64,000 nucleotides of DNA, taken from the NCBI RefSeq assembly GCF_003287355.1, contig NZ_QMIM01000013.1, forward strand, positions 1 to 64,000, given 5' to 3'. This document shows positions 1-64,000 of the stretch, piece after piece (within the stretch, counting starts at the first letter, position 1; each line of letters begins with the position of its first letter). A program made the translations under genes and the position numbers. The stretch comes from Halorubrum sp. 48-1-W. GTDB taxonomy: Archaea; Halobacteriota; Halobacteria; Halobacteriales; Haloferacaceae. The notes beneath the pieces were generated by a model. That model was not told the origin of the DNA, did not search any database, and saw only the letters and a list, made by a program, of their open reading frames with translations.

Positions 1-11
1 TCTCGTCATCA

Positions 12-37
12 CGAAAGGCGCGCATGCGCGCCTTTCG
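12..37. repeat. 26-bp perfect palindrome
   Basis: The sequence reads identically on both strands over 26 bases, centred on GCGCATGCGC with AAAGG/CCTTT arms. It could form a strong hairpin or cruciform. It may be a terminator or part of the dispersed repeat that follows. No gene covers the first 280 bases. Confidence 0.8.
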
Positions 38-65
38 AACGACAACGAGCGTGCGTCCGCCTCGC

Positions 66-212
66 GACTGGGGCTTTGGGCGTGTTCATCGCAGTCGTCC
101 GTCTCACTTCGTACAGCCGAGTGGCTGGGGCTTTGGACGTGTTCACCTCGCCAGCAACGATCCCGTTCTACTCACCCCGATCCCTATCGAAACAACCGTA
201 CTACTAGCACTC
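66..212 (+). repeat. Dispersed haloarchaeal intergenic repeat, two tandem copies
   Basis: A partial copy at about 66-92 and a longer copy at about 122-212 share the core CTGGGGCTTTGG-CGTGTTCA. The longer copy is matched on the other strand at 27132-27224 over about 90 bases, including the later part around AAACAACCGT. This is a multi-copy non-coding repeat rather than a gene. I associate such elements with Halorubrum-type genomes from general knowledge; that link was not checked here. Confidence 0.7.
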
Positions 213-281
213 TTCGGCGACAAGCGATCTCGTACGACGTCGATCCGAAGAACGTGAACTCGATAGATCCACCGACTTCTC

Positions 282-713
282 TCAGACGTCGACGTTCGAC
301 ACGGCCTGGCCGGAGGCGTCGACCGTGATGACCGTACAGTCGAGCTGGTCGCGCAGGTAGCTGTCGATGTCGGGGTCCGAGAGGAGCTTCTGGACCATGC
401 GCCGCCAACGACCCGCCTGCTTCGAACCGATGACGACGACGTCGGCGCCCTCGGCGACGATCTCCTCGAGGATCGTCTCCTCAACGAGAAAGCCACGTCG
501 GACGACGTACCGGGCGCGGTCGACCCGACCGACCCGACGCTCGACGGCGCGTTTGAGGTCGCTTCGCGAGACGCCGCTGCTGTTCTGATACAGGTCGACG
601 TGGAGGACGGTGAGTTCGGCGTCGCGCTCCTCGGCGACACGGACGCCCTCCCGGAGCGTCGCCTCCGAGTGGGCCGTCACCGGATACCGAACCGGCACCA
701 CGACCAGGGTCAT
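282..713 (-). CDS. UspA-family universal stress protein
   Basis: 143 residues, one Usp domain. It opens with MTLVVVPVRYPV, the first beta strand of the fold, followed by the helix EATLREGVRVAEERDAELTVLHVDLYQ. The nucleotide-binding part GADVVVIGSKQAGRWRRM and the closing strand CTVITVDA follow. ATG at 713 is chosen because the Usp fold begins there; the frame stays open upstream, but that extension has no domain. Usp proteins are cytoplasmic and often bind ATP or AMP under stress; the role here is not known. It stands alone between repeats and a histidine kinase gene on the same strand. Confidence 0.88.
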   Translation of the reverse strand: MTLVVVPVRYPVTAHSEATLREGVRVAEERDAELTVLHVDLYQNSSGVSRSDLKRAVERRVGRVDRARYVVRRGFLVEETILEEIVAEGADVVVIGSKQAGRWRRMVQKLLSDPDIDSYLRDQLDCTVITVDASGQAVSNVDV

Positions 714-936
714 ATTGCCACGAACGCGTTCACCACGTAAATACGCTGTCGATAGCGGGACGAACAGGGCCATACGACCTCCCGATCCGTTTCGAACATC
801 GGGAAGTACGGGATGGAAGTGAACGTACTGACCGCCCCCGTGGTTTTTCGTGAGGCGGTCGCTCGGTGTCGTCCGCCGTTCGCGGATCGCGTCGCGGTAG
901 CACGACGCCGAAAAACGTCCCCGCCACAAGGGGGGT

Positions 937-1971
937 TCATCCCGCTTTGGGCAGTTCCACGACGAAGACGGCGCCATCGGGGTCGTTGTCTTCGACCCAC
1001 ACGTCACCACGGTAACTGTCGACAAGGGTTTCGACCAGGTAGAGACCGAGCCCCGTTCCCGCGCTCTCCAAGTTGCGGTCCCCCTTCCCGAAGATGGCCT
1101 CTTTCCGGTCGTCGGGGATCCCCGGGCCGTTGTCCGCGACTCGGATAGTTGCGCACTCGTCCGAAACGGTTACCGAGACCGTCACCTCCGCCAACGGCTT
1201 GTCGTTGTGCTGTATCGCGTTCTTCACCAGGTTTCGGAACACCGACGAGATCATCTCGTTGGCGTCGATCGTGACGGAGGGGACGGTCGTCCCGAAGGTT
1301 ATCGCGGCGTTCGGGTACGAGGACTGTACCTCGCTCACCTCCGTTTCGAGAACCGTGCGGAGATCGATCTGCTGGCTCTCCTGTGTAACCGAAAGCATCA
1401 CGTCGGCCATCTCGCGTGCAGTACTGGTGAGTTCAACGGCGTGGTTGGCGCTTTCCTGTATCGTGGTGATGTATCCGCTCACCTCGTCGTCCTCACACTT
1501 CTCGGACAGAAGGTCCGCGTACGCAGTGACGAGTTGCAAGTCGTTGCGAACGTCGTGGCGAAGGACTTGGTTCAGTACCTCGAGGTTATCACGCTGCTGC
1601 TCGAGTTGCCGCTCGTACTCCTTCTGTTCGGTAATGTCTTGCACGTAGACGATGTATCGACCGTCCTCGAGGTCCACCGTCTCGAGGAGTACATCGACCG
1701 TCCGTCCGTCCTTGTGCTGTATCTGCCGTTCAGCCCGCATATGGCCAGTCTCTCGAACCCCCACGAGCGAGACCGCGTCCCCCGGATCGTCGCCTTCGGG
1801 GATCAACTCCGTCGTCGACATCTCGAGGAGTTCAGCCCGCGAGTAGCCGACCATCTCGCACGCGGTTTCGTTCACCTCAACGTATTCTCCGTGTCGGTTT
1901 ACTTCGAAGATCCCGATCGGGACGTTCTCAACGTGCGGACGATACGACGATCCCTCCGTCGCCGAAGTCAT
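937..1971 (-). CDS. PAS-domain sensor histidine kinase
   Basis: 344 residues and no membrane segment, so probably a cytoplasmic sensor. An N-terminal PAS domain covers about residues 12-120 (PIGIFEVNRHGEYVEVN to VYVQDITEQKEYE). A short coiled coil follows, then an H-box LRHDVRNDLQLV with the phospho-acceptor His near residue 138. The C-terminal ATPase has an N box (NLVKNAIQHND), G1 (DNGPGIP) and G2 (GTGLGLYLV). The HDVRND form of the H-box is common in haloarchaeal kinases. No response regulator is adjacent, so the partner and signal are unknown. Confidence 0.9.
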   Translation of the reverse strand: MTSATEGSSYRPHVENVPIGIFEVNRHGEYVEVNETACEMVGYSRAELLEMSTTELIPEGDDPGDAVSLVGVRETGHMRAERQIQHKDGRTVDVLLETVDLEDGRYIVYVQDITEQKEYERQLEQQRDNLEVLNQVLRHDVRNDLQLVTAYADLLSEKCEDDEVSGYITTIQESANHAVELTSTAREMADVMLSVTQESQQIDLRTVLETEVSEVQSSYPNAAITFGTTVPSVTIDANEMISSVFRNLVKNAIQHNDKPLAEVTVSVTVSDECATIRVADNGPGIPDDRKEAIFGKGDRNLESAGTGLGLYLVETLVDSYRGDVWVEDNDPDGAVFVVELPKAG

Positions 1972-2077
1972 ACACCGGATTACGCCCGAACGTGATTAAA
2001 ACCGATCGACCCGACCCTCACCGAGTCGAACGGTCACCCGCGAAGCGTTTTGAGACCGGTTCCCGAAGCATGAGTCG

Positions 2078-2488
2078 ATGAGACCGGACGATACGTTCGA
2101 CGAGATCGTCGTCCGCGTCGGCGGAATGGGGAGCGCGGCCACCTACCACCTCGCGGAACGCGGCGTCGACGTCCTGGGGATCGAGCGATACGACGTGCCG
2201 CACACCCACAGGTCCTCCCACGGCGAGTCCAGGCACCGGCGGTTGCCACAGACGAAGGGCCACGAGTACGTGCCGCTCGCGAGACGGGCCCGGGAGCGCT
2301 GGCTCGATTTGGAAGCGGAGACCGGGTGAGAGCTGTTCGTCGAGACCGGGACGATCGGGATCGGCCCCGCCGGCAGCGACGAGATCGTCGACGCGGCCGC
2401 GGCGTGCGACCGCCACGACGTCGCGACGAGACGCTGTCGACCGCGGAGATCGGTGAGCGGTTCCCCACCTACGACCTCCCGGACGACA
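2078..2488 (+). pseudogene. Broken sarcosine oxidase-type FAD oxidoreductase, N-terminal remnant
   Basis: Reading from ATG 2078 gives an N-terminal FAD-binding strand (EIVVRVGGMGSAATYHLAERGVDV) followed by DVPHTHRSSHGESRHRRLPQ, the signature of monomeric sarcosine oxidase/N-methyltryptophan oxidase. The frame is stopped by TGA at 2327-2329. It resumes as ELFVETGTIGIGPAG and then shifts frame near 2425 to ETLSTAEIGERFPTYDLPDD. The first Gly of the dinucleotide-binding motif is changed to Arg. From 2489 to about 2640 an open frame (KFCSVGGETFADLATTDE) no longer resembles this family and I cannot assign it. The middle of the same enzyme reappears at 4450-4615. Confidence 0.8.
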
Positions 2489-2741
2489 AGTTCTGTAGCG
2501 TCGGCGGCGAGACGTTCGCCGACCTCGCGACGACCGACGAGACCGCCATCCCGATCGGGACGTTCCGGTTCGAGGTCGGCTGTGAGGGCTCGACGCGCTA
2601 TCGGCCGATCGATCGACGCTCCGCTGACGCCGTTCGTGCTCGCTCGACTCTTCGTCGATACCGTTCGTGCTCGCTCAACGCTCCGCCGTTCGTCCCCGAC
2701 GGACGTGGTTTTATCACCGTCTGTGACCCGACGGTACAGTG

Positions 2742-3182
2742 ATGACTCTGGACACCGACCGCGTCGAGACCGTCTTCGTCGATTCCTACAGCACGCTCGT
2801 CGACGAGCTGTCGACGGAACGGGCGCTCCGCGAACACACGGACAACCCCGAGGCGATCGCACGGATCTGGGACCTCCGGGGGAGCCTGTACGGCCTCACG
2901 TCGACAGTGCTCGACGACTTCGGGCCGACATGGGAGCGCTACGAGGCGTCGTTGGACTACGCGTTAGGGGTGGCGGACGCCGACGTCACCCCTGCCGAAC
3001 GGGAGGAGATACTCGACAGCGTGGGCGAGTTGGAGGTGTACGACGACGTCAAAGGGGCCCTCCACACCGGGATGCAGGGCGTCCGGATGAACCGCGCCGG
3101 CACCGAGTGGGAGGGCTTCCTCCGCCAGCCGGACTTCGCGGTGGAGACGTTCGACGAGTTCGCGGACGAGATGGGGGTGTGA
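2742..3182 (+). CDS. Haloacid dehalogenase-like protein, internally deleted
   Basis: 146 residues, whereas type II haloacid dehalogenases have about 220-230. The N-terminus has the nucleophile motif as VFVDSYSTLVD, followed by the helical cap through EILDSVGELEVYDDV. It then jumps straight to the family C-terminus, GMQGVRMNRAGTEWEGF...PDFAVETFDEFADEMGV. The middle, which carries the Ser/Thr, Lys and second acidic motifs, is missing, so it is probably not a functional dehalogenase. ATG 2742 is preferred to the overlapping GTG 2739; a TTTTATC box lies about 30 bases upstream. The stop is one base before the next gene. Confidence 0.75.
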   Translation: MTLDTDRVETVFVDSYSTLVDELSTERALREHTDNPEAIARIWDLRGSLYGLTSTVLDDFGPTWERYEASLDYALGVADADVTPAEREEILDSVGELEVYDDVKGALHTGMQGVRMNRAGTEWEGFLRQPDFAVETFDEFADEMGV

Positions 3183-3183
3183 G

Positions 3184-4419
3184 ATGGTCTCCGACGCGGA
3201 ACTCGAGCGGTTGGACACAGCGGTGGACGGCCTCGCCGACGACGCGGTCGCGTTCCTCCGGGAGATGGTCCGCACACCGAGCGTGAACCCGCCGGGCGAC
3301 TACGCCGCGATCGTCGACCTGCTGACGACCGAGTACGAGGGGTACGGCTGGGACGTCGAGATCGAGCGGGCGCCCGAGGCGCTCGTGGAGGAACTCGGCC
3401 TCCCGCACCCGCGGCCGAACGTCCTCGCGTACGCGACCCGGGGACCGGGGGCGACGATCGCGCTCAACGCCCACATCGACACGGTTCCCGTCGAGGAGTC
3501 GAACTGGACGTACGACCCCTTCGGCGGCACGGTGGAGGACGGCCGGCTGTACGGCCGCGGCGCGCGCGACTCGAAGGGCCGCATCGCCGCCTACACGCTG
3601 GCGACGCGCGCGCTGGAGGAGAGCGGGCTGCTCCCAGAGGACGCCACGCTCGTGCTGGCGTTGACGGCCGACGAGGAGACCGGCGGGGAGGCGGGTGCGG
3701 GCCACGTGGTCGAGAGCGGCGCGCTCGAGGCCGAGTACGCGATCGTCGAGGGGAGCACCTACGCGGTCGAGTACGCCTCCTCGGGTGTGCTGACGCTCCG
3801 CGTCGACGTCGAGGGCGCGTCCGCACACGCCGGGGTCGAACCCGAGAGGGGCGCCAACGCGGTAGTCGCGGCCGCACGGCTCGTCGACGCGCTCGACGCA
3901 CACGGCGACGACCTCGCGGACCGGGAAAGCGAGGTCCCGGGCGTCGGGAGCGCAACCTGTACGCCCTCGACGATCGAGGGGGGCGTCGAGACCAACGTCG
4001 TCCCGCCGACCTGCTCGTTCACGGTCGACCGCCGGGTGCCGCCGGACCACGACGCCGCGATCGCGGAGCGGGAGGTCCGCGAGGTCGTCGCCGGAACGGA
4101 CCTGCCGGCGGGGACGTCGGCGACGGTGACGGCGCTGAGCCGGACGAAGGCGTTCCGGTCGGACCCCGAGGACCCGCACGTCCGTGCGGTCGCGACGAAC
4201 GCGAACAGGGTGATCGGCGACGTGCCAGTGCGCGGCACTCGCGGCGGCTCCGACGCCGGGCACTTCCACGCCGGCGGAACGAAGGCCGTCAAGTTCGGCC
4301 CTGGCGGTCGGGACTCGAACGTCCACGGCCCGGACGAGAACCTCGCGCTCGACCAACTGCGCGACGCCGCCGTCGTCGTCGCCGCGAGCGTCCGCGACAT
4401 CGCGCGCAACGAGTCCTGA
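3184..4419 (+). CDS. M20-family metallohydrolase (ArgE/DapE/ACY1-like)
   Basis: 411 residues. The di-metal site can be followed: NAHIDTVP (first His and Asp), GARDSKG (bridging Asp), TADEETGGE (catalytic Glu pair), and SNVHGPDE near the C-terminus for the last His. The lid domain has the usual VEGASAHAGVEPERGANAV. Members hydrolyse N-acyl amino acids or peptides; the substrate here cannot be named. It begins one base after the shortened dehalogenase gene and is probably co-transcribed with it. It is the only intact gene between two remnants of a sarcosine oxidase-like gene. Confidence 0.88.
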   Translation: MVSDAELERLDTAVDGLADDAVAFLREMVRTPSVNPPGDYAAIVDLLTTEYEGYGWDVEIERAPEALVEELGLPHPRPNVLAYATRGPGATIALNAHIDTVPVEESNWTYDPFGGTVEDGRLYGRGARDSKGRIAAYTLATRALEESGLLPEDATLVLALTADEETGGEAGAGHVVESGALEAEYAIVEGSTYAVEYASSGVLTLRVDVEGASAHAGVEPERGANAVVAAARLVDALDAHGDDLADRESEVPGVGSATCTPSTIEGGVETNVVPPTCSFTVDRRVPPDHDAAIAEREVREVVAGTDLPAGTSATVTALSRTKAFRSDPEDPHVRAVATNANRVIGDVPVRGTRGGSDAGHFHAGGTKAVKFGPGGRDSNVHGPDENLALDQLRDAAVVVAASVRDIARNES

Positions 4420-4449
4420 GCGAGCCGGACGTCCGATATCGACGATCGG

Positions 4450-4615
4450 ACACACGGGACTCGACGCGTGCTCGACTGGGAGCCCGTCGGCGACGGCGTG
4501 CGCGTGCGGACCGACCGGGGAACGTACGCAGGCGGACCACCCCGTGGTCTCCTCGGGGGCGTGGGCCGGGAAGCTCTTGAGGCTCCTCTCCGGGAAGCTC
4601 CGCCCGGACGCTTTT
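4450..4615 (+). pseudogene. Sarcosine oxidase-type remnant, middle fragment
   Basis: In one frame the bases read RVLDWEPVGDGVRVRTDRGTY; after a one-base slip near 4530 another frame reads ADHPVVSSGAWAGKLLRLLSGKL. Together these match the stretch of monomeric sarcosine oxidases that ends in the conserved (T/S)(A/S)G.WAGKLL segment. The fragment continues, after a gap, the N-terminal remnant at 2078-2488 on the same strand, so both look like parts of one gene. From about 4616 to 4800 I see no gene, only A/T-richer DNA leading into the next promoter. Confidence 0.75.
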
Positions 4616-4806
4616 AACCGTTCCTTCGCGGGTGACCGTGCTCGACCGTTCGCTACGATCCGTCACCGTCCGCGAGTGGACCATCGCACTAAATATCTGA
4701 TTATCGGATGCGTGTGCGCCCTTTTGGCGAAGTTGAACGACAGCGATTCGTCTCTGTGAACTCTGTGCTGTCCGCTGAGCGATCCACTAAGGACAGACTA
4801 ACAAAG

Positions 4807-4816
4807 TATAGTATAG
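4807..4816 (+). promoter_or_regulatory. TATA-box-like promoter of the beta-helix gene
   Basis: GTATAGTATA lies in an A/T-rich patch about 20-25 bases before ATG 4832. This spacing suggests a leaderless transcript starting at or next to that ATG, and makes the upstream in-frame ATG 4820 less likely. Confidence 0.55.
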
Positions 4817-4831
4817 CTGATGTATAGAATT

Positions 4832-6010
4832 ATGTTTGAATCCTTCAGGGACGACGCGTCGAGGCGAGACGTACTAAAAGCGAGCGCGGCGAGCGTCGGC
4901 GCGTCGATGGGACTGGTCGGGACGGCGAGCGCCGCCGACGGTGCGGTCGAGTTCGACGAGCCGATCACCATCACGCCGGACGACTCGGGGACGACGTTCG
5001 TCCAGACCGCCGACTTCGACGGGCGAGTCCTGATCAGACCCGGCGTCGAGGACGTGACGATCGACGGCAACGGCTACATCATCACGGGCGGCGGCATCGG
5101 AGGAGGGAGCTACGACGGACCGAGTATCGTGAATCTCACACTCCAGAATCTTTACCTCCCAGACGGAGGCGTCAGCGTCGACGAACCGGGCGGGCTCGTC
5201 CTCAGGAACAACGTCATACAGGACTTCGGTAGCGAGTCCGCAGGCGGCGTACACGCGGTCGACAACACGATAGCCGGATCCATCCGATTATTCGAGAACC
5301 AGGCCAACAACGTGTTCGCACGCAACGTCGTTTCGAGTATGAGCTTCGCCGACGACCTGATGGGCTCTCACAGAGTGTCGAACAACTTCATTATGGGCGA
5401 CGAACGCGGGCCGGGAATCGGTCTACAGGTGTCGAACGCGTTCGACGGGCGGTTTCAGATTCTGGACAACTACGTCGCGAACGCCGACGGCGCGGGAATC
5501 GACTTGGAGGACGCAGGCGATCTGAAACCGGTGGTCAGCGGCAACGTAATCGTCGGCAACGGGAGCCACGGGCTCTTCTCGTACGGGAGCGTCGCGAGCG
5601 TGAGCGGAAACATGTTTATCGGAAACGGGGGTGACGGCGTCAACGCGTCGGTCGGAACGTTCACGAAGAACGCAGCGGTGTCGAACGACGGCGTCGGATT
5701 CGACGTTGGAGTCGATCGCGACTGCCTCCGCAACGTCGCCGTCTCGAACGGCGGCGGCGGGTTCCGCGTCGAATCCACAGGCGCCAAGGTCAAGTTCAAC
5801 CGCGCGACGGGCAATGACGGCGACGGCGTCGTCCTTCGCGGAAGCGGGTTCCCGTTCCGGAAGAACAACATCAATACCAACGGGGGCGACGGTCTCGTTA
5901 TCAACGCCGACGACAGCGGGCTCTCGAGAAACCGCATCTGCGGGAACGACGGCGAGCAACTGGTCGACGACGGCGACGAAAATCTGTTCGCGAATAACCT
6001 CGTCTGCTAA
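4832..6010 (+). CDS. Tat-exported right-handed beta-helix protein
   Basis: 392 residues from ATG 4832 (396 from ATG 4820). The N-terminus SRRDVLKASAASVGASMG is a twin-arginine signal with likely cleavage after GTASAA. The rest is a ladder of short parallel beta-helix (PbH1-like) turns: VTIDGNGYIITGGG, LVLRNNVIQDF, VVSGNVIVGNGSHGLFSYG, SVSGNMFIGNGGDGV, LRNVAVSNGGGGFRV, and so on to LFANNLVC. Such folds occur in pectate lyase-like enzymes and in surface proteins. No catalytic residues are recognisable, so it may be structural or polysaccharide-binding. It is visibly richer in AAC/AAT codons than its neighbours. Confidence 0.85.
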   Translation: MFESFRDDASRRDVLKASAASVGASMGLVGTASAADGAVEFDEPITITPDDSGTTFVQTADFDGRVLIRPGVEDVTIDGNGYIITGGGIGGGSYDGPSIVNLTLQNLYLPDGGVSVDEPGGLVLRNNVIQDFGSESAGGVHAVDNTIAGSIRLFENQANNVFARNVVSSMSFADDLMGSHRVSNNFIMGDERGPGIGLQVSNAFDGRFQILDNYVANADGAGIDLEDAGDLKPVVSGNVIVGNGSHGLFSYGSVASVSGNMFIGNGGDGVNASVGTFTKNAAVSNDGVGFDVGVDRDCLRNVAVSNGGGGFRVESTGAKVKFNRATGNDGDGVVLRGSGFPFRKNNINTNGGDGLVINADDSGLSRNRICGNDGEQLVDDGDENLFANNLVC

Positions 6011-6038
6011 GCACGCCCCGCGTACGCCGGTCTCCTCT

Positions 6039-6641
6039 CTATAGATCGCTCCACGCGCCGAAGAAACGCTGGAGTGCGGTGAGGTGCCCCACGACGGCGA
6101 ACAGCGCGAGGAGCAGGCCGACGACGTTCAGACCGACGACGATCGGCGCCGAGTAGGCCGCGGCGACGACGCCGACGACCCCCATCAGCGCGAGCCGGTC
6201 GGCGCGTCCGAGCAGCCCGCCGTACTCGCGGCCGATCCCGACCGCCTGGATCTGGGTACCCATGTACGACGTCATCAACACGCCGGTCACGGCGAGAAAG
6301 CCCAATGCGTACGCGTTGATACCGGCAGTGAAACCCGCGATAACGGCGATGTCGGCGTAGCGGTCGAGGACGTGATCCAGCAGGTCGCCCCCGTCCGAGG
6401 CGACCGCCTGTGCGCGCGCGAGCGCGCCGTCGACGAGGTCGAGCCAGCCGTTGAGCAGGACGAGAAGCGACCCGAGGACGTAGAACGCCGGCTCCGCGAC
6501 CGCGAACGCGCCGGCAGCGAGGATCGCCGCGCCGAACGCGAGGACGCTCACCTGATCGGGCGAGAGCCCGAGCCGATCCGCAACGCTCACCCACGGGCCG
6601 AGCAGGCGGTCGGCGACCGACCGGAACCGGTCTAGCGTCAC
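6039..6641 (-). CDS. CDP-alcohol phosphatidyltransferase family membrane protein
   Basis: 200 residues with several hydrophobic segments. The family motif D-x2-D-G-x2-A-R-x8-G-x3-D-x3-D is complete: DLVDGALARAQAVASDGG followed by DLLDHVLDRYAD. The enzyme would join CDP-linked diether lipid to a polar head group, or make a related phosphodiester, at the membrane; the head group cannot be told from sequence. It is the last gene of a minus-strand cluster after hisC and an NMP kinase-like gene, an order I recall as common in haloarchaea. It is convergent with the beta-helix gene. Confidence 0.9.
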   Translation of the reverse strand: MTLDRFRSVADRLLGPWVSVADRLGLSPDQVSVLAFGAAILAAGAFAVAEPAFYVLGSLLVLLNGWLDLVDGALARAQAVASDGGDLLDHVLDRYADIAVIAGFTAGINAYALGFLAVTGVLMTSYMGTQIQAVGIGREYGGLLGRADRLALMGVVGVVAAAYSAPIVVGLNVVGLLLALFAVVGHLTALQRFFGAWSDL

Positions 6642-6705
6642 GCGAGGATCCCCTCCGAAGTCATCGTTCGTCCGTCCGTAACTCCCGGCCGGTTGATAAG
6701 CGGTC

Positions 6706-7227
6706 TCATACGTAGTCGGTGAAGTCGACGGTTCCGGCGCTCGGCTCGACCGTGCCCGCTATCGCCTCGCGAATCGCCTCGGCGACGGCCTCGGGGGGCA
6801 GGTCGGTCGTGTCCACCTCGTAGACGTTCTCCACCCCGTGTATCGAGACGGCCTCAGAGAGGATCACGTCGAGCGCCTCCGACTCGGCGTTCTCCGCCGT
6901 AGTCGCCGTCGACTCGCCGCGCTCGAGCAACCGTTCCTCGACCGTCTCGGGGCGACAGCGCAGGACGACGACGCGGTCGACGTCGAGGTGGTGTGCCAGG
7001 TGTGAGTCGAGCACGCCGGTCCAGTCGCCGAGGTGATCGGCCACCGCGTCGAGGTCGGCGACGAGGGTGTCGCGCTCGGCGTCGCGCTCGGTCCAGAGGT
7101 CCTCGTGCGCCTTTATCAGGTCGTTGAGGTGGATCACCTCGTACTCCTCGAGCAGCGCCGTCGCGGTCGACTTTCCCGTTCCCGGCGTGCCGGTGACGGC
7201 GACGCGGTCGGGACCGTCCCCGGTCAC
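6706..7227 (-). CDS. Archaeal adenylate kinase-family (NMP kinase) protein
   Basis: 173 residues starting at GTG 7227, which overlaps the hisC stop in a GTGA arrangement. That overlap and the immediate P-loop decide the start. The Walker A motif VTGTPGTGKSTA lies near residues 8-18. It is followed by an NMP-binding helix (VIHLNDLIKAHEDL), a Walker-B-like DRVVVLRCRPETVEERL and a short lid region. It resembles the small Fap7/AK6 group, which phosphorylate AMP and are linked to ribosome maturation in other organisms. It is probably translated by coupling to hisC. Confidence 0.88.
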   Translation of the reverse strand: MTGDGPDRVAVTGTPGTGKSTATALLEEYEVIHLNDLIKAHEDLWTERDAERDTLVADLDAVADHLGDWTGVLDSHLAHHLDVDRVVVLRCRPETVEERLLERGESTATTAENAESEALDVILSEAVSIHGVENVYEVDTTDLPPEAVAEAIREAIAGTVEPSAGTVDFTDYV

Positions 7228-8318
7228 GCTTCCGCCTCGAGGTCGAGGTCCGTGAGCACCCCGTTCAGGCGCTCGACCGCCTCCTTCGTGTCCTCGCGCG
7301 TACCGGTGGAGACCCGGACACACTCCGGCAGCCCGAACGAGGTACAGTCCCTGATGATGACGCCCCGCTCCTGGGCAGTCTCGGCGACCGCGCTCGCGTC
7401 GCCGACGCGCGCGAGCACGAAGTTGCCGGCCGACTCGAACGTCTCGGCGTCGAGTTCGCGGGAGATGTACTCGCGGGACCAGCGCGCGGTCTCGACGGAC
7501 TCCGCGACGTGTTCGGGGTCGTCGAGCGCGGCCAACGCGGCCCGACACGCCAGCTCGCTCGCTGCGAACGGCGTGTTGACGCGAGCGTACGCCCCGCCCC
7601 ACTCCTCGGGGACGACGCTGTAGCCGATCCGGAGGCCGGCGAGGCCGTACGCCTTCGAGAACGTCCGGAGGACGGCGACGTCGTCCCGATCGTTCACGAG
7701 CGGGATCGCGCTGTCGACGTCGGCGAACTCCCCGTAGGCCTCGTCGACGACGACGAGGGTCTCCTCGGCGGTCGCGTCCGCGATCGTTTCGACCTCCTCG
7801 AGCGGGATCACGGACCCGGAGGGGTTGTGCGGCGAGGTGAGGTAGACGATGCGTTCGCCGCCGTACGCGCTCAGCACGCGCTCCGCGGTCTGAGCGAAGC
7901 CGTCGTCGATCGAGAGGGGATACGTCTCGACGTCCGCGTGGTGGTACCGGGCGGACATCGCGTAGTACGCGAAGCCGGGATCGGGGACCAACACCCGGTC
8001 GTCGGACTCGAGAGCAGCCCGCGAGAGGTAGTCGATCGAGCCGTCGGCCCCCGGCGACACCCACACCTGTTCGGTCGTCACGTCCCACTCCTCGGCGATC
8101 CGTTCGGTGAGGTCCGTGTGGGAGGACTTCGGGTAGACGTGTACCCGATCCGCGTGTTCGCGGATCGCCTCGACGGCCGCGGGGCTCGGCCCGTGGGGGT
8201 TCTCGTTCGAGGAGAGTTTGATCAGTTCCGAGCGATCGATCCCGAGTTCGCGGGCGACCTCCTCGACGCCCCTGCCGGGCACGTACGGGGAGTGATCCGA
8301 GAGGTCCCGTGGTTGCAT
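7224..8318 (-). CDS. hisC: Histidinol-phosphate aminotransferase
   Basis: 364 residues, a class II PLP aminotransferase of normal HisC length. The substrate-binding start LIKLSSNENPHGPS is present, as is LTSPHNPSGSVIP for the cofactor ring. The PLP-lysine motif RTFSKAYGLAGLRIGY and a C-terminal VRVSTGTREDTKE (phosphate-binding Arg) follow. It catalyses the transamination step of histidine synthesis. A TATA-like CTTAAG about 25 bases upstream suggests a leaderless start at ATG 8318. It heads an operon with the kinase and phosphatidyltransferase genes. Confidence 0.93.
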   Translation of the reverse strand: MQPRDLSDHSPYVPGRGVEEVARELGIDRSELIKLSSNENPHGPSPAAVEAIREHADRVHVYPKSSHTDLTERIAEEWDVTTEQVWVSPGADGSIDYLSRAALESDDRVLVPDPGFAYYAMSARYHHADVETYPLSIDDGFAQTAERVLSAYGGERIVYLTSPHNPSGSVIPLEEVETIADATAEETLVVVDEAYGEFADVDSAIPLVNDRDDVAVLRTFSKAYGLAGLRIGYSVVPEEWGGAYARVNTPFAASELACRAALAALDDPEHVAESVETARWSREYISRELDAETFESAGNFVLARVGDASAVAETAQERGVIIRDCTSFGLPECVRVSTGTREDTKEAVERLNGVLTDLDLEAEA

Positions 8319-8341
8319 GCCCGTGAGTCCGCGGCGGCCCG

Positions 8342-8348
8342 CCTTAAG
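8342..8348 (-). promoter_or_regulatory. TATA-like box of the hisC operon
   Basis: On the minus strand CTTAAGG lies about 25 bases before ATG 8318, the normal archaeal TATA-to-start spacing for a leaderless mRNA. Confidence 0.5.
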
Positions 8349-8351
8349 AGT

Positions 8352-8506
8352 GACCGAAACTGCGCGTCGGGGTCACGCCGTACGTCCGACCGAAACGGTG
8401 CGTCCGGGTCGCCACGGATCGGTCGGTTCCCCGGGAGTGACTGCCGACCCACTGGGCACGACCGTCGATTCACCGAGAACGACCGTCGGTTCACCGGAAA
8501 CGAGGT
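8352..8506. repeat. Imperfect tandem duplications between hisC and the FAH-family gene
   Basis: Two copies of an ACCGAAAC-G-GCGTC-GGGTC unit (about 8352-8412) are followed by two copies of GACCGTCG-TTCACCG-AA (about 8459-8503). No coding potential is seen here. These look like slippage duplications. Confidence 0.55.
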
Positions 8507-8578
8507 GTGCGATCGGTCCGCACTCGCGCCCGACAGCGGGACCGGGACGGCCCCGGATCGGGGCGGTCCCGTGCCGAT

Positions 8579-9322
8579 TTAGGGGATATGGACGTCGTGT
8601 TCGAGCGTCCCGACGCCCTCGACGGTCACCTCGACCGTGTCGCCGTCCGAGAGGGGTCCGACGCCGTCGGGGGTTCCCGTGGCGATCACGTCGCCGGCCT
8701 CCAGGGTCAGGTACGTGGTGATCTCCTCGATCAGCGTCGGCACGTCGAAGATCAGCTGGCCGAGGTGTCCGGACTGTTTCCGCTCGCCGTTCACGTGGAG
8801 CTCGACGCTCGCCTCGTCGGGAACCTCGTCGGGCGTCGCGACAACGGGTCCAAGCGGGGCCGAGTTGTCGAACGCCTTCCCCCGCACCCAGTTCTGCTCG
8901 CGGTTCTGGTCGTCACGGTTCGAGACGTCGTTCATACAGGTGAACCCCTCGACGACGTCCATCGCGTCCTCGGCAGCGACGTCCTTACACGACTCGCCGA
9001 TCACGACGACGAACTCCGCCTCCCAGTCGATCCGGTCTTTCCCCTCGGGGACGGTGACCGTGTCGCCGTGGCCCGCGAGCGCGTTCGGTCCCTTCAAGAA
9101 CAGCAACGGCCGATCCGGCACGTCGTTTCCGAGTTCGGCGGCGTGTTCGGCGTAGTTGCGGCCGATACAGACGATCTTCGAGGGATCTACCGGAGGGAGG
9201 ACGTCGATGTCGGGGTCGTCGAAGTCGTACACGTCGTCGCCGAACGCGACCGTCTCGGTCTCGGGGTCGTAGCGGCCTTTGCGGATCGAGCCGGCCGGGT
9301 CGCGGAACCGTGCGTAGTGCAT
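8579..9322 (-). CDS. Fumarylacetoacetate hydrolase-family protein
   Basis: 247 residues. The N-terminal cap runs to about residue 50. The catalytic fold then starts at KIVCIGRNYAEHAAELG, the family signature. Metal ligands are visible as DWEAEFVVVIG (Glu-x-Glu) and NDVSNRDDQ, with KAFDNSAPLGP and ATGTPDGVG lining the pocket. Family members act on 2-oxo acids (fumarylpyruvate hydrolase, oxaloacetate decarboxylase, HHDD isomerase); the substrate is undetermined. It is a single gene, transcribed away from the repeat array at 9429-9530. Confidence 0.88.
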   Translation of the reverse strand: MHYARFRDPAGSIRKGRYDPETETVAFGDDVYDFDDPDIDVLPPVDPSKIVCIGRNYAEHAAELGNDVPDRPLLFLKGPNALAGHGDTVTVPEGKDRIDWEAEFVVVIGESCKDVAAEDAMDVVEGFTCMNDVSNRDDQNREQNWVRGKAFDNSAPLGPVVATPDEVPDEASVELHVNGERKQSGHLGQLIFDVPTLIEEITTYLTLEAGDVIATGTPDGVGPLSDGDTVEVTVEGVGTLEHDVHIP

Positions 9323-9428
9323 ACTGTGCCATCGAATGTGATAGTTATAACCTCCCGGAATGGCCCCCTTGTTGCCGGCGGAACGGCACGCCGGAGGAAC
9401 CGGCCGTTCTCACCGCTCTCGAACAACC

Positions 9429-9530
9429 GGAGCGTCGACTCCCGATCCGCTACGGAGCGTCGACTCCCGATCTGCCACGGAGCGTCCCCCGATCCGCTAC
9501 GGAGCGTCTCCCGATCCGCTACGGAGCGTC
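9429..9530. repeat. 22-25 bp tandem repeat array
   Basis: Four full units and one partial unit of GGAGCGTC(GAC)TCCCGATCCGCTAC lie head to tail. Two units are 25 bp and two are 22 bp because the GAC is lost. Each unit contains a small TCCG-CTA-CGGA hairpin. The array fills the divergent intergenic region of about 280 bp and holds no gene. Confidence 0.85.
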
Positions 9531-9599
9531 GTCGACCGCGGAAGACGGATCCGCGTCGTCGAAGTTTATTAGCCTCCGTCGAGATGTACCGACCGGACC

Positions 9600-10325
9600 A
9601 TGGACCTCACTTGGCACGGCCACTCGACGTGGCACGTCGTCGTCGACGAGACCGAACTACTGATCGACCCCTTCTTCGACAACCCGAAGACGGACGTCGA
9701 CCCCGAGGAACTCGACCCGGACTACCTCCTCTTAACGCACGGGCACACGGACCACATCGCCGACGCCGACCGGTACGAGGGCGCGACGGTGGTCGCCACC
9801 CCGGAACTGACGGGGTACGTCCAGGACACCTTCGGCCACGACGAGGCCGTCGGCGGCATGGGGATGAACATCGGCGGCACCGTCGAGTGCGGCGACGCGT
9901 GGGTGACGATGGTACGCGCGGACCACTCGAACGGGATCGACACGGGCTACGGCACCTCCGCGGGGATGCCCGCCGGCTTCGTGATCGGCGACAAGAAGCC
10001 GACCCAGGAGTCGGACCCCGACTGCACCACGTTCTACCACGCCGGCGACACCGGCCTCATGTCCGAGATGGTCGACGTCATCGCGCCGTACCTCGAGCCC
10101 GACGCGGCCGCGTTGCCCGTCGGCGACCACTTCACGATGGGGCCCGCCGGGGCCGGCATCGCCGCCGACTGGGTGGGTGCGGACGTGGTGTTCCCGATGC
10201 ACTACGACACCTTCCCGCCGATCGAGATCGACACCCGGGAGTTCGTCAACGAGGTGAAAGCGGCCGGGGCGGCCGCCGAACCCGTGATCCTGGAGGGCGA
10301 CGAGACGTACACGCTCGAGTCCTGA
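9600..10325 (+). CDS. Metal-dependent hydrolase, metallo-beta-lactamase fold (UPF0173-like)
   Basis: 241 residues. The first turn [13 protein letters not shown] and the metal motif [11 protein letters not shown] (HxHxDH) are clear. Further ligands appear in [20 protein letters not shown] and [10 protein letters not shown]. The size and order match the UPF0173/YtkL-like branch, which are general metal-dependent hydrolases of unknown substrate. A TTTATTAG box at 9564-9571 lies about 30 bases before ATG 9600. It is followed after 74 bases by an OsmC-family gene on the same strand. Confidence 0.9.
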
Positions 10326-10399
10326 GACGGGGCGAATCCGCCCTCGAAACGACCCGTATAGGAAGCTTTACCCCCGCGGGAGCCCACTTCGGAGACGAC

Positions 10400-10798
10400 A
10401 TGTCCGACATCGAGACCACCACCGTCTGTGAGGAGGGCTACGCGTGCACGAGCCAGGTCGGCGACTTCGATCTCCAGATCGACGCCACCGACGAGACCGG
10501 CCCGAACCCGAACGCCGCGCTCGTCGCGACGTACGCCTCCTGTTACATCCCCGCGTTCCGCGTCGGCGGCGGCCAGCGCGGCGAGGACGACCTCGGCAAG
10601 CTCCAGATCGACGCGAGCGCCACGCTGGACGACGAAGACGACCTCGAGTCGATCGTCTTCGACCTCCACGTCGAGGCCGACCTCGACGACGAGACCGCCG
10701 AGGAGATCGTCGCCCGCGGGGAGGACATCTGTCACGTCCACTCGGCGCTGAAAGCGGACCTCCAGGCCGAGATCAACGTCCACTCGGGCGCGTTCTGA
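10400..10798 (+). CDS. OsmC-family protein
   Basis: 132 residues. The OsmC fold is indicated by NPNAALVATYASCYIPAFRV, where the family Cys sits in the SCY motif. A second conserved Cys lies in EEIVARGEDICHVHSALK. These two cysteines form the thiol peroxidase site in OsmC/Ohr proteins, which reduce organic hydroperoxides. ATG 10400 is used because the fold is complete from there. The upstream GAAGCTTTACCCC patch, about 30 bases away, is a plausible promoter, so it may be transcribed separately from the hydrolase before it. Confidence 0.88.
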   Translation: MSDIETTTVCEEGYACTSQVGDFDLQIDATDETGPNPNAALVATYASCYIPAFRVGGGQRGEDDLGKLQIDASATLDDEDDLESIVFDLHVEADLDDETAEEIVARGEDICHVHSALKADLQAEINVHSGAF

Positions 10799-10885
10799 GG
10801 CTCGACGCTCCGCGATCACCCGCTCGAATTTTTTCGATACCGTCCCCCCAGCGAACGGTCCGTACTCTTCCGGAGGCACTCCTCG

Positions 10886-11083
10886 TTACACGTTCGGCCC
10901 GCTCGACGCGTAGTCGACGAGGATACCCGAGGCGGCGTAGCCGACGACGCCGAGGACGACGCCGGCGATCACGGCGACGCCGGGCTCGCGGGCGATGGCG
11001 TACGCTGCGAGGAAGCTCACCATCCCGACTGTGTTGGCACACAGGAGCCGTAAGATCCGGTAACTCGGCTCGACGCTCGACAT
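10886..11083 (-). CDS. Small membrane protein of unknown function
   Basis: 65 residues from ATG 11083 (MSSVEPSYRILRLL); in-frame ATGs at 11104 and 11110 are alternatives. Two hydrophobic segments are seen: CANTVGMVSFLAAYAIA and VAVIAGVVLGVVGYAASGILV. Its size and look are those of short conserved haloarchaeal membrane proteins, with no assigned function. The open frame upstream runs through a tandem repeat array and is not part of the gene. Confidence 0.65.
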   Translation of the reverse strand: MSSVEPSYRILRLLCANTVGMVSFLAAYAIAREPGVAVIAGVVLGVVGYAASGILVDYASSGPNV

Positions 11084-11161
11084 ATCGGCTGGAACGGCCG
11101 ACATGGACATAAACCCCGCACCGGCGCAGACAGCGTGTGCCTCGATATTGGCCGCGACACT

Positions 11162-11266
11162 CTCGACGTCGGCAACGAGAGCCTCGACGTCGACAACGGG
11201 AGCCTCGACATCAACAACGAGAGCCTCGACATCGACAACGGGAGCCTCGACGTCGGCGACGAGCGA
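11162..11266. repeat. 21-bp tandem repeat array
   Basis: Five units of CTCGAC(G/A)TCG(G/A)CAACG(A/G)GAGC lie head to tail; odd and even units differ at the A/G position, implying a 42-bp duplication. All reading frames stay open through it, giving VDVEA- or TSTTGAS-type peptides. It lies between two divergent small genes and is most likely non-coding. Confidence 0.85.
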
Positions 11267-11290
11267 CGCTACAGCCGTTCGGGGTCGTAC

Positions 11291-11300
11291 GTTTATATAT
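11291..11300 (+). promoter_or_regulatory. TATA box of the following membrane protein gene
   Basis: GTTTATATAT lies about 26 bases before ATG 11322 in otherwise GC-rich DNA. This is the expected position for a leaderless transcript and fixes the start of the next gene. Confidence 0.65.
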
Positions 11301-11321
11301 GATATCGCGGCCACCGAGCGT

Positions 11322-11813
11322 ATGCCATCGAACCGACACGGTGCGGGGTCTCCAAAGGAGATGGACGGAGCGGAACGGTCCGACTGCGACGGGATCGGCG
11401 GTCGTTCGACGGGTTCCGACGACGTGACGGGGCCGGTTGATACGGTCGGTGCGGTCGATGCCGGTGGCGTCGCGGACGCCGTCGGGCTCGGGACGGCCCG
11501 AAACGACTCCCGCGTCCCGTCGGGGCGGGAAACGGACGGCTCCGAGCGCTGGGCACGCGTCCTCTCGTCGGTTACGCCGGCAGCGATGGTCGCGGCCGTC
11601 GGGATCCGGGTCGGGTCGGCCGGTCGGCGCTTCGCCCCCGAGGTCGCGGCGCGTCTCGACGGCGTCCCGGTCGGCGTCGACGCCGGGATCCTCTCGGCGG
11701 TCGCGGGGACGGTCCACGGGCTCTCCGTTCTCCTCGCCATCGGTGTCGCCTGTGCGATCGGATGGCTGGTCCTGTCGGCGACCGTTCGTCTCGCAACGAG
11801 CGCGACGCGGTAG
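11322..11813 (+). CDS. Hypothetical membrane protein
   Basis: 163 residues from ATG 11322, chosen because of the TATA box 26 bases upstream. About 90 residues are acidic and Gly/Ser-rich with no recognisable domain. They are followed by hydrophobic stretches TPAAMVAAVGIRV and GLSVLLAIGVACAIGWLVLSATVRL, the latter a clear membrane span. I do not recognise a family. It is likely expressed, given its promoter, but its role is unknown. Confidence 0.55.
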   Translation: MPSNRHGAGSPKEMDGAERSDCDGIGGRSTGSDDVTGPVDTVGAVDAGGVADAVGLGTARNDSRVPSGRETDGSERWARVLSSVTPAAMVAAVGIRVGSAGRRFAPEVAARLDGVPVGVDAGILSAVAGTVHGLSVLLAIGVACAIGWLVLSATVRLATSATR

Positions 11814-11861
11814 TCGGGGGCTCCCGGAACGGCTTTGGATCCGGCGGGGCAACGACCGGAC

Positions 11862-12422
11862 ATGGTCGCGATGGAATCCGACTCCGAACTCGAACGCGAC
11901 GATACAGCTCCCGACTTCGAGCTACCCGGAACCGACGGCGAGACGCACGCGCTCGACGACTTCGGGACGGACGCCCTGCTCGTGGTGTTCACCTGTAACC
12001 ACTGTCCGTACGCGAAGGCGAAGTTCGACCTGCTCAACGACCTGGCCGCCGAGTACGACGACCTCGCGGTGGTCGGGATCAACCCGAACGACGCCGAGGA
12101 GTACCCCGACGACTCCTTCGAGGCCATGCGCGAACGCGTCGCGGACGGGACGATCGCCTACGACGCGTACCTCCGCGACGAGACCGCCGAGGTCGCCCGG
12201 GCCTACGGCGCGGTGTGTACCCCCGACCCGTTCCTGTTCGGCCGGGAGGACGGCGAGTGGCGGCTCCGGTATCACGGCCGGCTCGACGACGCGTTGAACC
12301 CCGACGACGAGCCGACGGAGTTCTACGTCAGGGACGCGGTCGACGCGGTCCTCGCCGGCGAGGAGGTCGCACACCCCGACCGGCCGTCGCGCGGCTGTTC
12401 GATCAAGTGGCCCGGCGAGTGA
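11862..12422 (+). CDS. Thioredoxin-fold redoxin (AhpC/TSA-like)
   Basis: 186 residues from ATG 11862 (a second ATG lies 9 bases on). The fold starts with APDFELPGTDGETHALDDFG, then a CxxC active site in VVFTCNHCPYAKAKFD near residue 50. A substrate-side cis-Pro region follows (GAVCTPDPFLFGR). The arrangement resembles the peroxiredoxin-like/resA-type family common in archaea, which reduces thiols or peroxides in the cytoplasm. The C-terminal RGCSIKWPG is conserved in this group as I recall it. It is a single gene with no obvious partner. Confidence 0.87.
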   Translation: MVAMESDSELERDDTAPDFELPGTDGETHALDDFGTDALLVVFTCNHCPYAKAKFDLLNDLAAEYDDLAVVGINPNDAEEYPDDSFEAMRERVADGTIAYDAYLRDETAEVARAYGAVCTPDPFLFGREDGEWRLRYHGRLDDALNPDDEPTEFYVRDAVDAVLAGEEVAHPDRPSRGCSIKWPGE

Positions 12423-12511
12423 GGTCGGTCGGCTCCCGAGCGGGGTCGGACTCTGGGTGGAGTCCGAGCGTCCCGGCGTGGGTTGAAATGGGTTCCGCCC
12501 GAAGGAAGCAC

Positions 12512-13207
12512 ATGAACATGAAGGAGGTCGGCGAGCCGGAACTCCACGAGATCGACCGCTTCGACCGCGGCGTGGGCTGGATCGCGTATCCGAACGAGGC
12601 GATGGAGCGTGCGAGCCACGCGCTCGCGGTGCCGAACGAGGAGGGCGACGACGACGTGTGGGTGATCGACCCGGTCGACGCGCCGGGCGTCGACGACCTG
12701 CTCGCGGAGTTCGGCTCGGTCGCGGGCGTCGTCGTCGGGTTGGACCGGCACGAGCGCGACGCCGAGACGATCGCGACCCGCCACGACGCGCCCGTCTACG
12801 TCCCCGAGTGGATGACGGGCGTCGTCGAGGGAACGGACGCCACGGTGCGCCGGTTCGGCCGCCGCCTGGCCGACTCCGGCTTCGAGTCGATCCGGATCCG
12901 CGACTCGATGGTGCCGCCCTGGCAGGAGGTCGGCCTCTTCGACGGGGAGACCCTCGTCGTCCCCGAATCGCTGGGATCGGCGTCGTACTTCCGGGGGGAC
13001 CGCGAGCGCCTCGGCGTTCACCCAATGCTCCGGTTCACCCCGCCGCGGACCGCCCTCTCGGGTCTCGATCCCGACCGCGTCCTCGTCGGCCACGGCGTGG
13101 GCGTCCTCGAGAATGCCGGCTCAGCGGTCGAGGACGCGCTCGCGGGGTCCCGACGGAAGGCTCCCGGACTCTACGCGAAGACGCTCCGGTCCGCACTCGG
13201 GATCTGA
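12512..13207 (+). CDS. Degenerate metallo-beta-lactamase-fold protein
   Basis: 231 residues from ATG 12512 (ATG 12518 is also possible). The fold order resembles MBL proteins: a beta-rich start (HALAVPNEEGDDDVWVIDPV), a strand-loop VVVGLDRHERDAETIA where HxHxDH should be, and late segments VVPESLGSA and DRVLVGHGVGVLE. The zinc signature is reduced to LDRHERDA, so metal binding may be lost or altered. It may be a structural homologue with a new ligand. It is followed 8 bases later by a short gene, suggesting an operon. Confidence 0.7.
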   Translation: MNMKEVGEPELHEIDRFDRGVGWIAYPNEAMERASHALAVPNEEGDDDVWVIDPVDAPGVDDLLAEFGSVAGVVVGLDRHERDAETIATRHDAPVYVPEWMTGVVEGTDATVRRFGRRLADSGFESIRIRDSMVPPWQEVGLFDGETLVVPESLGSASYFRGDRERLGVHPMLRFTPPRTALSGLDPDRVLVGHGVGVLENAGSAVEDALAGSRRKAPGLYAKTLRSALGI

Positions 13208-13214
13208 ACGGCCC

Positions 13215-13631
13215 GTGATCCACGTCACCCGCGACCTGCTGACGGTGCTCCTCCACCACGCCGCCGAGCGCGACCCGACCGCGGTGAACCTCCGGCTGTC
13301 GGCGACCCGGGCGGGGGAGTTCGACGCAGACCTCGGGATGGACCCGGAGACGCCCGTGTTGACGCATTTCACGCTCGAGGGCGTCGGTGGTTCGGTGAAC
13401 GCGGTGTTCGGCGTCGACCTCGGAACGCCGGCGGGCCGGGGCGGAGCACGGTTCCTCTCGCACCCGACCGGCCGGCTCGAGCTGTCGAAGACCGACGACC
13501 TCGCCGCGGTCGTCCTCGTCGCGGTCCCGCCGTACGACGACGACAGCGTGGCCGCCTTCGACCGCGCCGGCGACGGGCTCGAGCTGGTCGTCCTCGACGC
13601 GACCCCGCCGGAGGAGTCGGTTCCGGAGTGA
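13215..13631 (+). CDS. Conserved haloarchaeal hypothetical protein
   Basis: 138 residues starting at GTG 13215, seven bases after the preceding stop; the start VIHVTRDLLTVLL fits an opening helix. It has LRLSATRAGEFDADLG and a middle GGSVNAVFGVDLGTPAGRGGARFLSHPTG. It ends with VVLVAVPPYDDDSVAAFDRAGDGLELVVLD. I recall similar short proteins next to MBL-like genes in haloarchaea but know of no function. Closeness to the previous gene suggests co-transcription. Confidence 0.7.
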   Translation: MIHVTRDLLTVLLHHAAERDPTAVNLRLSATRAGEFDADLGMDPETPVLTHFTLEGVGGSVNAVFGVDLGTPAGRGGARFLSHPTGRLELSKTDDLAAVVLVAVPPYDDDSVAAFDRAGDGLELVVLDATPPEESVPE

Positions 13632-13704
13632 GTTGTAGACCTCCCCGATTCGCCCTTCCCCGTGAACCCGAGTTTAAAGACGGCCGAGCGGCTACTGGAC
13701 GGCG

Positions 13705-14031
13705 ATGGCAGCACGCCCACCAGGCGGCGGCGGGTCCACGGAACCGGAGGCGATCGAGTTCGGCATCGCCGCGCTCGACGCTCGGCTCGGGGAGTCGGAC
13801 CTCACCTTTCCCGCGACGAGCCGGGAGATCGTCCGCGCGCTCGACTACCCGGAGATACCCTACGACTCGAAGGGACGAACGCTCGAACTGGCGTCGGCGC
13901 TGGAGGAGGTCCCGCAGTCGGAGTTCGAGAACGAGACGGAGCTACTCGACGCGCTGTATCCCGTCTTCGACGAGGCACGGCGGGGCGGCGGCGGGTTCCT
14001 CGACGGGCTCCGAAACGCCCTTCCCTTCTGA
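13705..14031 (+). CDS. DUF5789-like small haloarchaeal protein
   Basis: 108 residues. After a Gly/Pro-rich N-terminus comes DLTFPATSREIVRALDYPEI, then an acidic helical region (LELASALEEVPQSEFENETELLDALYPVFDEA). The FPATSREI-type motif followed by two helices resembles DUF5789 proteins, which are haloarchaeal and of unknown role. The assignment is from memory of the motif. It is a single gene, convergent with the PRC-barrel gene. Confidence 0.65.
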   Translation: MAARPPGGGGSTEPEAIEFGIAALDARLGESDLTFPATSREIVRALDYPEIPYDSKGRTLELASALEEVPQSEFENETELLDALYPVFDEARRGGGGFLDGLRNALPF

Positions 14032-14054
14032 GCCTGGGTCGTAGAGGACCCGAG

Positions 14055-14360
14055 CTAGGTCGTCTGCTGCTCCGTCTCGACGTCCGGCTCGTCGGTGCCG
14101 GTCTCGAGCCGTTCGATGATGTCGTTGATGAGGATCACGTCGCCGACCGCGCGGACCCAGCGGTAGGGGACGATCACGCCGGTGTTCCCGTCGACGCGCC
14201 CGGCGAACAGCTCGCCGTTGAGCTCGGCCAGCGCCAGTCCGGTCACCGACTGCGTGTCGAGATCGAGGCGGACGTCCTCCACTTCGCCGACGAAGACACC
14301 GTTGTTGGAGTATACCTCTCTGCCGACCAGCGACGTGATCTCCTCGGGAGCAGCGTTCAT
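14055..14360 (-). CDS. PRC-barrel domain protein
   Basis: 101 residues. Almost the whole chain is one PRC barrel: EEITSLVGREVYSNNGVFVGEVEDVRLDLD, then SVTGLALAELN and GVIVPYRWVRAVGDVILI. A charged tail ends in EPDVETEQQTT. PRC barrels occur in RimM and in reaction-centre H subunits. In haloarchaea, small stand-alone versions are common and have been linked to cell-division scaffolding (CdpB-type) or to unknown roles. ATG 14360 is supported by a TATA-like CTTAATAGG about 26 bases upstream. Confidence 0.85.
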   Translation of the reverse strand: MNAAPEEITSLVGREVYSNNGVFVGEVEDVRLDLDTQSVTGLALAELNGELFAGRVDGNTGVIVPYRWVRAVGDVILINDIIERLETGTDEPDVETEQQTT

Positions 14361-14383
14361 GTCCGATACGGTTGCGAGCGCGC

Positions 14384-14392
14384 CTATTAAGG
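14384..14392 (-). promoter_or_regulatory. TATA-like box of the PRC-barrel gene
   Basis: On the minus strand CTTAATAGG lies about 26 bases before ATG 14360, consistent with a leaderless transcript. Confidence 0.55.
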
Positions 14393-14453
14393 GTTCGTTG
14401 TCGAACGACGCCCGTCTGACGCGGAGGGGTCGCGACAACTCAGGCGGGAGAGT

Positions 14454-14523
14454 GTCACGCCGGGAGGACGTGCGTCACGCCGGGAGGACGTGCGTCACGC
14501 TGGGAGGACGTGCGTCACGCCGG
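14454..14523. repeat. 20-bp tandem repeat at the 3' end of the exchanger gene
   Basis: Three full units and a partial of GTCACGCCGGGAGGACGTGC lie in a row. One unit contains the stop and last codons of the minus-strand exchanger gene; the remaining units extend past its end. Because 20 is not a multiple of 3, each unit offers the last residues in a different frame. Confidence 0.85.
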
Positions 14524-15556
14524 CCGTCTCGGCGACGACCCACGCCACGAAGAGCCCGTACGTGACGAGCAGGGAGTACGCTTCGAGGGTCGTCAGCGAC
14601 AGGTCCGTCCGGAGCGTCCCGAAGAGCAGGACCGTCGCGAGCGTGAGGACGGCGAACATCGGCACGGCCGTCGAGAAGTTCACCGGGACCGCGCCGACGA
14701 TGAGCACGCCGACGGGGATGACCACGAGCAGGTCGAAGGTGTTCGACCCGAGGACGTTCCCCAGGCTCGTCGCGCTGTTGTCGTCGCGGGCGGACCGCAC
14801 GCTGACGAGCGTGTCGGGGAGGCTCGTCGCCGCCGCGACGATCGTTATCCCGGCGAGGAACTCGGGGATCCCGAACGTGTGTCCGAGCGACTCGATGGCC
14901 GACACCATCGCCTCGACGCTCACGAGGATGAGGAGGAGCCCGGCAACCAGCATCCCCCACTCGCGGAGGACGGGGACGTCCGTCGGCCCCTCCTCGGCCT
15001 CGTAGTCGCCGGTGTCCTGCCACTGGATGAACAGATAGAGCCCGTAGACGGAAAGCGGGATCACCGCGAGCGGACGGGTGATCGACCCCGTCAGGGTCCC
15101 GCCGTCCGCGCCGCCCGTTCCGCCCGCTCCGGCTGCGACCGGCTCGTAGATGACCGCGAGCGCGAAGGTGATGACGAGCACGGAGACCGCGAGCATGTAG
15201 AACTGCGCCTCCTTGTACACGATCGCTCGGCTCGAGTCGAGGTCGTCGTCGGTCGCGAGCGACGAGAGCGCGGGGACGACGAGGACGTTGAAGATCGCGG
15301 ATCCGACGATCGCCCCGACCCCCATGTCGAAGACGCCGGCGAGCGCGGTGACGACCACGCTCGCGAACTCGGGGAAGCTCGACCCGACCGCGACGACGAC
15401 CGTCCCCTGAACGATCGGCGGGAGCCCGTAGTGCGTCGAGAGCCCCTCCGCGGCCTCCTCGAGCCATCCGCTGCCGAGCCAGATCAGCCCGCTCGCAGCG
15501 ACGACCACGAGGACGTTCACGGCCGTGGTGTCGGGAAGGACGCCTCCGAGGGCCAT
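14495..15556 (-). CDS. Sodium/calcium exchanger (CaCA family) membrane protein
   Basis: 353 residues from ATG 15556 (366 from ATG 15595). The two inverted alpha repeats of the family are clear: VVAVGSSFPEFASVVVTALAG...GAIVGSAIFNVLVV and ITIVAAATSLPDTLVSVRSARDDNSATSLGNVLGSNTFDLLVVIP. An acidic/glycine-rich loop separates the halves. These proteins move Ca2+ or other cations against Na+ or H+ at the cell membrane. The last codons lie inside a 20-bp tandem repeat, so the C-terminus (VTHVLPA) may be a recent addition. Confidence 0.9.
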   Translation of the reverse strand: MALGGVLPDTTAVNVLVVVAASGLIWLGSGWLEEAAEGLSTHYGLPPIVQGTVVVAVGSSFPEFASVVVTALAGVFDMGVGAIVGSAIFNVLVVPALSSLATDDDLDSSRAIVYKEAQFYMLAVSVLVITFALAVIYEPVAAGAGGTGGADGGTLTGSITRPLAVIPLSVYGLYLFIQWQDTGDYEAEEGPTDVPVLREWGMLVAGLLLILVSVEAMVSAIESLGHTFGIPEFLAGITIVAAATSLPDTLVSVRSARDDNSATSLGNVLGSNTFDLLVVIPVGVLIVGAVPVNFSTAVPMFAVLTLATVLLFGTLRTDLSLTTLEAYSLLVTYGLFVAWVVAETAGVTHVLPA

Positions 15557-15683
15557 CGTCTCCGGGGCGATCCACGGGCGAGCGGATGAAACCACCGGTG
15601 TCGGCGTCCCGTCACTCGGTCGTCAGGTCGAGGCGTTCGCCGACCCCGGGGGACTTTTGTCGATCCGAGCGCGAGGGACGCAC

Positions 15684-18600
15684 ATGGCAACACACGCGAG
15701 CGGGTCGGAACGCGACCCGCGGGAGGGGGGGAACTTCGAGTACACCGGCGGGGAGGTCGAACGACCCGACCTCGTCGACGCGCTCGACCGTCGGGTCGAG
15801 GGCGACGTGCGGTTCGACGACTACTCCCGACGGCTGTACGCGACCGACGCGTCCGCCTTCGAGGTGACGCCGATCGGGGTCGTCCTCCCGGAGTCGACCG
15901 CGGACGTGGCCGCGGTCCACGAGTACTGTTTCGAGGAGGGGATCCCGGTGTTGCCGCGCGGCGGCGGCACCTCGCTCGCCGGCCAGACCGTGAACGAGGC
16001 GGTCGTCCTCGACTTCTCGAAGGCGATGGACTCGGTGATCGACGTCGACCCCGAGGCGCGGACCGCCCGCGTGGAGGCCGGCGCGTACGTCGGAGACCTC
16101 AACACTGCGGTCGAGCCCTACGGCCTGAAGTTCGCGCCCGACCCCGCCTGGCGGGACAAATCCGCGGTCGGCGGCGCGATCGGCAACAACTCCACCGGCT
16201 CACACTCGCTGAAGTACGGGAAGACGGACCACTACGTCGAGGAACTGGAGGTCGTGCTCGCGGACGGAACCGTCACGACCTTCGGGGAGGTCGCCGTCGA
16301 GGAGCTCCGCGAGTCCGCCGACCCCGAGGGCGACGACCTCCTCTCACGGATCCACGCCGAGATCGTCCGCGTCATCGACGAGGAGGCCGACGCGATCGAC
16401 GAGCGGTTCCCGGAGATGAAACGCAACGTCTCGGGCTACAACCTCGACCGCCTGCTCGCGGAGTACCGCGGCGAGTACGGCGAGGCGGGCGTCGTCAACC
16501 TCGGCCGACTGCTCGCCGGCAGCGAGGGGACGCTCGCGACGGTGACGGAGGCGACCGTCTCGCTCGTGGAGATCCCGGAGACGAAGGCGGTCGCGCTTCT
16601 CACCTACGACGACCTCCTCGACGCGATGGAGGACGTCGCGCCGATCCTCGAACACGACCCCGCCGCCGTCGAGGTGATGGACGACGTCCTCCTGGGGTTG
16701 GCGGCCGACACGCCCGAGTTCGCGGAGGTCGTCGGCATGCTCCCCGAGGGAACGGACTCCGTCCTCCTCGTCGAGTTCTACGCCGAGGACGACGAGACCG
16801 GACGGCGGAAGGTCGCGGACCTCGTCGCCGACCGCGTCGACGGCGCGGAGACCGTCGCCGACCCGCGTCCGGGGGCAGCGGAGACGACCGCCCAGCCCAC
16901 GCGGGCCCGCCACGCCATGGAGGCACACGACGACGACGACCGCGCCCGTTTCTGGAAGATGCGTAAATCGGGGCTCCCGATCCTGCTGTCGCGGACCTCC
17001 GACGCCAAACACATCTCCTTCATCGAGGACTGTGCGATCCCGCCCGAACACCTCCCCGAGTACACCCGGGAGTTCCAGGAGATCCTCGAGGACGCCGGCA
17101 CGTTCGCGACGTTCTACGCCCACGCCGGCCCGGGCGTCCTCCACATCCGGCCGCTGATCGACACGAAGGACGTCGACGACGTGGACGCGATGGTCGAGAT
17201 CGCCGACCGCGTGACCGACGCGGTCGTCCGGCTCGGCGGGTCCGTCTCGGGCGAACACGGGGACGGCCGCGCGCGGACCCAGTGGAACCGGAAGCTGTAC
17301 GGCGACGACCTCTGGGAGGCGTTCCGCGACCTCAAGACCGCCTTCGACCCCGACTGGCTGCTCAACCCCGGGAACGTCTGTGGCGACTTCGACATGGGCG
17401 AGAACCTCCGGTTCGACCCCGACTACGAGTTCGAGGCCGGCTTCGACCCCGCGATGCAGTGGGACATCGAGAACGGGATGCAGGGGATGGTCGAGCTCTG
17501 TCACGGCTGTGGCGGCTGTCGCGGTCCCCAGGAGACGACGGGCGGGGTGATGTGTCCGACCTATCGCGCCGCCGAGGAGGAGATCCAGTCGACCCGGGGG
17601 CGGGCCAACATGCTCCGCGGCGCGATGAACGGGGAACTCCCCGACGACCCCACCGGAGACGAGTTCGTCACCGAGGTGATGGACCTCTGTGTCGGGTGTA
17701 AGGGCTGTAAGGTGGACTGCCCCAGCGGCGTCGACATGGCGAAGCTGAAAGCCGAGGTCGAACACGCCCACCACCGGGAACACGGCGCGAGCCTGCGGAC
17801 GCGGCTGCTCGGGAAGTTCGAGGACCTCGCGCCGCTGGGCTCCCGGTTCGCCCCCCTCTCGAACCTCCCCGGCAAGCTCCCCGGCGCGGGGCTCATCATG
17901 GAGAAGACGCTCGGCATCGCGAGCGAGCGGGACCTCCCGACGTTCCGCTCGGAGAGCCTGGTGGACTGGTTCGACGCCCGCGGCGGCGCGGGCGTCCCGC
18001 GCGAAGCCGCCGACCGCGACGTGCTGCTCTTCCCCGACGTGTACACCACCTACACGAACCCGGGCGCGGGGAAGGCCGCGGTTCGCGTGCTCGAGGCGGC
18101 GAACTGCCACGTGCGGATCCCCGAGGTGAAAGGGAGCGGGCGGCCGCCCCACTCGAAGGGGCTGATAGACGAGTCCCGGGCGACCGCCCGCGACACCGTC
18201 GAGACGCTCGCGCCCGACGTCGAGGCCGGGTGGGACGTGGTGGTCGTCGAGCCGACCGACGCCGTCATGCTCCAGTCCGACTACGCCGACCTGCTCGGCG
18301 GCGACGCCAGCGACCTGTCCGACGACGACGTCGCCGCGGTCGCCGGGGGGACCTTCGGCGTCATGGAGTACCTCGACGCCTTCCGGCTCGACGAGGACCT
18401 CTCCTTCGACGCGCCCGGAGAGCGGCTCGCCTACCACGGCCACTGTCACCAGAAGGCGACGAAGAAGGACCACCACGCCGTGGGCGTGCTCCGGCGGGCC
18501 GGCTACGGCGTCGACCCCCTCGACACCACCTGCTGTGGGATGGCCGGCTCGTTCGGCTACGAGGCGGAACACTACTCCATGAGCAAGGCGATCGCCGAGG

Positions 18601-18743
18601 GGCTCTTCGAGCAGGTCGACGGGAGCGACGCCGACGCCGTCGTCGCGCCCGGCGCGTCCTGTAGCACGCAACTCAAGGAGCGGGACGACACCGCCGAAGA
18701 GCCGCCCCATCCGGTCGAGAAGCTGGCGGCGGCGCTGGCGTAG
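15684..18743 (+). CDS. FAD-binding and FeS-binding dehydrogenase (D-lactate/glycolate oxidase type fusion)
   Basis: 1019 residues. The N-terminal PCMH FAD domain has IPVLPRGGGTSLAGQT and SAVGGAIGNNSTGSHSLKYG. A C-terminal FAD oxidase cap includes SVSGEHGDGRARTQWN. Two [4Fe-4S] motifs follow: CHGCGGCRGPQETTGGVMCP and CVGCKGCKVDCPSG. The last third has a CCG domain (YHGHCHQKATKK, TCCGMAGSFGYEAEHYSMS). This is a GlcD plus GlcF-type fusion that would oxidise a 2-hydroxy acid such as D-lactate and pass electrons to the respiratory chain. The substrate is inferred only from the family. Confidence 0.9.
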   Translation: MATHASGSERDPREGGNFEYTGGEVERPDLVDALDRRVEGDVRFDDYSRRLYATDASAFEVTPIGVVLPESTADVAAVHEYCFEEGIPVLPRGGGTSLAGQTVNEAVVLDFSKAMDSVIDVDPEARTARVEAGAYVGDLNTAVEPYGLKFAPDPAWRDKSAVGGAIGNNSTGSHSLKYGKTDHYVEELEVVLADGTVTTFGEVAVEELRESADPEGDDLLSRIHAEIVRVIDEEADAIDERFPEMKRNVSGYNLDRLLAEYRGEYGEAGVVNLGRLLAGSEGTLATVTEATVSLVEIPETKAVALLTYDDLLDAMEDVAPILEHDPAAVEVMDDVLLGLAADTPEFAEVVGMLPEGTDSVLLVEFYAEDDETGRRKVADLVADRVDGAETVADPRPGAAETTAQPTRARHAMEAHDDDDRARFWKMRKSGLPILLSRTSDAKHISFIEDCAIPPEHLPEYTREFQEILEDAGTFATFYAHAGPGVLHIRPLIDTKDVDDVDAMVEIADRVTDAVVRLGGSVSGEHGDGRARTQWNRKLYGDDLWEAFRDLKTAFDPDWLLNPGNVCGDFDMGENLRFDPDYEFEAGFDPAMQWDIENGMQGMVELCHGCGGCRGPQETTGGVMCPTYRAAEEEIQSTRGRANMLRGAMNGELPDDPTGDEFVTEVMDLCVGCKGCKVDCPSGVDMAKLKAEVEHAHHREHGASLRTRLLGKFEDLAPLGSRFAPLSNLPGKLPGAGLIMEKTLGIASERDLPTFRSESLVDWFDARGGAGVPREAADRDVLLFPDVYTTYTNPGAGKAAVRVLEAANCHVRIPEVKGSGRPPHSKGLIDESRATARDTVETLAPDVEAGWDVVVVEPTDAVMLQSDYADLLGGDASDLSDDDVAAVAGGTFGVMEYLDAFRLDEDLSFDAPGERLAYHGHCHQKATKKDHHAVGVLRRAGYGVDPLDTTCCGMAGSFGYEAEHYSMSKAIAEGLFEQVDGSDADAVVAPGASCSTQLKERDDTAEEPPHPVEKLAAALA

Positions 18744-18796
18744 TCGGGACCCGGTCGGATGGGGATCGGGACCCGTTCGAACCTCGATCGGGACCG

Positions 18797-18848
18797 GTCC
18801 GGATCGTGTCCGAACCAGGGCCGTCCGGATCGTGTCCGAACCAGGGCC
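18797..18848. repeat. 26-bp direct duplication
   Basis: Two exact 26-bp copies containing GGATCGTGTCCGAACCAGGG lie side by side. Partial GTCCGGATCGGG copies sit on both flanks. The array abuts the stop of the minus-strand gene that follows and fills the convergent intergenic space. Confidence 0.85.
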
Positions 18849-18849
18849 G

Positions 18850-19878
18850 TCAGGACCCGTCCGGATCGGGGCCGATCCGGTCGCGGACCCGTTCTCGACG
18901 CCGCTCCAACAGCGCCCGGAGCCCCTTCCCCGGGCCGCCCTCGATCGGCCAGCCGTTCGTTCGCCACGCCGGCGGCTCCGGCGAGAACTCCGGGCACGAG
19001 CCCGAACACTCACGGGCGGTGGGGCATCGACCCTTGGCCGCACAGCGCGGAACGAGCGCCCGTCCGGCCCGCCGGAGTTCGAAGTGCCGGCAGTCCGGAC
19101 GCATCGTGTCGCGGTAGGAGCGCCAGCCCTTCCCGTAGGCCCGCTCCGCGATCTCCAGCCGACGGGTGGCCGTTTCCGGGTCGCGGCCGGCCGGCCCGCT
19201 CGGTGCGAGGTCGCTCGGCAGCCAGTCCACGGTCGCGGCGGCCGCGTCGACGGCGAACCCGCCCGGTCCGGTATCCGCCTCGGCGAACCCCGTGGTCAGG
19301 ACGCCCGCCTCGACCGGCATCGACCGCAACAGCGCGGGCTCGACCCGGTCGCCGGTCGCCTCCGTCGCGAGCCACACCTCGTCCGCGAGGGCGGTCTCGA
19401 CGTCGTGTGCGAGCTGGTCGGCGAGCGCGTCCGCCGCCGACCGGTCGAGGTCGGGCTTGTTCTCGATCGCGACGACCCGCTCGACCCAGTCGGGATACGG
19501 CCTGACCCGGCGGATCTCGATCCGGTTTCCCCGCCGTCGCTTCTCGATCAGGTCCCGTCCCGCAACGCGATGGACCGCCTGCCGGACGTAGCGCCACGGG
19601 TATCCGGGGTCGGGGAGCGCGTCGCGGTACCACTCCCACGCTTCCGGCGCGCTGCGGACGACGTGGAGGAGGTCGGAGTCGAGGCTCCGATCGCCGAAGG
19701 CCCGCCGTAGGGCGAACGCCTCCGGGTCGACCTCGATCACGACGGTGTCCCAGCGGCGCCGCTGCGTCCCGAGCTGTCGGGAGACGATCGCGGGACGGGC
19801 GTCCCCGTCGGGGTGCCACGCCAACTCGGCGTACCGGCAGACGAGCAGCTCGTAGCCGAACTCCGAGTCGGGGATCAC
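18850..19878 (-). CDS. DUF5787-type protein, putative Cas4-like PD-(D/E)XK nuclease
   Basis: 342 residues. The core resembles the PD-(D/E)XK nuclease fold: RRWDTVVIEVDPEAF (Asp 44), then WVERVVAIENKPDLD (Glu 139-x-Lys 141), then DQLAHDVETALADEVWLATEA. One Cys is near the N-terminus (LLVCRYAEL, residue 14). Five more lie in a C-terminal cluster: DCRHFEL, RCAAKGRCPTARECSGSCPEF. A lone N-terminal Cys plus a C-terminal Cys cluster around an ExK core is the layout of the iron-sulfur nucleases Cas4 and AddB. I recall the family as DUF5787 in haloarchaea. Nuclease activity is inference. Confidence 0.7.
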   Translation of the reverse strand: MIPDSEFGYELLVCRYAELAWHPDGDARPAIVSRQLGTQRRRWDTVVIEVDPEAFALRRAFGDRSLDSDLLHVVRSAPEAWEWYRDALPDPGYPWRYVRQAVHRVAGRDLIEKRRRGNRIEIRRVRPYPDWVERVVAIENKPDLDRSAADALADQLAHDVETALADEVWLATEATGDRVEPALLRSMPVEAGVLTTGFAEADTGPGGFAVDAAAATVDWLPSDLAPSGPAGRDPETATRRLEIAERAYGKGWRSYRDTMRPDCRHFELRRAGRALVPRCAAKGRCPTARECSGSCPEFSPEPPAWRTNGWPIEGGPGKGLRALLERRRERVRDRIGPDPDGS

Positions 19879-19950
19879 GGGCGTCGACGTCGCGGTCGGC
19901 GGCGCGGTGGGCGGCGCGGACGTCCGGGGCGAGGCGGGGTCACCGTAGCC

Positions 19951-20397
19951 TCAGACGTAGCCGTCGTCGGCCTCCTCTTGGAGCTCGTCGAGGTACTCGT
20001 GGGCCTCCTCGAGGATCTCTCGGGGGCCGTCCTGGGTGATCGTGTTGATCGCCTGTTCGTAGTCGCGCCACTGGAGGTCGCGGTGCTCCTTCGAGAGCTC
20101 CGCGCTCGCCTCGAACGAGCGGGCGATGAACAGGTGGACCGTCTTGTGTATCGTCTTCCCACCGGCCTCGAACACGTAGTCGTACTCCCGACGGAAGCCG
20201 TCGATGAGGCGGAAATCGTCGATCCCGGCCTCCTCGGACACCTCCCGTATCGCCGTCTGCTGGAGCTCCTCGTCGCCTTCGATCCCGCCTTTGGGGAACT
20301 CCCAGTCCCCCGGTCGGCTCTTCAGGAGCAGGTACTCCCGTTCGCCGCGGGTATCGCGGAAGAGGATGGCTCCGGAACTGGTCGCTTCGACCGTCAT
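19951..20397 (-). CDS. NUDIX hydrolase (Ap4A hydrolase-like)
   Basis: 148 residues. The Nudix box is complete: GGIEGDEELQQTAIREVSEEAGI, with the REVSEE catalytic stretch. The upstream LKSRPGDWEFPKGG resembles bis(5'-nucleosyl)-tetraphosphatases, which cut Ap4A and similar dinucleotides. The C-terminus is acidic. The start at ATG 20397 is supported by an AGTAAAG box about 25 bases upstream, pointing to a leaderless transcript. The gene follows the DUF5787-type gene's start by about 70 bases on the same strand. Confidence 0.9.
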   Translation of the reverse strand: MTVEATSSGAILFRDTRGEREYLLLKSRPGDWEFPKGGIEGDEELQQTAIREVSEEAGIDDFRLIDGFRREYDYVFEAGGKTIHKTVHLFIARSFEASAELSKEHRDLQWRDYEQAINTITQDGPREILEEAHEYLDELQEEADDGYV

Positions 20398-20419
20398 TAG
20401 CCTCGGGTAAGCAACCACC

Positions 20420-20427
20420 AGTAAAGA
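20420..20427 (-). promoter_or_regulatory. TATA-like box of the NUDIX gene
   Basis: Minus-strand CTCTTTACT lies about 25 bases before ATG 20397 in otherwise GC-rich DNA. This is a plausible archaeal promoter element. Confidence 0.45.
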
Positions 20428-20578
20428 GGGTGTCGGAACTGCCGGTTCCGAGACCGTTTGGAGCGCTCTCGACCGATCTGTGCGGTTCCGTCGAAACCGT
20501 CGCTCGGCGACGCGAGCGCCGTCGCCCAGTAGACGTGTTTTTACGCCTCGGGGAACCATTCACCCACAACCCCCAGCC

Positions 20579-20911
20579 ATGACCTTCGTCACGAAACTCT
20601 CCTTCGCCTCCGGCGACCGCGACGTGCTCGCCGAGACCGTCCAGGAGCTCAAAGACACCCTCGAGCGGAAGGGGGCGGAGTGTAAGGGCCCACACGCCTC
20701 CCCGCCCGAGACCGTCACGGTCCCCCAGTACAAACGCCTCCGTGTCGGCGACGAGTTCTCCCCGTGGCGGTACGACGTCTACAAGCGGTCGATGGAGATC
20801 CACGGCGCGGACGACGTCGCCCGCGACGTCGTCGGCCGCGACTTCCCGGACTCGATCCACGTCGAGGTCGAGGTCGACCGGAAGAAGCCGCTCGGGCACC
20901 GGCGCGACTGA
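20579..20911 (+). CDS. uS10/mL48-family ribosomal-like protein
   Basis: 110 residues from ATG 20579. It has the S10 fold: VTKLSFASGDRDVLAETVQELKDTLERKGAECKGPHASPPETVTVPQ, then FSPWRYDVYKRSMEIHGADDVARDVV and a basic C-terminus (DRKKPLGHRRD). Haloarchaea carry this shorter S10-like paralogue in addition to the main ribosomal S10; its job is not established. A TTTTTACG patch about 35 bases upstream may be the promoter. It is separated by 100 bases from the M20 gene that follows. Confidence 0.85.
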   Translation: MTFVTKLSFASGDRDVLAETVQELKDTLERKGAECKGPHASPPETVTVPQYKRLRVGDEFSPWRYDVYKRSMEIHGADDVARDVVGRDFPDSIHVEVEVDRKKPLGHRRD

Positions 20912-21011
20912 GCCGCCGGCTCGGGGGTGGGACCCGAACGCGCCTCCCGCCGGAGGCGGAGACGCCGACCGCCACTCGACCTTTTAAGCCACCCGACGGT
21001 AATCGGAGCGT

Positions 21012-22292
21012 ATGAGCGTCCAAACCGACGAGGAGTACGCAGCGTTCAGACGCGACCTCCACCGCCATCCCGAACCGGCATGGTGTGAGTTCTACACCAC
21101 CGCCCGGATCGTCGAGGCGCTCCGCGAGCGCGACCTCGACGCGGTCCACGTCGGCCCCGACGCGCTCGCGGAGGACTCCCGGCGGAACGTCCCCGACGAC
21201 GACGAGCTCGAGGCGTGGCTCGACCGCGCCCGCGAGGCCGGCGCGGACCCCGAGGTCCTCGACCGGCTCGAGGGGGGATACACCGGCTGTGTCGCGGTCG
21301 CGGAGCGCGGCGAGGGGCCCGTCGTCGGCCTCAGGGTCGACATCGACGGCCTGCCGATCCTCGAAGCCGAGGACGGCGAGCACGTTCCGGCTGCGGAAGG
21401 CTTCCGCTCCGAGAACGAGGGGTACATGCACGCCTGCGGGCACGACTCGCACGCGACCATCGGCCTCGGCGTGCTCGACGCGGTCCTCGACTCCGACTTC
21501 TCGGGAACGCTCAAGGTGTTCTTCCAGCCCGGCGAGGAGAAGATCGTGGGCGGGAAGCCGATGGCGGAGTCGGGCCTCCTCGACGACGTCGACTACTTCT
21601 ACGCGGTCCACATCGGGCTCGACCACCCCTCGGGCGAGGTCGTGAGCGGGATCGACGGCTTCCTCGCGGTCAAACACTTCCTCGCGGAGTTCGACGGTGA
21701 GCCCTCCCACGCCGGGGCGCGTCCCGAACAGGGTCGGAACACGGTCCAGGCGATGGCGGCGGCGATACAGAACCTCTACGCGATCCCCCGACACGCCGAC
21801 GGCGCGACCCGCGTGAACGCCGGGCTCGTCGGCGGCGGGACGGCGACGAACATCATCCCCGAGGAGTCCTACATCGAGGGCGAGGTCCGCGGCGAGAGCA
21901 CGGCCCTCGCGGACTACATGTTCGCTCACGCGGACCGGGTCCTCCACTCCGCCGCGGAGATGCACGACTGTACGGTCGACGTGACCACGATGGGCGCCGC
22001 GCCGAGCGCGACGAGCGACGACGCGCTCTCGGACGCCATCGCCGAGGTCGCCAGCGGGATCGAGGGCGTGACGAGCGTCGTCGAAAGCGCCGACCTCGGC
22101 GGGAGCGAGGACGCGACGTTCATGATGAATCGCGTGCAGGAACGCGGGGGGCTCGCCTGCTACGTCGGCGTCGGGACCGACCACCCCGGCGGCCACCACA
22201 CCTCGACGTTCGACGTCGTCGAGGACGACATTGGGATCGGGATCGACGTGATCTCGACGGCGATCCGGCGGGTCGCCGAGACGCGACCCTGA
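21012..22292 (+). CDS. M20 amidohydrolase, AbgB/aminoacylase-like
   Basis: 426 residues. The metal motif MHACGHDSHATIGL is the hallmark of the IAA-amino-acid/AbgB amidohydrolase branch of M20. FQPGEEKIVGGKPM carries the catalytic Glu, and FDGEPSHAGARPEQGRNTV is the lid-domain His. GVGTDHPGGHHTSTFDVVEDD supplies the last ligand. A helical insert at about residues 45-95 is typical of the AbgB group, which cleaves N-acyl or p-aminobenzoyl amides. The substrate is unknown. It probably has its own promoter in the CTTTTAAGC patch about 30 bases upstream. Confidence 0.88.
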   Translation: MSVQTDEEYAAFRRDLHRHPEPAWCEFYTTARIVEALRERDLDAVHVGPDALAEDSRRNVPDDDELEAWLDRAREAGADPEVLDRLEGGYTGCVAVAERGEGPVVGLRVDIDGLPILEAEDGEHVPAAEGFRSENEGYMHACGHDSHATIGLGVLDAVLDSDFSGTLKVFFQPGEEKIVGGKPMAESGLLDDVDYFYAVHIGLDHPSGEVVSGIDGFLAVKHFLAEFDGEPSHAGARPEQGRNTVQAMAAAIQNLYAIPRHADGATRVNAGLVGGGTATNIIPEESYIEGEVRGESTALADYMFAHADRVLHSAAEMHDCTVDVTTMGAAPSATSDDALSDAIAEVASGIEGVTSVVESADLGGSEDATFMMNRVQERGGLACYVGVGTDHPGGHHTSTFDVVEDDIGIGIDVISTAIRRVAETRP

Positions 22293-22384
22293 GGCGGGCT
22301 GAAGCGTCGTCTTCGACCGTCCGAACGCCGGCAGGGACGTCGCCCGACGGTAGGTTTAGGCGGCCAGGCCCCGTGGTATTCGGT

Positions 22385-22663
22385 ATGGAGGCGGTCCTCT
22401 GGTACGTTCTCACCGGGACCCGAGGCGGCCCGAATCGCGTTCGGATCCTGCGAGCGATAGCGGAGCGTCCGCGGAACGCCAACCAGCTGGCCGAACGGCT
22501 CGATCTGGACTACACGACGGTCCGCCACCACCTCGACGTGTTGCGCGACCACGACGTGATCGAGCGCACCGGCGACGGCTACGGAACGGTGTACTACCCC
22601 ACGGAGGGGACCAGAAACCACTGGGAGGTCGTCGAGGAGATCGCGGACGCCTCCCCGGCGTGA
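22385..22663 (+). CDS. Winged-helix transcriptional regulator (ArsR-like)
   Basis: 92 residues forming one winged helix. NRVRILRAIAERPRNANQLAERLDLDYTTVRHHLDVLRDHDVIERTGDGYGTVYYPTEGT spans the helix-turn-helix (NQLAERLDLDYTTVRHHL) and the wing. The HTH marks it as ArsR/MarR-type, binding DNA as a dimer. The start at ATG 22385 is preferred over ATG 22373 because the fold begins there. It lies between a metabolic gene and the minus-strand pglX, with which it is convergent. It may mark the left edge of the accessory region. Confidence 0.85.
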   Translation: MEAVLWYVLTGTRGGPNRVRILRAIAERPRNANQLAERLDLDYTTVRHHLDVLRDHDVIERTGDGYGTVYYPTEGTRNHWEVVEEIADASPA

Positions 22664-22718
22664 GACGGCGGGTGTCCCGCGTCGTCCCCGGTGTCTCTTC
22701 GAAGACGTGTGCCCGCGT

Positions 22719-25700
22719 TCAGATCACCTTCTCGTCGACGGTCTTCGGCACGATCTCGGCCTCCGCGAGCGGCGTGAGGTTGATCGCGACGCCGTGTTTC
22801 CGGTTCGGCCGGTAGCCGGCGGCCGTGACCTCCGAGCGCGCACGATCGGCCCAGTTCGAGGGGACCCGCGAAGCGACCGTCTCGCAACGATCGCCGATCT
22901 CCTCGGCCAGCGCTTTGTACTCGGCGAGCGGCGGGAGGTCGGCCACACCGTCGACCCCCACGTCCGCTGTGGCTGACTCGAGGTACGCCTCGTCGACGAC
23001 GGACGCGTCGTCGAGCCCGGTCGCGAGCGAGGCGAGGAGGCGCTCGTCCGCCGAGAGGTGGTCCCGGGGGCCCCCGTCGTCGTCGAGTAGGTCGGCCCCC
23101 TCGCGTTCGAAGTAGTACGTCATGAACAGGACCCCCGAACTGGCGTAGTGGTCCGAGCCCTTGAGCCGCCAGTTGAAGTAGTCGAAGAGGTCGGCCAGGT
23201 GAGCCTCGACGGGCTCGTCCGCGGGTTCGGCGTAGGCCTCGCAGGCCGCTTCGAGTTCCCCGAGCGTGTCGAGCCACTCCTCGCGCCGCTCGTCGACGTG
23301 CTCCCAGAACGTGTCCGAAAACGTGTCCTGAAACCACGTCTCGCCCGTACGGTCGCGTAGCCTCGACAGCGTCTCCACGCGTTTTCGGGTCTCCTCGCGG
23401 AAGGCAGTCACCTTCGGTGCCAGCTCCGCCACTCGCCGGCGATCGTCGACGTCGAACTCGCGTTCGTCGGGGCTACTGAGTTCCTGAATCACGTCCTCGA
23501 AGACGCCGATCTGATCGAGTCCGCTCGTGCTGTGTTCGTACGCCTCGACTGCCTCGGCCCGTTCGCTCGCGGAGAGCGAGTCGTCGTCACGCCGACGGGC
23601 TGCCGTGCTCCGTCGCTCGCGCAGTTCGGCCTTCCGCGGTTCGAGGTATCGGTTCGAGAGACGGTCGAACAGCCCGGTATCGACGCCGTGGTAGTCGACG
23701 AAGCACGCGAACCCCTCGCCGGTCGAGTCCGCGACGAGGCGTTCGGTGGTGAACCGCCAGACGATCGGGGCGTTCTCCATCGTGTCGACGTGGTAGTCGA
23801 ACAGGTCCTCGGCGAGGAACGCCCGGAGGTTGGGATACGCTTCGTCGGCTGCCGACGCAGCGCCGAGGGTCCCGTCGACCTCGGCGAGACGGGCTTCGGC
23901 GTGCTCGCCGTAGGCGTCCTCGAAGCGCTCGACGATCCGATCGAGCATGGCCGGCTGGTCGTCGGTGGCGTAGAGCGGGACGATGCCGTCGGGTTCCTCA
24001 CGGACGGCCTCCATCGCGAAGTGATGGACGAGGGCGACACAGTGTCCGTAACGATCGTCTTCGGCGAACAAGTTATCGGGCTGGTCAGCGCCCCGTAGTC
24101 GGATCTCCGTCTCGATCGCGCGTCTCGTTTCCTCGGTGACGTCGAACAGGTCGTAGACGAGCTCGTCGGATCGCTCGGCAACCGATCGGATCGCTGCCTC
24201 CCGGGAGCTGGTCCGCTCGTTGGCGGTCTCGACAGCCCGCGGGATCGGCGTCTCGGCCGTGATCGATCCGCCATCGATATCCGTCCGGCCGGCCGGTGCG
24301 TGGGCGGTATGCGGATGGTTCGTGTATACGAAGGACCGTTTCCGCTCGTCCGGGAGGACGTGTGGGCCGGCGTAGTACGGGCTGGTCGGGTCTCCCCGCC
24401 GTTGTGAGACGAACAGTTCGTACTGGGCTTTCGCCTGCGCTTCTACCCGTTCGCTCTCGATGCTCGACGGATCGTACGGGATCCGTCCGACGTCCCCCGG
24501 ATTCCACTCCCGATCCGGGGTCAACGAGAGGAACAGTCCGTGATAGAGCGTGGAGTTGAGGACGACTTGCATCGCCCACGCGGAGCAGGTGTGGGGGAAC
24601 ACCATCGGTCCCTTCTGATCGAAGATGCCACCGGCCGGATAGTAGCCGAACCGTCTCCCGGTCTCCTTGATGTAGGTCCACGTCAGTCCCTCACGGAAGT
24701 AGTAGTCGGTGTTCTGTGGTCGAGACGAGGGGAGACGTTTGATTTCGGCCCCGTCGTCGCCCCACCAAACCGTTTTGACGGTGCGCGGAAGCGTCCAGGC
24801 GTCCGTTCCCCCCTTGGCGAAGGGGTAAAACGGCTTCTCGAACGAGACCTCCCAGTGGTTCCGAACCAGCCGTGGGTTGTTCCCCGTTTGGAGGCCCGTT
24901 TTCACGTCCGCGACGGAATCGCCCTCGATCTGTGCGACGTCCGCGTCGACGAACGACGACCCCTCGAACAGCGCCCTCGCTTCGTCGGTCGTCCAGTAGC
25001 TCATCGGCGATTTCGGGAGACGACCGAACTCGGAGAGCTCGACGCGGTATCGTCTCCGGATCCCCCCGGAGGTGTCACCGAGGACCTCGGCAGTGAAGAC
25101 GCGCTCTTTCGACCCCGTGTCCGGGTCCGCCAGACGAATAAACGTCCCGTGTTCCCGTGTCCGTGTTCCGGATCGGAGCACGGTTCCGACCGTCCGAACG
25201 GTCGCGTTGTCCAATATCCCCAGTCCGAACTCCGCGAGGAAGTCGAACGAGCCGATCTCCCCTTGAAAGTCCTTCCTGAAGTCCTCGAAACTCCGTTTGA
25301 ACATAAACGATCGGGGGATGAGCATCCCGATCCTCCCGTTCGAAGCACAGAGGGTGTTACAAACCTCGACGAAGTTGACGTAGAACTCGGGGGAGTACGT
25401 ATACCGCTCCTCGACGTATTCCTGTACCGAGTCGGGCATTCTCCCCTCGGCGCCGTACGGCGGGTTCATCAGGGCCACGTCGTACTCCTGTGCCAGAACG
25501 TCCAGCAGTCGGACGAAACTCCGGAGGTCCCGTGTTACGAGGGAGTCCCCGTGTCGGTGATCCTCGACCGACTCGCGCAAACTGCTCAACACCTGCCCGA
25601 GCGTGTGGCTCCGTCGCGGGTCGTCGCCGAGGGTGAGTTGCATCCCGCCGACGTCGGCGTCGTCCTCGAACAGGTCACCCAACGTCCCGCGCACGTCCAG

Positions 25701-27017
25701 CAGACTCCCGATCCCGCGGACCTCCTCGAAGGCGTCGAGAACGCGCTGTAGGGCCCGTTCGACGTTCTCGTCGCTGCCGGCGACCTCCTCGAACACCGCC
25801 TCAACGCCGTCGATATCGGCGACCGACGCGTCCGCACAGACGATCCCGACCTGCGGCATGTCGAAGCCGTCCGCGCCCTCGGCCTCCGTCCGCGTGCGCG
25901 CTTTCAAATAGAGGTTGAACGCCGTTAGCTGACAGGCCCGCATGTCCAGGTCGACGCCGTGGAGGTTGTTCCGCAGGACCTCTCGGGGGATCTCGGCGTG
26001 GTCGACGTTCGTTTCGACCCGCCAGATCCGTTCGAGTACGTCGAAGGCGTAGAGGAGGAAGTGTCCGCTCCCACAGGCAGGATCGATGACTCGAAGTTCT
26101 TCGGGGTGGTCGAAGTCGGTCGGCTCGCCCTCCCCTTCGCTCGGGACGAGATACGTACAGAGATCGGCGATGCCGGGCGATCCCTCCGGCGAAAGCGGGC
26201 GGTTCTTCCGCTCGTCGGGGGAGAACGTCTCCTGCCGTTCAACGACCTCCTGTAACTCGCCGGTGTGTTCGAGGTAGAGTTTCCCGAGCGAGTTGTCGGT
26301 GAGCATCCGGACGACCCAGTGGGGTGTGTAGAACTGGTTCGCTGGGGGGACGTCCTCGGGGTCGAGCCCCTCGCGGTCTCCCTTACGGCGCAGATCGTCG
26401 AGGAGTTCGACGTTGTAGTACTCGTAGACCCACCCGAGGACGTCGTCGGCCCGCCAGACCTCGTCCGGGACCTCGTCGAGAAGTCGACAGAGGTCCTCGT
26501 AGGTGTCGGCGTCCGGGTCGACGAGGCTGTAGGCGGAGGTACGGTCGAAGAGGATCTCGATCTCGTCGGCCAGCCGGTCACACTCCTCGCGGTAGGCTTC
26601 GAGGATGGCCTCGTCCTCCTCGAGGAACTCCCGCATCATGACGGTGTCCCCCGCAGGCGTCAGTCCGCTCTCCATGAACACGGTGACCTCCTCGTCGAGG
26701 AACCCCCTAACTTCCATACAGCGCAGCCCAGCGAGGCGGTTCACGACGGTGTAGCCGACGCCGGTGACGTACCGTTCGTAGGCCTCCCCCCACGTGTGCT
26801 CCTCCAAGCGTTCCAGTTCGATCGCCTCGACTATCTTCCGGTCATCCTCGTCGAACGCGTCGGCGTCCTCGGGTTCGGTCTCGAGGCCGCGCTGACGGAG
26901 CTGGTACGCCACGTTCGCTTCCGCACGCTCCCGTAGGTCCTCGACGACGTCCTCGAGACGTTCACGGTCCGGCTTGTCGAGTTGGGCCGTCCGTCGAGAG
27001 GGAGACTCCCCTGCCAT
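22719..27017 (-). CDS. pglX: BREX adenine-specific DNA methyltransferase PglX, full-length orphan copy
   Basis: 1432 residues, the usual PglX size. Residues 228-243 (QFYTPHWVVRMLTDNS) begin the methyltransferase core. The SAM-binding motif DPACGSGHFLLYAFD is at 312-326, and the catalytic NPPY at 518-521 lies in DVALMNPPYGAEGR, both typical of gamma-class N6-adenine methylases. A long C-terminal half would contain target recognition. In BREX systems PglX marks host DNA and is also needed for phage exclusion. Here it stands alone, 26 kb from the brx operon and on the opposite strand. Its first 42 residues and last 63 or so align with the mini-PglX at 62367-62729, as does its leader. Confidence 0.9.
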   Translation of the reverse strand: MAGESPSRRTAQLDKPDRERLEDVVEDLRERAEANVAYQLRQRGLETEPEDADAFDEDDRKIVEAIELERLEEHTWGEAYERYVTGVGYTVVNRLAGLRCMEVRGFLDEEVTVFMESGLTPAGDTVMMREFLEEDEAILEAYREECDRLADEIEILFDRTSAYSLVDPDADTYEDLCRLLDEVPDEVWRADDVLGWVYEYYNVELLDDLRRKGDREGLDPEDVPPANQFYTPHWVVRMLTDNSLGKLYLEHTGELQEVVERQETFSPDERKNRPLSPEGSPGIADLCTYLVPSEGEGEPTDFDHPEELRVIDPACGSGHFLLYAFDVLERIWRVETNVDHAEIPREVLRNNLHGVDLDMRACQLTAFNLYLKARTRTEAEGADGFDMPQVGIVCADASVADIDGVEAVFEEVAGSDENVERALQRVLDAFEEVRGIGSLLDVRGTLGDLFEDDADVGGMQLTLGDDPRRSHTLGQVLSSLRESVEDHRHGDSLVTRDLRSFVRLLDVLAQEYDVALMNPPYGAEGRMPDSVQEYVEERYTYSPEFYVNFVEVCNTLCASNGRIGMLIPRSFMFKRSFEDFRKDFQGEIGSFDFLAEFGLGILDNATVRTVGTVLRSGTRTREHGTFIRLADPDTGSKERVFTAEVLGDTSGGIRRRYRVELSEFGRLPKSPMSYWTTDEARALFEGSSFVDADVAQIEGDSVADVKTGLQTGNNPRLVRNHWEVSFEKPFYPFAKGGTDAWTLPRTVKTVWWGDDGAEIKRLPSSRPQNTDYYFREGLTWTYIKETGRRFGYYPAGGIFDQKGPMVFPHTCSAWAMQVVLNSTLYHGLFLSLTPDREWNPGDVGRIPYDPSSIESERVEAQAKAQYELFVSQRRGDPTSPYYAGPHVLPDERKRSFVYTNHPHTAHAPAGRTDIDGGSITAETPIPRAVETANERTSSREAAIRSVAERSDELVYDLFDVTEETRRAIETEIRLRGADQPDNLFAEDDRYGHCVALVHHFAMEAVREEPDGIVPLYATDDQPAMLDRIVERFEDAYGEHAEARLAEVDGTLGAASAADEAYPNLRAFLAEDLFDYHVDTMENAPIVWRFTTERLVADSTGEGFACFVDYHGVDTGLFDRLSNRYLEPRKAELRERRSTAARRRDDDSLSASERAEAVEAYEHSTSGLDQIGVFEDVIQELSSPDEREFDVDDRRRVAELAPKVTAFREETRKRVETLSRLRDRTGETWFQDTFSDTFWEHVDERREEWLDTLGELEAACEAYAEPADEPVEAHLADLFDYFNWRLKGSDHYASSGVLFMTYYFEREGADLLDDDGGPRDHLSADERLLASLATGLDDASVVDEAYLESATADVGVDGVADLPPLAEYKALAEEIGDRCETVASRVPSNWADRARSEVTAAGYRPNRKHGVAINLTPLAEAEIVPKTVDEKVI

Positions 27018-27057
27018 GATCCGGTATGGTCACCCCGAATCACAGTAGGGTCATTAA
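27013..27057 (-). promoter_or_regulatory. Upstream leader shared by both pglX copies (orphan copy)
   Basis: Reading towards the gene, TTAATGACCCT-CTGTGATTCG, seven unrelated bases, then CATACCGGATCATGGC end at the start codon. The same blocks with the same spacing precede mini-pglX at 62327-62369. Shared sequence stops upstream of TTAATG. It may be a promoter/operator or the edge of a duplicated cassette. Confidence 0.75.
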
Positions 27058-27131
27058 GTTGTCGAGGGTGTCGTAGAACTCTCACCGAGACGGGTTATTT
27101 CGGTGAAGTATAACGGAACTATCCATCAGAA

Positions 27132-27460
27132 CGCCATTGCTTATACGACGGTTGTTTTGGTAGGGAGCAGAGTGAGCAGAACAGGATCGTTGCCGGCGCG
27201 GTGAACACGTCCAAAGCCCCAGCCGCGAGGACTCGCGCGGCTCGCTGTGGTCCTCGTCGCTCACTGCGTTCGCTCCTGCGGTCCTTACGTCGCCGTGCTT
27301 CGTCCTCGCGGCTACCCCTTTGAATCCCACCCGAACCGCACAGCACCGCACCTCACACCTCCCCAGCCTCGTCGGTGGTCCTCCGCTTCGCGTCGGACCA
27401 CCGACTCCCTCGCGGTCGGTTCGCGCCCTCCGGGCGCTCACCGGCACGCCACCGCATAAT
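27132..27460 (-). repeat. Long hairpin-rich dispersed intergenic repeat
   Basis: The part at 27132-27224 is an inverted copy of the repeat at 122-212. Beyond it come GC-rich hairpins: 11-base perfect arms GTCGGTGGTCC/GGACCACCGAC at 27371-27381 and 27395-27405, and GCGCCC..GGGCGC at about 27423-27437. Short open frames here resemble no protein. From 27461 to about 27600 there is a duplicated CACCTGTAC-GA-CGA-CCC motif and no gene. Confidence 0.75.
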
Positions 27461-27631
27461 CGTTCGTTCCTTCACCTGTACTGACCGATCCCTGCGTCAC
27501 CTGTACCGAGCGAACCCCGTTTCAGGTGTGTAATCAGCGGTAGACGGGCCGTACGGAAACGCCTGTTCAGTCGTGTCAGCATCGATCGGCTCAACCCATG
27601 GCGCTATATTCCCCGACGGATATCGTCAACC

Positions 27632-28957
27632 ATGACCACCCCGATTCACGAGCGACCTGGCGACCTGCTTTCGGAACTCATTCGGTTTGAAACCGTGAAC
27701 CCGCCGGGGAATGAGCGTGCCTGTATCGAGTACATCGACGGCCTGCTGACCGAGGCGGGGCTAGCGACCGAGACGTTGGCCCTCGAGCCCGAGCGACCGA
27801 ACCTTCTCGCGCGCCTGCCGGGCGGCGACGCGCCACCGTTGCTGCTGCAGGGGCACGTCGACGTAGTCCCTACGGACGGACAGGAGTGGGATGAGCCGCC
27901 GTTTTCGGGGACACGGGAGGACGGGTTCGTCTGGGGCCGCGGTGCCCTGGATATGAAGGGGGGTGTCGCGATGATGGTCACAGCGATGCTTCGGGCCGCC
28001 GAGGAGGGAGTCGAACCGGCGGGCGACGTGCTGTTGGTCGTGCTCTCCGACGAAGAGATGGGCGGCGATGTCGGCGCGAAGTATCTGGTCGAAAACCACC
28101 CCGAGCGCTTCGCGGACGTGGAGTACGCCATCGGCGAGTTCGGCGGCTTCCCACTGCGCATCGACGGGACGGAGTTCTATCCGATCCAGGTGGCCGAAAA
28201 GCAGGTCTGCTGGCTCGAGGCGACGGTAACCGGTCGCGGCGGCCACGCGTCGCGTCCGCAACGTGACGGAACGATGCACGCGCTCGGGGAGCTACTCACT
28301 CGACTGACCGAGCAACGCCTGCCCGTGCGCATCACGCCGCCCGCCCGAGAGTTCGTCGAAGCGCTCGCCGCCGAAGCCGAACCCGAGCGGGCCGAGCAGT
28401 TGCGGGGACTGCTCGATCCCGACCGTACCGACGATATCTTGGACGAACTCGGTCCCCTCGCCGAGCGGTTGGATCCGATACTGCACAACACGGTGAGCCC
28501 GACGGTCGTCGACGGCGGCGGGAAGGTGAACGTCCATCCGGCGGAAGTCGAGCTAAAACTCGACGGACGACTGCTCCCGGACGTGACGCCCGAGGAGTTC
28601 CTCGAGGAGATCCGGGAGGTCGTCGGCGACGTCGAGGGTGTCGAGTTCGAAGTCGTGCAGTTCGATGGCGGCGAGAGCAACCCCGTCGACATGGGGCTGT
28701 TCGATCTACTGAGCGACGCCCTGACCGAGAACCACCCCGAGGCCGTCCCGGTCCCGTTCCTGCTCACTGGAGCGACCGACGGGCGGTTCTTCGAGCAGCT
28801 TGGTATCCAGCCCTACGGGTACACCCCGCTGAAGCTCCCCCCGTCGTTCGAGTTCGAGGCGCTCGTCCACGCCGCGAACGAGCGAGTTCCCGTCGAGGCC
28901 GTCGAGTTCGGGACCGACACGCTTTCGACGGTGATCCGGGAGTACGGTTCCACGTAG
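27632..28957 (+). CDS. M20-family peptidase/deacylase (ArgE/DapE-like)
   Basis: 441 residues. The metal site is intact: LLQGHVDVVP, GRGALDMKGGVAMM, LSDEEMGGD. The lid-domain motif is TGRGGHASRPQRDGTMHALGE. The C-terminal ligand region differs from the M20 at 3184 and includes GATDGRFFEQLGIQPYGYTPLKLP, a form seen in the ACY1/CPG2-like and bacterial peptidase groups. A CTATATTC box about 25 bases before ATG 27632 suggests a leaderless transcript. Codon use looks slightly less GC-biased than the core genes, fitting an accessory segment. The substrate is unknown. Confidence 0.87.
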   Translation: MTTPIHERPGDLLSELIRFETVNPPGNERACIEYIDGLLTEAGLATETLALEPERPNLLARLPGGDAPPLLLQGHVDVVPTDGQEWDEPPFSGTREDGFVWGRGALDMKGGVAMMVTAMLRAAEEGVEPAGDVLLVVLSDEEMGGDVGAKYLVENHPERFADVEYAIGEFGGFPLRIDGTEFYPIQVAEKQVCWLEATVTGRGGHASRPQRDGTMHALGELLTRLTEQRLPVRITPPAREFVEALAAEAEPERAEQLRGLLDPDRTDDILDELGPLAERLDPILHNTVSPTVVDGGGKVNVHPAEVELKLDGRLLPDVTPEEFLEEIREVVGDVEGVEFEVVQFDGGESNPVDMGLFDLLSDALTENHPEAVPVPFLLTGATDGRFFEQLGIQPYGYTPLKLPPSFEFEALVHAANERVPVEAVEFGTDTLSTVIREYGST

Positions 28958-29258
28958 GAGGAACGGGCGAGTTACAGACGTGTGTCCGGCAGACCGCCAC
29001 TACATCGACGGCAGTCCATCGACAAACCGAGGCAGGGATCGAGGGACGGCGTCGATCCGAGGCAGGGACCCAGATCCACTCGCACGGACGCGGACCGAAT
29101 CGCACGACGTCGAGGCGACACGGGTGAAGGAGCCGAAGACGCTCAGTTACGTCTCTTGCGGTTCGAGGTTTTAATCAGTGGTTGAGAAGTGCCACTCGGA
29201 TCGGGCCTGCGAGTAAGTAACCCGTACGCTTTTGTCTAGCGTCAGACACGGTACATCC
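28958..29258. other. Intergenic stretch without a recognisable gene
   Basis: About 300 bases with short direct repeats (CGAGGCAGGGA-C at about 29029 and 29060) and no convincing frame. A TTTTAATCAG patch near 29171 and a TTTTGTC patch near 29231, about 28 bases before the next start, are possible promoter elements. Confidence 0.5.
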
Positions 29259-29684
29259 ATGGACGACGCCTTATTCGAACGTATTCTAGTACCGATAGCG
29301 AGTCCCGACGACGCTGAAGAGACGGCGCGTGCGGTTCGGCCGCACTTGGACTCGGATACAACGCTTATTGTAACACACGTAACCCAGGGAACGGCCGCTG
29401 AGACGACGATGAAAACGGGCAGAGATCAGTTCGCAGGAGCGACTTACGAGAGGTTCGTAGACATTCTATATCGTGATGATCTCCAGTTCGAATGGGCGAC
29501 GCTCGAAGGGCGCGAGGTCGCGGAGGCACTCGTCGATGCGATCGAGATGGTGGAGGCGACGCTCGTCGCCTTCACACCTCGAGATATGGACACGTGGGAG
29601 CGGACGATCGCCGGCGACCCAGGTGGTACGCTCATACGAGAGGCAGATGTTCCGGTGATGGTTTTCCCGAACCAGCAAGCCTAA
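29259..29684 (+). CDS. Universal stress protein-like protein
   Basis: 141 residues from ATG 29259. The fold opens with FERILVPIASPDDAEETARAVRPHLDSDTTLIVTHVTQ and closes with VEATLVAFTPRDMDTWERTIAGDPGGTLIREADVPVMVFPN, like a UspA domain. The nucleotide-binding G-x2-G-x9-G(S/T) loop is not clear, so ATP binding is doubtful. It has no neighbour in an operon. The 280 bases after it contain no gene that I can support. Confidence 0.78.
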   Translation: MDDALFERILVPIASPDDAEETARAVRPHLDSDTTLIVTHVTQGTAAETTMKTGRDQFAGATYERFVDILYRDDLQFEWATLEGREVAEALVDAIEMVEATLVAFTPRDMDTWERTIAGDPGGTLIREADVPVMVFPNQQA

Positions 29685-29963
29685 CGGAACCCTCGGAATG
29701 CGGCGCACAGTGCCCTCCCATCGCAAACGGAACTGCGCTACGAAAGACAGGACAGAGGGTTGCGTTTTCCCGTAAGCGTACTACAGAGACAGCGAGAATA
29801 TACACGGAGGAACGCGAGATTCATCCCCCGTCTCTCGCACACCGATTCTATCACCGGTTGAGGATTCAACGGAGTCAAAAACACCCATCCGGTTCCCATA
29901 AACGCCTCACCACGGGTGAAGAGCCGGTTGGTGGCTCGTGACCGATTCGAACGCTCCCTACGG

Positions 29964-30383
29964 CTACGCGGATCCATCGCGGAACCGATCGATCGGCACG
30001 TCGGAGATCTCGTCGTAGTCGTCGTCACCACCGACCAGAAGCGTCCCCTCGACGTGTTCGGCGGTCGCCAGCGCGAACGAGTCGCCGAGAGCCGGGTTGT
30101 AGCCGAGGACGTACTCCGACGCCTCCAGCCACGCGTCGGCGACGTCCACCGTCTCGATGCCGAGGTCGACCAGCCAATCGAGATACTCGTCGACCGTCTC
30201 GCGGTCGTACTTCCGAGCGAGCGTGTACCGCACTTCGGCGAGGTTCACGTAACTGGCGTAGCCGATGGCCCCCTCGACGGCGACCGCGTCGAGATACTCC
30301 TCGACGACCTCGCTCCCGGGCTCGGCGTCGGCGTGCGCGATCAGCGGCTCGGCGTCGAAAACGACGCGGTCGGGCAACGCCAT
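29964..30383 (-). CDS. PIN-domain ribonuclease toxin (VapC-like)
   Basis: 139 residues from ATG 30383; GTG 30386 would add one residue. The PIN acidic residues are seen in VVFDAEPLIAHAD, VNLAEVRYTL and NPALGDSFALATAEH, followed by GTLLVGGDDDYDEI. Such toxins cut RNA, often tRNA, unless held by the partner antitoxin. The start overlaps the stop of the upstream AbrB-type gene (TGATG), so the pair is translationally coupled. It probably stabilises the surrounding accessory DNA or serves in defence; this is inference from context. Confidence 0.87.
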   Translation of the reverse strand: MALPDRVVFDAEPLIAHADAEPGSEVVEEYLDAVAVEGAIGYASYVNLAEVRYTLARKYDRETVDEYLDWLVDLGIETVDVADAWLEASEYVLGYNPALGDSFALATAEHVEGTLLVGGDDDYDEISDVPIDRFRDGSA

Positions 30384-30685
30384 CACTTCTCCGTCGAGGG
30401 ATCCGCGTCGCGCTCTTCGCGGTCCTGCTCGCGCTTTTCCGTGAGGATCTCGGTCGCCGGCCGATCCGTGCTCGCCTCGCTTCGGGCGGCGAACCCGCGC
30501 ATCTCGCTCGGCGAGCGGACGTGTTCGACGATCACTTCTCCGTCCTCAGTCTCTCGGAACAGCACCTTTCCAGGGGCCTCGATCCCGAGCTTCTCGCGGA
30601 AACGTTTCGGAATGGTCGCCTGACCGTGCTTGGTGACGGCGACCACCTCTTTTTCAGAATTGTTTAAATTCTCTGTCTTACTCAT
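30383..30685 (-). CDS. AbrB/MazE-type antitoxin
   Basis: 100 residues. A swapped-hairpin (SpoVT/AbrB) DNA-binding domain is at about residues 14-55: VAVTKHGQATIPKRFREKLGIEAPGKVLFRETEDGEVIVEHV. A disordered acidic tail follows that would bind the PIN toxin. It comes first in the pair and would repress its own promoter, which lies in the A/T-rich TTTAAATTCT region just upstream. It overlaps the toxin gene by one base. Confidence 0.88.
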   Translation of the reverse strand: MSKTENLNNSEKEVVAVTKHGQATIPKRFREKLGIEAPGKVLFRETEDGEVIVEHVRSPSEMRGFAARSEASTDRPATEILTEKREQDREERDADPSTEK

Positions 30686-31180
30686 TATTCATAATTCTAG
30701 AGCGTTCATAGGTAAACGTTTCGCGTGTTACCAGGTGCTCACCCTCCTCCCCCTCACCTCCCAGCGCGTGTGGGTCAGATTCTCGGCGGGCAGTAGAGGC
30801 GTCGAGACGGCTGATCTCAAAAACCGATATATCGAAAAATGGCCGGATCTACGGACGTCAACCTCCGGTCAGGCCCGGTCGATGTTGTACGTGGCACTGC
30901 TTGAAACGGTGACGACATGGTACGGATATGCTGCCGGCGTGGTCATGGCAGGGACAGTGACAGTGATTGTACGAGAAACTCCACGCTGTCCGTTGAGTAT
31001 CTCGACTCCGGTTCAACTGAAAAACGAGTCCGCCCTCCCCGAATTGAACTCACCGAGACAGTCCGGGCGTGCGGCTCGCTTCGCTCGCCGGTCCGGGCTG
31101 TGACTCGTCTGCTCAATTCGGGTCAGTTGTCCCTCACGGACACCAACCGTTCGCTGTCGCTCACGGTTGCTGAGGTTCAG
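30686..31180. other. Intergenic region next to tRNA-Tyr, no supported gene
   Basis: About 500 bases, relatively A/T-rich near 30690-30720 and 30815-30845. A 157-codon open frame crosses it but has no domain, no promoter and poor composition. The notable content is a copy of the tRNA-Tyr 3' end at 31027-31049. Confidence 0.55.
31027..31049 (-). repeat. Duplicate of the tRNA-Tyr 3' end (att-site-like)
   Basis: A 23-base perfect direct copy of 31179-31201, which covers the acceptor and T-stem 3' part of tRNA-Tyr plus two flanking bases. It lies 130 bases downstream of the tRNA's 3' end. Integrases that use tRNA genes leave such copies at the far end of the inserted element, so this may be an att remnant. 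Confidence 0.7.
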
Positions 31181-31254
31181 TCCGCCCTCCCCGAATTGAA
31201 CGGGGGACAAGCCGATCTACAGTCGGCTGCTCTACCAGGCTGAGCTAAGGGCGG
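31181..31254 (-). tRNA. trnY: tRNA-Tyr (anticodon GTA)
   Basis: On the minus strand the cloverleaf is complete. The acceptor stem CCGCCCT pairs with AGGGCGG, with A as discriminator. The D arm is TAGCTCAGCCTGGTAGAGCA. The anticodon arm CCGACTGTAGATCGG has anticodon GTA, and the T arm contains CCCCCGTTCAATTCGGGGG with the TTCAATT loop. No intron is present. CCA is not encoded, as is normal in archaea. Its 3' end is duplicated downstream. Confidence 0.95.
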
Positions 31255-31396
31255 TCACTGAATTCTACCCGCTGGATCCGACTTAAGGGTTCCCTTTCGA
31301 TGGCGGGTCGGTCCGGAATATCGCACGCCGGAACCGGCACGTGGCGATCGATCGCGGCACGCCGCCGTTAAGTCGGTCGCAGTGGGAGTGCCGTGT

Positions 31397-32236
31397 ATGA
31401 GCGACGACGGACCGGAGCGGCAGGCCACCTTCGGGACCGACGGTAGCCTCGAGACCGACACCACGCCGGAGGCGACCGGCGAGAACGACTTCGGCGATCG
31501 AAAGGCCGAAAACGAGACCGACGGGGGGTACAGCCGCTACGCCGTCTCCAGCCTGCTCCAGAAGGCGGTCCGCCGCTCGGACGAGGAGGTCGCGGCGTGG
31601 GCTGCCTGGGAGCTCGCCCGCTCGGGGTACGCCTGGAACCTCTGGGACCGGCTGAACCTCTACGTCGTGGAGGACCTCCGCGCCGGAAGCGACGTCGCAC
31701 TGCTCGTCGAACGCTACGAGGAACTCGCCACCGAACGCTGGGAACCGGGCGAGTGGCGCGGCCGACTGTGTGCGGTCCATGCGGCGCTCGCGGCCGCCCG
31801 CGCCCGCTCGACCCGCGAGGCGGCCAACGCCGACGCCTACTTCTCCGCGGTCGCCGAGGAGCGCGCCGACGCCCACGAACGCGGCGAGGAACCCGACCAC
31901 GACTTCCCCGTCGGCGACCTCGAGGCCGGCGGCGAGTTCGACGTCGCCCTCGACGGCCACACCGGCGAGGGGGCCAAACGCGACCGCGGGACGCGCTTTT
32001 TCAAGACCCACGGCGCACGCGTCGGCCCAGAGGGCGAAGACGGGACGAGCGCCCGCTGGCAACGGCTCGCGATGACGCTCGACGACGACGTCGCCTACTC
32101 GACGGCCGAACTGGATCACGCCGTCGCGCCGGTTGACCCCGACGACCCGTGGGCGGAGCCCGAAGCGATCCGCGGGGACGAAGACGACGACGGCGATACC
32201 GGCCCGGACGGCTCGTTGACCGACTTCTCGGAGTAG
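31397..32236 (+). CDS. Haloarchaeal hypothetical protein with a clamp-loader/MgsA C-terminal-like helical region
   Basis: 279 residues from ATG 31397. After an acidic disordered N-terminus, residues 40-90 read YSRYAVSSLLQKAVRRSDEEVAAWAAWELARSGYAWNLWDRLNLYVVEDL. This is like the helical C-terminal domain of AAA+ clamp-loader proteins (MgsA/RarA), but no P-loop is present. The rest is Ala/Glu-rich helices and an acidic tail. The function is unknown. It precedes the lhr helicase gene by 66 bases on the same strand, so a role in nucleic-acid metabolism is plausible but unproven. Confidence 0.72.
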   Translation: MSDDGPERQATFGTDGSLETDTTPEATGENDFGDRKAENETDGGYSRYAVSSLLQKAVRRSDEEVAAWAAWELARSGYAWNLWDRLNLYVVEDLRAGSDVALLVERYEELATERWEPGEWRGRLCAVHAALAAARARSTREAANADAYFSAVAEERADAHERGEEPDHDFPVGDLEAGGEFDVALDGHTGEGAKRDRGTRFFKTHGARVGPEGEDGTSARWQRLAMTLDDDVAYSTAELDHAVAPVDPDDPWAEPEAIRGDEDDDGDTGPDGSLTDFSE

Positions 32237-32302
32237 GGTGGCGAGGGGGATCCGGCCGTACTCGACACAACCGCTTTGGCCCCGTAGCCCCACGTTCGGG
32301 TC

Positions 32303-35203
32303 GTGACGGACACCGCGGACGGGACGGCGGGAGCCGCGGACGAGACAGGAGAATCAGCGGACGAGACGACAGCGAGGCGCCTCCTCCGGGAGGTCGGGGC
32401 CGACCGTGACTGGCCGTTCGATCCCGAGACGGTCCCGATCCGCGATGCAGCGGTTCTCGATCACCTCTCGCCGACGGTCCGCAGGTGGTGGGTCGAGACG
32501 TTCGGCGAGTACGTCGCGGAGAACGGCGGCCTCTTCACGCCGCCACAGCGCGGGTCGATCCCGCACGTCGCCGACGGGCGCAACTGTCTCGTGGCCGCGC
32601 CGACGGGTAGCGGGAAGACGCTGGCGTCGTTCACCGCCGTCCTCGACGACCTCTTCGCGCGCGACCGCGCCGGCAACCTGGGGAACTCGGTGTACTGTCT
32701 GTACGTCTCGCCGCTCAAATCGCTCGCGAACGACATCGAGCGTAACCTCGAGACGCCGCTCGCGGAGCTGGCAGAGCGGATCCCGGCGAGCGACGACGAG
32801 AACACCCGTGAGGATCCCGGTGATCACGACGGCGGTCCGAACGTCCGCCAGGCGATCCGCCACGGCGACACCGACGACGCGGACCGGCGGGCGATGCTCG
32901 AGGAGACGCCGCACGTCCTCAACACGACGCCGGAGACCCTCGCCATCCTGCTCAACGCGCCGAAGTTCAGGGAGAAACTGCGGACCGTGGAGTACGTGAT
33001 CGTCGACGAGATCCACTCGCTGGCGGCGAACAAACGCGGGACCCACCTCTCGGTCTCGCTCGAGCGCCTGGAGGAACTCGCCGACGGCTCGCCGACCCGG
33101 ATCGGTTGCTCGGCGACGGTGGACCCGCTCGAGGGGATCGCGGAGTTCCTGGTCGGTCGCGAGCGGGCCGACGGGGAGGTCGGCGACCCGGACGGGTTCG
33201 CGCCCCGCGAGTACGAGGTCGTCGACGCACGGTTCGGCCGGGAGTTCGACCTCGAACTCCGGACGCCGACCCCGGACCTCGTCAACACCCCGCGTTCGGT
33301 CGTGATGGACGGGTTCTACGGGGACCTCCGGGAGCTCATCGAGAGCCACGAGAACACGCTGGTGTTCACGAACTCCCGCTCGGGGGCGGAACGCGTCCTC
33401 AAGGAGCTCAGGGAGCGGTTCGACTACGACGAGTCGAACTCCGGCTGTCATCACGGGAGCATCGGGGAAGCCCAGCGGGTCCGGATCGAGGAGGGGCTGA
33501 AGTCCGGCGACCTCGACGTGGTCACGACCTCGACCAGCCTCGAACTCGGCATCGACATGCCCCACCTCGACCTCGTCGTCCAGGTCGGCTCGCCGAAGTC
33601 GGTCGCTGCGCTCCTCCAGCGGGTGGGCAGGGCGGGCCACAGCCCCGGCGAGACCGTCGAGGGGCGGGTGTTCGCGCTCGATCGCGACGAGCTGGTGGAG
33701 TGTGCGGTCACGGTCGCCCGCGCGGAGGCGGGCTTCGTCGACCGGATAGCCGTCCCCGAGAACGCCGCGGACGTCGCCGCCCAACACGTGTACGGGATGG
33801 CGATAAACCGAGTCCGTCCCGATCGGGAGGTCAGGGAGGTCCTCCGTCGGGCGTGGCCGTACCGGGACTTCGACGCGGAACGCTACGAGTCGCTTTTGTC
33901 CTACCTCACCGCGGACGACGAGGGACTGCTCGAGCGGAACGTCTACCCGAAGGTGTGGCGGGACGCGAACGACCCGCCCGACTGCGAGCACCACCACGAG
34001 GCGTTCCCTGTCGGCGAGACGCTCGTCGGCAAGCGTGGGCGGCTCGCCCGGGTCATCTACATGACCAACGTCGGGACCATCCCCGACGCGTTCAGCTGCG
34101 CCGTGTACACACGCGACGACGAGCGGGTCGGGGCCCTCGACGGGACGTACCTCGACACGCTCGGCCCCGGCGACGTGTTCGCGCTCGGCGGCGAGCGGTT
34201 CGCCTTCCGCTACCGCCGCGGCTCGAAGGTGTACGTCGACCGGACGGACGAGCGGGCGACGGTCCCCACCTGGTACGCCGAACGTCTCCCGCTGTCGTCC
34301 GACCTCGCCCGAGAGGTGCTCGCGTTCCGAGCGGAGCTCCTCGACCGGCTCGAGGACGGCGGCCCGCCGGCGGTTCGGGCGTGGCTCCGCGAGCGCTCCA
34401 TCGACGGGAACGCGGTCAGAGCGATCGCGCGGACCTACGACGAGCAGGTGCGGTACGCCGGGGTCGAGAGCGTCTCGACGCCCTCGCGGGTCGTCGTCGA
34501 GGAGGAGCTCGACCGGGAGGCGTACAAGCGGCGGTTCTACGTCCACACGCTGTACGGGCGACGGTTCAACGAGGGGCTCTCTCGGCTGGTCGCCGCCGAG
34601 TGTTCGAACCGGATCGACGCCGACGTCGTCCGCGCGGTCGACGACGGCGGCTTCAGCCTCGCCGTCCCGCTGAACCGCAAGGTCGACGTGGCGGGCGTCC
34701 TCCGCGGGCTCGACGCCGACACCGTCCGACGGGACCTGCGTCGCGCCCTCAAAGGGACCGACCGCCTGAAACGGACCTTCCGGATCGTCGCCGGCCGGGC
34801 GCTCATGGTCCTGAAACGCTACAAAGGCCGCGAGAAGACCGCCGCCCAACAGCAGACGTCGGCGGAGATGCTGCTCCCGTTCGTGACCGGCCTCGACGAC
34901 TTCGCCGTCCTCGAGGAGACCTATCGCGAACTCCTCGAGGACGACCTCGACGCGGCGGGGATCCGCGAGGTCCTGGAGGGGATCGAGAGCGGGCGGGTCC
35001 GGGTCGTCCACCACACGACGGAGTCGCCGTCGCCGCTGTCGTTCGGGCTGGCGACGCTCGTCGACTCCGACGCCGTGATCGCGGACGACGAGTCGACGGC
35101 GCTCCGGGAGTACCACGCCCACGTGACGGCGGCGATCGACGGGAACGCCGCCGTCGACACCCGCGTGAGCGACCTCGACGAAACTGGAACGTTCGACGGC
35201 TGA
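32303..35203 (+). CDS. lhr: Lhr-type ATP-dependent DEAD/DEAH helicase
   Basis: 966 residues starting at GTG 32303. Helicase motif I is APTGSGKTLAS, motif II is DEIHSLAANKRGTHLSVSLERL with DEIH, motif III is GCSATV, and motif VI is QRVGRAGHSPGE. A winged-helix and a long C-terminal domain follow, as in Lhr-core proteins. Lhr unwinds DNA and RNA:DNA with 3'-5' polarity in repair and recombination. It looks like the housekeeping copy rather than a BREX helicase, being 18 kb from the brx operon. It is probably co-transcribed with the preceding gene. Confidence 0.9.
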   Translation: MTDTADGTAGAADETGESADETTARRLLREVGADRDWPFDPETVPIRDAAVLDHLSPTVRRWWVETFGEYVAENGGLFTPPQRGSIPHVADGRNCLVAAPTGSGKTLASFTAVLDDLFARDRAGNLGNSVYCLYVSPLKSLANDIERNLETPLAELAERIPASDDENTREDPGDHDGGPNVRQAIRHGDTDDADRRAMLEETPHVLNTTPETLAILLNAPKFREKLRTVEYVIVDEIHSLAANKRGTHLSVSLERLEELADGSPTRIGCSATVDPLEGIAEFLVGRERADGEVGDPDGFAPREYEVVDARFGREFDLELRTPTPDLVNTPRSVVMDGFYGDLRELIESHENTLVFTNSRSGAERVLKELRERFDYDESNSGCHHGSIGEAQRVRIEEGLKSGDLDVVTTSTSLELGIDMPHLDLVVQVGSPKSVAALLQRVGRAGHSPGETVEGRVFALDRDELVECAVTVARAEAGFVDRIAVPENAADVAAQHVYGMAINRVRPDREVREVLRRAWPYRDFDAERYESLLSYLTADDEGLLERNVYPKVWRDANDPPDCEHHHEAFPVGETLVGKRGRLARVIYMTNVGTIPDAFSCAVYTRDDERVGALDGTYLDTLGPGDVFALGGERFAFRYRRGSKVYVDRTDERATVPTWYAERLPLSSDLAREVLAFRAELLDRLEDGGPPAVRAWLRERSIDGNAVRAIARTYDEQVRYAGVESVSTPSRVVVEEELDREAYKRRFYVHTLYGRRFNEGLSRLVAAECSNRIDADVVRAVDDGGFSLAVPLNRKVDVAGVLRGLDADTVRRDLRRALKGTDRLKRTFRIVAGRALMVLKRYKGREKTAAQQQTSAEMLLPFVTGLDDFAVLEETYRELLEDDLDAAGIREVLEGIESGRVRVVHHTTESPSPLSFGLATLVDSDAVIADDESTALREYHAHVTAAIDGNAAVDTRVSDLDETGTFDG

Positions 35204-35219
35204 CCGTCGCGGACACTGT

Positions 35220-35405
35220 TCACGCGGATCGGACGAGTCCGGGGAGAACCTCCGGAAGCCCCTCCAGGATCATCACGGCGTAGTAGACCAGGACGGCGAG
35301 GATGACCACCGACAGGAGCAGTACGAGGACCACGATCACGCGGTCGTCGGGCCGGACGGCAGCCCGAACGTCGTCCCCGAACGGTCGGTCGTCACGTCGG
35401 CTCAT
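35220..35405 (-). CDS. Small single-span membrane protein
   Basis: 61 residues from ATG 35405. A charged N-terminus (MSRRDDRPFGDDVRAAVRPDD) is followed by one hydrophobic segment, VIVVLVLLLSVVILAVLVYYAVMIL. A TATAAAAA-type box on the minus strand about 25 bases upstream supports this start and a leaderless transcript. Tail-anchored or short regulatory membrane proteins look like this; no family is recognised. It is convergent with lhr. Confidence 0.7.
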   Translation of the reverse strand: MSRRDDRPFGDDVRAAVRPDDRVIVVLVLLLSVVILAVLVYYAVMILEGLPEVLPGLVRSA

Positions 35406-35429
35406 TCGAACGTCTTGGTCGCGAATATC

Positions 35430-35437
35430 TATAAAAA
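35430..35437 (-). promoter_or_regulatory. TATA box of the small membrane protein gene
   Basis: Minus-strand TTTTTATA lies about 25 bases before ATG 35405. Confidence 0.65.
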
Positions 35438-35486
35438 CCGGGCGGTCGGTCGCGACGACGGCGGTCCGAAGCACCGGGTCGGCCCC

Positions 35487-36467
35487 TCAATCCGAGCCGG
35501 GCGTCGGGAGCTCCGATCCGGTCAGCGGCTCGCCGTCGACCGGCTCGTCCGGGTTCGCCTCGGTCGCGGCTGTGGAGAGCCCGAGTTCCGGCTCCGCGTC
35601 GGTCTCCTCGCGTACGTGAACCGTGCCGCGGTGGACCGCGATCGCGTCCGCCAGGTGGAGCCGGACCGCCTCAAGCAACACCTCGGCCTCGAGGGGTTGT
35701 CCGCGGCGTTTGATCTCCTCGACGGTCGCGCCGTCGGGCACGTCGAAGGCGCGCTGGGCGATGACCGGTCCCTGGTCGAGGTCGGTCGTCACGTAGTGGG
35801 AGGTGACCCCGGCGATCCGGACGCCCGCGTCCTTCGCCTGCCGGTACGCCTCCGCGCCGGGGAAGGCGGGCAGAAGCGAGGGATGGACGTTGACGATCCG
35901 GCCCTCGTAGCGGAAGACGACCTCCGGCGAGAGGATCCGCATGTAGCGGGCCAACGCGATCAGGTCCACGTCGTACTCGGCCAACAGGTCGAGCAACCGA
36001 CCCTCGTCGGTGTTGCCGCTCCCGTCGCCGACGTCGTAGAAGGGCTTGCCGTAGCGCTCCGCGAGCGACCGCAGGTCGCCGCGGTTGCCGATCACGACAG
36101 GGATCTCGGCCTCGCCGTCCACAGCGAGGTCGCCGTTCGCCTCCGCCTCCAGCATCGCCTCGGGGACGTGCGTCTCCTTCGTGACGAGCAGGGCGACCCG
36201 CCTCGCGTCCCGGTCGCTCGGGAACCGCACCTGGATGTCGACGTCGAGCTCGCGGCCGAGTTCGGCGAGCGCGCGGCGGAGCTCGCCGCGGGAGGTCGTC
36301 ATCTCCGCGGTGTCGACCCGCGTGGTCATCCGAAAGACCCCCTCGCGGACCGCCTGGTCGAGGTCCTCGATGTTGATCCCCCGCTCGAACAGCAGGGAGG
36401 TGACCCGGGCGATGAGTCCCGTCTCGTCTCCTCCGACGACCGTGATCTCGGTCAGTTCGCGGGTCAT
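35487..36467 (-). CDS. purU: Formyltetrahydrofolate deformylase
   Basis: 326 residues from ATG 36467. An N-terminal ACT domain (EITVVGGDETGLIARVTSLLFERGINIEDLDQ) precedes a formyltransferase-like domain. That domain has ALLVTKETHVPEAML, VIGNRGDLRSLAERYGKPF, the folate-binding LARYMRILSPE and the catalytic NVHPSLLPAFPGAEAY...TSHYVTTDLDQGPV. It releases formate from 10-formyl-THF, which feeds formate-dependent purine synthesis. The C-terminal 45 residues are an acidic extension. It is divergent from purS-purQ, fitting shared control of purine genes. Confidence 0.92.
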   Translation of the reverse strand: MTRELTEITVVGGDETGLIARVTSLLFERGINIEDLDQAVREGVFRMTTRVDTAEMTTSRGELRRALAELGRELDVDIQVRFPSDRDARRVALLVTKETHVPEAMLEAEANGDLAVDGEAEIPVVIGNRGDLRSLAERYGKPFYDVGDGSGNTDEGRLLDLLAEYDVDLIALARYMRILSPEVVFRYEGRIVNVHPSLLPAFPGAEAYRQAKDAGVRIAGVTSHYVTTDLDQGPVIAQRAFDVPDGATVEEIKRRGQPLEAEVLLEAVRLHLADAIAVHRGTVHVREETDAEPELGLSTAATEANPDEPVDGEPLTGSELPTPGSD

Positions 36468-36615
36468 GCGCCGATCACCTCCGCCGGTTCGAACGGTGGC
36501 ATACACCGCCACCAGGCCTCGGAGGGGTTTGCCCCTTTCGTTCCGATGTCGGCTGATCCCGGACGATCGACCGGAATAGATCCACGCACGTGTATAGACG
36601 GGGCGTTCCAAAACG

Positions 36616-36624
36616 GTTTTTACA
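36616..36624 (+). promoter_or_regulatory. TATA-like box of purSQ
   Basis: GTTTTTACA lies about 26 bases before ATG 36647, giving a leaderless purS transcript. Confidence 0.55.
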
Positions 36625-36646
36625 CACGACCCCGCACTCTCACGCG

Positions 36647-36898
36647 ATGACCGAATTCACCGCGACCGTGACGGTCCGGCTGAAGCGGGGGGTGCTCGAC
36701 CCGGAGGCCGAGACGACGAAGAAGGCCCTCGAACGCCTCGGGTTCGAGCTCTCCGCGCTCCGCTCGGCGGACCGGTTCGAACTCGACCTCGAGGCCGAGG
36801 ACGCCGAGGCGGCCGAGACGCGGGCCGACGAGATGGCGGAGCGGCTGCTCGCGAACCCCACGATCCACGACTACGACGTCGCGGTCGCGGAGCGATGA
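36647..36898 (+). CDS. purS: Phosphoribosylformylglycinamidine synthase subunit PurS
   Basis: 83 residues, the normal PurS length. FTATVTVRLKRGVLDPEAETTKKALERLGFELSALRSADRFELDL is the whole family pattern, with the PEAETTKKAL helix. PurS bridges the PurL synthase and PurQ glutaminase in purine synthesis. Its stop overlaps the purQ start as ATGA. Confidence 0.95.
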   Translation: MTEFTATVTVRLKRGVLDPEAETTKKALERLGFELSALRSADRFELDLEAEDAEAAETRADEMAERLLANPTIHDYDVAVAER

Positions 36899-37572
36899 CG
36901 GTTTCCGTCGTCCAGTTCGGCGGGTCCAACTGCGACCGCGACGCGGTCCGCGCGCTCCGACACCTCGGGATCGACGCCGAGCGACGCTGGCACGAGGACG
37001 GCCTCCCCGCCGAGCCCGACGGGATCGTCCTCCCGGGAGGGTTCTCCTACGGCGATTACCTCCGGGCTGGCGCGATGGCCGCGCGCGCGCCGGTCATGGC
37101 GGAGGTCCGCGAGGCCGCCGAGGCGGGCGTACCCGTCCTCGGCGTCTGCAACGGCGCACAGATCGGCTCCGAGTCCGGGCTCACGCCCGGCGCGTTCACG
37201 ACCAACGCCTCCGCGCGGTTCCAGTGTGAGCCGGTCCACCTCCGCGTCGAGCGCGCGGACACCCCCTGGACCGCCGCCTACGACGAGGGCGACGTGATCG
37301 AGGTCCCGATCGCTCACGGCGAGGGACGCTTCGAGATCGAAGCGGACGCACACGACGAGCTCGTCGACGAGGGGCGGGTGCTCTTCCGGTACTGCGACGA
37401 GGCCGGAGCCGTCACCGACGAGGCGAACCCGAACGGATCGACCGACAACGTCGCCGGCGTCCTCGGCGAGCGCGAGACGGTCGCGGTGTTGATGCCCCAC
37501 CCCGAGCGCGCGACGCTACCGGACGTGGCGACGAGCACCGACGGCGCGGGGATCCTCCGGGCGTTCGCCTGA
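36895..37572 (+). CDS. purQ: Phosphoribosylformylglycinamidine synthase subunit PurQ (glutaminase)
   Basis: 225 residues. This is a class I glutamine amidotransferase: VVQFGGSNCDRDAVRAL at the start, LPGGFSYGDYLRAGAMAA, and the nucleophile Cys in VLGVCNGAQIG. His and Glu are in MPHPERATLPD near the end. It supplies ammonia to PurL. It overlaps purS by four bases, so the two are coupled; purL is not in this window. Confidence 0.95.
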   Translation: MTVSVVQFGGSNCDRDAVRALRHLGIDAERRWHEDGLPAEPDGIVLPGGFSYGDYLRAGAMAARAPVMAEVREAAEAGVPVLGVCNGAQIGSESGLTPGAFTTNASARFQCEPVHLRVERADTPWTAAYDEGDVIEVPIAHGEGRFEIEADAHDELVDEGRVLFRYCDEAGAVTDEANPNGSTDNVAGVLGERETVAVLMPHPERATLPDVATSTDGAGILRAFA

Positions 37573-37604
37573 GCCGCACGTCGATCACACGGCGTCTCGC
37601 CGCC

Positions 37605-37997
37605 TCAGTACTCCCGAACTTCCACATCGGGGATCCGATCGAAATCCGTCGGATTCCCGGTGATGACCGGTTCGTCGTGACGTATCGCGGTCGCCGCGAT
37701 CCTGACGTCGCCCTGTCCGATGCGACTCCCCTCGTCACGGAGCTGTCCGTCGATCCGGCCGGCGTGTTTCGCGACGTCCTCGGTGAGATCGATGACTGGG
37801 CGTGATCGTAACACGGACCGGATCTTCTCGACTTCTCGAGACGCGTTTTCGGAGTAGCCGACGCCGACGTACAGCTCGTAGACGACCTGTGTGGGGACCT
37901 TTTGGGGAACGTTGGCGTCCTCGATCTCGCGTGCGGCCTCGATCGCCGCGTCGTCGCCCTTCATCAGATCGATGAGAAACGACGAATCAAGGATCAT
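37605..37997 (-). CDS. vapC: VapC PIN-domain toxin
   Basis: 130 residues from ATG 37997; GTG 38003 is possible. PIN motifs are MILDSSFLIDLMKGD, VYELYVGVG, RIGQGDVRIAATAI and TGNPTDFDRI, giving the usual four acidic residues. The toxin would cleave tRNA or rRNA when free. The gene overlaps vapB by 11 bases. It sits between purQ and a VOC-family gene and so is chromosomal rather than clearly on an island. Confidence 0.9.
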   Translation of the reverse strand: MILDSSFLIDLMKGDDAAIEAAREIEDANVPQKVPTQVVYELYVGVGYSENASREVEKIRSVLRSRPVIDLTEDVAKHAGRIDGQLRDEGSRIGQGDVRIAATAIRHDEPVITGNPTDFDRIPDVEVREY

Positions 37998-38235
37998 CGT
38001 CACCGTCGAAGCGGTCGATCAACTCGTCGATCTCCCGCGTGCCGGCTTCGTCGGACTCGTCGATGGCACGCCGGAACTCGGCCGCCTCCTCGTCGCTCAA
38101 GATCCCGGCCAGATCCAGCAGGGAGGACCCACCGATGAGTCGCCCGACGGCTTCCGAAAACGTCTCGTCCGGTCGCTTCTCGCTCTTGATGCGCTCGTAC
38201 ACGTCCTCGTCGAGCCGGACGTTGCGCGTACTCAT
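37987..38235 (-). CDS. vapB: VapB-type antitoxin
   Basis: 82 residues. The N-terminus MSTRNVRLDEDVYERIKSEK is a ribbon-helix-helix-like DNA-binding start. It is followed by RPDETFSEAVGRLIGGSSLLDLAGILSDEEAAEF and an acidic tail that would wrap the toxin. It is the first gene of the pair. The start codon lies immediately beside a 17-bp palindrome, its likely operator. Confidence 0.88.
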   Translation of the reverse strand: MSTRNVRLDEDVYERIKSEKRPDETFSEAVGRLIGGSSLLDLAGILSDEEAAEFRRAIDESDEAGTREIDELIDRFDGDDDP

Positions 38236-38236
38236 G

Positions 38237-38253
38237 CGTATACGTCGTATACG
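38237..38253. promoter_or_regulatory. Palindromic operator of vapBC
   Basis: CGTATACGTCGTATACG is two copies of the 8-base palindrome CGTATACG separated by one base, making a 17-bp dyad. It begins one base from the vapB start codon, ideal for autorepression by the VapBC complex. Confidence 0.7.
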
Positions 38254-38355
38254 AGCCTTCTTGAAACTTCCTCCGGGTCGGACGAACCGCGTTTCCCCTC
38301 CGACGCCGAGTGCCATTCCCGCACGGTTTTGCGTTCCGCGCTCGAAGCCCCGCTC

Positions 38356-38751
38356 ATGAAAGCACGCCACATCGACCACGTCAACCTCCGGATCCCGGAG
38401 GGCGGCGTCGACGACGCCCGCGAGTTCTACGGCGACCGGCTCGGGTTCGGCATCGAGGACACCCCGTTCGAGGCGGGAGAGAAGCCCTTCTTCGACGTGC
38501 GGCTCTCGGCAACCGCGGTGATCCACCTCTGGCCGACCGCGGAGTTCGAACCGCCGGAGGCGACGAACTACGACCACGTCGCCGTCGTCGTCGTCGAGGA
38601 GTCGATCGAAGCGATCGAAACCGAACTCGACGAGGCCGGGATCGAGGTCGAACGGCGGCTGGAGTCGCCGCTCGGCGCGACCGGCGAGGCCGCGGCCGTG
38701 TACGTTCGCGACCCGTTCGGCTACCGGATCGAGCTCAAAGAGCGGGTATGA
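38356..38751 (+). CDS. VOC-superfamily (glyoxalase-like) protein
   Basis: 131 residues. It has the paired beta-alpha-beta-beta-beta units: ARHIDHVNLRIPEGGVDDAREFYGDRLGFGI, VIHLWPTAEF, YDHVAVVVVEESIEAIETELDEAGI and VYVRDPFGYRIELKERV. The His (IDHVNL, YDHVAV) and Glu (RIELKE) metal ligands are present. Members include glyoxalase I, dioxygenases and resistance proteins; no specific activity can be given. It is a single gene. Confidence 0.87.
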   Translation: MKARHIDHVNLRIPEGGVDDAREFYGDRLGFGIEDTPFEAGEKPFFDVRLSATAVIHLWPTAEFEPPEATNYDHVAVVVVEESIEAIETELDEAGIEVERRLESPLGATGEAAAVYVRDPFGYRIELKERV

Positions 38752-38781
38752 CCCGTCTCGGGGGAGACAAGCGGAAGCCCC

Positions 38782-39060
38782 TCATCGTCGGACCTCGAAC
38801 CCGTCGATCCCCTCCGGGTCCCCGTAGGTCGCGTCGACGTCGTCGACCTCGGCTGCCGGGCTCCCCGTGTGACACCACTCGACCATCCCCTCGACGGCGG
38901 GTTCGGGCCCCTCGAACACGGCCTCGACGCGTCCGTCCTCGAGGTTCCGAACCCAGCCGTCGACGCCGCGCTCGCGGGCGGCGTCCCGCGTCGTCGCGCG
39001 GTAGAAGACGCCCTGAACGCGTCCGGAGACGTACACGTGCGCTCGCGTTCGTGACGACAT
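38782..39060 (-). CDS. acyP: Acylphosphatase
   Basis: 92 residues, normal length. The signature GRVQGVFYRATTRDAA includes the phosphate-binding Arg, and GWVRNLEDGRVEAVFEGP has the catalytic Asn. It hydrolyses acyl-phosphates such as 1,3-bisphosphoglycerate or carbamoyl-phosphate in the cytoplasm. It is convergent with the VOC gene. Confidence 0.95.
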   Translation of the reverse strand: MSSRTRAHVYVSGRVQGVFYRATTRDAARERGVDGWVRNLEDGRVEAVFEGPEPAVEGMVEWCHTGSPAAEVDDVDATYGDPEGIDGFEVRR

Positions 39061-39198
39061 ACGCTCCCGGGTTTGTCCCGTGGGCCGGTAAAGACGACGG
39101 TCGGGGCCGTGACGCCCCGGGCGTGAGGGCGCTTGAGCGCCGGGGATCGAGCGATCGGTCCCCGGTACGGACGGTTCGAGGGCGGTGTCAACACAATA

Positions 39199-39206
39199 TT
39201 TATAAA
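39199..39206 (+). promoter_or_regulatory. TATA box of the DUF4870-like gene
   Basis: TTTATAAA lies about 27 bases before ATG 39230, a textbook archaeal promoter position for a leaderless mRNA. Confidence 0.7.
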
Positions 39207-39229
39207 CGTCGTTGTTGATCGCCGATCAC

Positions 39230-39580
39230 ATGTCAACCGAATCTAACGACGGCGAGTCCGGAACGGTCGAGGGCGACACGACGCTGGCGGCGCTGTCGCA
39301 CGCGTCGGCGCTCGTCGCCTCGGTCCTCGGGCCGGTCCTGTTCCTGGTGCTCGCGGACGACGACGACCGGTTGGTGAAAGAGAACGCGAAGAACTCGTTG
39401 AACTTCCAGATCGTGATGTTCGTCGCGTTCATGATCTCCGGGATCCTGACGATCGTGGTCATCGGACTCCTGTTGATCCCGGTATTCGCGATCATCGACC
39501 TGGTGTTGGTGCTCATCGCGACGGTCAAAGCCAACAACGGCGAGGTGTACGAGTACCCGTACACGCCGAGTATCATCTAG
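39230..39580 (+). CDS. DUF4870-like membrane protein
   Basis: 116 residues from ATG 39230. Segment pattern: TTLAALSHASALVASVLGPVLFLVLADDDDRLVKENAKNSLNFQIVMFVAFMISGILTIVVIGLLLIPVFAIIDLVLVLIATVKANNGEVYEYP. This has three spans and the conserved ENAKNSLNFQI motif of DUF4870/Tic20-like proteins. The function of the family is not established. It has a strong TATA box and is a single gene. Confidence 0.85.
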   Translation: MSTESNDGESGTVEGDTTLAALSHASALVASVLGPVLFLVLADDDDRLVKENAKNSLNFQIVMFVAFMISGILTIVVIGLLLIPVFAIIDLVLVLIATVKANNGEVYEYPYTPSII

Positions 39581-39698
39581 ACCGCCGTCGGGAACCTACC
39601 ATCGCCGCCGGGAATCGCCGAACGCCGATCGGGCGGAACCCTCCACGGCGTCGGGTCTCCAGTGAGCGACGAACGGAAACGAGGGGTGTCCAGCCGAC

Positions 39699-41216
39699 TC
39701 AGTCGTCGGTCTTGATGTCCGCCGAGAGACCCTGTGCCATCTCGATCTCCTTGGAGTTGTTCAGCGTCCAGGCGGTCCGGTCGGTGACGGCCTCGATGGC
39801 CTCGCGAGCCGACGGGTAGCCGTTGCCGGACTTCTTGACGCCACCGAACGGAAGCTGGACCTCCGCGCCGATACACGGGAGGTTCCCGTACGCCAAGCCG
39901 ATCTCGGCGCGGTCGCGGTAGTAGTTGATCTGGCGGTAGTCCTCGGAGACGATCGCGCCGGCGAGCCCGTAGTCGGTGTCGTTCTGGATCTCGACGGCCT
40001 CCTCGATGTCGCCGTCGTACTCCAAGAGCGCGACGTGCGGACCGAAGACCTCCTCTTTGATGCAATCGATGTCCGCGTAGGGGTCCGCCTCGTAGACGAA
40101 CGGGCCGACCCAATAGCCGTCCTCGTGGCCGTCCGGGATCTCCTCGTCGTCGAGTTCGGTCCGGTCGACGAGCACGTTCACGCCCTCCTCGCGGGCCTGC
40201 TCGTTGTTCCGGGTGACCTTCTCGCGGTGTTCCTCCTCGATGAGCGGCCCCATGAAGGTGTTCTCGTCGAGCGGGTCGCCGACGGAGACGCGCTCCGCGA
40301 CCTCGACGAAGCGCTCCTTGAACTCGTCGTACACGTCCGTGTGGACGATCAGTCGTTCGGAGGAGACACAGCGCTGGCCGGTGGTCTTGAACGAGGACAT
40401 GACCGCGGAGTGGACCGCGATGTCGAGGTCCGCCTCCTCGGTGATCACGATGGCGTTCTTTCCGCCCATCTCACAGGCCGCGCGCTTGCCGGCGACGCCG
40501 CCGAGTTTGTCCTGGATCAGGTGGCCGACCTCGGCCGACCCCGTGAAGATCACGGTGTCGACGTCGTCGTTCTCGACGATCGCGTTGCCCGCGTCGCCGT
40601 AGCCCTGGACCATGTTGAAGACGCCGTCCGGGATGCCCGCGTCCTCGAACATCTCCGCGATGACCTGCGCACACCACGGGGTCTGCTCCGCGGGCTTGAA
40701 CACGACCGTGTTCCCCTCCACCAGCGCGATGGCCATGTGCCAGTACGGGATGGCGACGGGGAAGTTCCACGGCGTGATACAGCCGGTGACGCCGCGGGGT
40801 TTCCGGCGCATGTAGGCGTCCTTCGCGGGGATCTCCGAGGGGACGATGTCGCCCTTGGGGTGGCGGGCGTCGCCGGCGGCCCACTCGACCATGTGGGCGG
40901 CCTCGACCACGTCCGCTTTCCCCTCGCCTATCTCCTTGCCGCACTCCTTGGTGACGATCTCGCCGAGCTCGTCGGTTCGTTCCCGGAGCTCGTGGTAGAC
41001 GTCCCAGAGGTACTCCGCGCGGTCGATCCGCGAGAGCTCGCGCCACTCCTCGAACGCTTCGTCCGCGGCCGCGACCGCACGGTCGACGTCCGCCGGCGTC
41101 CCCTTCCGGAACTCGCCGAGCGTCTCCCCGGTCGCCGGGTTCTCGCTCTCGAACGTCTCCGTTCCCTCGCCGTCGACCCACTCGCCGTCGATGTAGTGTT
41201 TATACGCGTCCGACAT
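39699..41216 (-). CDS. NAD(P)-dependent aldehyde dehydrogenase
   Basis: 505 residues from ATG 41216. The cofactor site ITPWNFPVAIPYWHMAIAL, the Gly loop VIFTGSAEVGHLI, catalytic Glu (ACEMGGKNAIVI) and catalytic Cys (KTTGQRCVSSERLIV) are all present. A C-terminal GNLPCIGAEVQLPFGGVKKSGNG is seen. The Lys-Thr-Thr-Gly-Gln-Arg-Cys form and the length fit succinic semialdehyde/aldehyde dehydrogenases of haloarchaea. The substrate is not determined. It is divergent from the HTH regulator, which could control it. Confidence 0.9.
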   Translation of the reverse strand: MSDAYKHYIDGEWVDGEGTETFESENPATGETLGEFRKGTPADVDRAVAAADEAFEEWRELSRIDRAEYLWDVYHELRERTDELGEIVTKECGKEIGEGKADVVEAAHMVEWAAGDARHPKGDIVPSEIPAKDAYMRRKPRGVTGCITPWNFPVAIPYWHMAIALVEGNTVVFKPAEQTPWCAQVIAEMFEDAGIPDGVFNMVQGYGDAGNAIVENDDVDTVIFTGSAEVGHLIQDKLGGVAGKRAACEMGGKNAIVITEEADLDIAVHSAVMSSFKTTGQRCVSSERLIVHTDVYDEFKERFVEVAERVSVGDPLDENTFMGPLIEEEHREKVTRNNEQAREEGVNVLVDRTELDDEEIPDGHEDGYWVGPFVYEADPYADIDCIKEEVFGPHVALLEYDGDIEEAVEIQNDTDYGLAGAIVSEDYRQINYYRDRAEIGLAYGNLPCIGAEVQLPFGGVKKSGNGYPSAREAIEAVTDRTAWTLNNSKEIEMAQGLSADIKTDD

Positions 41217-41304
41217 GGTCGAATCGTCTCTCTCCGGACCCCAAATTCCCCACCCTACCATGGTCGGGAGATTCTTTAGCCCCGGGTGACCAAAGTAGAG
41301 TATC

Positions 41305-42042
41305 ATGTCTGTGCTCGATGCGAACGAGGCCGACGGGTGGTCGGGGACTCGCCTGACGCTCGACCTGTGGCATCCGAACTGCTGGGCCATCGAGGCGACG
41401 AGCCGGACCGACGGCGGCGTGCTCGCACACGCGATATATCACTCGCCGAAGACGGGGAGCGAGGCGCCCAACACGGTGAACGGGCTCTTCACCGCGTTCG
41501 GGGACACGAACGCGGAGGTGGAGGCGCTGCTCGACGCGATCCGGGCCTCCGACTTCTCGGGGGACGTCATGGAGCTCCAACAGCGGTTCGGTCGCGCCCG
41601 CGACGCCCCGGGCAACGTCGTGCGCGAGTTCTTCGTGGAGTACGACCCGGCCGACATGATGTGTCCGACCCTGCTCGAGAACGGGTTCGTCCACAGCGCC
41701 CCGGTCCGGATCGAGGACGGACGCGAGGAGTGGCAGGTGTGTTTCGTCGGCGAACACTCGGGGATCCGGGAGTCGCTCGACGCGGTCCGCGAGTCGACGG
41801 GGGCCGAGGTGAGCATCGAGTCGATGTCGTCGTCGGGGAACGGGCAAAAGAGCGCCCGCGAGCATCGCCTCGACACGCTCACCACGACCCAGCGGGAGGT
41901 GTACGAACACGCCCGCGAACGGGGGTATTACGAGTGGCCCCGCGGGGTGTCCACGCGCGAGCTCGCCGACGACCTGGGCGTCTCGAAGACGACGATGCTC
42001 GAGCACCTCCGGAAGGCCGAATCGAAGCTGTTGGACCCATAG
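41305..42042 (+). CDS. HTH_10 (bacterio-opsin activator-like) regulator
   Basis: 245 residues. The C-terminal HTH_10 domain reads LTTTQREVYEHARERGYYEWPRGVSTRELADDLGVSKTTMLEHLRKAESKLL, the Bat-type helix-turn-helix typical of haloarchaea. The N-terminal 170 residues form the associated sensor fold (LTLDLWHPNCWAIEATS). It would act as a transcription regulator with unknown ligand. It is divergent from the aldehyde dehydrogenase (89 bases apart) and 51 bases before the mutase gene. A TTTAG-type box lies about 30 bases upstream. Confidence 0.88.
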   Translation: MSVLDANEADGWSGTRLTLDLWHPNCWAIEATSRTDGGVLAHAIYHSPKTGSEAPNTVNGLFTAFGDTNAEVEALLDAIRASDFSGDVMELQQRFGRARDAPGNVVREFFVEYDPADMMCPTLLENGFVHSAPVRIEDGREEWQVCFVGEHSGIRESLDAVRESTGAEVSIESMSSSGNGQKSAREHRLDTLTTTQREVYEHARERGYYEWPRGVSTRELADDLGVSKTTMLEHLRKAESKLLDP

Positions 42043-42093
42043 CGCGGGAGCACGGACCGACGGGTACTAACGACCGGCGGCCGATCGACCGGC

Positions 42094-43542
42094 ATGGAAC
42101 TGTTCGGGACGGCAGGGGTGCGCGGCAGGGTCGAGGAGCGGGTGACGCCCGAGCTCGCGCTCGCGGTCGGTCGCGCGGTGGCGGCTGAAGTCCGGGATCG
42201 CGGAGGAGAGGACCCGCCGGCGGTCGTCCTCGCCCGCGACGGTCGGGTGAGCGGCCCGGCGATCGCGGCCGCGACCGAGGCCGGACTCGCTTCCGGCGGC
42301 GCGAAGGTGCTCCGGGCGGGAACGCTCCCGACCCCGGCGCTCGCACACGCCTCGCGGGGACGATACGGCGTCATGCTCACCGCCTCGCACAACCCGCCGT
42401 CGGACAACGGGATCAAGCTCTTCTGTGACGGCGTCGAGTTCGACCGCGATCTGGAGCTGGCCATCGAAGCGCGCGTCGAGGCCGAGGAACCGCCTACGGC
42501 GTGGGACGCGTGGACGGAACCCGACCGGGTCGACACGCTCGCCGGATACCTCGAGGACGTGCGCGAGTACGCGACGGCGTTCGACGTCGGGGCCGAGGAG
42601 TCGGCGGTCGGCCTCGACGGGCTCCGGATCGCGGTCGACTGCGGCAACGGGATGTCGGGGCCGGCGACGCCGACCGTCCTCCGCGAGCTCGGCGCGACGG
42701 TCGTCACGGTCAACGGGAACGTCGACGGCCACTTCCCCGGCCGCGGGAGCAAACCCACCCCGGAGAGCCTGCGTGACCTCCGGGCGTTCGTGGCCGACGC
42801 CAACGAGGGTATCGACGCGCCCGGCCGCGAGGGCGAGGGCTTCGCCTTCGGGATCGGCCACGACGGCGACGCCGACCGGATCGTCGTCGTCGACGCCGAC
42901 GGCGAGGTCGTCCACGAGGACACCGTGCTCGCGATCCTCGCCGAGCGATACGTCGCAGTGAGCGACACAGCCGATCCCGTGGTCGTGACGACGCCGAACG
43001 CCTCCGGACGGATCGACGAGCGCGTCCGCACAGCCGGAGGTCGCGTCGAGCGCGTCCGGCTGGGTGCGCTCCACGAGGGGATCGCAGCGGTGCGGGGGGA
43101 GGCCCGGGGGAGCGGGGACGACGCCGAGGTCGTCTTCGCCGCGGAGCCGTGGAAACACGTCCACGTCGCCTTCGGCGGCTGGATCGACGGCGTCTGTTCG
43201 GCAGCAGTGATCGCTCGACTCGTCGCAGCCCAGGGGCTCGAGTCGCTCCGCGAACCGGTCACGGAGCGTCCGTACCGCAAGGTCAGCGTCGACTGTCCCG
43301 ACGACCGGAAGGCAGCGGCGATGGACCGCCTGCGCGAGCGCCTCCCCGAGGTGTTCCCGGAGGCTACGGTGAACACGGACCACGGCGTCCGCCTGGAGTT
43401 CCCCGACGCGTCGTGGACGCTCGTGCGTCCCTCGGGGACCGAGCCCTACGTCCGGGTGTACGCCGAGAGCGACGAGGTCGACGACCTCGTCGAGTCGGTC
43501 GGATCGGTCGTCGAGGCGGCCGTCGCCGGGAGCGACGCGTGA
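42094..43542 (+). CDS. glmM: Phosphoglucosamine mutase/phosphomannomutase (GlmM-like)
   Basis: 482 residues of the alpha-D-phosphohexomutase family. The start ELFGTAGVRGRV binds phosphate. The active serine is in MLTASHNPPSDNGIKL, the Mg loop in GHDGDADRIVVVDADG and the sugar loop in AAEPWKHVHVAFGGWIDG. The C-terminal RPSGTEPYVRVYAES binds phosphate. It interconverts hexose 1- and 6-phosphates for glycan precursors. Whether the true substrate is glucosamine-6-P or mannose-6-P cannot be told. Its stop lies in a 19-bp tandem repeat. Confidence 0.88.
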   Translation: MELFGTAGVRGRVEERVTPELALAVGRAVAAEVRDRGGEDPPAVVLARDGRVSGPAIAAATEAGLASGGAKVLRAGTLPTPALAHASRGRYGVMLTASHNPPSDNGIKLFCDGVEFDRDLELAIEARVEAEEPPTAWDAWTEPDRVDTLAGYLEDVREYATAFDVGAEESAVGLDGLRIAVDCGNGMSGPATPTVLRELGATVVTVNGNVDGHFPGRGSKPTPESLRDLRAFVADANEGIDAPGREGEGFAFGIGHDGDADRIVVVDADGEVVHEDTVLAILAERYVAVSDTADPVVVTTPNASGRIDERVRTAGGRVERVRLGALHEGIAAVRGEARGSGDDAEVVFAAEPWKHVHVAFGGWIDGVCSAAVIARLVAAQGLESLREPVTERPYRKVSVDCPDDRKAAAMDRLRERLPEVFPEATVNTDHGVRLEFPDASWTLVRPSGTEPYVRVYAESDEVDDLVESVGSVVEAAVAGSDA

Positions 43543-43578
43543 GGGAGAGAGCGACGCGTGAGGGAGAGAGCGACGCGT
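43531..43578. repeat. 19-bp tandem repeat at the 3' end of the mutase gene
   Basis: Two full and one partial copy of AGCGACGCGTGAGGGAGAG. The first holds the mutase stop codon; the last leads into a GTTTATGCC promoter-like patch for the next gene. Confidence 0.8.
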
Positions 43579-43610
43579 TTATGCCCCGTTCGCCCGGGGA
43601 TGTAGGTGAT

Positions 43611-44738
43611 ATGGCATCCGACATCGAACGGCGGCGGTTCTTGAAGGCAGCGAGCGCGGCAGGGCTCGTCGGTCTCGCGGGATGTAGCGGCGGACCGAGC
43701 GGTGACGGTTCGGGCGACGACGGGTCGGACGACGACGGTGGCTCGGACGATGACGGTTCCGACGACGACGTACCGGCGACCGTGGGTATCGTCTACTCCG
43801 ACGGCGGGCTCGGCGACAACTCGTTCAACGACGCAGCCCAGCAGGGGCTCGTCCAGGCCGAAGAGGAGTTCGGCATCGCGTACGACGAGTCCCAACCGGA
43901 GGGAACCGGCGAGTTCAACGACTTCCAGCAACGGTACGCCAGCTCGACTGACCCCGACTACGACCTGGTGTCGTGTATCGGGTTCAACCAGACGGACGCG
44001 CTCGCGGAGAACGCGCCGGAGTTCCCCGACCAGGACTTCATGATCGTCGACTCCGTCGTCGAGGAGGACAACGTCGCGAGCTACGTCTTTCGCGAGCACG
44101 AGGGATCGTTCCTGATGGGCGTGCTCGCCGCGCAACTGACGCAGACCGAGTTCTCTGCCGGGGCAGGTTCGACGGATCCCGAGTCGGCCGAGGTCGGGTT
44201 CGTCGGCGGCGTCGACAGCCCGGTCATCCGTCGGTTCCAGGCCGGATACGAGGCCGGCGTGGAGCACGTCTCCAGCGACATCGACGTCACCACGAGCTAC
44301 GTCGGTAGCTACTCCGACCCCTCCGGCGGGCAGGAGGCGGCCCTCTCGATGTACCAGGGCGAGACGGACATCGTCTACCACGCCTCGGGCGCGACCGGCG
44401 TCGGCGTGTTCCAGGCTGCCCAGGAGGAGGAGCGGTTCGCCTTCGGTGTCGACCTCGACCAGTCGATCACCGAGTCGGAGTTCTCCGACGTGATCCTCGC
44501 GTCGATGGTGAAACGCGTCGACACCGCCGTCTACGAGTCCGTCTCGAACGTGATCGACGGCGACCACCGAGGCGGCGAGGCGGTCGCGCTCGGGCTCGAT
44601 TCCGACGGCGTCGAGTGTGTCTACGGCGACGAGATCGGCGGCGAGGTCCCCGACGACATCGTGAGCGCGGTGTCCGACGCCCGCGACGCGATCATCGCCG
44701 GCGACATCGACGTGCCGACGGAGACCGGCGACGACTGA
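43611..44738 (+). CDS. BMP-family ABC transporter substrate-binding lipoprotein
   Basis: 375 residues. The signal has twin Arg (ERRRFLKAASAAGLVGLAGC) ending in a lipobox with Cys, so the protein is Tat-exported and lipid-anchored. A long Asp/Gly/Ser linker is typical of haloarchaeal lipoproteins. The PBP fold follows: TVGIVYSDGGLGDNSFNDAAQQG, IGFNQTDALAENAPEFPDQDFMIVD, AAQLTQTEFSAG and VYHASGATGVGVFQAAQEE. The BMP (Med/PnrA) family binds purine nucleosides. The transporter ATPase and permeases are encoded 1.4 kb on. Confidence 0.93.
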   Translation: MASDIERRRFLKAASAAGLVGLAGCSGGPSGDGSGDDGSDDDGGSDDDGSDDDVPATVGIVYSDGGLGDNSFNDAAQQGLVQAEEEFGIAYDESQPEGTGEFNDFQQRYASSTDPDYDLVSCIGFNQTDALAENAPEFPDQDFMIVDSVVEEDNVASYVFREHEGSFLMGVLAAQLTQTEFSAGAGSTDPESAEVGFVGGVDSPVIRRFQAGYEAGVEHVSSDIDVTTSYVGSYSDPSGGQEAALSMYQGETDIVYHASGATGVGVFQAAQEEERFAFGVDLDQSITESEFSDVILASMVKRVDTAVYESVSNVIDGDHRGGEAVALGLDSDGVECVYGDEIGGEVPDDIVSAVSDARDAIIAGDIDVPTETGDD

Positions 44739-44744
44739 GGCCGG

Positions 44745-45911
44745 TCACACGACGTCGGCGACGACGAGGGACGCGAACCCGGCGCCGGCGATAGAGAGGG
44801 CGCCAAGGAAGGACCAGGCGGCCGCGTATCCGCTGACGTCGACGAGGTACCCGAACGCCGGCGGCGCGAACAGTCCGCTCACGGTGACCGCCAACTGACC
44901 GGCAGCGGAGGCGGCCCCCAGTTTCTCCTCCTCGACGAGCGTGGAGAGACACGAGTAGTAGAGGCCGGTCGAGGCGAGCACGAGCACGCCGATACCGGCG
45001 AAGACGACGCCGGCAGCGATGGCGGTCTCCGCTGCCGGGACGAGGAAGTAGAGGGCGCCGCCGCCCGCCGCCTGGACGGCGAGGATCCCCCCCGTTCTGA
45101 CCCGTGCCGGACCGGGAAGGACGTCCGCGAGCGTCCCCACGGCGACCTTTCCGATGCTCCCCGCGACCTGCGTGGACGCCAGGACGACTCCGGCGACCGC
45201 GACCGAGGTGCCGACGGACTCGCCCACGAAGAGGGTGACGTAGCCGGTCGTCGTGTAGAACGCTGACCCCAGACACACGCCGGCGAGCAGGAGGACGAGG
45301 TACGGTCGGTTCGACGACAGCGCGCGGAAGTCGGGCGAGGTCGCCTCGCCCGAACTCGAGCGACGGTACACCCGGAAGAAGACGGCGGCGGTCACGAGCC
45401 CGACCGCCCCGGCGGCGAGGAACCCGAACTGCCAGAAGAACGTCCCGGCGGCTCCCGTGACCAACAGCGCGCCGACCGCGCTCCCGACCGTCGGGCCGAC
45501 CTGTTTGATCCCGATCGCGCGGTGGTGTTTCCCGGGTTCGATCCGGTCGAAGATCGCCTTGTTCGTCCCCGGCGTGGCGCTCCCGTACATCGACCCGAGG
45601 AGGAAGGCGGCGAACAAAAGCAGCGGGTAGGTCGGGGCGATCGCAACCCCGAGGACGCCGACCGAGAGGCCGACGAGCCCGACGGTCAGCGTGGGTTTCT
45701 CCCCGAACCGGTCGGTCGCGATACCGAACGGCAACAGCGAGACGGCGTACCCGAGCGTCAACGCGGCGATCACGATCCCGACCTCGAGTCCCGTCAGGTC
45801 GAACGCGTCCCGGAAGAGCGGCGTCCCGGCGTACACCGTGTAGTAGCAGACGCTGGCGGCGACGTGCCAGACGGTCACGGCGGTCACGATCCGCCAGAAC
45901 CGCGAGACCAT
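44745..45911 (-). CDS. Major facilitator superfamily transporter
   Basis: 388 residues with about 12 hydrophobic segments. The loop 2-3 motif is seen as PFGIATDRFGEKPTLTVGL. A mid-protein GIKQVGPTVGSAVGALL segment and EEEKLGAASAAGQLAVTVSGLFAPPAFGYLVD follow. The substrate cannot be predicted. The gene is on the opposite strand between the BMP lipoprotein gene and the rest of its ABC transporter, ending 7 bases from the lipoprotein stop. It therefore splits an otherwise coherent transport cluster. Confidence 0.88.
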   Translation of the reverse strand: MVSRFWRIVTAVTVWHVAASVCYYTVYAGTPLFRDAFDLTGLEVGIVIAALTLGYAVSLLPFGIATDRFGEKPTLTVGLVGLSVGVLGVAIAPTYPLLLFAAFLLGSMYGSATPGTNKAIFDRIEPGKHHRAIGIKQVGPTVGSAVGALLVTGAAGTFFWQFGFLAAGAVGLVTAAVFFRVYRRSSSGEATSPDFRALSSNRPYLVLLLAGVCLGSAFYTTTGYVTLFVGESVGTSVAVAGVVLASTQVAGSIGKVAVGTLADVLPGPARVRTGGILAVQAAGGGALYFLVPAAETAIAAGVVFAGIGVLVLASTGLYYSCLSTLVEEEKLGAASAAGQLAVTVSGLFAPPAFGYLVDVSGYAAAWSFLGALSIAGAGFASLVVADVV

Positions 45912-46005
45912 GCGCTCTCCACAGGGTCAGGGAGGATAACCGTACGTGTGGCGGCGAGCCGGGCCGGACGTGTACGGGAACGGGGCCGGCAGGACGACGA
46001 CCGGC

Positions 46006-46065
46006 GATCGGTTCCGCGGCGATCGGTTCCGCGGCGGTCGGTTCCGCGACGATCGGTTCGACGAC
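46006..46065. repeat. 15-bp tandem repeat array upstream of the ABC ATPase
   Basis: Four units of GATCGGTTCCGCGGC, the last two slightly diverged, lie in the divergent region between the MFS gene and the ABC ATPase gene. Confidence 0.85.
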
Positions 46066-46107
46066 GAACCCGCGGTCTTTTTGCCCCGCACACGGAGATA
46101 CGGACGA

Positions 46108-47760
46108 ATGAACCCGGCGGTCCACCTTGACGGTATCACGAAGCGGTTCCCCGGGGTCGTCGCCAACGACGACGTGGACCTCGAGATAGCCAGAGGAAGC
46201 GTCCACGCCCTGCTCGGCGAGAACGGGGCCGGCAAGACGACGCTGATGAACGTGTTGTACGGGCTCTACCAGCCGACCGAGGGGACGGTCGTCGTCGACG
46301 GCGAACCCCGTTCGTTCGCGTCCCCGCGCGACGCGATCGACGCCGGGATCGGCATGATCCACCAGCACTTCATGCTCGTCGACCCCATGACGGTGTGGGA
46401 GAACGTCGTCCTCGGCAACGAGCCGCGGACGTGGGGCGGGCTCCGCGTCGACGAGGCGGCCGCCCGCGAGGCGGTGGTCGAGTTGAGCGAGCGTTACGGC
46501 TTCGACGTCGACCCCGACGCCCGGATCGCGGACGCCTCCGTGGGGGTCCAACAGCGCGTCGAGATCCTGAAGGCGCTGTACCGCGGCGCGGACGTCCTCA
46601 TCATGGACGAGCCGACCGCGGTGCTCACGCCCCAGGAGGTCGAGGAGCTGTACGACGTCTTCGAGGAGCTGACCGACCAGGGGAAGACGATAATCTTCAT
46701 CTCGCACAAGCTCGGCGAGGCGCTCTCGGCCGCCGACGAGATCACCGTCCTGCGCGACGGCGTCAACGTCGGCACCGTCGCGTCGGCCGACGTGACCCGC
46801 GAGGACCTCGCGAGGATGATGGTCGGCCGCGAGGTGTTGATGGAGCCGGCGACGACGCCCCGGGAGCCCGGCGATCGCGTGCTCGAGGTGACCGACCTCC
46901 ACGTCGAGGACGACCGCGGCGTCGAGGCCGTCTCGGGGGTCTCCTTCGAGCTCCGTGAGGGCGAAGTGCTCGGGATCGCGGGCGTCGACGGCAACGGCCA
47001 GCTCCAGCTCGCCGAGGCGGTCACGGGGATGCGCGAGCCGTCGTCGGGGTCGATCGTCTACCTCGGCGAGTCGATGGCCGGCGCGAGCCGCCGCGAGCAC
47101 ATCGACCGCGGGATGGCGTTCGTCCCGGAGGACCGCCACGAACGGGGGCTGGTGATGTCCTACGACCTCATCCAGAACGGGATCCTCGGGAGCCAGCACG
47201 ACCCGCCGTTCGCCTCGGGCGGTCGGATCGACTGGGAGGCGTCCGCGGACCACGCCGAGTCGGTGATCGAGGCGTACGACGTGCGGCCGCCGAACCCCGA
47301 CGCGAGCGCGGAGTCCTTCTCGGGGGGGAACCAGCAGAAGTTCATCGTCGGCCGCGAGTTCGAGCGCGACCCGACCCTCGTCGTCGCGACCCACCCGACC
47401 CGCGGCGTCGACATCGGCTCAACGGAGTTCCTCCACGACCGCCTGCTCGAGTTGCGTGCCGAGGGGAAGGCGGTACTCCTCATCTCCTCGAAGCTCGACG
47501 AGGTCCAGGGGCTCTCGGACCGGCTCGCCGTGATCCACGAGGGCGAGTTCTCCGGCGTCGTCGATCCGGCGACGGTGACCGAAGAGGAGATCGGCCTGCT
47601 GATGGCCGGGGAGACGCTCGACGGCGAGGGCGTCTCGGGGGCGGCGATCCACGACGCGGTCGGCGACGGCCTCGGCGAGGGCAGTTCCGACGACACGGAC
47701 GGGACCCGCGGAACCGGATCTGACCGTGAGACCACAGCGGACGAGGGGGTGGACGCGTGA
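46108..47760 (+). CDS. Sugar/nucleoside ABC transporter ATP-binding protein, two ABC domains
   Basis: 550 residues. The first ABC domain has Walker A GENGAGKTTL, Q-loop HQHFMLVDPM, signature ASVGVQQRVEILKAL, and Walker B VLIMDEPTAVLT. The second has GVDGNGQLQLAEAV in place of Walker A, signature ESFSGGNQQKFIVGRE and VVATHPTRGVDIGS in place of Walker B. Degenerate Walker motifs in the second half are usual for the RbsA/NupA class. It powers import with the two permeases encoded next. Its stop overlaps the permease start as GTGA. Confidence 0.93.
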   Translation: MNPAVHLDGITKRFPGVVANDDVDLEIARGSVHALLGENGAGKTTLMNVLYGLYQPTEGTVVVDGEPRSFASPRDAIDAGIGMIHQHFMLVDPMTVWENVVLGNEPRTWGGLRVDEAAAREAVVELSERYGFDVDPDARIADASVGVQQRVEILKALYRGADVLIMDEPTAVLTPQEVEELYDVFEELTDQGKTIIFISHKLGEALSAADEITVLRDGVNVGTVASADVTREDLARMMVGREVLMEPATTPREPGDRVLEVTDLHVEDDRGVEAVSGVSFELREGEVLGIAGVDGNGQLQLAEAVTGMREPSSGSIVYLGESMAGASRREHIDRGMAFVPEDRHERGLVMSYDLIQNGILGSQHDPPFASGGRIDWEASADHAESVIEAYDVRPPNPDASAESFSGGNQQKFIVGREFERDPTLVVATHPTRGVDIGSTEFLHDRLLELRAEGKAVLLISSKLDEVQGLSDRLAVIHEGEFSGVVDPATVTEEEIGLLMAGETLDGEGVSGAAIHDAVGDGLGEGSSDDTDGTRGTGSDRETTADEGVDA

Positions 47761-49166
47761 GCGAAGGTGACGGCGGACGACTCCCGTCGACCGTCCGCCG
47801 CGTGCTCGAACCCTTCGTCGACCGCACCGTGGCCGAGCGGGTCCTCATCAGCATCGCCGCGATCCTGTTGTCGATCGGCGTCGGCTTCGTCATCGTGCTC
47901 GTCTCGGGACGGGTCGCGCAGTGTAGCACCGCTGCCTGGACGATGCCCGTGACCGGCCTCGGGTTCTGTTATGACCCCGTCCAGGTGTACGTCGTGTTGT
48001 TCAACGGCGCGCTCGGGTACCCGTTCGCGGTCGGCGAGCCCGCCGTATTCAACCCGGCGTGGACGCCGTTCAACCTCTCGTTCGGGCTCACCCTCTCGGA
48101 GACGACGCTCCTGATATTCACCGGGCTCTCGGTCGCGGTGGCGTTCCGCGCCGGGCTCTTCAACATCGGGACGCAGGGACAGCTCGTCGTCGGCGCGCTC
48201 GCGACCGCGTTGACGGTGCTCGCGCTCGCCCCGTTGCTCCCGGCAGGACCGATCGCCGGCGTCGCCCTCGTCGCCGTCGGCACCCTCGCCGGGGCGGTCG
48301 GCGGCGGCCTCTGGGGCGCGATCCCCGGCGCGTTGAAGGCGTACACCGACGCCAACGAGGTCATCACCACGATCATGCTCAACTTCGTCGCCGCGAACGT
48401 CGCGTACGTGCTGGTGTTGGAGGTGTTCCGCGCGGAGGGCTCCTCCGTCGTCGCGACGCGGTACGTCCCCGACCACGCGCAGTTCCGGCCCTGGCTGTTC
48501 CCGGCCTCCAGCGACTTCGCACTGCTCGCGCTGCTCGTCGGCGTCGGGTTCATCGGCGGGCTCTACTACCTCCTCGAACACACGACGTTCGGCTACGACC
48601 TGCGCACGAGCGGGGTTCAGGCGGCGGCCGCGGAGTACGGCGGCGTGAACGCGAAGCTGACGACCGTGCGCGCGATGACGCTCTCGGGCGCGCTCGGCGG
48701 CGTCGGCGGCGCGGTGTGGGTGCTGATGTCCGAGGGGCGGTGGATAGAGTCGGTCCCCGACCTGGGTTTCGACGGGATCACGGTCTCGATCCTGGCGGGG
48801 AACAACCCGCTCGGCGTGCTCCCGGCCGCGTTCCTGTTCGGCCTCCTGAAGGGCGGCGCACTCGAGATCGGGTTCCGGACCGACGTGCCGACCGAGCTCG
48901 TCGGGGTGCTGCGCGGGCTGATCATCCTCTTCGTGGCCATGCCGGAGTTCTTCCGGATGGCCGGACGGTACGTCGGACTCGGCTCGGACGGGCCAGGAGG
49001 GCCGGAAGCGGCCGAACCCGACGACGGTTCCGGGGGCGGAGGCGACGCTGTCGGGAACGGGGGAGACGACGCTGTCGGGAACGGGGGAGACGACGCTGTC
49101 GGGATCGGGGGAGACGACGTCGGAGGCGACGCTGTCGGGATCGGGGGAGGTGAGACCGATGCGTAA
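47757..49166 (+). CDS. ABC transporter permease (BMP/nucleoside type)
   Basis: 469 residues starting at GTG 47757, overlapping the ATPase stop by four bases. Membrane spans and the permease motif FRAGLFNIGTQGQLVVGAL are present, with LKAYTDANEVITTIMLNFVA facing the ATPase. The final 40 or so residues are not membrane. They are DAVGNGGD-type repeats encoded by a 24-bp tandem array (49044-49148) and look like a slippage extension of a cytoplasmic tail. The next permease starts inside its last codons. Confidence 0.9.
   Translation: MSEGDGGRLPSTVRRVLEPFVDRTVAERVLISIAAILLSIGVGFVIVLVSGRVAQCSTAAWTMPVTGLGFCYDPVQVYVVLFNGALGYPFAVGEPAVFNPAWTPFNLSFGLTLSETTLLIFTGLSVAVAFRAGLFNIGTQGQLVVGALATALTVLALAPLLPAGPIAGVALVAVGTLAGAVGGGLWGAIPGALKAYTDANEVITTIMLNFVAANVAYVLVLEVFRAEGSSVVATRYVPDHAQFRPWLFPASSDFALLALLVGVGFIGGLYYLLEHTTFGYDLRTSGVQAAAAEYGGVNAKLTTVRAMTLSGALGGVGGAVWVLMSEGRWIESVPDLGFDGITVSILAGNNPLGVLPAAFLFGLLKGGALEIGFRTDVPTELVGVLRGLIILFVAMPEFFRMAGRYVGLGSDGPGGPEAAEPDDGSGGGGDAVGNGGDDAVGNGGDDAVGIGGDDVGGDAVGIGGGETDA
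49044..49148 (+). repeat. 24-bp in-frame tandem repeat in the permease C-terminus
   Basis: Three full units of GAC-GCT-GTC-GGG-AAC/ATC-GGG-GGA-GAC, then a 12-base GACGTCGGAGGC piece and a fourth near-unit. The array encodes DAVG(N/I)GGD repeats. The period is a multiple of three, so the reading frame is kept. Confidence 0.9.
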
Positions 49167-50211
49167 CCCGCTCGCGGACGTCACCGTCCCGGTCCTCGAC
49201 GACCTGATCGACGACGACTACGTGCGCTCGCTCGTCGTCGGCGTCGGCGGGATCCTCGGCCTGCTGGGAGTGCTCGGCCTGCTGTTTCCGGGCTCGGTCG
49301 CCGGCGACCTCGCGGGCATCGTCTTCTCGACGAGCACGGCCGCGTCGACGTCGCGGCTCGCAGCGCCGATCGTCCTCGCCGGGCTCGGCGGGATCTTCGC
49401 CGAGAAGAGCGGCGTGATCAACATCGGCCTGGAGGGGCTGTTGATCATCTCGGCGTTCATGTCCGTCTACATCGCGTCGGTCGTCGGGATCGGGAACGCG
49501 GTCCTCGGGATCCCTGCGATCTGGATCGGCTTCCTCTCCGGGATCGCCGCCTCGACGGTTCTCGCTGGCGTCTTCGGCGTCGTCTGTATCGAATTCAAGG
49601 CGGACCAGATCATCGCCGGGCTGGCGGTGTGGCTCATCGCCCTGGGGCTCGCGCCGTTCATGTCGACCGTCTTCTTCGGCGGCGTCAACACGCCGAACCT
49701 CGGCGCGAGCGTGGGGTGGCGGTACTCCGCCGTCATGGTCGCCGTCGCGACGCTGGCGTCGTGGTGGGCACTGAACCACACCGCCTTCGGGAAACACCTC
49801 GAGGCGTCCGGCGAGAACCCGAAGGCGCTCGACACGGTCGGCGTCTCGGTCTCGCGGGTCCGGTACGCCGGGGTGTTGCTGTCGGGCGTCCTCTCCGGCG
49901 TGGGAGGGTCGGCGCTCGCGCTCTCGATCGGCCAGTTCGTCGGCTCCGGCGAGACGATGGTCCAGGGGAAGGGGTTCATCGCCATCGTGGCGTACCTGTT
50001 CGGCAACTACAACCCGCTCGGGACGCTGGGGGCCGGCGTGCTGTTCGCGGGGCTCGACGCGACCCAGATCCGGCTCCAACAGCTCGGCTACGCGGTCCCC
50101 GACACGCTGGTCCAGACGATCCCGTACGTGGTCGTGATCGTCGTCCTCGCGCTGGTCGGGCGGACCCGGCTCCCCGCGGCCGCCGGGGACCACTACGAGA
50201 CCGAAGAGTAG
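49159..50211 (+). CDS. ABC transporter permease, second subunit
   Basis: 350 residues from ATG 49159, overlapping the previous stop by 8 bases; GTG 49150 would add three residues. Motifs: AAPIVLAGLGGIFAEKSGVINIGLEGLLIISAF, IEFKADQIIAGLAVWLIALGL, GENPKALDTVGVSVSRVRYAGVLLSG and GFIAIVAYLFGNYNPLGTLGAGVLFA. Two different permeases plus a double-ABC ATPase and a BMP lipoprotein make a complete purine-nucleoside-type importer. The substrate is inferred from the family. Confidence 0.92.
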   Translation: MRNPLADVTVPVLDDLIDDDYVRSLVVGVGGILGLLGVLGLLFPGSVAGDLAGIVFSTSTAASTSRLAAPIVLAGLGGIFAEKSGVINIGLEGLLIISAFMSVYIASVVGIGNAVLGIPAIWIGFLSGIAASTVLAGVFGVVCIEFKADQIIAGLAVWLIALGLAPFMSTVFFGGVNTPNLGASVGWRYSAVMVAVATLASWWALNHTAFGKHLEASGENPKALDTVGVSVSRVRYAGVLLSGVLSGVGGSALALSIGQFVGSGETMVQGKGFIAIVAYLFGNYNPLGTLGAGVLFAGLDATQIRLQQLGYAVPDTLVQTIPYVVVIVVLALVGRTRLPAAAGDHYETEE

Positions 50212-50322
50212 CGCGAGGCCGCGGAGTCGGCCGCAGTCCGGTCGCCGTCAGCGATTCCGTCGCCGCCGCCGCAACCGAAACGGGAACAAAGAGTTTTGCC
50301 GGCGGCGGGACACGACACGGTA

Positions 50323-51693
50323 ATGAGCATCGACGAGTACGACGTCGTCGTGGTTGGCGCGGGCACCGCCGGCTGTTACGCTGCCACGACGATCGCGAAC
50401 GAGGGGCTCGACGTCGTCGTCCTCGAGCGGAAGGACGAGGAGGAGGCTGGCCACATCGCCTGCGGTGACGCCCTGAAGGGAGCCGACGAGTTCCCGGAGG
50501 CCATACCGAAGGATCGGCTGGAGCCGGCGTTCACGAACACCGGCGTCGACCACGGGCGCTTCGAGATCCCGAAAGAGGACACCGTCCTCGATATCCCCGT
50601 TCCCGGCGAGCTGGCCGTCATCGACCGCTGGGAGTACGGTCGGCGGATCATCGGCGCGTCGGCCGACGCGGGCGTCGACTTTCACTACGACACCGTCGTC
50701 AACGACGTCCGCCAGGCCGAGGACGGCCGGGTGACCGGGATCGACGCGAGACGCCACGGCGACCGGGCGACCTACGAGGCCGACCTCGTCATCGACGGCG
50801 CGGGCTCGCTCTCCCTGCTTCAGGACAAGGCCGACTTCGAGGGGACCACCTTCGATACGAACGTCAGGTACTCGCAGTTCTGTTCGGCCTACCGCGAGAT
50901 CGTCGAGGTGCCGGAGCCCGTCGACTGGGACGACGCGCTCGTGTTCAAGCCGACCGAGCGGGCCGCGGGCTACCTCTGGTACTTCCCCCGGACGGCGACG
51001 GAGATCAACGCCGGGCTCGGCTTCCAGATGAACGAGGAGCCGATGAAGCTGGTCGAGGCGCTGAAACGCGACCTCCGGGACCGGCCGGAGTTCGAGGGCG
51101 CGGAGGTGCGCGACAAGCTCGGGGCCGCGCTGCCGACGCGGCGACCGTACGACTCGGCGGTCGCGCCCGGCTACATGGCCGTCGGCGACGCGGCCGGGCA
51201 CGTGAACCCGACGACCGGCGGGGGGATCGCCGGCGCGGCCTACGCCGGGAAGTACGCGGGCGAGCAGGCGGTCAAGGCCGTCTCCGACGGCGACGTGAGC
51301 GAGGAGAACCTCTGGCGGTACAACACGCGCGTGATGGACCACTTCGGCGGGCGGTACGCCGGCCTCGACGTGTACAACGTCCTCTCGACCGCCATCGACG
51401 TCGACGACCTGATGGGGCTTCTCGCGTCGCTTCCGGGCGAGAAGCTCGCGGAGGCGCTGTACGAGGGGTCGACGTCGATGTCGTTCGGCCTGAAGCTGAA
51501 GGCCGCGGTCAAGAGCTTCGGCTACTGGGGGACCATCCGGAACTTCTATCAGACCAAGTCGCTGGCGGACGAACTGCTCTCTCACTACGAGTCGTATCCG
51601 ACGAGCCCCGCCGCGATGGCCAACTGGACGCGCGAGCGCGACGCGATCATGGACCGGATCTACGAGACGACCGGCGCGGAGCCGAAGTACTGA
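50323..51693 (+). CDS. Geranylgeranyl reductase-family FAD protein
   Basis: 456 residues from ATG 50323. The FAD dinucleotide motif is DVVVVGAGTAGCYAATTIA, followed by the family CGDALKG motif near residue 47. DLVIDGAGSLS and the second FAD site MAVGDAAGHVNPTTGGGIAGAAYAGKYAGEQA follow. YLWYFPRTATEINAGLGFQ is the substrate-side strand. In archaea such enzymes saturate the geranylgeranyl chains of membrane ether lipids; some act on quinone or carotenoid side chains. A short GGGACGT-rich duplication lies after its stop. Confidence 0.9.
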   Translation: MSIDEYDVVVVGAGTAGCYAATTIANEGLDVVVLERKDEEEAGHIACGDALKGADEFPEAIPKDRLEPAFTNTGVDHGRFEIPKEDTVLDIPVPGELAVIDRWEYGRRIIGASADAGVDFHYDTVVNDVRQAEDGRVTGIDARRHGDRATYEADLVIDGAGSLSLLQDKADFEGTTFDTNVRYSQFCSAYREIVEVPEPVDWDDALVFKPTERAAGYLWYFPRTATEINAGLGFQMNEEPMKLVEALKRDLRDRPEFEGAEVRDKLGAALPTRRPYDSAVAPGYMAVGDAAGHVNPTTGGGIAGAAYAGKYAGEQAVKAVSDGDVSEENLWRYNTRVMDHFGGRYAGLDVYNVLSTAIDVDDLMGLLASLPGEKLAEALYEGSTSMSFGLKLKAAVKSFGYWGTIRNFYQTKSLADELLSHYESYPTSPAAMANWTRERDAIMDRIYETTGAEPKY

Positions 51694-51806
51694 GTCCGGC
51701 GGGACGTGGACCGGCTCGGCGAGACCGACAGGACGTCGGGACCGGCGGGACGTCGGGACCGGGATCAAGGGAGACACGCCGGGAGGCGTCGACGGGAAGG
51801 GGCGGC

Positions 51807-53075
51807 TCAGATCCCTTCGTCGAGCAGTTCCCGGGAGATGATGTTCTTCTGGATCTCCGTGGTCCCCTCGTAGATCTGGGTGATCTTCGCGTCGCGGTAG
51901 AGTCGCTCGACGTCGTGGTCGTTGACGAAGCCGGCGCCGCCGTGGACCTGGACCGCCTCGTCGGCGACGTCGACGGCGACCCGCGAGGCGAACTCCTTGG
52001 CCATCGACGCGAGCGCGGTCAGGTCGCCGGACTCGTTGTCGACCGCCCACGCCGAGCGGTAGGTGAGCCACCGGGCAGCCTCGGTGTTCGTGTGCATCTC
52101 CGCGAGCTTGTGTTTGATCGCCTGGAAGTCGCTGATCGGGCGGCCGAACTGCTCGCGCTCCTCGGCGTACGCCAGCGCGCGCTCGGCCGCGCCGCGGGCG
52201 ATCCCGACGCCCTGCGCGGCGACCGCGGTGCGCGTTTCGTCGAAGAACTGCATGAGCTGGAGGAACCCCATCCCGCGCTGGCCGATCAGGTTCTCCTCCG
52301 GTACCCTGACGTCGTCGAACCGGAGTTCGGCGGTGTCGCTCGCGCGGATACCGAGCTTCCCGGTGATCTTGTCGCGGGTGAGCCCGTCGCGGTCGCCCTC
52401 GACGAGGATCTGCGAGTAGCCGGAGTAACGGTCCGCTATCTCGGGGTCGGTCTCGCAGACGACGACGAAGTAGTCGGCGACGGTGCCGTTGGTGATCCAC
52501 ATCTTCGAGCCGTTGATCACCCACTCGTCGCCGTCCTTCTCCGCAGTGCTGCCGTTCCGCTCCGAGGCACCCTGCGCCTCGCGTTTCTCCGCGGTGCCGT
52601 CGCTCCGCGCCTCGCGTTTCTCCGCGGTGCCGTCGCTCCGCGCCTCGCGTTTCTCCGCGCGTGTCGCGACCGAGGTCACGTCCGACCCCGCCTGCGGCTC
52701 CGAGATGGCCGATCCCATCACCGCGTCGCCCGCGGTCACCTCCGGGAGCACGCGCTCCTTCTGGGCCTCGGTGCCGAACCGCATCAGCGCCTCGGCGCCG
52801 AAGCCGGCGCTGGAGACGCAGAGGCCGATGCCGGGGTCGGCCGCGAACAGCTCCTCGGTGAGGATCGCGTTCTCCAGCGAGGAGTAGCCGACCCCGCCGT
52901 ACTCGACCGGGACGTGCGGTGCGAGTAGCCCCATGTCGCCAGCCTTCTCCATCACCTCGTGGGGGTACTCCTCCGCGACGTCGTACTCGGTCGCGACCGG
53001 CCGGATCTCGTCGTCCGCGAACCGCCGGACCTCCTCGCGGAGTTGCTTCTGTTCGTCCGTTAGCTGGAACTCCAT
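51807..53075 (-). CDS. Acyl-CoA dehydrogenase with tandem-repeat insertion
   Basis: 422 residues. N-terminal helices (EFQLTDEQKQLREEVRRFADDEIRP), the ACAD signature GSAISEPQAGSDVTSVAT, WVINGSKMWITNGTVADYFVV, and the catalytic Glu region (QIYEGTTEIQKNIISREL) are normal. It oxidises acyl-CoA with FAD. Between TRAEK and DGDEWVING, where relatives have no insert, there are 38 extra residues. These are two copies of REARSDGTAEK and a diverged REAQGASERNGSTAEK, encoded by 33-bp repeats. Without the insert the length would be about 384, the family norm. It is divergent from brxA. Confidence 0.92.
   Translation of the reverse strand: MEFQLTDEQKQLREEVRRFADDEIRPVATEYDVAEEYPHEVMEKAGDMGLLAPHVPVEYGGVGYSSLENAILTEELFAADPGIGLCVSSAGFGAEALMRFGTEAQKERVLPEVTAGDAVMGSAISEPQAGSDVTSVATRAEKREARSDGTAEKREARSDGTAEKREAQGASERNGSTAEKDGDEWVINGSKMWITNGTVADYFVVVCETDPEIADRYSGYSQILVEGDRDGLTRDKITGKLGIRASDTAELRFDDVRVPEENLIGQRGMGFLQLMQFFDETRTAVAAQGVGIARGAAERALAYAEEREQFGRPISDFQAIKHKLAEMHTNTEAARWLTYRSAWAVDNESGDLTALASMAKEFASRVAVDVADEAVQVHGGAGFVNDHDVERLYRDAKITQIYEGTTEIQKNIISRELLDEGI
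52537..52659. repeat. 33-bp in-frame minisatellite inside the acyl-CoA dehydrogenase gene
   Basis: Two exact 33-bp units (52576-52608 and 52609-52641), a truncated third (52642-52659) and a diverged unit on the other side (about 52537-52575). The unit contains CGCGTTTCTCCGCGGTGCCG. The period of 33 keeps the frame. Confidence 0.9.
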
Positions 53076-53289
53076 GCCCGACCGTTTCGCCGTGTGTGTG
53101 ATAGCCGTTCGCAAACGTCGAGGAATTCGGATCGAGTTTATCGTTTCGACACGTCGCGGCGTGATCGACGACGGGAGTGGGCGGTTCGGGGTTCGGTCCC
53201 GGATCGGGGCGACCGCGACGGGGGAGAACCCGTGGCCGACATCGACTCCTTCGTGAACAGTAAAGTGACCCGATCCAGTACACCGCGAT

Positions 53290-54126
53290 ATGGATATCTC
53301 ATCTGACGGCGGGTGTTCGTGGGTTTCTTCGCTCTCTCGTCAGCTCTCACCCGGGGAGGTGAACGCGGATCTGACCCGCTGTGGACTCCTCGTCGAGCGT
53401 GCCGAGGAACTCGCGCGACTCTACCGGGAGCACGGCAACTGGAACGACGTAAAGCGGGTCTGGTTCGACGAGCGGCTCTCGAACCGGAGCACCCGGAGCA
53501 GTTCGCAGGCGATCTTCCGGGTCCTGACGTCCCGACTGAAGAACGCCCCGACGAGCCTCCCGAACCCGCGAGATCTCCCCGCCGTCCTGGAGGAATGTGC
53601 GACAACGCGCGACAAAGCACAGGTCCTCTACCTCTATCTCGTCGAGGACGACGCCCTGGTCCGGTACGCCATCCACGAGTACGCGTCTCGCCTCCAGAGC
53701 AGTAACCACGAGCCACTGGATCTCTCGGATGAGACGCTCACGGATATCCTCCGTTCGTTGGAATACACGGACGGATCCACCTTCGACTACGCGGACTCGA
53801 CGACTCGCCGATGGTGTGACGGGTTTCGCTCGGTGATGCGGGAGATCGACGTGCTCGGAGGACGGCAGGACGTCGTGGGATCGCCACCCGCTACGGGTAT
53901 TATCCCGCTCCTCGTCTCACTGGGATACTCGTATGAGGTCGGCAGCGACGGATGGGTGGACTCCCCGAGAGGCCTCCTGTACCTTTTTCAGCCCGAAGGT
54001 CGCTGGAACGAGTTCTTCGATCGCGCCGTTCGGACGGACGCGTGGACGTTCGTCGAACTCCACGGTGACCTCCAGCTCCGCCCGGAGGGGACGACGTACG
54101 ACTGGGTGACCGGAGGTGACGTCTAA
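53290..54126 (+). CDS. brxA: BREX protein BrxA (DUF1819-like)
   Basis: 278 residues. The central part fits DUF1819: CGLLVERAEELARLYREHGNWNDVKRVWFDERLSNRSTRSSSQAIFRVLTSRLKN. Then comes the helical region TTRDKAQVLYLYLVEDDALVRYAIHEYASRL. The C-terminal 100 residues differ from typical short BrxA proteins of about 200. BrxA is a small NusB-like, DNA-associated component of BREX defence. It is first in the operon; its stop overlaps the next start (TAATG). It starts 215 bases from the divergent acyl-CoA dehydrogenase gene. Confidence 0.82.
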   Translation: MDISSDGGCSWVSSLSRQLSPGEVNADLTRCGLLVERAEELARLYREHGNWNDVKRVWFDERLSNRSTRSSSQAIFRVLTSRLKNAPTSLPNPRDLPAVLEECATTRDKAQVLYLYLVEDDALVRYAIHEYASRLQSSNHEPLDLSDETLTDILRSLEYTDGSTFDYADSTTRRWCDGFRSVMREIDVLGGRQDVVGSPPATGIIPLLVSLGYSYEVGSDGWVDSPRGLLYLFQPEGRWNEFFDRAVRTDAWTFVELHGDLQLRPEGTTYDWVTGGDV

Positions 54127-57100
54127 TGTCGAGGCGCGATTGGTTCAACGATCTCCCGGAGGGATTCGAGGAGTCCGTCCGGATCGACAGCGCCGAAGAC
54201 GACCACCGGTTTCGGGCGATCCAGTCCTATCACGTGACGGAGGATTCGGCACGGTTTCTCACCGATTTCGTCAACCGCACGCTCGGGCGTGCCGACGACA
54301 TGCGAACCGGATCCAACTACTGGCTCTACGGCTACTATGGAAGCGGAAAGAGCCACCTCCTGACCGTTCTCGACGGCCTCATGGATACCGCGTGGGTAGC
54401 GGGGCGGCGGGAGACCGTATGGAGCGAACTCACTCCGACTGGCGGTGCTAACGCGGAACTCGATGCGCTTCGAGAACGATGGGAGGCCGTTCACGACGAG
54501 TACCACGTCGTTCCGATCTCCATGAACTTACTGAAGTACCAAGGGCAAAAACAGCGGAGTTTCAGCGAGATCGTCCTCCGGCACGCTCATCGGAACCCAC
54601 TCCTCACCGGTGTCGATGACGCGTTCTCGGAGGGACTGTCGCCGCAAATAGCCGTCGCGTACTTCGAGTACTGGTACAAGGACGAAGCGCCGTGGCCGGA
54701 CCGTCAACGACGGGCGAAGTCAGTCGTCGATGCGGTCACTCCGGAAGATTCGACGTACGCCTGGGAACAGCGGAGCGAGGACGACGGCCTCTGGCGGGCA
54801 GTTCAACAGTATCAGGCCCTCTCGGACGTCGTACTGCCGGAGCTTTTCGAGAACGTCGTCGGAAGTCGGGACGGCTATTCGGACCTCCAGCCATCCGATA
54901 TCGACCCGGAGACGGCCGTCGCTCGCCTAGAGAGGCTTCGGAGGGAACGGGAAAGGGAACGCGACAAACCGGTGAAGCTCGTGCTCCTGCTCGACGAAGT
55001 GAGTCTCTTCGTCGGTACGAACTTCGAGCGGCTCACCGAGCTCCAGACGCTCGCAGAGAACGTCGATGATATCGGCGACGGGAACATCCAGCTCGTCGCG
55101 ACTGCGCAGGCGAAGATCGAGGACGTTCAGCCACAGTTCGCCGCCCACGGTGCGGACTTCAGCATCGTCAAAGACCGATTCCCCCACCGCTACCAGCTCC
55201 CGAGCCGTCACGTCGGCGATATCGCTCAGCGCCGCCTCTTCGAGAAAACGCCAGACGGACGCGACACCGTCGAGCGGATCCTCGAGACAACGTCGGTCGA
55301 CCCGCAGACCTCGCTCGTCTACAACCAGGCGAAACAGAATACGACGCCGCCACTCGACGAGATCGACGGGGGGGAGCTCGTCGAATGCTATCCGTTTCTT
55401 CCGTACCACGCACCGCTGTTCCTCGAGATCCTCTTCAACTTGCGGAAGAAGGCACCGGACCCGGCGAAGTCCATCTTCTCGGGGACTGCGAGAGCGATCC
55501 TGGCGCTCATGCACGGCCTGTTGACGGAGTGGATCGAAACGGGCGAGGAGGACCATGTCATCTCGCTCGTCGACTTCTACGAACTCATCCGTCCGGAGCT
55601 ACGGGAGATCCTCCCGAAGGACGTTCGCGTAGTCGAGGGGTCGAAGACCGCACCCGGCGCCGTGGATCCGGATCGACTCCACGGAATCGCCGACGACGTC
55701 GATGACGGCTCGCTAGACGAGTTCGACCTGCGTGTCGCGAAGGCCGTCCTCCTCCTCCAGAACGTCCACGACATCGTGCCGATGAACGAGAACAACCTCG
55801 CGGTCGCCGTCATGTCCGACCTCGACGGCCGGGCCCAGATCACCACCGCCAATCGCGTCGAGGAATCCCTCGACCGAATGGAGAAGTATATCCGCCCGAC
55901 GGACGACGAAACGGGCCCACGCTATCGGTTCGCGACACAGGAAGAGCGCCTCATCTACGACGAGACCGAAACGAAGGAAGCGAATCCGGACTGGGACGCC
56001 GTCCTCGAGGCGCTCGACGAACACCTCTGGGCTGATCTCACAACGGACCTTTCGCTCCCGGAGTCCGTCCCCTACGGCGAAACGACCGACGAGTACCCCG
56101 TCGCCTATCGATTCACGGTCGACACCCTCGACTTCGAAACCCGCGTGGATGCCGAGAACGCACTCGGGATCGACGTCGAGGTTCAGGGTATCCACCCCGA
56201 CGCGGACGTCGACCGGATGGGAGAGAACACGCTCTACTGGGAGATCGATACGGAGGGGTTAGACGACCTCCGGGCCCAGCTCGTCGACTGGTGGGCGCTT
56301 CGGGACGCAGTCGAGGCTCGTGACGCGCCACCCGCCGTCGAGCGCGATCTCGAAGAACGCGCGAGATCGGTCACACGTAAGGTCGTGAGTGCGATGACGT
56401 CGGGATCGTTCGCCGTGAAAGACCGGACCGATATTCGCGGTCTCTCGACCGCGGTGAAAGCCGCGGTGGATGCGACGTACCCGGACGATTTCCATCCGAT
56501 GATGCTCCAGGTGTCGGACGAGCGCCTACAGGAGCTCGCCAACGTGGAGGGTGCTGACCCGCTTCCGGGGTGGGCCCGAACGGTCCAGGTCCCATCGACG
56601 AACCGAACGGAGGACGCCGGGAGACAGCCCATCCAGAACAACGTGCTGGTGAACACTGGTCGTCAACTCAACGGAACCGACGACGGGCTCGCGCTCTCGA
56701 CGGTTCTCGACGAAATCATCGACAACAAGCCCTACTATTCGGACGTCCGTCCAGCCCTCCGTGCGATCCTGTGGGGGTTCTGTCGCCGTGGACGTCTGCT
56801 TCCGCTCGACGAGGACGGGGATGCGCTCGCTGACGAGCGGGTTCTGACCGGTCCGGCTGCGACGATCCGCCTCAAACTGCTCGAGGTCGCCGACCCCGGA
56901 GAAGCTCTCGAAACACACGGATTCAAACGGACCACCGAGACCGTCACGACCGGGCTCATCAACCTCCGTCGCGCCGACGAACGGCTTCGTATTCGACAGA
57001 GTAACCTCCGGGAGGACGTACAGTTAGCTCACGAAAACGTGGCTACGGACGCCGTTTCGTCCCTCTTGGAGTCGTTCCTCGAAGCGCTCACACGTCGTCG

Positions 57101-57881
57101 AGACACGACCGATCAACGGCTACGAACCATCAAGGACCGGGACGACGGCCTCCTGGACGCGATCGAGGAGACGAAACGAGAGCGGGAGTGGCTCGACGAC
57201 GTCGTCGAAACGTGGGAGCTCCGACGATCCACCCTCGGCCGCTGGGATGCGGAGTTGACGCTCGGCGACAGCCGCTTCGACTGGCTCGAGGAGCGCGCTG
57301 TAACGACCATCGACGCTCGCCGGGAGCGGGTCGCCGAGTTCGACGGCGCGTGGTGGACCGCGGACGGGTGGAGTCGACTCGTCGGGACGCTCGAGGGAGA
57401 TGCGACGAGTGACCTCGAACGGTCGTGGGAGGCGTACACCGACCGACACGACCTACACGCGCTCGCTGAAGACATCGAATCGAACGACTGGATCCGTCCG
57501 CTAGCGGATCGGCCCGGTAGCGCTCGGAGAGGCTTCGAACGCACATACATCACACCGCTTCAGAACGTGAAAGACTGGTACGACTCGATCGAGACCGCGA
57601 TACGGCCCCTGCTGAACGACGAAGAGACCGAGTTCGAGGGAGTGACAGCGGAGATCCGGACCCTCGAAACGCTCGACGAAGCGGTCGACGTCCCGCTGGA
57701 TGACCTTCGCGGACGCCTCGAGGCGCTCGAAACGGTTCTCGGAGACGTTTCACCCGACGATGTAGACGCGGTCGGCGTCGTTCCGGACGATCGCCAGTCC
57801 ATCGACGAACGGCTCGCGCGTCTCGTCGGATCGGGAGCAGTCGATGTCGAGGAGACCGATACCGGGGTGGTGATTCGATGA
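54126..57881 (+). CDS. brxC: BREX ATPase BrxC (first copy)
   Basis: 1251 residues. Walker A is at about residues 69-76 (LYGYYGSGKSHLLTVL) and Walker B is VKLVLLLDEVSLFVG. This is followed by AAA-like helices (QLVATAQAKIED) and a long alpha-helical C-terminal half. This is the DUF499/BrxC-PglY type of large ATPase found in every BREX system, needed for host methylation and phage exclusion. It is translationally coupled to brxA (one-base overlap) and brxB (ATGA overlap). It is paralogous to the larger ATPase two genes downstream. Confidence 0.88.
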   Translation: MSRRDWFNDLPEGFEESVRIDSAEDDHRFRAIQSYHVTEDSARFLTDFVNRTLGRADDMRTGSNYWLYGYYGSGKSHLLTVLDGLMDTAWVAGRRETVWSELTPTGGANAELDALRERWEAVHDEYHVVPISMNLLKYQGQKQRSFSEIVLRHAHRNPLLTGVDDAFSEGLSPQIAVAYFEYWYKDEAPWPDRQRRAKSVVDAVTPEDSTYAWEQRSEDDGLWRAVQQYQALSDVVLPELFENVVGSRDGYSDLQPSDIDPETAVARLERLRRERERERDKPVKLVLLLDEVSLFVGTNFERLTELQTLAENVDDIGDGNIQLVATAQAKIEDVQPQFAAHGADFSIVKDRFPHRYQLPSRHVGDIAQRRLFEKTPDGRDTVERILETTSVDPQTSLVYNQAKQNTTPPLDEIDGGELVECYPFLPYHAPLFLEILFNLRKKAPDPAKSIFSGTARAILALMHGLLTEWIETGEEDHVISLVDFYELIRPELREILPKDVRVVEGSKTAPGAVDPDRLHGIADDVDDGSLDEFDLRVAKAVLLLQNVHDIVPMNENNLAVAVMSDLDGRAQITTANRVEESLDRMEKYIRPTDDETGPRYRFATQEERLIYDETETKEANPDWDAVLEALDEHLWADLTTDLSLPESVPYGETTDEYPVAYRFTVDTLDFETRVDAENALGIDVEVQGIHPDADVDRMGENTLYWEIDTEGLDDLRAQLVDWWALRDAVEARDAPPAVERDLEERARSVTRKVVSAMTSGSFAVKDRTDIRGLSTAVKAAVDATYPDDFHPMMLQVSDERLQELANVEGADPLPGWARTVQVPSTNRTEDAGRQPIQNNVLVNTGRQLNGTDDGLALSTVLDEIIDNKPYYSDVRPALRAILWGFCRRGRLLPLDEDGDALADERVLTGPAATIRLKLLEVADPGEALETHGFKRTTETVTTGLINLRRADERLRIRQSNLREDVQLAHENVATDAVSSLLESFLEALTRRRDTTDQRLRTIKDRDDGLLDAIEETKREREWLDDVVETWELRRSTLGRWDAELTLGDSRFDWLEERAVTTIDARRERVAEFDGAWWTADGWSRLVGTLEGDATSDLERSWEAYTDRHDLHALAEDIESNDWIRPLADRPGSARRGFERTYITPLQNVKDWYDSIETAIRPLLNDEETEFEGVTAEIRTLETLDEAVDVPLDDLRGRLEALETVLGDVSPDDVDAVGVVPDDRQSIDERLARLVGSGAVDVEETDTGVVIR

Positions 57882-58462
57882 CGACCACCGCATACCGGGC
57901 GTTCAAGGAGACCCTCGTTCGGTTCGCGAACGGTCGACACGGCATCCGAAACCCGTTCGTCATCGCGGCCGTCCAGCCCCGTCTCGAACGCCGGGTCGCA
58001 AAGCGCCTCCAAACCTGGGTTGCCGGTGAGGAAACACCCGCCCTCCCCGAAGGGGCGACGGTCCAGCCGATCTGGCTCGACGAACTCCTGGCTCGGACCG
58101 ACGCGTACCGCCTCGTGGTCGACCTCGGTGAGGCGATCGAACCGGCGCAGCTAGAAACGACGCTTCAGGACCGACTCACTGAGGAGCTCGTCTCGACGAT
58201 GCTCGAGACGGAACTCGACCACGACGACGCGGAACGTCAAGATCACATCGTGTTACTGCTCCATCTGGGGAGCCTCTATCCGTTTTCGCGGGCTTCGGAG
58301 CTCCTCGACGAACTCGACCGGCGAAAGGTGAAATCCACCATCGGCATCCCCTTCCCCGGCGAACTCGTCGGCGGGAAACTGAACATCTACGGCGGCGACT
58401 CGAGACACTACTATCCTGCCCACCAGATCGACGGAAAGGTCCGGGAGGAGGACCTCCAATGA
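57878..58462 (+). CDS. brxB: BREX protein BrxB (DUF1788-like)
   Basis: 194 residues, the usual BrxB length. The C-terminal half carries the family stretch HIVLLLHLGSLYPFSRASELLDELDRRKVKSTIGIPFPGELVGGKLNIYGGDSRHYYPAHQI. An earlier part holds LVVDLGEAIEP. BrxB is a small essential BREX component of unknown biochemistry that is thought to join the BrxC/PglZ complex. It overlaps both neighbours by four bases (ATGA), so the four genes brxA to the second ATPase form a tightly coupled unit. Confidence 0.85.
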   Translation: MTTTAYRAFKETLVRFANGRHGIRNPFVIAAVQPRLERRVAKRLQTWVAGEETPALPEGATVQPIWLDELLARTDAYRLVVDLGEAIEPAQLETTLQDRLTEELVSTMLETELDHDDAERQDHIVLLLHLGSLYPFSRASELLDELDRRKVKSTIGIPFPGELVGGKLNIYGGDSRHYYPAHQIDGKVREEDLQ

Positions 58463-61400
58463 GTCTCGGAGAGCTGTTCCGCGATGACCCGACCCGAGAC
58501 CTCGAGGAGGTCCAGACGGTTCGCGGCCGCGACGATCTCGCGACGGACGTCCGCGAGTTCCACCAGACGGAGAGCGCGGAGCGCGTTCTCACGGAGCTCG
58601 GGGACATCGTCGAAGCGCAGGCCGAGCCACGGTTCCTCTACGTCGAGGCGACCTTCGGCTCCGGGAAAACCCACCTCCTCAAGCTCACCGGCCTCGTCGT
58701 CGACGGCGGTTCGCCGGACGCCGACCTCGGTGACCAGCTCGCCGAGAAGTGGGCAGGGTTCAACGATCTCCAGCAGTCACTGACGAACTCGCACGTCGAC
58801 CGGCTCGAACCCGTCTTCCTCAATCTCCTCGACCGTGACGCCTCGAAGGAGCCGCCGCTCCCGTTTCTCATCTTCGAAGGGATGGGACGTGAACTCGGCT
58901 ATCCGACGGATCCGAACTGGTTGCTCGAGTGGGCGTGGCGGCTCGATATGGAGTACGACGGTGTCTGGGAAGCGCTGCAGAGCTTCGAACACGAGGGGCA
59001 AACGTTCGACGACGTCCGCTCCGAGAAAGCATTCCTGCGAACGTGGCTCTACAGCGCCCTCCCGGAACTGCCGGAGACCGATGACACTGACCTCGACACG
59101 GAAGCGGACGTGAAGGCGTCCATCGACGAGGCAGTCGCCGACGTCGACCCGGAATCGTTCGGCCCCGAGGAGCTGGTCGAGCGCGTCGAGACGGCAACGG
59201 AGACCCTCGACCGACGCTCCGGCGGAACGCGCGCCGAGTTCATGTTCGGGCTCGACGAGGTCGCACTGTTCGTGGGTGACAGCACGCAGCGATACCGGGA
59301 GTTCGAGGAGACGATGGACGCCCTCCAGCACGGACCGAACCCCGTCGTCGTCACGACGGGACAGTACTCCCCCCCGGCCACTCGCGAGAGCCTCATCGGG
59401 GAATCGGCCGACGATCACTGGACGCAACGACAGGTCACGCTCGAGGGGGCCGACACCGAGATCGTCGTCCGAAAGCGCTGGCTCGAAAAGAGCACCACCG
59501 GGGGGAATCGCGTCTCCGAGCTCCTGTCGTCGATGCCCGACCTCACGCTGGATGCGTACGGCTCGATAGCGAGCGTGGACCCGGATCCCGTCGCGTCCTA
59601 CCCGTTCCGGTCGTACGACCTCTCGCTCCTCAGGGCGGTGATGCAGGAACTCGTCACGCAGGGGCGCGAGACCGACAGGGACTACATCCAGGGTCGAGCG
59701 TTGCTCGTGTTGGTGCGCTCGCTCTTCACGAAGCTCGGGTGGGCGGACAAAGCGGAGGGGGCACTCGTCACATGGGACGTCCTCTTCGATCTGCTCGTCG
59801 AGGAGACGCCGTACGTTCCGATCTGGGTGCAGGACATGCTCGGGAGCACCCTGATACCGACGTTCGGCGACGAGGATGCCCGGGAGGTGCGCGTCGCGAA
59901 GGCACTCTACCTCCTGAACCGGACTCCCGCCGTCCCGGCGACGCCGGAGAACCTCGGACGGCTGCTCGTCGGTGACGTCACGGCGTCGATCGACACCGTC
60001 GTCGGGGAGACGACGGACGCGCTCGAAACCCTCGTGGACAAACGCCTCGTCCTCACGGAGACCACCGACGAGGGCGATGAGGAGTACACGCTCGTTTCCG
60101 AGGAACAGGAGGGTATCCTGAGCCGTGCGCAGACGAAAGCCGAACAGGTCTCCCCTCACCAGCTCTCCGCGTGGGTCGAGGCTCGACTCCGGGAGCACGA
60201 CTCGTTCCTCCGAAGCGAGGAGACGCGACACGAGGTCGACGTCGGCGACGAGCGTCTCGTCCCCCTCCGCTACGAGTACTCGATCCTCGATACCGTCTCT
60301 CGCGCACCGAACCGTGAGCACGATGCGCTCCGTGTGCGGGTACTCGCGACGGGTCCGGAGGAGCTCGCCGAGCAAATCGACATTTGGCAGGAGGTCAACG
60401 ACGGGCTGAGCGGCGGCGAGCACCTCCTGTGCGCCATCGAGGTTCCGGATGGCGTCCTGGATCGGATCCGGAACGTCATCGGGATGGAACAGGTGCTCGG
60501 AGCGGAGACGGAGACACACGAGGACCTACAGCGCGAGCATCGGACGAACAAGCGACGCCTCGAAGCGGCCATCGCTCAGATCATCGAGGACGCGCGCGTC
60601 CACGACGTTCACGAGCAGGTCGGCACGCGCGAGGCTGCACTCGAAGACGCCGTTCGCGGGACGCTCACGTCCGTCTTCGGGGACCACCGGCGTGTCCTGT
60701 CGCGGCCGCTCGTCGAGGTCGACGACGCGAAAGCGATGGCGTCGTTCTTCCGCGGAGACGGGTCGTGGCCGCTGACGGACGTCGACGCGACCCTTCTCGG
60801 CGTCGACACGGCCGAAGCCGGTTTCACGGAGGAGGGGTGGGCTGCGGCGTTCGTCGACCGGTACGAGTCACGGAAGGCGGTCGACGCGGAGACGGTCCTC
60901 CGACAAACACGGACGGCCAACGGCGACTACCGAGGAACGCCGCGGGAGTCGATCGCGGCGCTGCTCATCACGCTCGCGACCTCGAACGAGGACATCGCGC
61001 TGAAACGAGACATCCAATACGTGACGGACCCGGCAGCGATCGGTCGTGCCGTCCGAACGAAGGGCGGGCTGACGTCGCTCCAGGTTCGCTTCGACGTCGA
61101 CATCACCGACCCGAAGAAGGTGCGGACGCTCGCAGGTACCGTCGTCGGCTCCTCGGTGGCGGGTTCGGGACCGGACGAGTGGATGGCGGAACTCGGCGAC
61201 TGGGCGGCTGGGAACAGCATGGACGTCAAGCGCACCGTCTCCGCGGTCGAACGCGAGTTCGGCGTCGACCTCGACGCGCTCGAGGCCGTCCTCCGACCGG
61301 CGCTCCAGGGAGAGACGCTCTCGACGTCGACGGTGCGGTCGGGGACCGATCTGGACGCCGTGCTCAGTGACGCGGAGACGTTCAGGGTCGCCTGGGAGCT

Positions 61401-62292
61401 GTTCGTTCCCGCACCCGACGAGGAGTCGCTCTGGGAGCGGTTCGAGACGGCCCTCGACGAACTGGAGTCCCTGGGCATCGACGAGACGGTCGCCGCCCGG
61501 ATGCGGAAGACCGCGTCGGCCTCGACGGTCCCGAGCGTCGACACGGTCGAAGCCCGCATCGAGGACGCACGCGGGAGACGCGTCGATCACCTCACCGAGC
61601 AGTACCGTCGGGTAACCGGCGAAACGCCGGCCAGCGAGCGTCCGGTGGAGATCCGCGAGCGGCTCACCGATCGGCTCCGGGAGAACGACGAACAGGTCCA
61701 CGACGTGCTCGAACGGGGGGCGACCGAGTTCGAGGGCGTCGCCTTCGACGCGCTCGACGACGTCCTCACCGCGGTCCGGAGCGGCGAAGTCATCACCGAA
61801 TCCGACCTGGCCGACGACGCCCTCGTGGGGGACCTCGAGACGTACGAGACGTGTCGGGAACTCTTCACCGAAGGTGCGGGTGGGTCGCGCTGGGCGTCGC
61901 TGTGTGCTACTCACGACCGCCTACAGGAGGAACATCCGGACTCGCCCACGACCGACGCGATCGCGGTGACGCTCGGCGCGGCCGTCCCGCCGGAACCGAG
62001 GGAGGTGGATCGGCTACTGGCGGCAGCCGAGGATCCGAGGCAGGCCCGTCCGGACGACGACCGCTGGAAGACGCTACAGGAGCGGGGCAACGAACTCCGA
62101 GTCGAGCTCCCGAACGCCGACGTCACCGACGAGGTTACCACTGCCCTCGAGGCCGAGGAGCGACCGGACGAGGCGCGTGTCGAGGAACTCCTCGCCGAGG
62201 CCGGGACGCTCCTCGAGCGCGTCCGGGGCGTCCGGGAGACGCTCGACGGCCTGGAGGACGGGAGCATCGTCGTCATCGAGACGTCGGTGTGA
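58459..62292 (+). CDS. brxC: BREX ATPase, second BrxC/PglY-like copy
   Basis: 1277 residues. Walker A ATFGSGKTHLLKLTGLVV is at about residues 64-71. Walker B is FMFGLDEVALFVGD, matching the LLDEVSLFVG of the first BrxC, so the two are paralogues that have diverged widely. Long coiled-coil-rich acidic regions make up the C-terminal half. A duplicated BrxC/PglY is what I recall for haloarchaeal (type 5) BREX; the two proteins probably form different parts of one machine. The stop is 75 bases before mini-pglX, the only real gap in the operon. Confidence 0.85.
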   Translation: MSLGELFRDDPTRDLEEVQTVRGRDDLATDVREFHQTESAERVLTELGDIVEAQAEPRFLYVEATFGSGKTHLLKLTGLVVDGGSPDADLGDQLAEKWAGFNDLQQSLTNSHVDRLEPVFLNLLDRDASKEPPLPFLIFEGMGRELGYPTDPNWLLEWAWRLDMEYDGVWEALQSFEHEGQTFDDVRSEKAFLRTWLYSALPELPETDDTDLDTEADVKASIDEAVADVDPESFGPEELVERVETATETLDRRSGGTRAEFMFGLDEVALFVGDSTQRYREFEETMDALQHGPNPVVVTTGQYSPPATRESLIGESADDHWTQRQVTLEGADTEIVVRKRWLEKSTTGGNRVSELLSSMPDLTLDAYGSIASVDPDPVASYPFRSYDLSLLRAVMQELVTQGRETDRDYIQGRALLVLVRSLFTKLGWADKAEGALVTWDVLFDLLVEETPYVPIWVQDMLGSTLIPTFGDEDAREVRVAKALYLLNRTPAVPATPENLGRLLVGDVTASIDTVVGETTDALETLVDKRLVLTETTDEGDEEYTLVSEEQEGILSRAQTKAEQVSPHQLSAWVEARLREHDSFLRSEETRHEVDVGDERLVPLRYEYSILDTVSRAPNREHDALRVRVLATGPEELAEQIDIWQEVNDGLSGGEHLLCAIEVPDGVLDRIRNVIGMEQVLGAETETHEDLQREHRTNKRRLEAAIAQIIEDARVHDVHEQVGTREAALEDAVRGTLTSVFGDHRRVLSRPLVEVDDAKAMASFFRGDGSWPLTDVDATLLGVDTAEAGFTEEGWAAAFVDRYESRKAVDAETVLRQTRTANGDYRGTPRESIAALLITLATSNEDIALKRDIQYVTDPAAIGRAVRTKGGLTSLQVRFDVDITDPKKVRTLAGTVVGSSVAGSGPDEWMAELGDWAAGNSMDVKRTVSAVEREFGVDLDALEAVLRPALQGETLSTSTVRSGTDLDAVLSDAETFRVAWELFVPAPDEESLWERFETALDELESLGIDETVAARMRKTASASTVPSVDTVEARIEDARGRRVDHLTEQYRRVTGETPASERPVEIRERLTDRLRENDEQVHDVLERGATEFEGVAFDALDDVLTAVRSGEVITESDLADDALVGDLETYETCRELFTEGAGGSRWASLCATHDRLQEEHPDSPTTDAIAVTLGAAVPPEPREVDRLLAAAEDPRQARPDDDRWKTLQERGNELRVELPNADVTDEVTTALEAEERPDEARVEELLAEAGTLLERVRGVRETLDGLEDGSIVVIETSV

Positions 62293-62326
62293 GCAGTTCG
62301 TCGCTCGACTCCTCCGACCGGCACCA

Positions 62327-62369
62327 TTAATGACCCTGCTGTGATTCGACTCGAGCATACCGGATCATG
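62327..62369 (+). promoter_or_regulatory. Upstream leader shared by both pglX copies (BREX copy)
   Basis: TTAATGACCCTGCTGTGATTCG, seven bases, CATACCGGATCATGGC: the same blocks at the same spacing as at 27013-27057. It fills most of the 75-base gap after the second ATPase gene. Whether it acts as an internal promoter or is only the edge of duplicated DNA is unknown. Confidence 0.75.
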
Positions 62370-62729
62370 GCGGAGCACCCTCTCTCACGACGGACGGCCC
62401 AACTCGACAAGGCGGAACGCGAGCATCTCGAGGACGTCGTCGAAGACCTGCGGGAGCGCGCGGAAGCGAACGTCACCTACCGGCTCCGCCAGCATGACCC
62501 CGAAGACGAGCCCGGAGACGTCGACGAGGACGAAGAACTCGCCTGGGAGATAGCGGACGCTTGCGAGGACTTCACAAAGGGGATTCGGAACGACCGGGCC
62601 GACCGCGCCCTCTCCGAGATCACGACCGCCGGCTACCGGCCCAACCGGTCACACGACGTCGCGATCAACGTCACGCCGTTCGCCGAGGCCGAGATCGTCC
62701 CGAAGACCGTCGAGGACACGGTGCTGTAG
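62367..62729 (+). CDS. Mini-PglX: N- and C-terminal ends of PglX joined, core missing
   Basis: 120 residues in the pglX position of the BREX operon. Residues 1-42 (SRRTAQLDKAEREHLEDVVEDLRERAEANV) match the start of the 1432-residue PglX at 22719-27017 in 33 of 42 positions. Residues 58-120 match its last 63; over the final 43 (GYRPNRSHDVAINVTPFAEAEIVPKTVE) 32 are identical. About 1,320 residues are absent, including DPACGSG, NPPY and the target-recognition half, yet the frame, start and stop are intact. It cannot be a methyltransferase. It may be a deletion relic or a retained docking piece. pglZ starts two bases after its stop. Confidence 0.88.
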   Translation: MAEHPLSRRTAQLDKAEREHLEDVVEDLRERAEANVTYRLRQHDPEDEPGDVDEDEELAWEIADACEDFTKGIRNDRADRALSEITTAGYRPNRSHDVAINVTPFAEAEIVPKTVEDTVL

Positions 62730-62731
62730 CG

Positions 62732-64000
62732 ATGCCCGCGACGAAGACCATCCCGGAGTGTACGCGGGAGGCGATCCGGACCGCCGTCGACGACGCCGTT
62801 GACGACGAGCCCACGGTCCTCTGGTGGGACGAGGGCGGCTTCCTCGAGGACGTCGTGCGAGGGCAAGCCGACGCCCTGGGGTACGCGTTCAACACAGCGG
62901 AGACGACGCCGCTGGAGCTACGCGCGGACGCGCCACGAGAGACGACCGTCTGGTACGTCCCCCAGGCGAAGACCGACGAGGTGGACTGGTTCCGGGACGT
63001 CGAGCACACAGGCGGGGAGATCGAGGCGCACGTCGGGACGCTCGCGGTGCGGTGCTTCGAGAACGACCGGCCCCAGGCGACCTCGCTCCGGACGACCTAC
63101 GAGGACGCCGACGACCGGGAGACGGTCGCGAAGACGCTCTACGGCGAGCTGAACGGGAAGGGCGGCCTGCCGAACCTCCGGAGCGTCCGGACGAAGATCG
63201 TCCTCGACGGCCACGAGGACCCCGTCCGGTTCGTCCTCGAACACGACGCGGACGGCCTCCCGGAAACGCCGGACCTCCTGAAGATCCGCGACCTCCTCGT
63301 CGACGGCGGGATCGACGCCGTCGAGGACGCGACGGACCCGGAGACGATCGTCCGGCGAACGCGGCGTTGCGCCGTCGCGGAGTGGCTCGTCGAGGCCGGT
63401 CTCGACCGCTCCACCCTCCCGGCGGAGTACCGGTCGTCGTCGGAGTCCGGCGTCGGCGTCTCCCGCCCGGAACTCCAGTCCGTCCTGAGCAGGACCGACC
63501 GCGCCGAGGCGCTCGCCGACCACTACCTCGACCCGAGCCAGCGCTACTGGCACGACGTCCTCCGGAAACACGACGACCCGTGGGCGCTCTCGAACTGTCC
63601 AGTCGACGCCTCCCTGGAACACGAACTCTGGGACGCCTGGCTGTCGACCTACCACGCGGGCGACTACGAGAGCTGTGCTGTTCGCGCACGACGGCGACAC
63701 GACACGCTCGAGAACGCCTACGGGGAGGTACCGTGGACGACGCTCTGGGAGCAGGCGATCGACATCGCCGAACTCGCCGGTGAAATCGATAATTGGGGGG
63801 GGCGCAGCGACACGAGCGACGTCGTCGAGCTCTACGGCGACGTCGACGACGGTACCTGGCAGATCGACAACGCCGTGTTCAACCTCATCATCTCCGGGAC
63901 GCCCGAGGACGACCTCCCGGAGGAACATCCCGCGACGTCCTCGCTCGACGACCTCCGCTCCTCGCTCACGGAGTCCCAGTACCTCGACTACCTGGCGGAA
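62732..64000 (+). CDS. pglZ: BREX protein PglZ, N-terminal part (runs off the window)
   Basis: 423 codons are open from ATG 62732 to the window edge with no stop. The N-terminus (PECTREAIRTAVDDAVDDEPTVLWWDEGGFLEDVV) fits the PglZ start, where a P-loop-less Rossmann strand and a WxDE segment are usual. A later KIRDLLVDGGIDAVED and QRYWHDVLRKHDDPW are typical helical linkers. The alkaline phosphatase-like PglZ domain should lie beyond 64000. PglZ is needed in all BREX systems. It begins two bases after mini-PglX, in the same operon. Confidence 0.82.
   Translation, partial: MPATKTIPECTREAIRTAVDDAVDDEPTVLWWDEGGFLEDVVRGQADALGYAFNTAETTPLELRADAPRETTVWYVPQAKTDEVDWFRDVEHTGGEIEAHVGTLAVRCFENDRPQATSLRTTYEDADDRETVAKTLYGELNGKGGLPNLRSVRTKIVLDGHEDPVRFVLEHDADGLPETPDLLKIRDLLVDGGIDAVEDATDPETIVRRTRRCAVAEWLVEAGLDRSTLPAEYRSSSESGVGVSRPELQSVLSRTDRAEALADHYLDPSQRYWHDVLRKHDDPWALSNCPVDASLEHELWDAWLSTYHAGDYESCAVRARRRHDTLENAYGEVPWTTLWEQAIDIAELAGEIDNWGGRSDTSDVVELYGDVDDGTWQIDNAVFNLIISGTPEDDLPEEHPATSSLDDLRSSLTESQYLDYLAE

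What the first reader, a model, noticed from the sequence alone, without database searches (positions are those of the whole stretch)
62367..62729. The BREX operon carries only a 120-residue mini-PglX; full-length PglX is an inverted orphan 35 kb away
Seen directly: mini-PglX matches the first 42 and last 63 or so residues of the PglX at 22719-27017, with roughly 1,320 residues cleanly removed in frame, and lies exactly between the second ATPase gene and pglZ. The orphan has all catalytic motifs. Established: BREX needs PglX for host methylation and exclusion, and pglX is known as a hotspot of truncation and phase variation in other BREX types. Inference: defence here depends on a trans-acting PglX, and the mini-protein may be a dominant adaptor that still docks to the BREX complex through conserved ends, or a relic tolerated because the orphan complements it.
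Basis: partly seen in the sequence, partly recalled or inferred. Interest (0 to 1): 0.9.

Follow-up and report, generated by a model that had tools for sequence, protein, structure and literature searches.

The report
Collapsed BREX methylase gene, intact orphan
In this salt-loving archaeon the anti-virus BREX operon has lost nearly all of its own DNA-methylase gene, leaving a 120-residue remnant, and an intact methylase gene 35 kb away very likely does the job instead; the same loss with an intact copy elsewhere is seen in three other haloarchaeal genomes.

Summary
At 62367-62729, between brxC2 and pglZ of an otherwise intact BREX-5 operon, lies an in-frame 120-residue fusion of the two ends of PglX. 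A complete 1432-residue PglX sits alone at 22719-27017 on the other strand. The mini gene is not the orphan with its middle removed: its C-terminal part comes from another PglX body type.

Several hundred haloarchaeal genomes were searched. One other in-frame mini was found (Haladaptatus sp. DYF46), with a different breakpoint, plus one broken remnant and one slot holding an unrelated gene. All four operons keep brxA, brxC1, brxB, brxC2 and pglZ, and all four genomes carry a full-length orphan pglX. Among 51 genomes with a slot pglX, 5 also carry an orphan. Orphans keep both conserved ends, usually a pglX-type promoter, and every inspected genome with one has BREX genes.

Best reading: independent deletions of the operon copy, probably tolerated because PglX is supplied in trans. 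The window's mini looks like a decaying relic: it lost a tryptophan invariant in 72 of 72 intact PglX, and no confident fold is predicted. A working adaptor is unlikely but not excluded. Trans action is inferred, not shown.

The parts
62367..62729 (+). mini-PglX, 120 aa: N end of PglX (about residues 1-52) fused in frame to a type-B C end (about residues 53-120); junction near 62517-62534
62319..62366 (+). pglX-type promoter-like upstream region of the mini
   Evidence: 81% identical to the orphan's upstream region, mutual best match; motif trained on operon pglX copies, p 0.0004
53290..54126 (+). brxA, 278 aa
   Evidence: PADLOC and Pfam BrxA
54126..57881 (+). brxC1 (BrxC/PglY ATPase), 1251 aa
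   Evidence: PADLOC BrxC, 1741 bits
57878..58462 (+). brxB, 194 aa
   Evidence: PADLOC and Pfam BrxB
58459..62292 (+). brxC2 (second BrxC/PglY ATPase), 1277 aa
   Evidence: PADLOC BrxC, 1710 bits
62732..64000 (+). pglZ, 716 aa, runs past the window to contig position 64882
   Evidence: NCBIfam BREX-5 PglZ, 1041 bits, cut-off 250
22719..27017 (-). orphan full-length pglX, 1432 aa, type-A body
   Evidence: NCBIfam BREX-5 PglX, 2144 bits, cut-off 900; motifs DPACGSGHF and NPPY; body cluster 2
27018..27065 (-). pglX-type promoter-like upstream region of the orphan
   Evidence: motif p 0.0012

Best explanation
The mini-PglX is the relic of the operon's own pglX, a type-B PglX, after an in-frame deletion of about 1,300 codons, probably between short direct repeats near its two ends. 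The deletion was probably tolerated because a second, type-A pglX at 22719-27017, with its own pglX-type upstream region, makes full-length PglX that joins the BrxB/BrxC/PglZ proteins in trans. The result would be a working BREX-5 system with one, possibly different, DNA specificity. Shown: the architecture, the orphan's intact frame and motifs, recurrence in other lineages, association of slot loss with orphans, body-type mismatch, signs of relaxed constraint on the mini. Inferred: docking in trans, methylation and defence activity, specificity change, the repeat mechanism.
For: Four operons without the pglX body but with the other five genes uninterrupted, each with a full-length orphan elsewhere, against 5 of 51 slot-intact genomes (Fisher p 0.0004). 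All 11 inspected genomes with a full-length orphan also carry BREX-5 genes, although only 50 of 392 genomes of the order have BrxC2. Orphans keep both conserved ends and the catalytic motifs, and 8 of 12 have a pglX-type promoter motif at p < 0.01. The mini's C piece is type B, the orphan type A. Signs of decay: Trp invariant in 72/72 intact PglX is Arg in the mini; 5 of 27 conserved C-end columns changed; dN/dS 0.71 in the C block, 0.27 in the N block. [quoted passage not shown]
Against: Slot pglX broken by transposase genes (G017, G275, G267) or a frameshift (G303) without any orphan shows that loss without a back-up also occurs; counting these gives p 0.017. Two of the four slot-loss genomes are from one orphan-rich genus. 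No methylation, expression or defence data. The parent of the mini is not known, so decay and repeat mechanism rest on relatives.
Confidence: 0.7

Rival explanations
1. The mini-PglX is a working small protein: its two ends dock on the BREX complex and adapt, regulate or compete with the trans-acting full-length PglX.
For: In frame in two distant genera; the two ends are well conserved across PglX; the Haladaptatus mini deviates at 0 of 27 and 1 of 21 conserved columns. In type I BREX, mutations in the C-terminal region of PglX uncouple methylation and restriction (PMC13326643).
Against: Different junctions, so no inherited mini family; no further in-frame minis in the searches; in this mini an invariant Trp is lost and the C block shows relaxed constraint; AlphaFold2 gives pTM 0.27 with the last third under pLDDT 50. 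In G122 the remnant is frame-broken while pglZ is intact.
Confidence: 0.08
2. The BREX operon is dead or dying after losing its pglX, and the orphan is a separate solitary methylase unrelated to it.
For: PglX loss is expected to abolish type I BREX activity (PMC13326643); slots broken by transposases without an orphan exist; G284 has an orphan but no detectable PglZ.
Against: The other five operon genes are intact in all four slot-loss genomes; full-length orphans were found only in genomes with BREX genes among those inspected; orphans keep the PglX ends and promoter-like region.
Confidence: 0.15
3. The remnant is kept as a cis element: it holds the promoter and the translated leader with a stop/start junction needed to express pglZ.
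For: Conserved pglX-type upstream region in front of both minis (p 0.0004 each); stop codon 2 nt before the pglZ ATG; N block more constrained than C block.
Against: G122 lost the upstream region and the frame yet keeps an intact pglZ; no expression data. Compatible with the relic explanation.
Confidence: 0.07

Closest known systems
BREX type 5 system of haloarchaea (PglX NF033454, PglZ NF033444)
   Same: brxA, brxC, brxB, brxC, pglX slot, pglZ in this order; PglX and PglZ score far above the type-5 cut-offs
   Different: The pglX slot holds only an end fusion, and the full-length PglX is encoded 35 kb away
Type I BREX PglX/BrxX (solved chains 8c45, 8zek, 9ewz)
   Same: Methylase plus target-recognition architecture; sets the specificity of methylation and defence (PMC11341690)
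   Different: Encoded in the operon; the solved chains align at most to residues 68-1134 of this PglX, not to the two ends kept in the mini
BREX-5 operon of Haladaptatus sp. DYF46 (L071/L174)
   Same: In-frame end fusion of PglX between brxC2 and pglZ, with a full-length orphan PglX elsewhere on the same contig
   Different: Another family, operon 48-56% identical, 135 aa, different junction, ends fully conserved

Membership tests
BREX type 5 system | brxA, brxB, two brxC/pglY, pglX and pglZ in one operon | tested here: inconclusive
   All present and intact except pglX, which is a 120-aa end fusion in the slot; full-length pglX lies 35 kb away
BREX type 5 system | PglX and PglZ of type-5 families | tested here: met
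   NF033454 2144 bits (cut-off 900) for the orphan; NF033444 1041 bits (cut-off 250) for PglZ
BREX type 5 system | BrxHII helicase (part of type 5 as I recall it) | not tested
   The genome was not searched for it; the protein after pglZ (L030:4682-5803) has no NCBIfam match
BREX type 5 system | N6-adenine methylation of an asymmetric motif and virus exclusion | not testable with these tools
   Needs methylation sequencing and virus assays
BREX-5 PglX methylase (mini-PglX as a member) | methylase domain with SAM and catalytic motifs | tested here: not met
   The mini scores 132.5 bits against a cut-off of 900 and holds only the two ends; it is a remnant, not a PglX
BREX-5 PglX methylase (orphan as a member) | full-length frame, SAM and catalytic motifs, conserved ends | tested here: met

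The most novel reading that the evidence does not exclude
BREX-5 in haloarchaea works with PglX subunits supplied in trans by scattered pglX genes that carry their own promoter, so that specificity can be changed by swapping or recombining orphans; and the end fusions left in the operon, at least the well-conserved Haladaptatus one, act as small docking proteins that tune which PglX the complex uses.
Probability: 0.08. Interest if true: 0.8.

Novelty: new variant of a known kind. Interest (0 to 1): 0.5.

Why it matters
PglX decides which DNA motif BREX protects and attacks. If it can be supplied from elsewhere in the genome, an operon annotated as lacking pglX is not necessarily dead, and specificity could change without touching the operon. 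The four slot-loss genomes, and the extra orphans in others, are natural tests of whether PglX works in trans and whether one BREX core can use several PglX. In Halorussus salinisoli LT46 the operon and orphan copies appear to share a central stretch, which points to exchange between them.

Tried and rejected
Mini as the orphan with its middle removed: rejected, body types differ. Mini as an inherited protein family: rejected, junctions differ and no further in-frame minis were found. Phage or viral carriage: no match in phage records or viral contigs. Orphans on a shared mobile unit: no common neighbour genes; only G122 and G120 share one flank, with pglX the other way round. Assembly artefact made from the orphan: unlikely, the ends differ by 15-18% at DNA level. 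Recent conversion between mini and orphan: only the promoter and the 5' block are mutual best matches, the 3' block is not. Structure of the mini: low confidence, so no fold search was made. Paper searches found no description of trans-encoded PglX in BREX-5, but the library is partial and the paper I tried for the original BREX classification is not held.

Full report
OBSERVATION. The ORF at 62367-62729 encodes 120 residues. It lies 74 nt after brxC2, and its stop codon is 2 nt before the pglZ start. Its residues 4-67 and 53-119 match the two ends of the PglX at 22719-27017 on the other strand, at 63% and 60% identity; these are the only other such matches in the genome. At DNA level two blocks align: 200 bp at 82%, including about 40 bp upstream of the ATG, and 131 bp at 85%. 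PADLOC assigns both ends to PglX and the flanking genes to BrxA, BrxC, BrxB and BrxC; NCBIfam names PglX and PglZ as type 5. The orphan scores 2144 bits against a cut-off of 900 and has the motifs DPACGSGHF and NPPY.

ORIGIN OF THE MINI. Among 72 intact relatives the PglX bodies fall into two large groups. Next to the junction the mini reads IADACED; '-AC-' at this place occurs only in the first group, while the orphan (IGDRCET) belongs to the second. So the slot once held a different kind of PglX from the orphan, and the orphan is not its displaced body. Relatives carry CTCGACGAG or close variants in both the N-end and the C-end regions that meet at the junction, which fits a deletion between short repeats; a similar shared stretch is seen for the Haladaptatus mini. 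The parent genes are not available, so the repeat mechanism is an inference.

RECURRENCE. Searches with the mini covered 52 genomes of the genus, 170 of the family, 392 of the order and three other families, with overlap, and a named genome collection and plasmids. One further in-frame mini was found: G313 = Haladaptatus sp. DYF46, another family, 135 aa, different junction, operon 48-56% identical, full-length PglX about 144 kb away on the same contig. G122 has a frame-broken C-terminal remnant in the slot and an orphan elsewhere. G120 has an unrelated helix-turn-helix-like gene in the slot (read from the sequence, not family-searched) and an orphan about 290 kb away. In these three comparison operons the matched parts of brxA, brxC1, brxB, brxC2 and pglZ are free of stops.

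ASSOCIATION WITH ORPHANS. My count is 51 genomes with pglX in the slot, whole, split or cut by a contig end; five of them (G057, G119, G123, G168, G329) also have an orphan, that is, a pglX with no complete BREX gene near it. All four slot-loss genomes have one: Fisher p = 0.0004. Orphans are common in genus g18, which holds two of the four; leaving that genus out gives about 0.008 by hand arithmetic. Counter-examples exist: slot pglX interrupted by transposase genes in G017, G275 and G267, and split in G303, with no orphan found; counting these as losses gives p = 0.017. Three operons (G387, G284, G318) have lost pglZ as well. All 11 inspected genomes with a full-length orphan (the window genome, G313, G122, G120, G123, G168, G119, G057, G329, G125, G284) also have BREX-5 genes, while only 50 of 392 genomes of the order have a BrxC2 match. 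pglX genomes that appeared only were not inspected for context.

ORPHANS LOOK LIKE BREX SUBUNITS. Both ends are conserved in orphans about as in operon copies, and 8 of 12 orphan upstream regions match a 30-bp motif trained on 23 operon copies at p < 0.01. In Halorussus salinisoli LT46 (G329) the contigs holding the operon copy and the orphan copy break at the same two places in pglX, each with 127 identical bases, as expected if the middle of both genes is the same and was collapsed in assembly; the collapsed piece itself was not read. The two orphans of G168 share 430 bp at 99.5%, and tandem copies in G193, G403 and G024 share long stretches at 90-98%. These patterns point to recombination among pglX copies.

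IS THE MINI FUNCTIONAL? In the window's mini the tryptophan present in 72 of 72 intact PglX is arginine, 5 of 27 conserved C-end columns are changed (4% of intact PglX reach this), and dN/dS against the orphan is 0.71 in the C block and 0.27 in the N block. Part of this change may predate the deletion or lie on the orphan's branch. The Haladaptatus mini shows no such excess. AlphaFold2 on a 21-row alignment gives two helices, mean pLDDT 65 and pTM 0.27, with the last third mostly under 50. This does not support a self-standing domain, but folding on a partner is not excluded.

MECHANISM. Most likely the operon's own pglX was lost by deletion while the orphan supplied PglX in trans. [quoted passage not shown] One Salmonella study could not recover a pglX deletion in three allelic contexts (PMC9009780), which would be a further reason why loss needs a second copy. 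For BREX-5 all this is by analogy. A haloarchaeal PglX-like methylase is listed with the motif CTGGAG, m6A (PMC10609329), so methylation is measurable in this group.

VERDICT. A real and recurrent, but rare, rearrangement of a known system. The trans-PglX reading is well supported by comparison and unproven by experiment; the adaptor reading is weak.

Noticed in passing
L098, L129, L131, L134, L137, L138, L144: Several BREX-5 operons carry two pglX genes with pglZ between them; in some the ends or the methylase half are 90-98% identical while other parts differ, as if specificity parts are swapped.
   Followed up: partly
L077, L078, L079, L080 (Halorussus salinisoli LT46): Contigs with the operon pglX and an orphan pglX end at the same two places with 127 identical bases, suggesting a shared central stretch collapsed in assembly.
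   Followed up: partly
L102, L104, L116, L117, L118, L121, L136, L151: A second layout of BREX-5: pglX is divergent from brxA instead of lying between brxC2 and pglZ.
   Followed up: no
L081, L082, L083: Slot pglX interrupted by transposase-like genes in three genomes.
   Followed up: partly
L074 and L115: Orphan pglX of two species of one genus share one flank, but the genes are of different body groups and in opposite orientation to it.
   Followed up: no
window 31010-31254: tRNA-Tyr at 31180-31254 (-); part of its sequence (tccgccctccccgaattgaac) is repeated about 150 bases away, as read; could be the mark of an integrated element.
   Followed up: no
L207 (PUMP01000010.1): A contig labelled Candidatus Nealsonbacteria carries a haloarchaeal-type divergent BREX-5 locus; possibly a binning error.
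   Followed up: no
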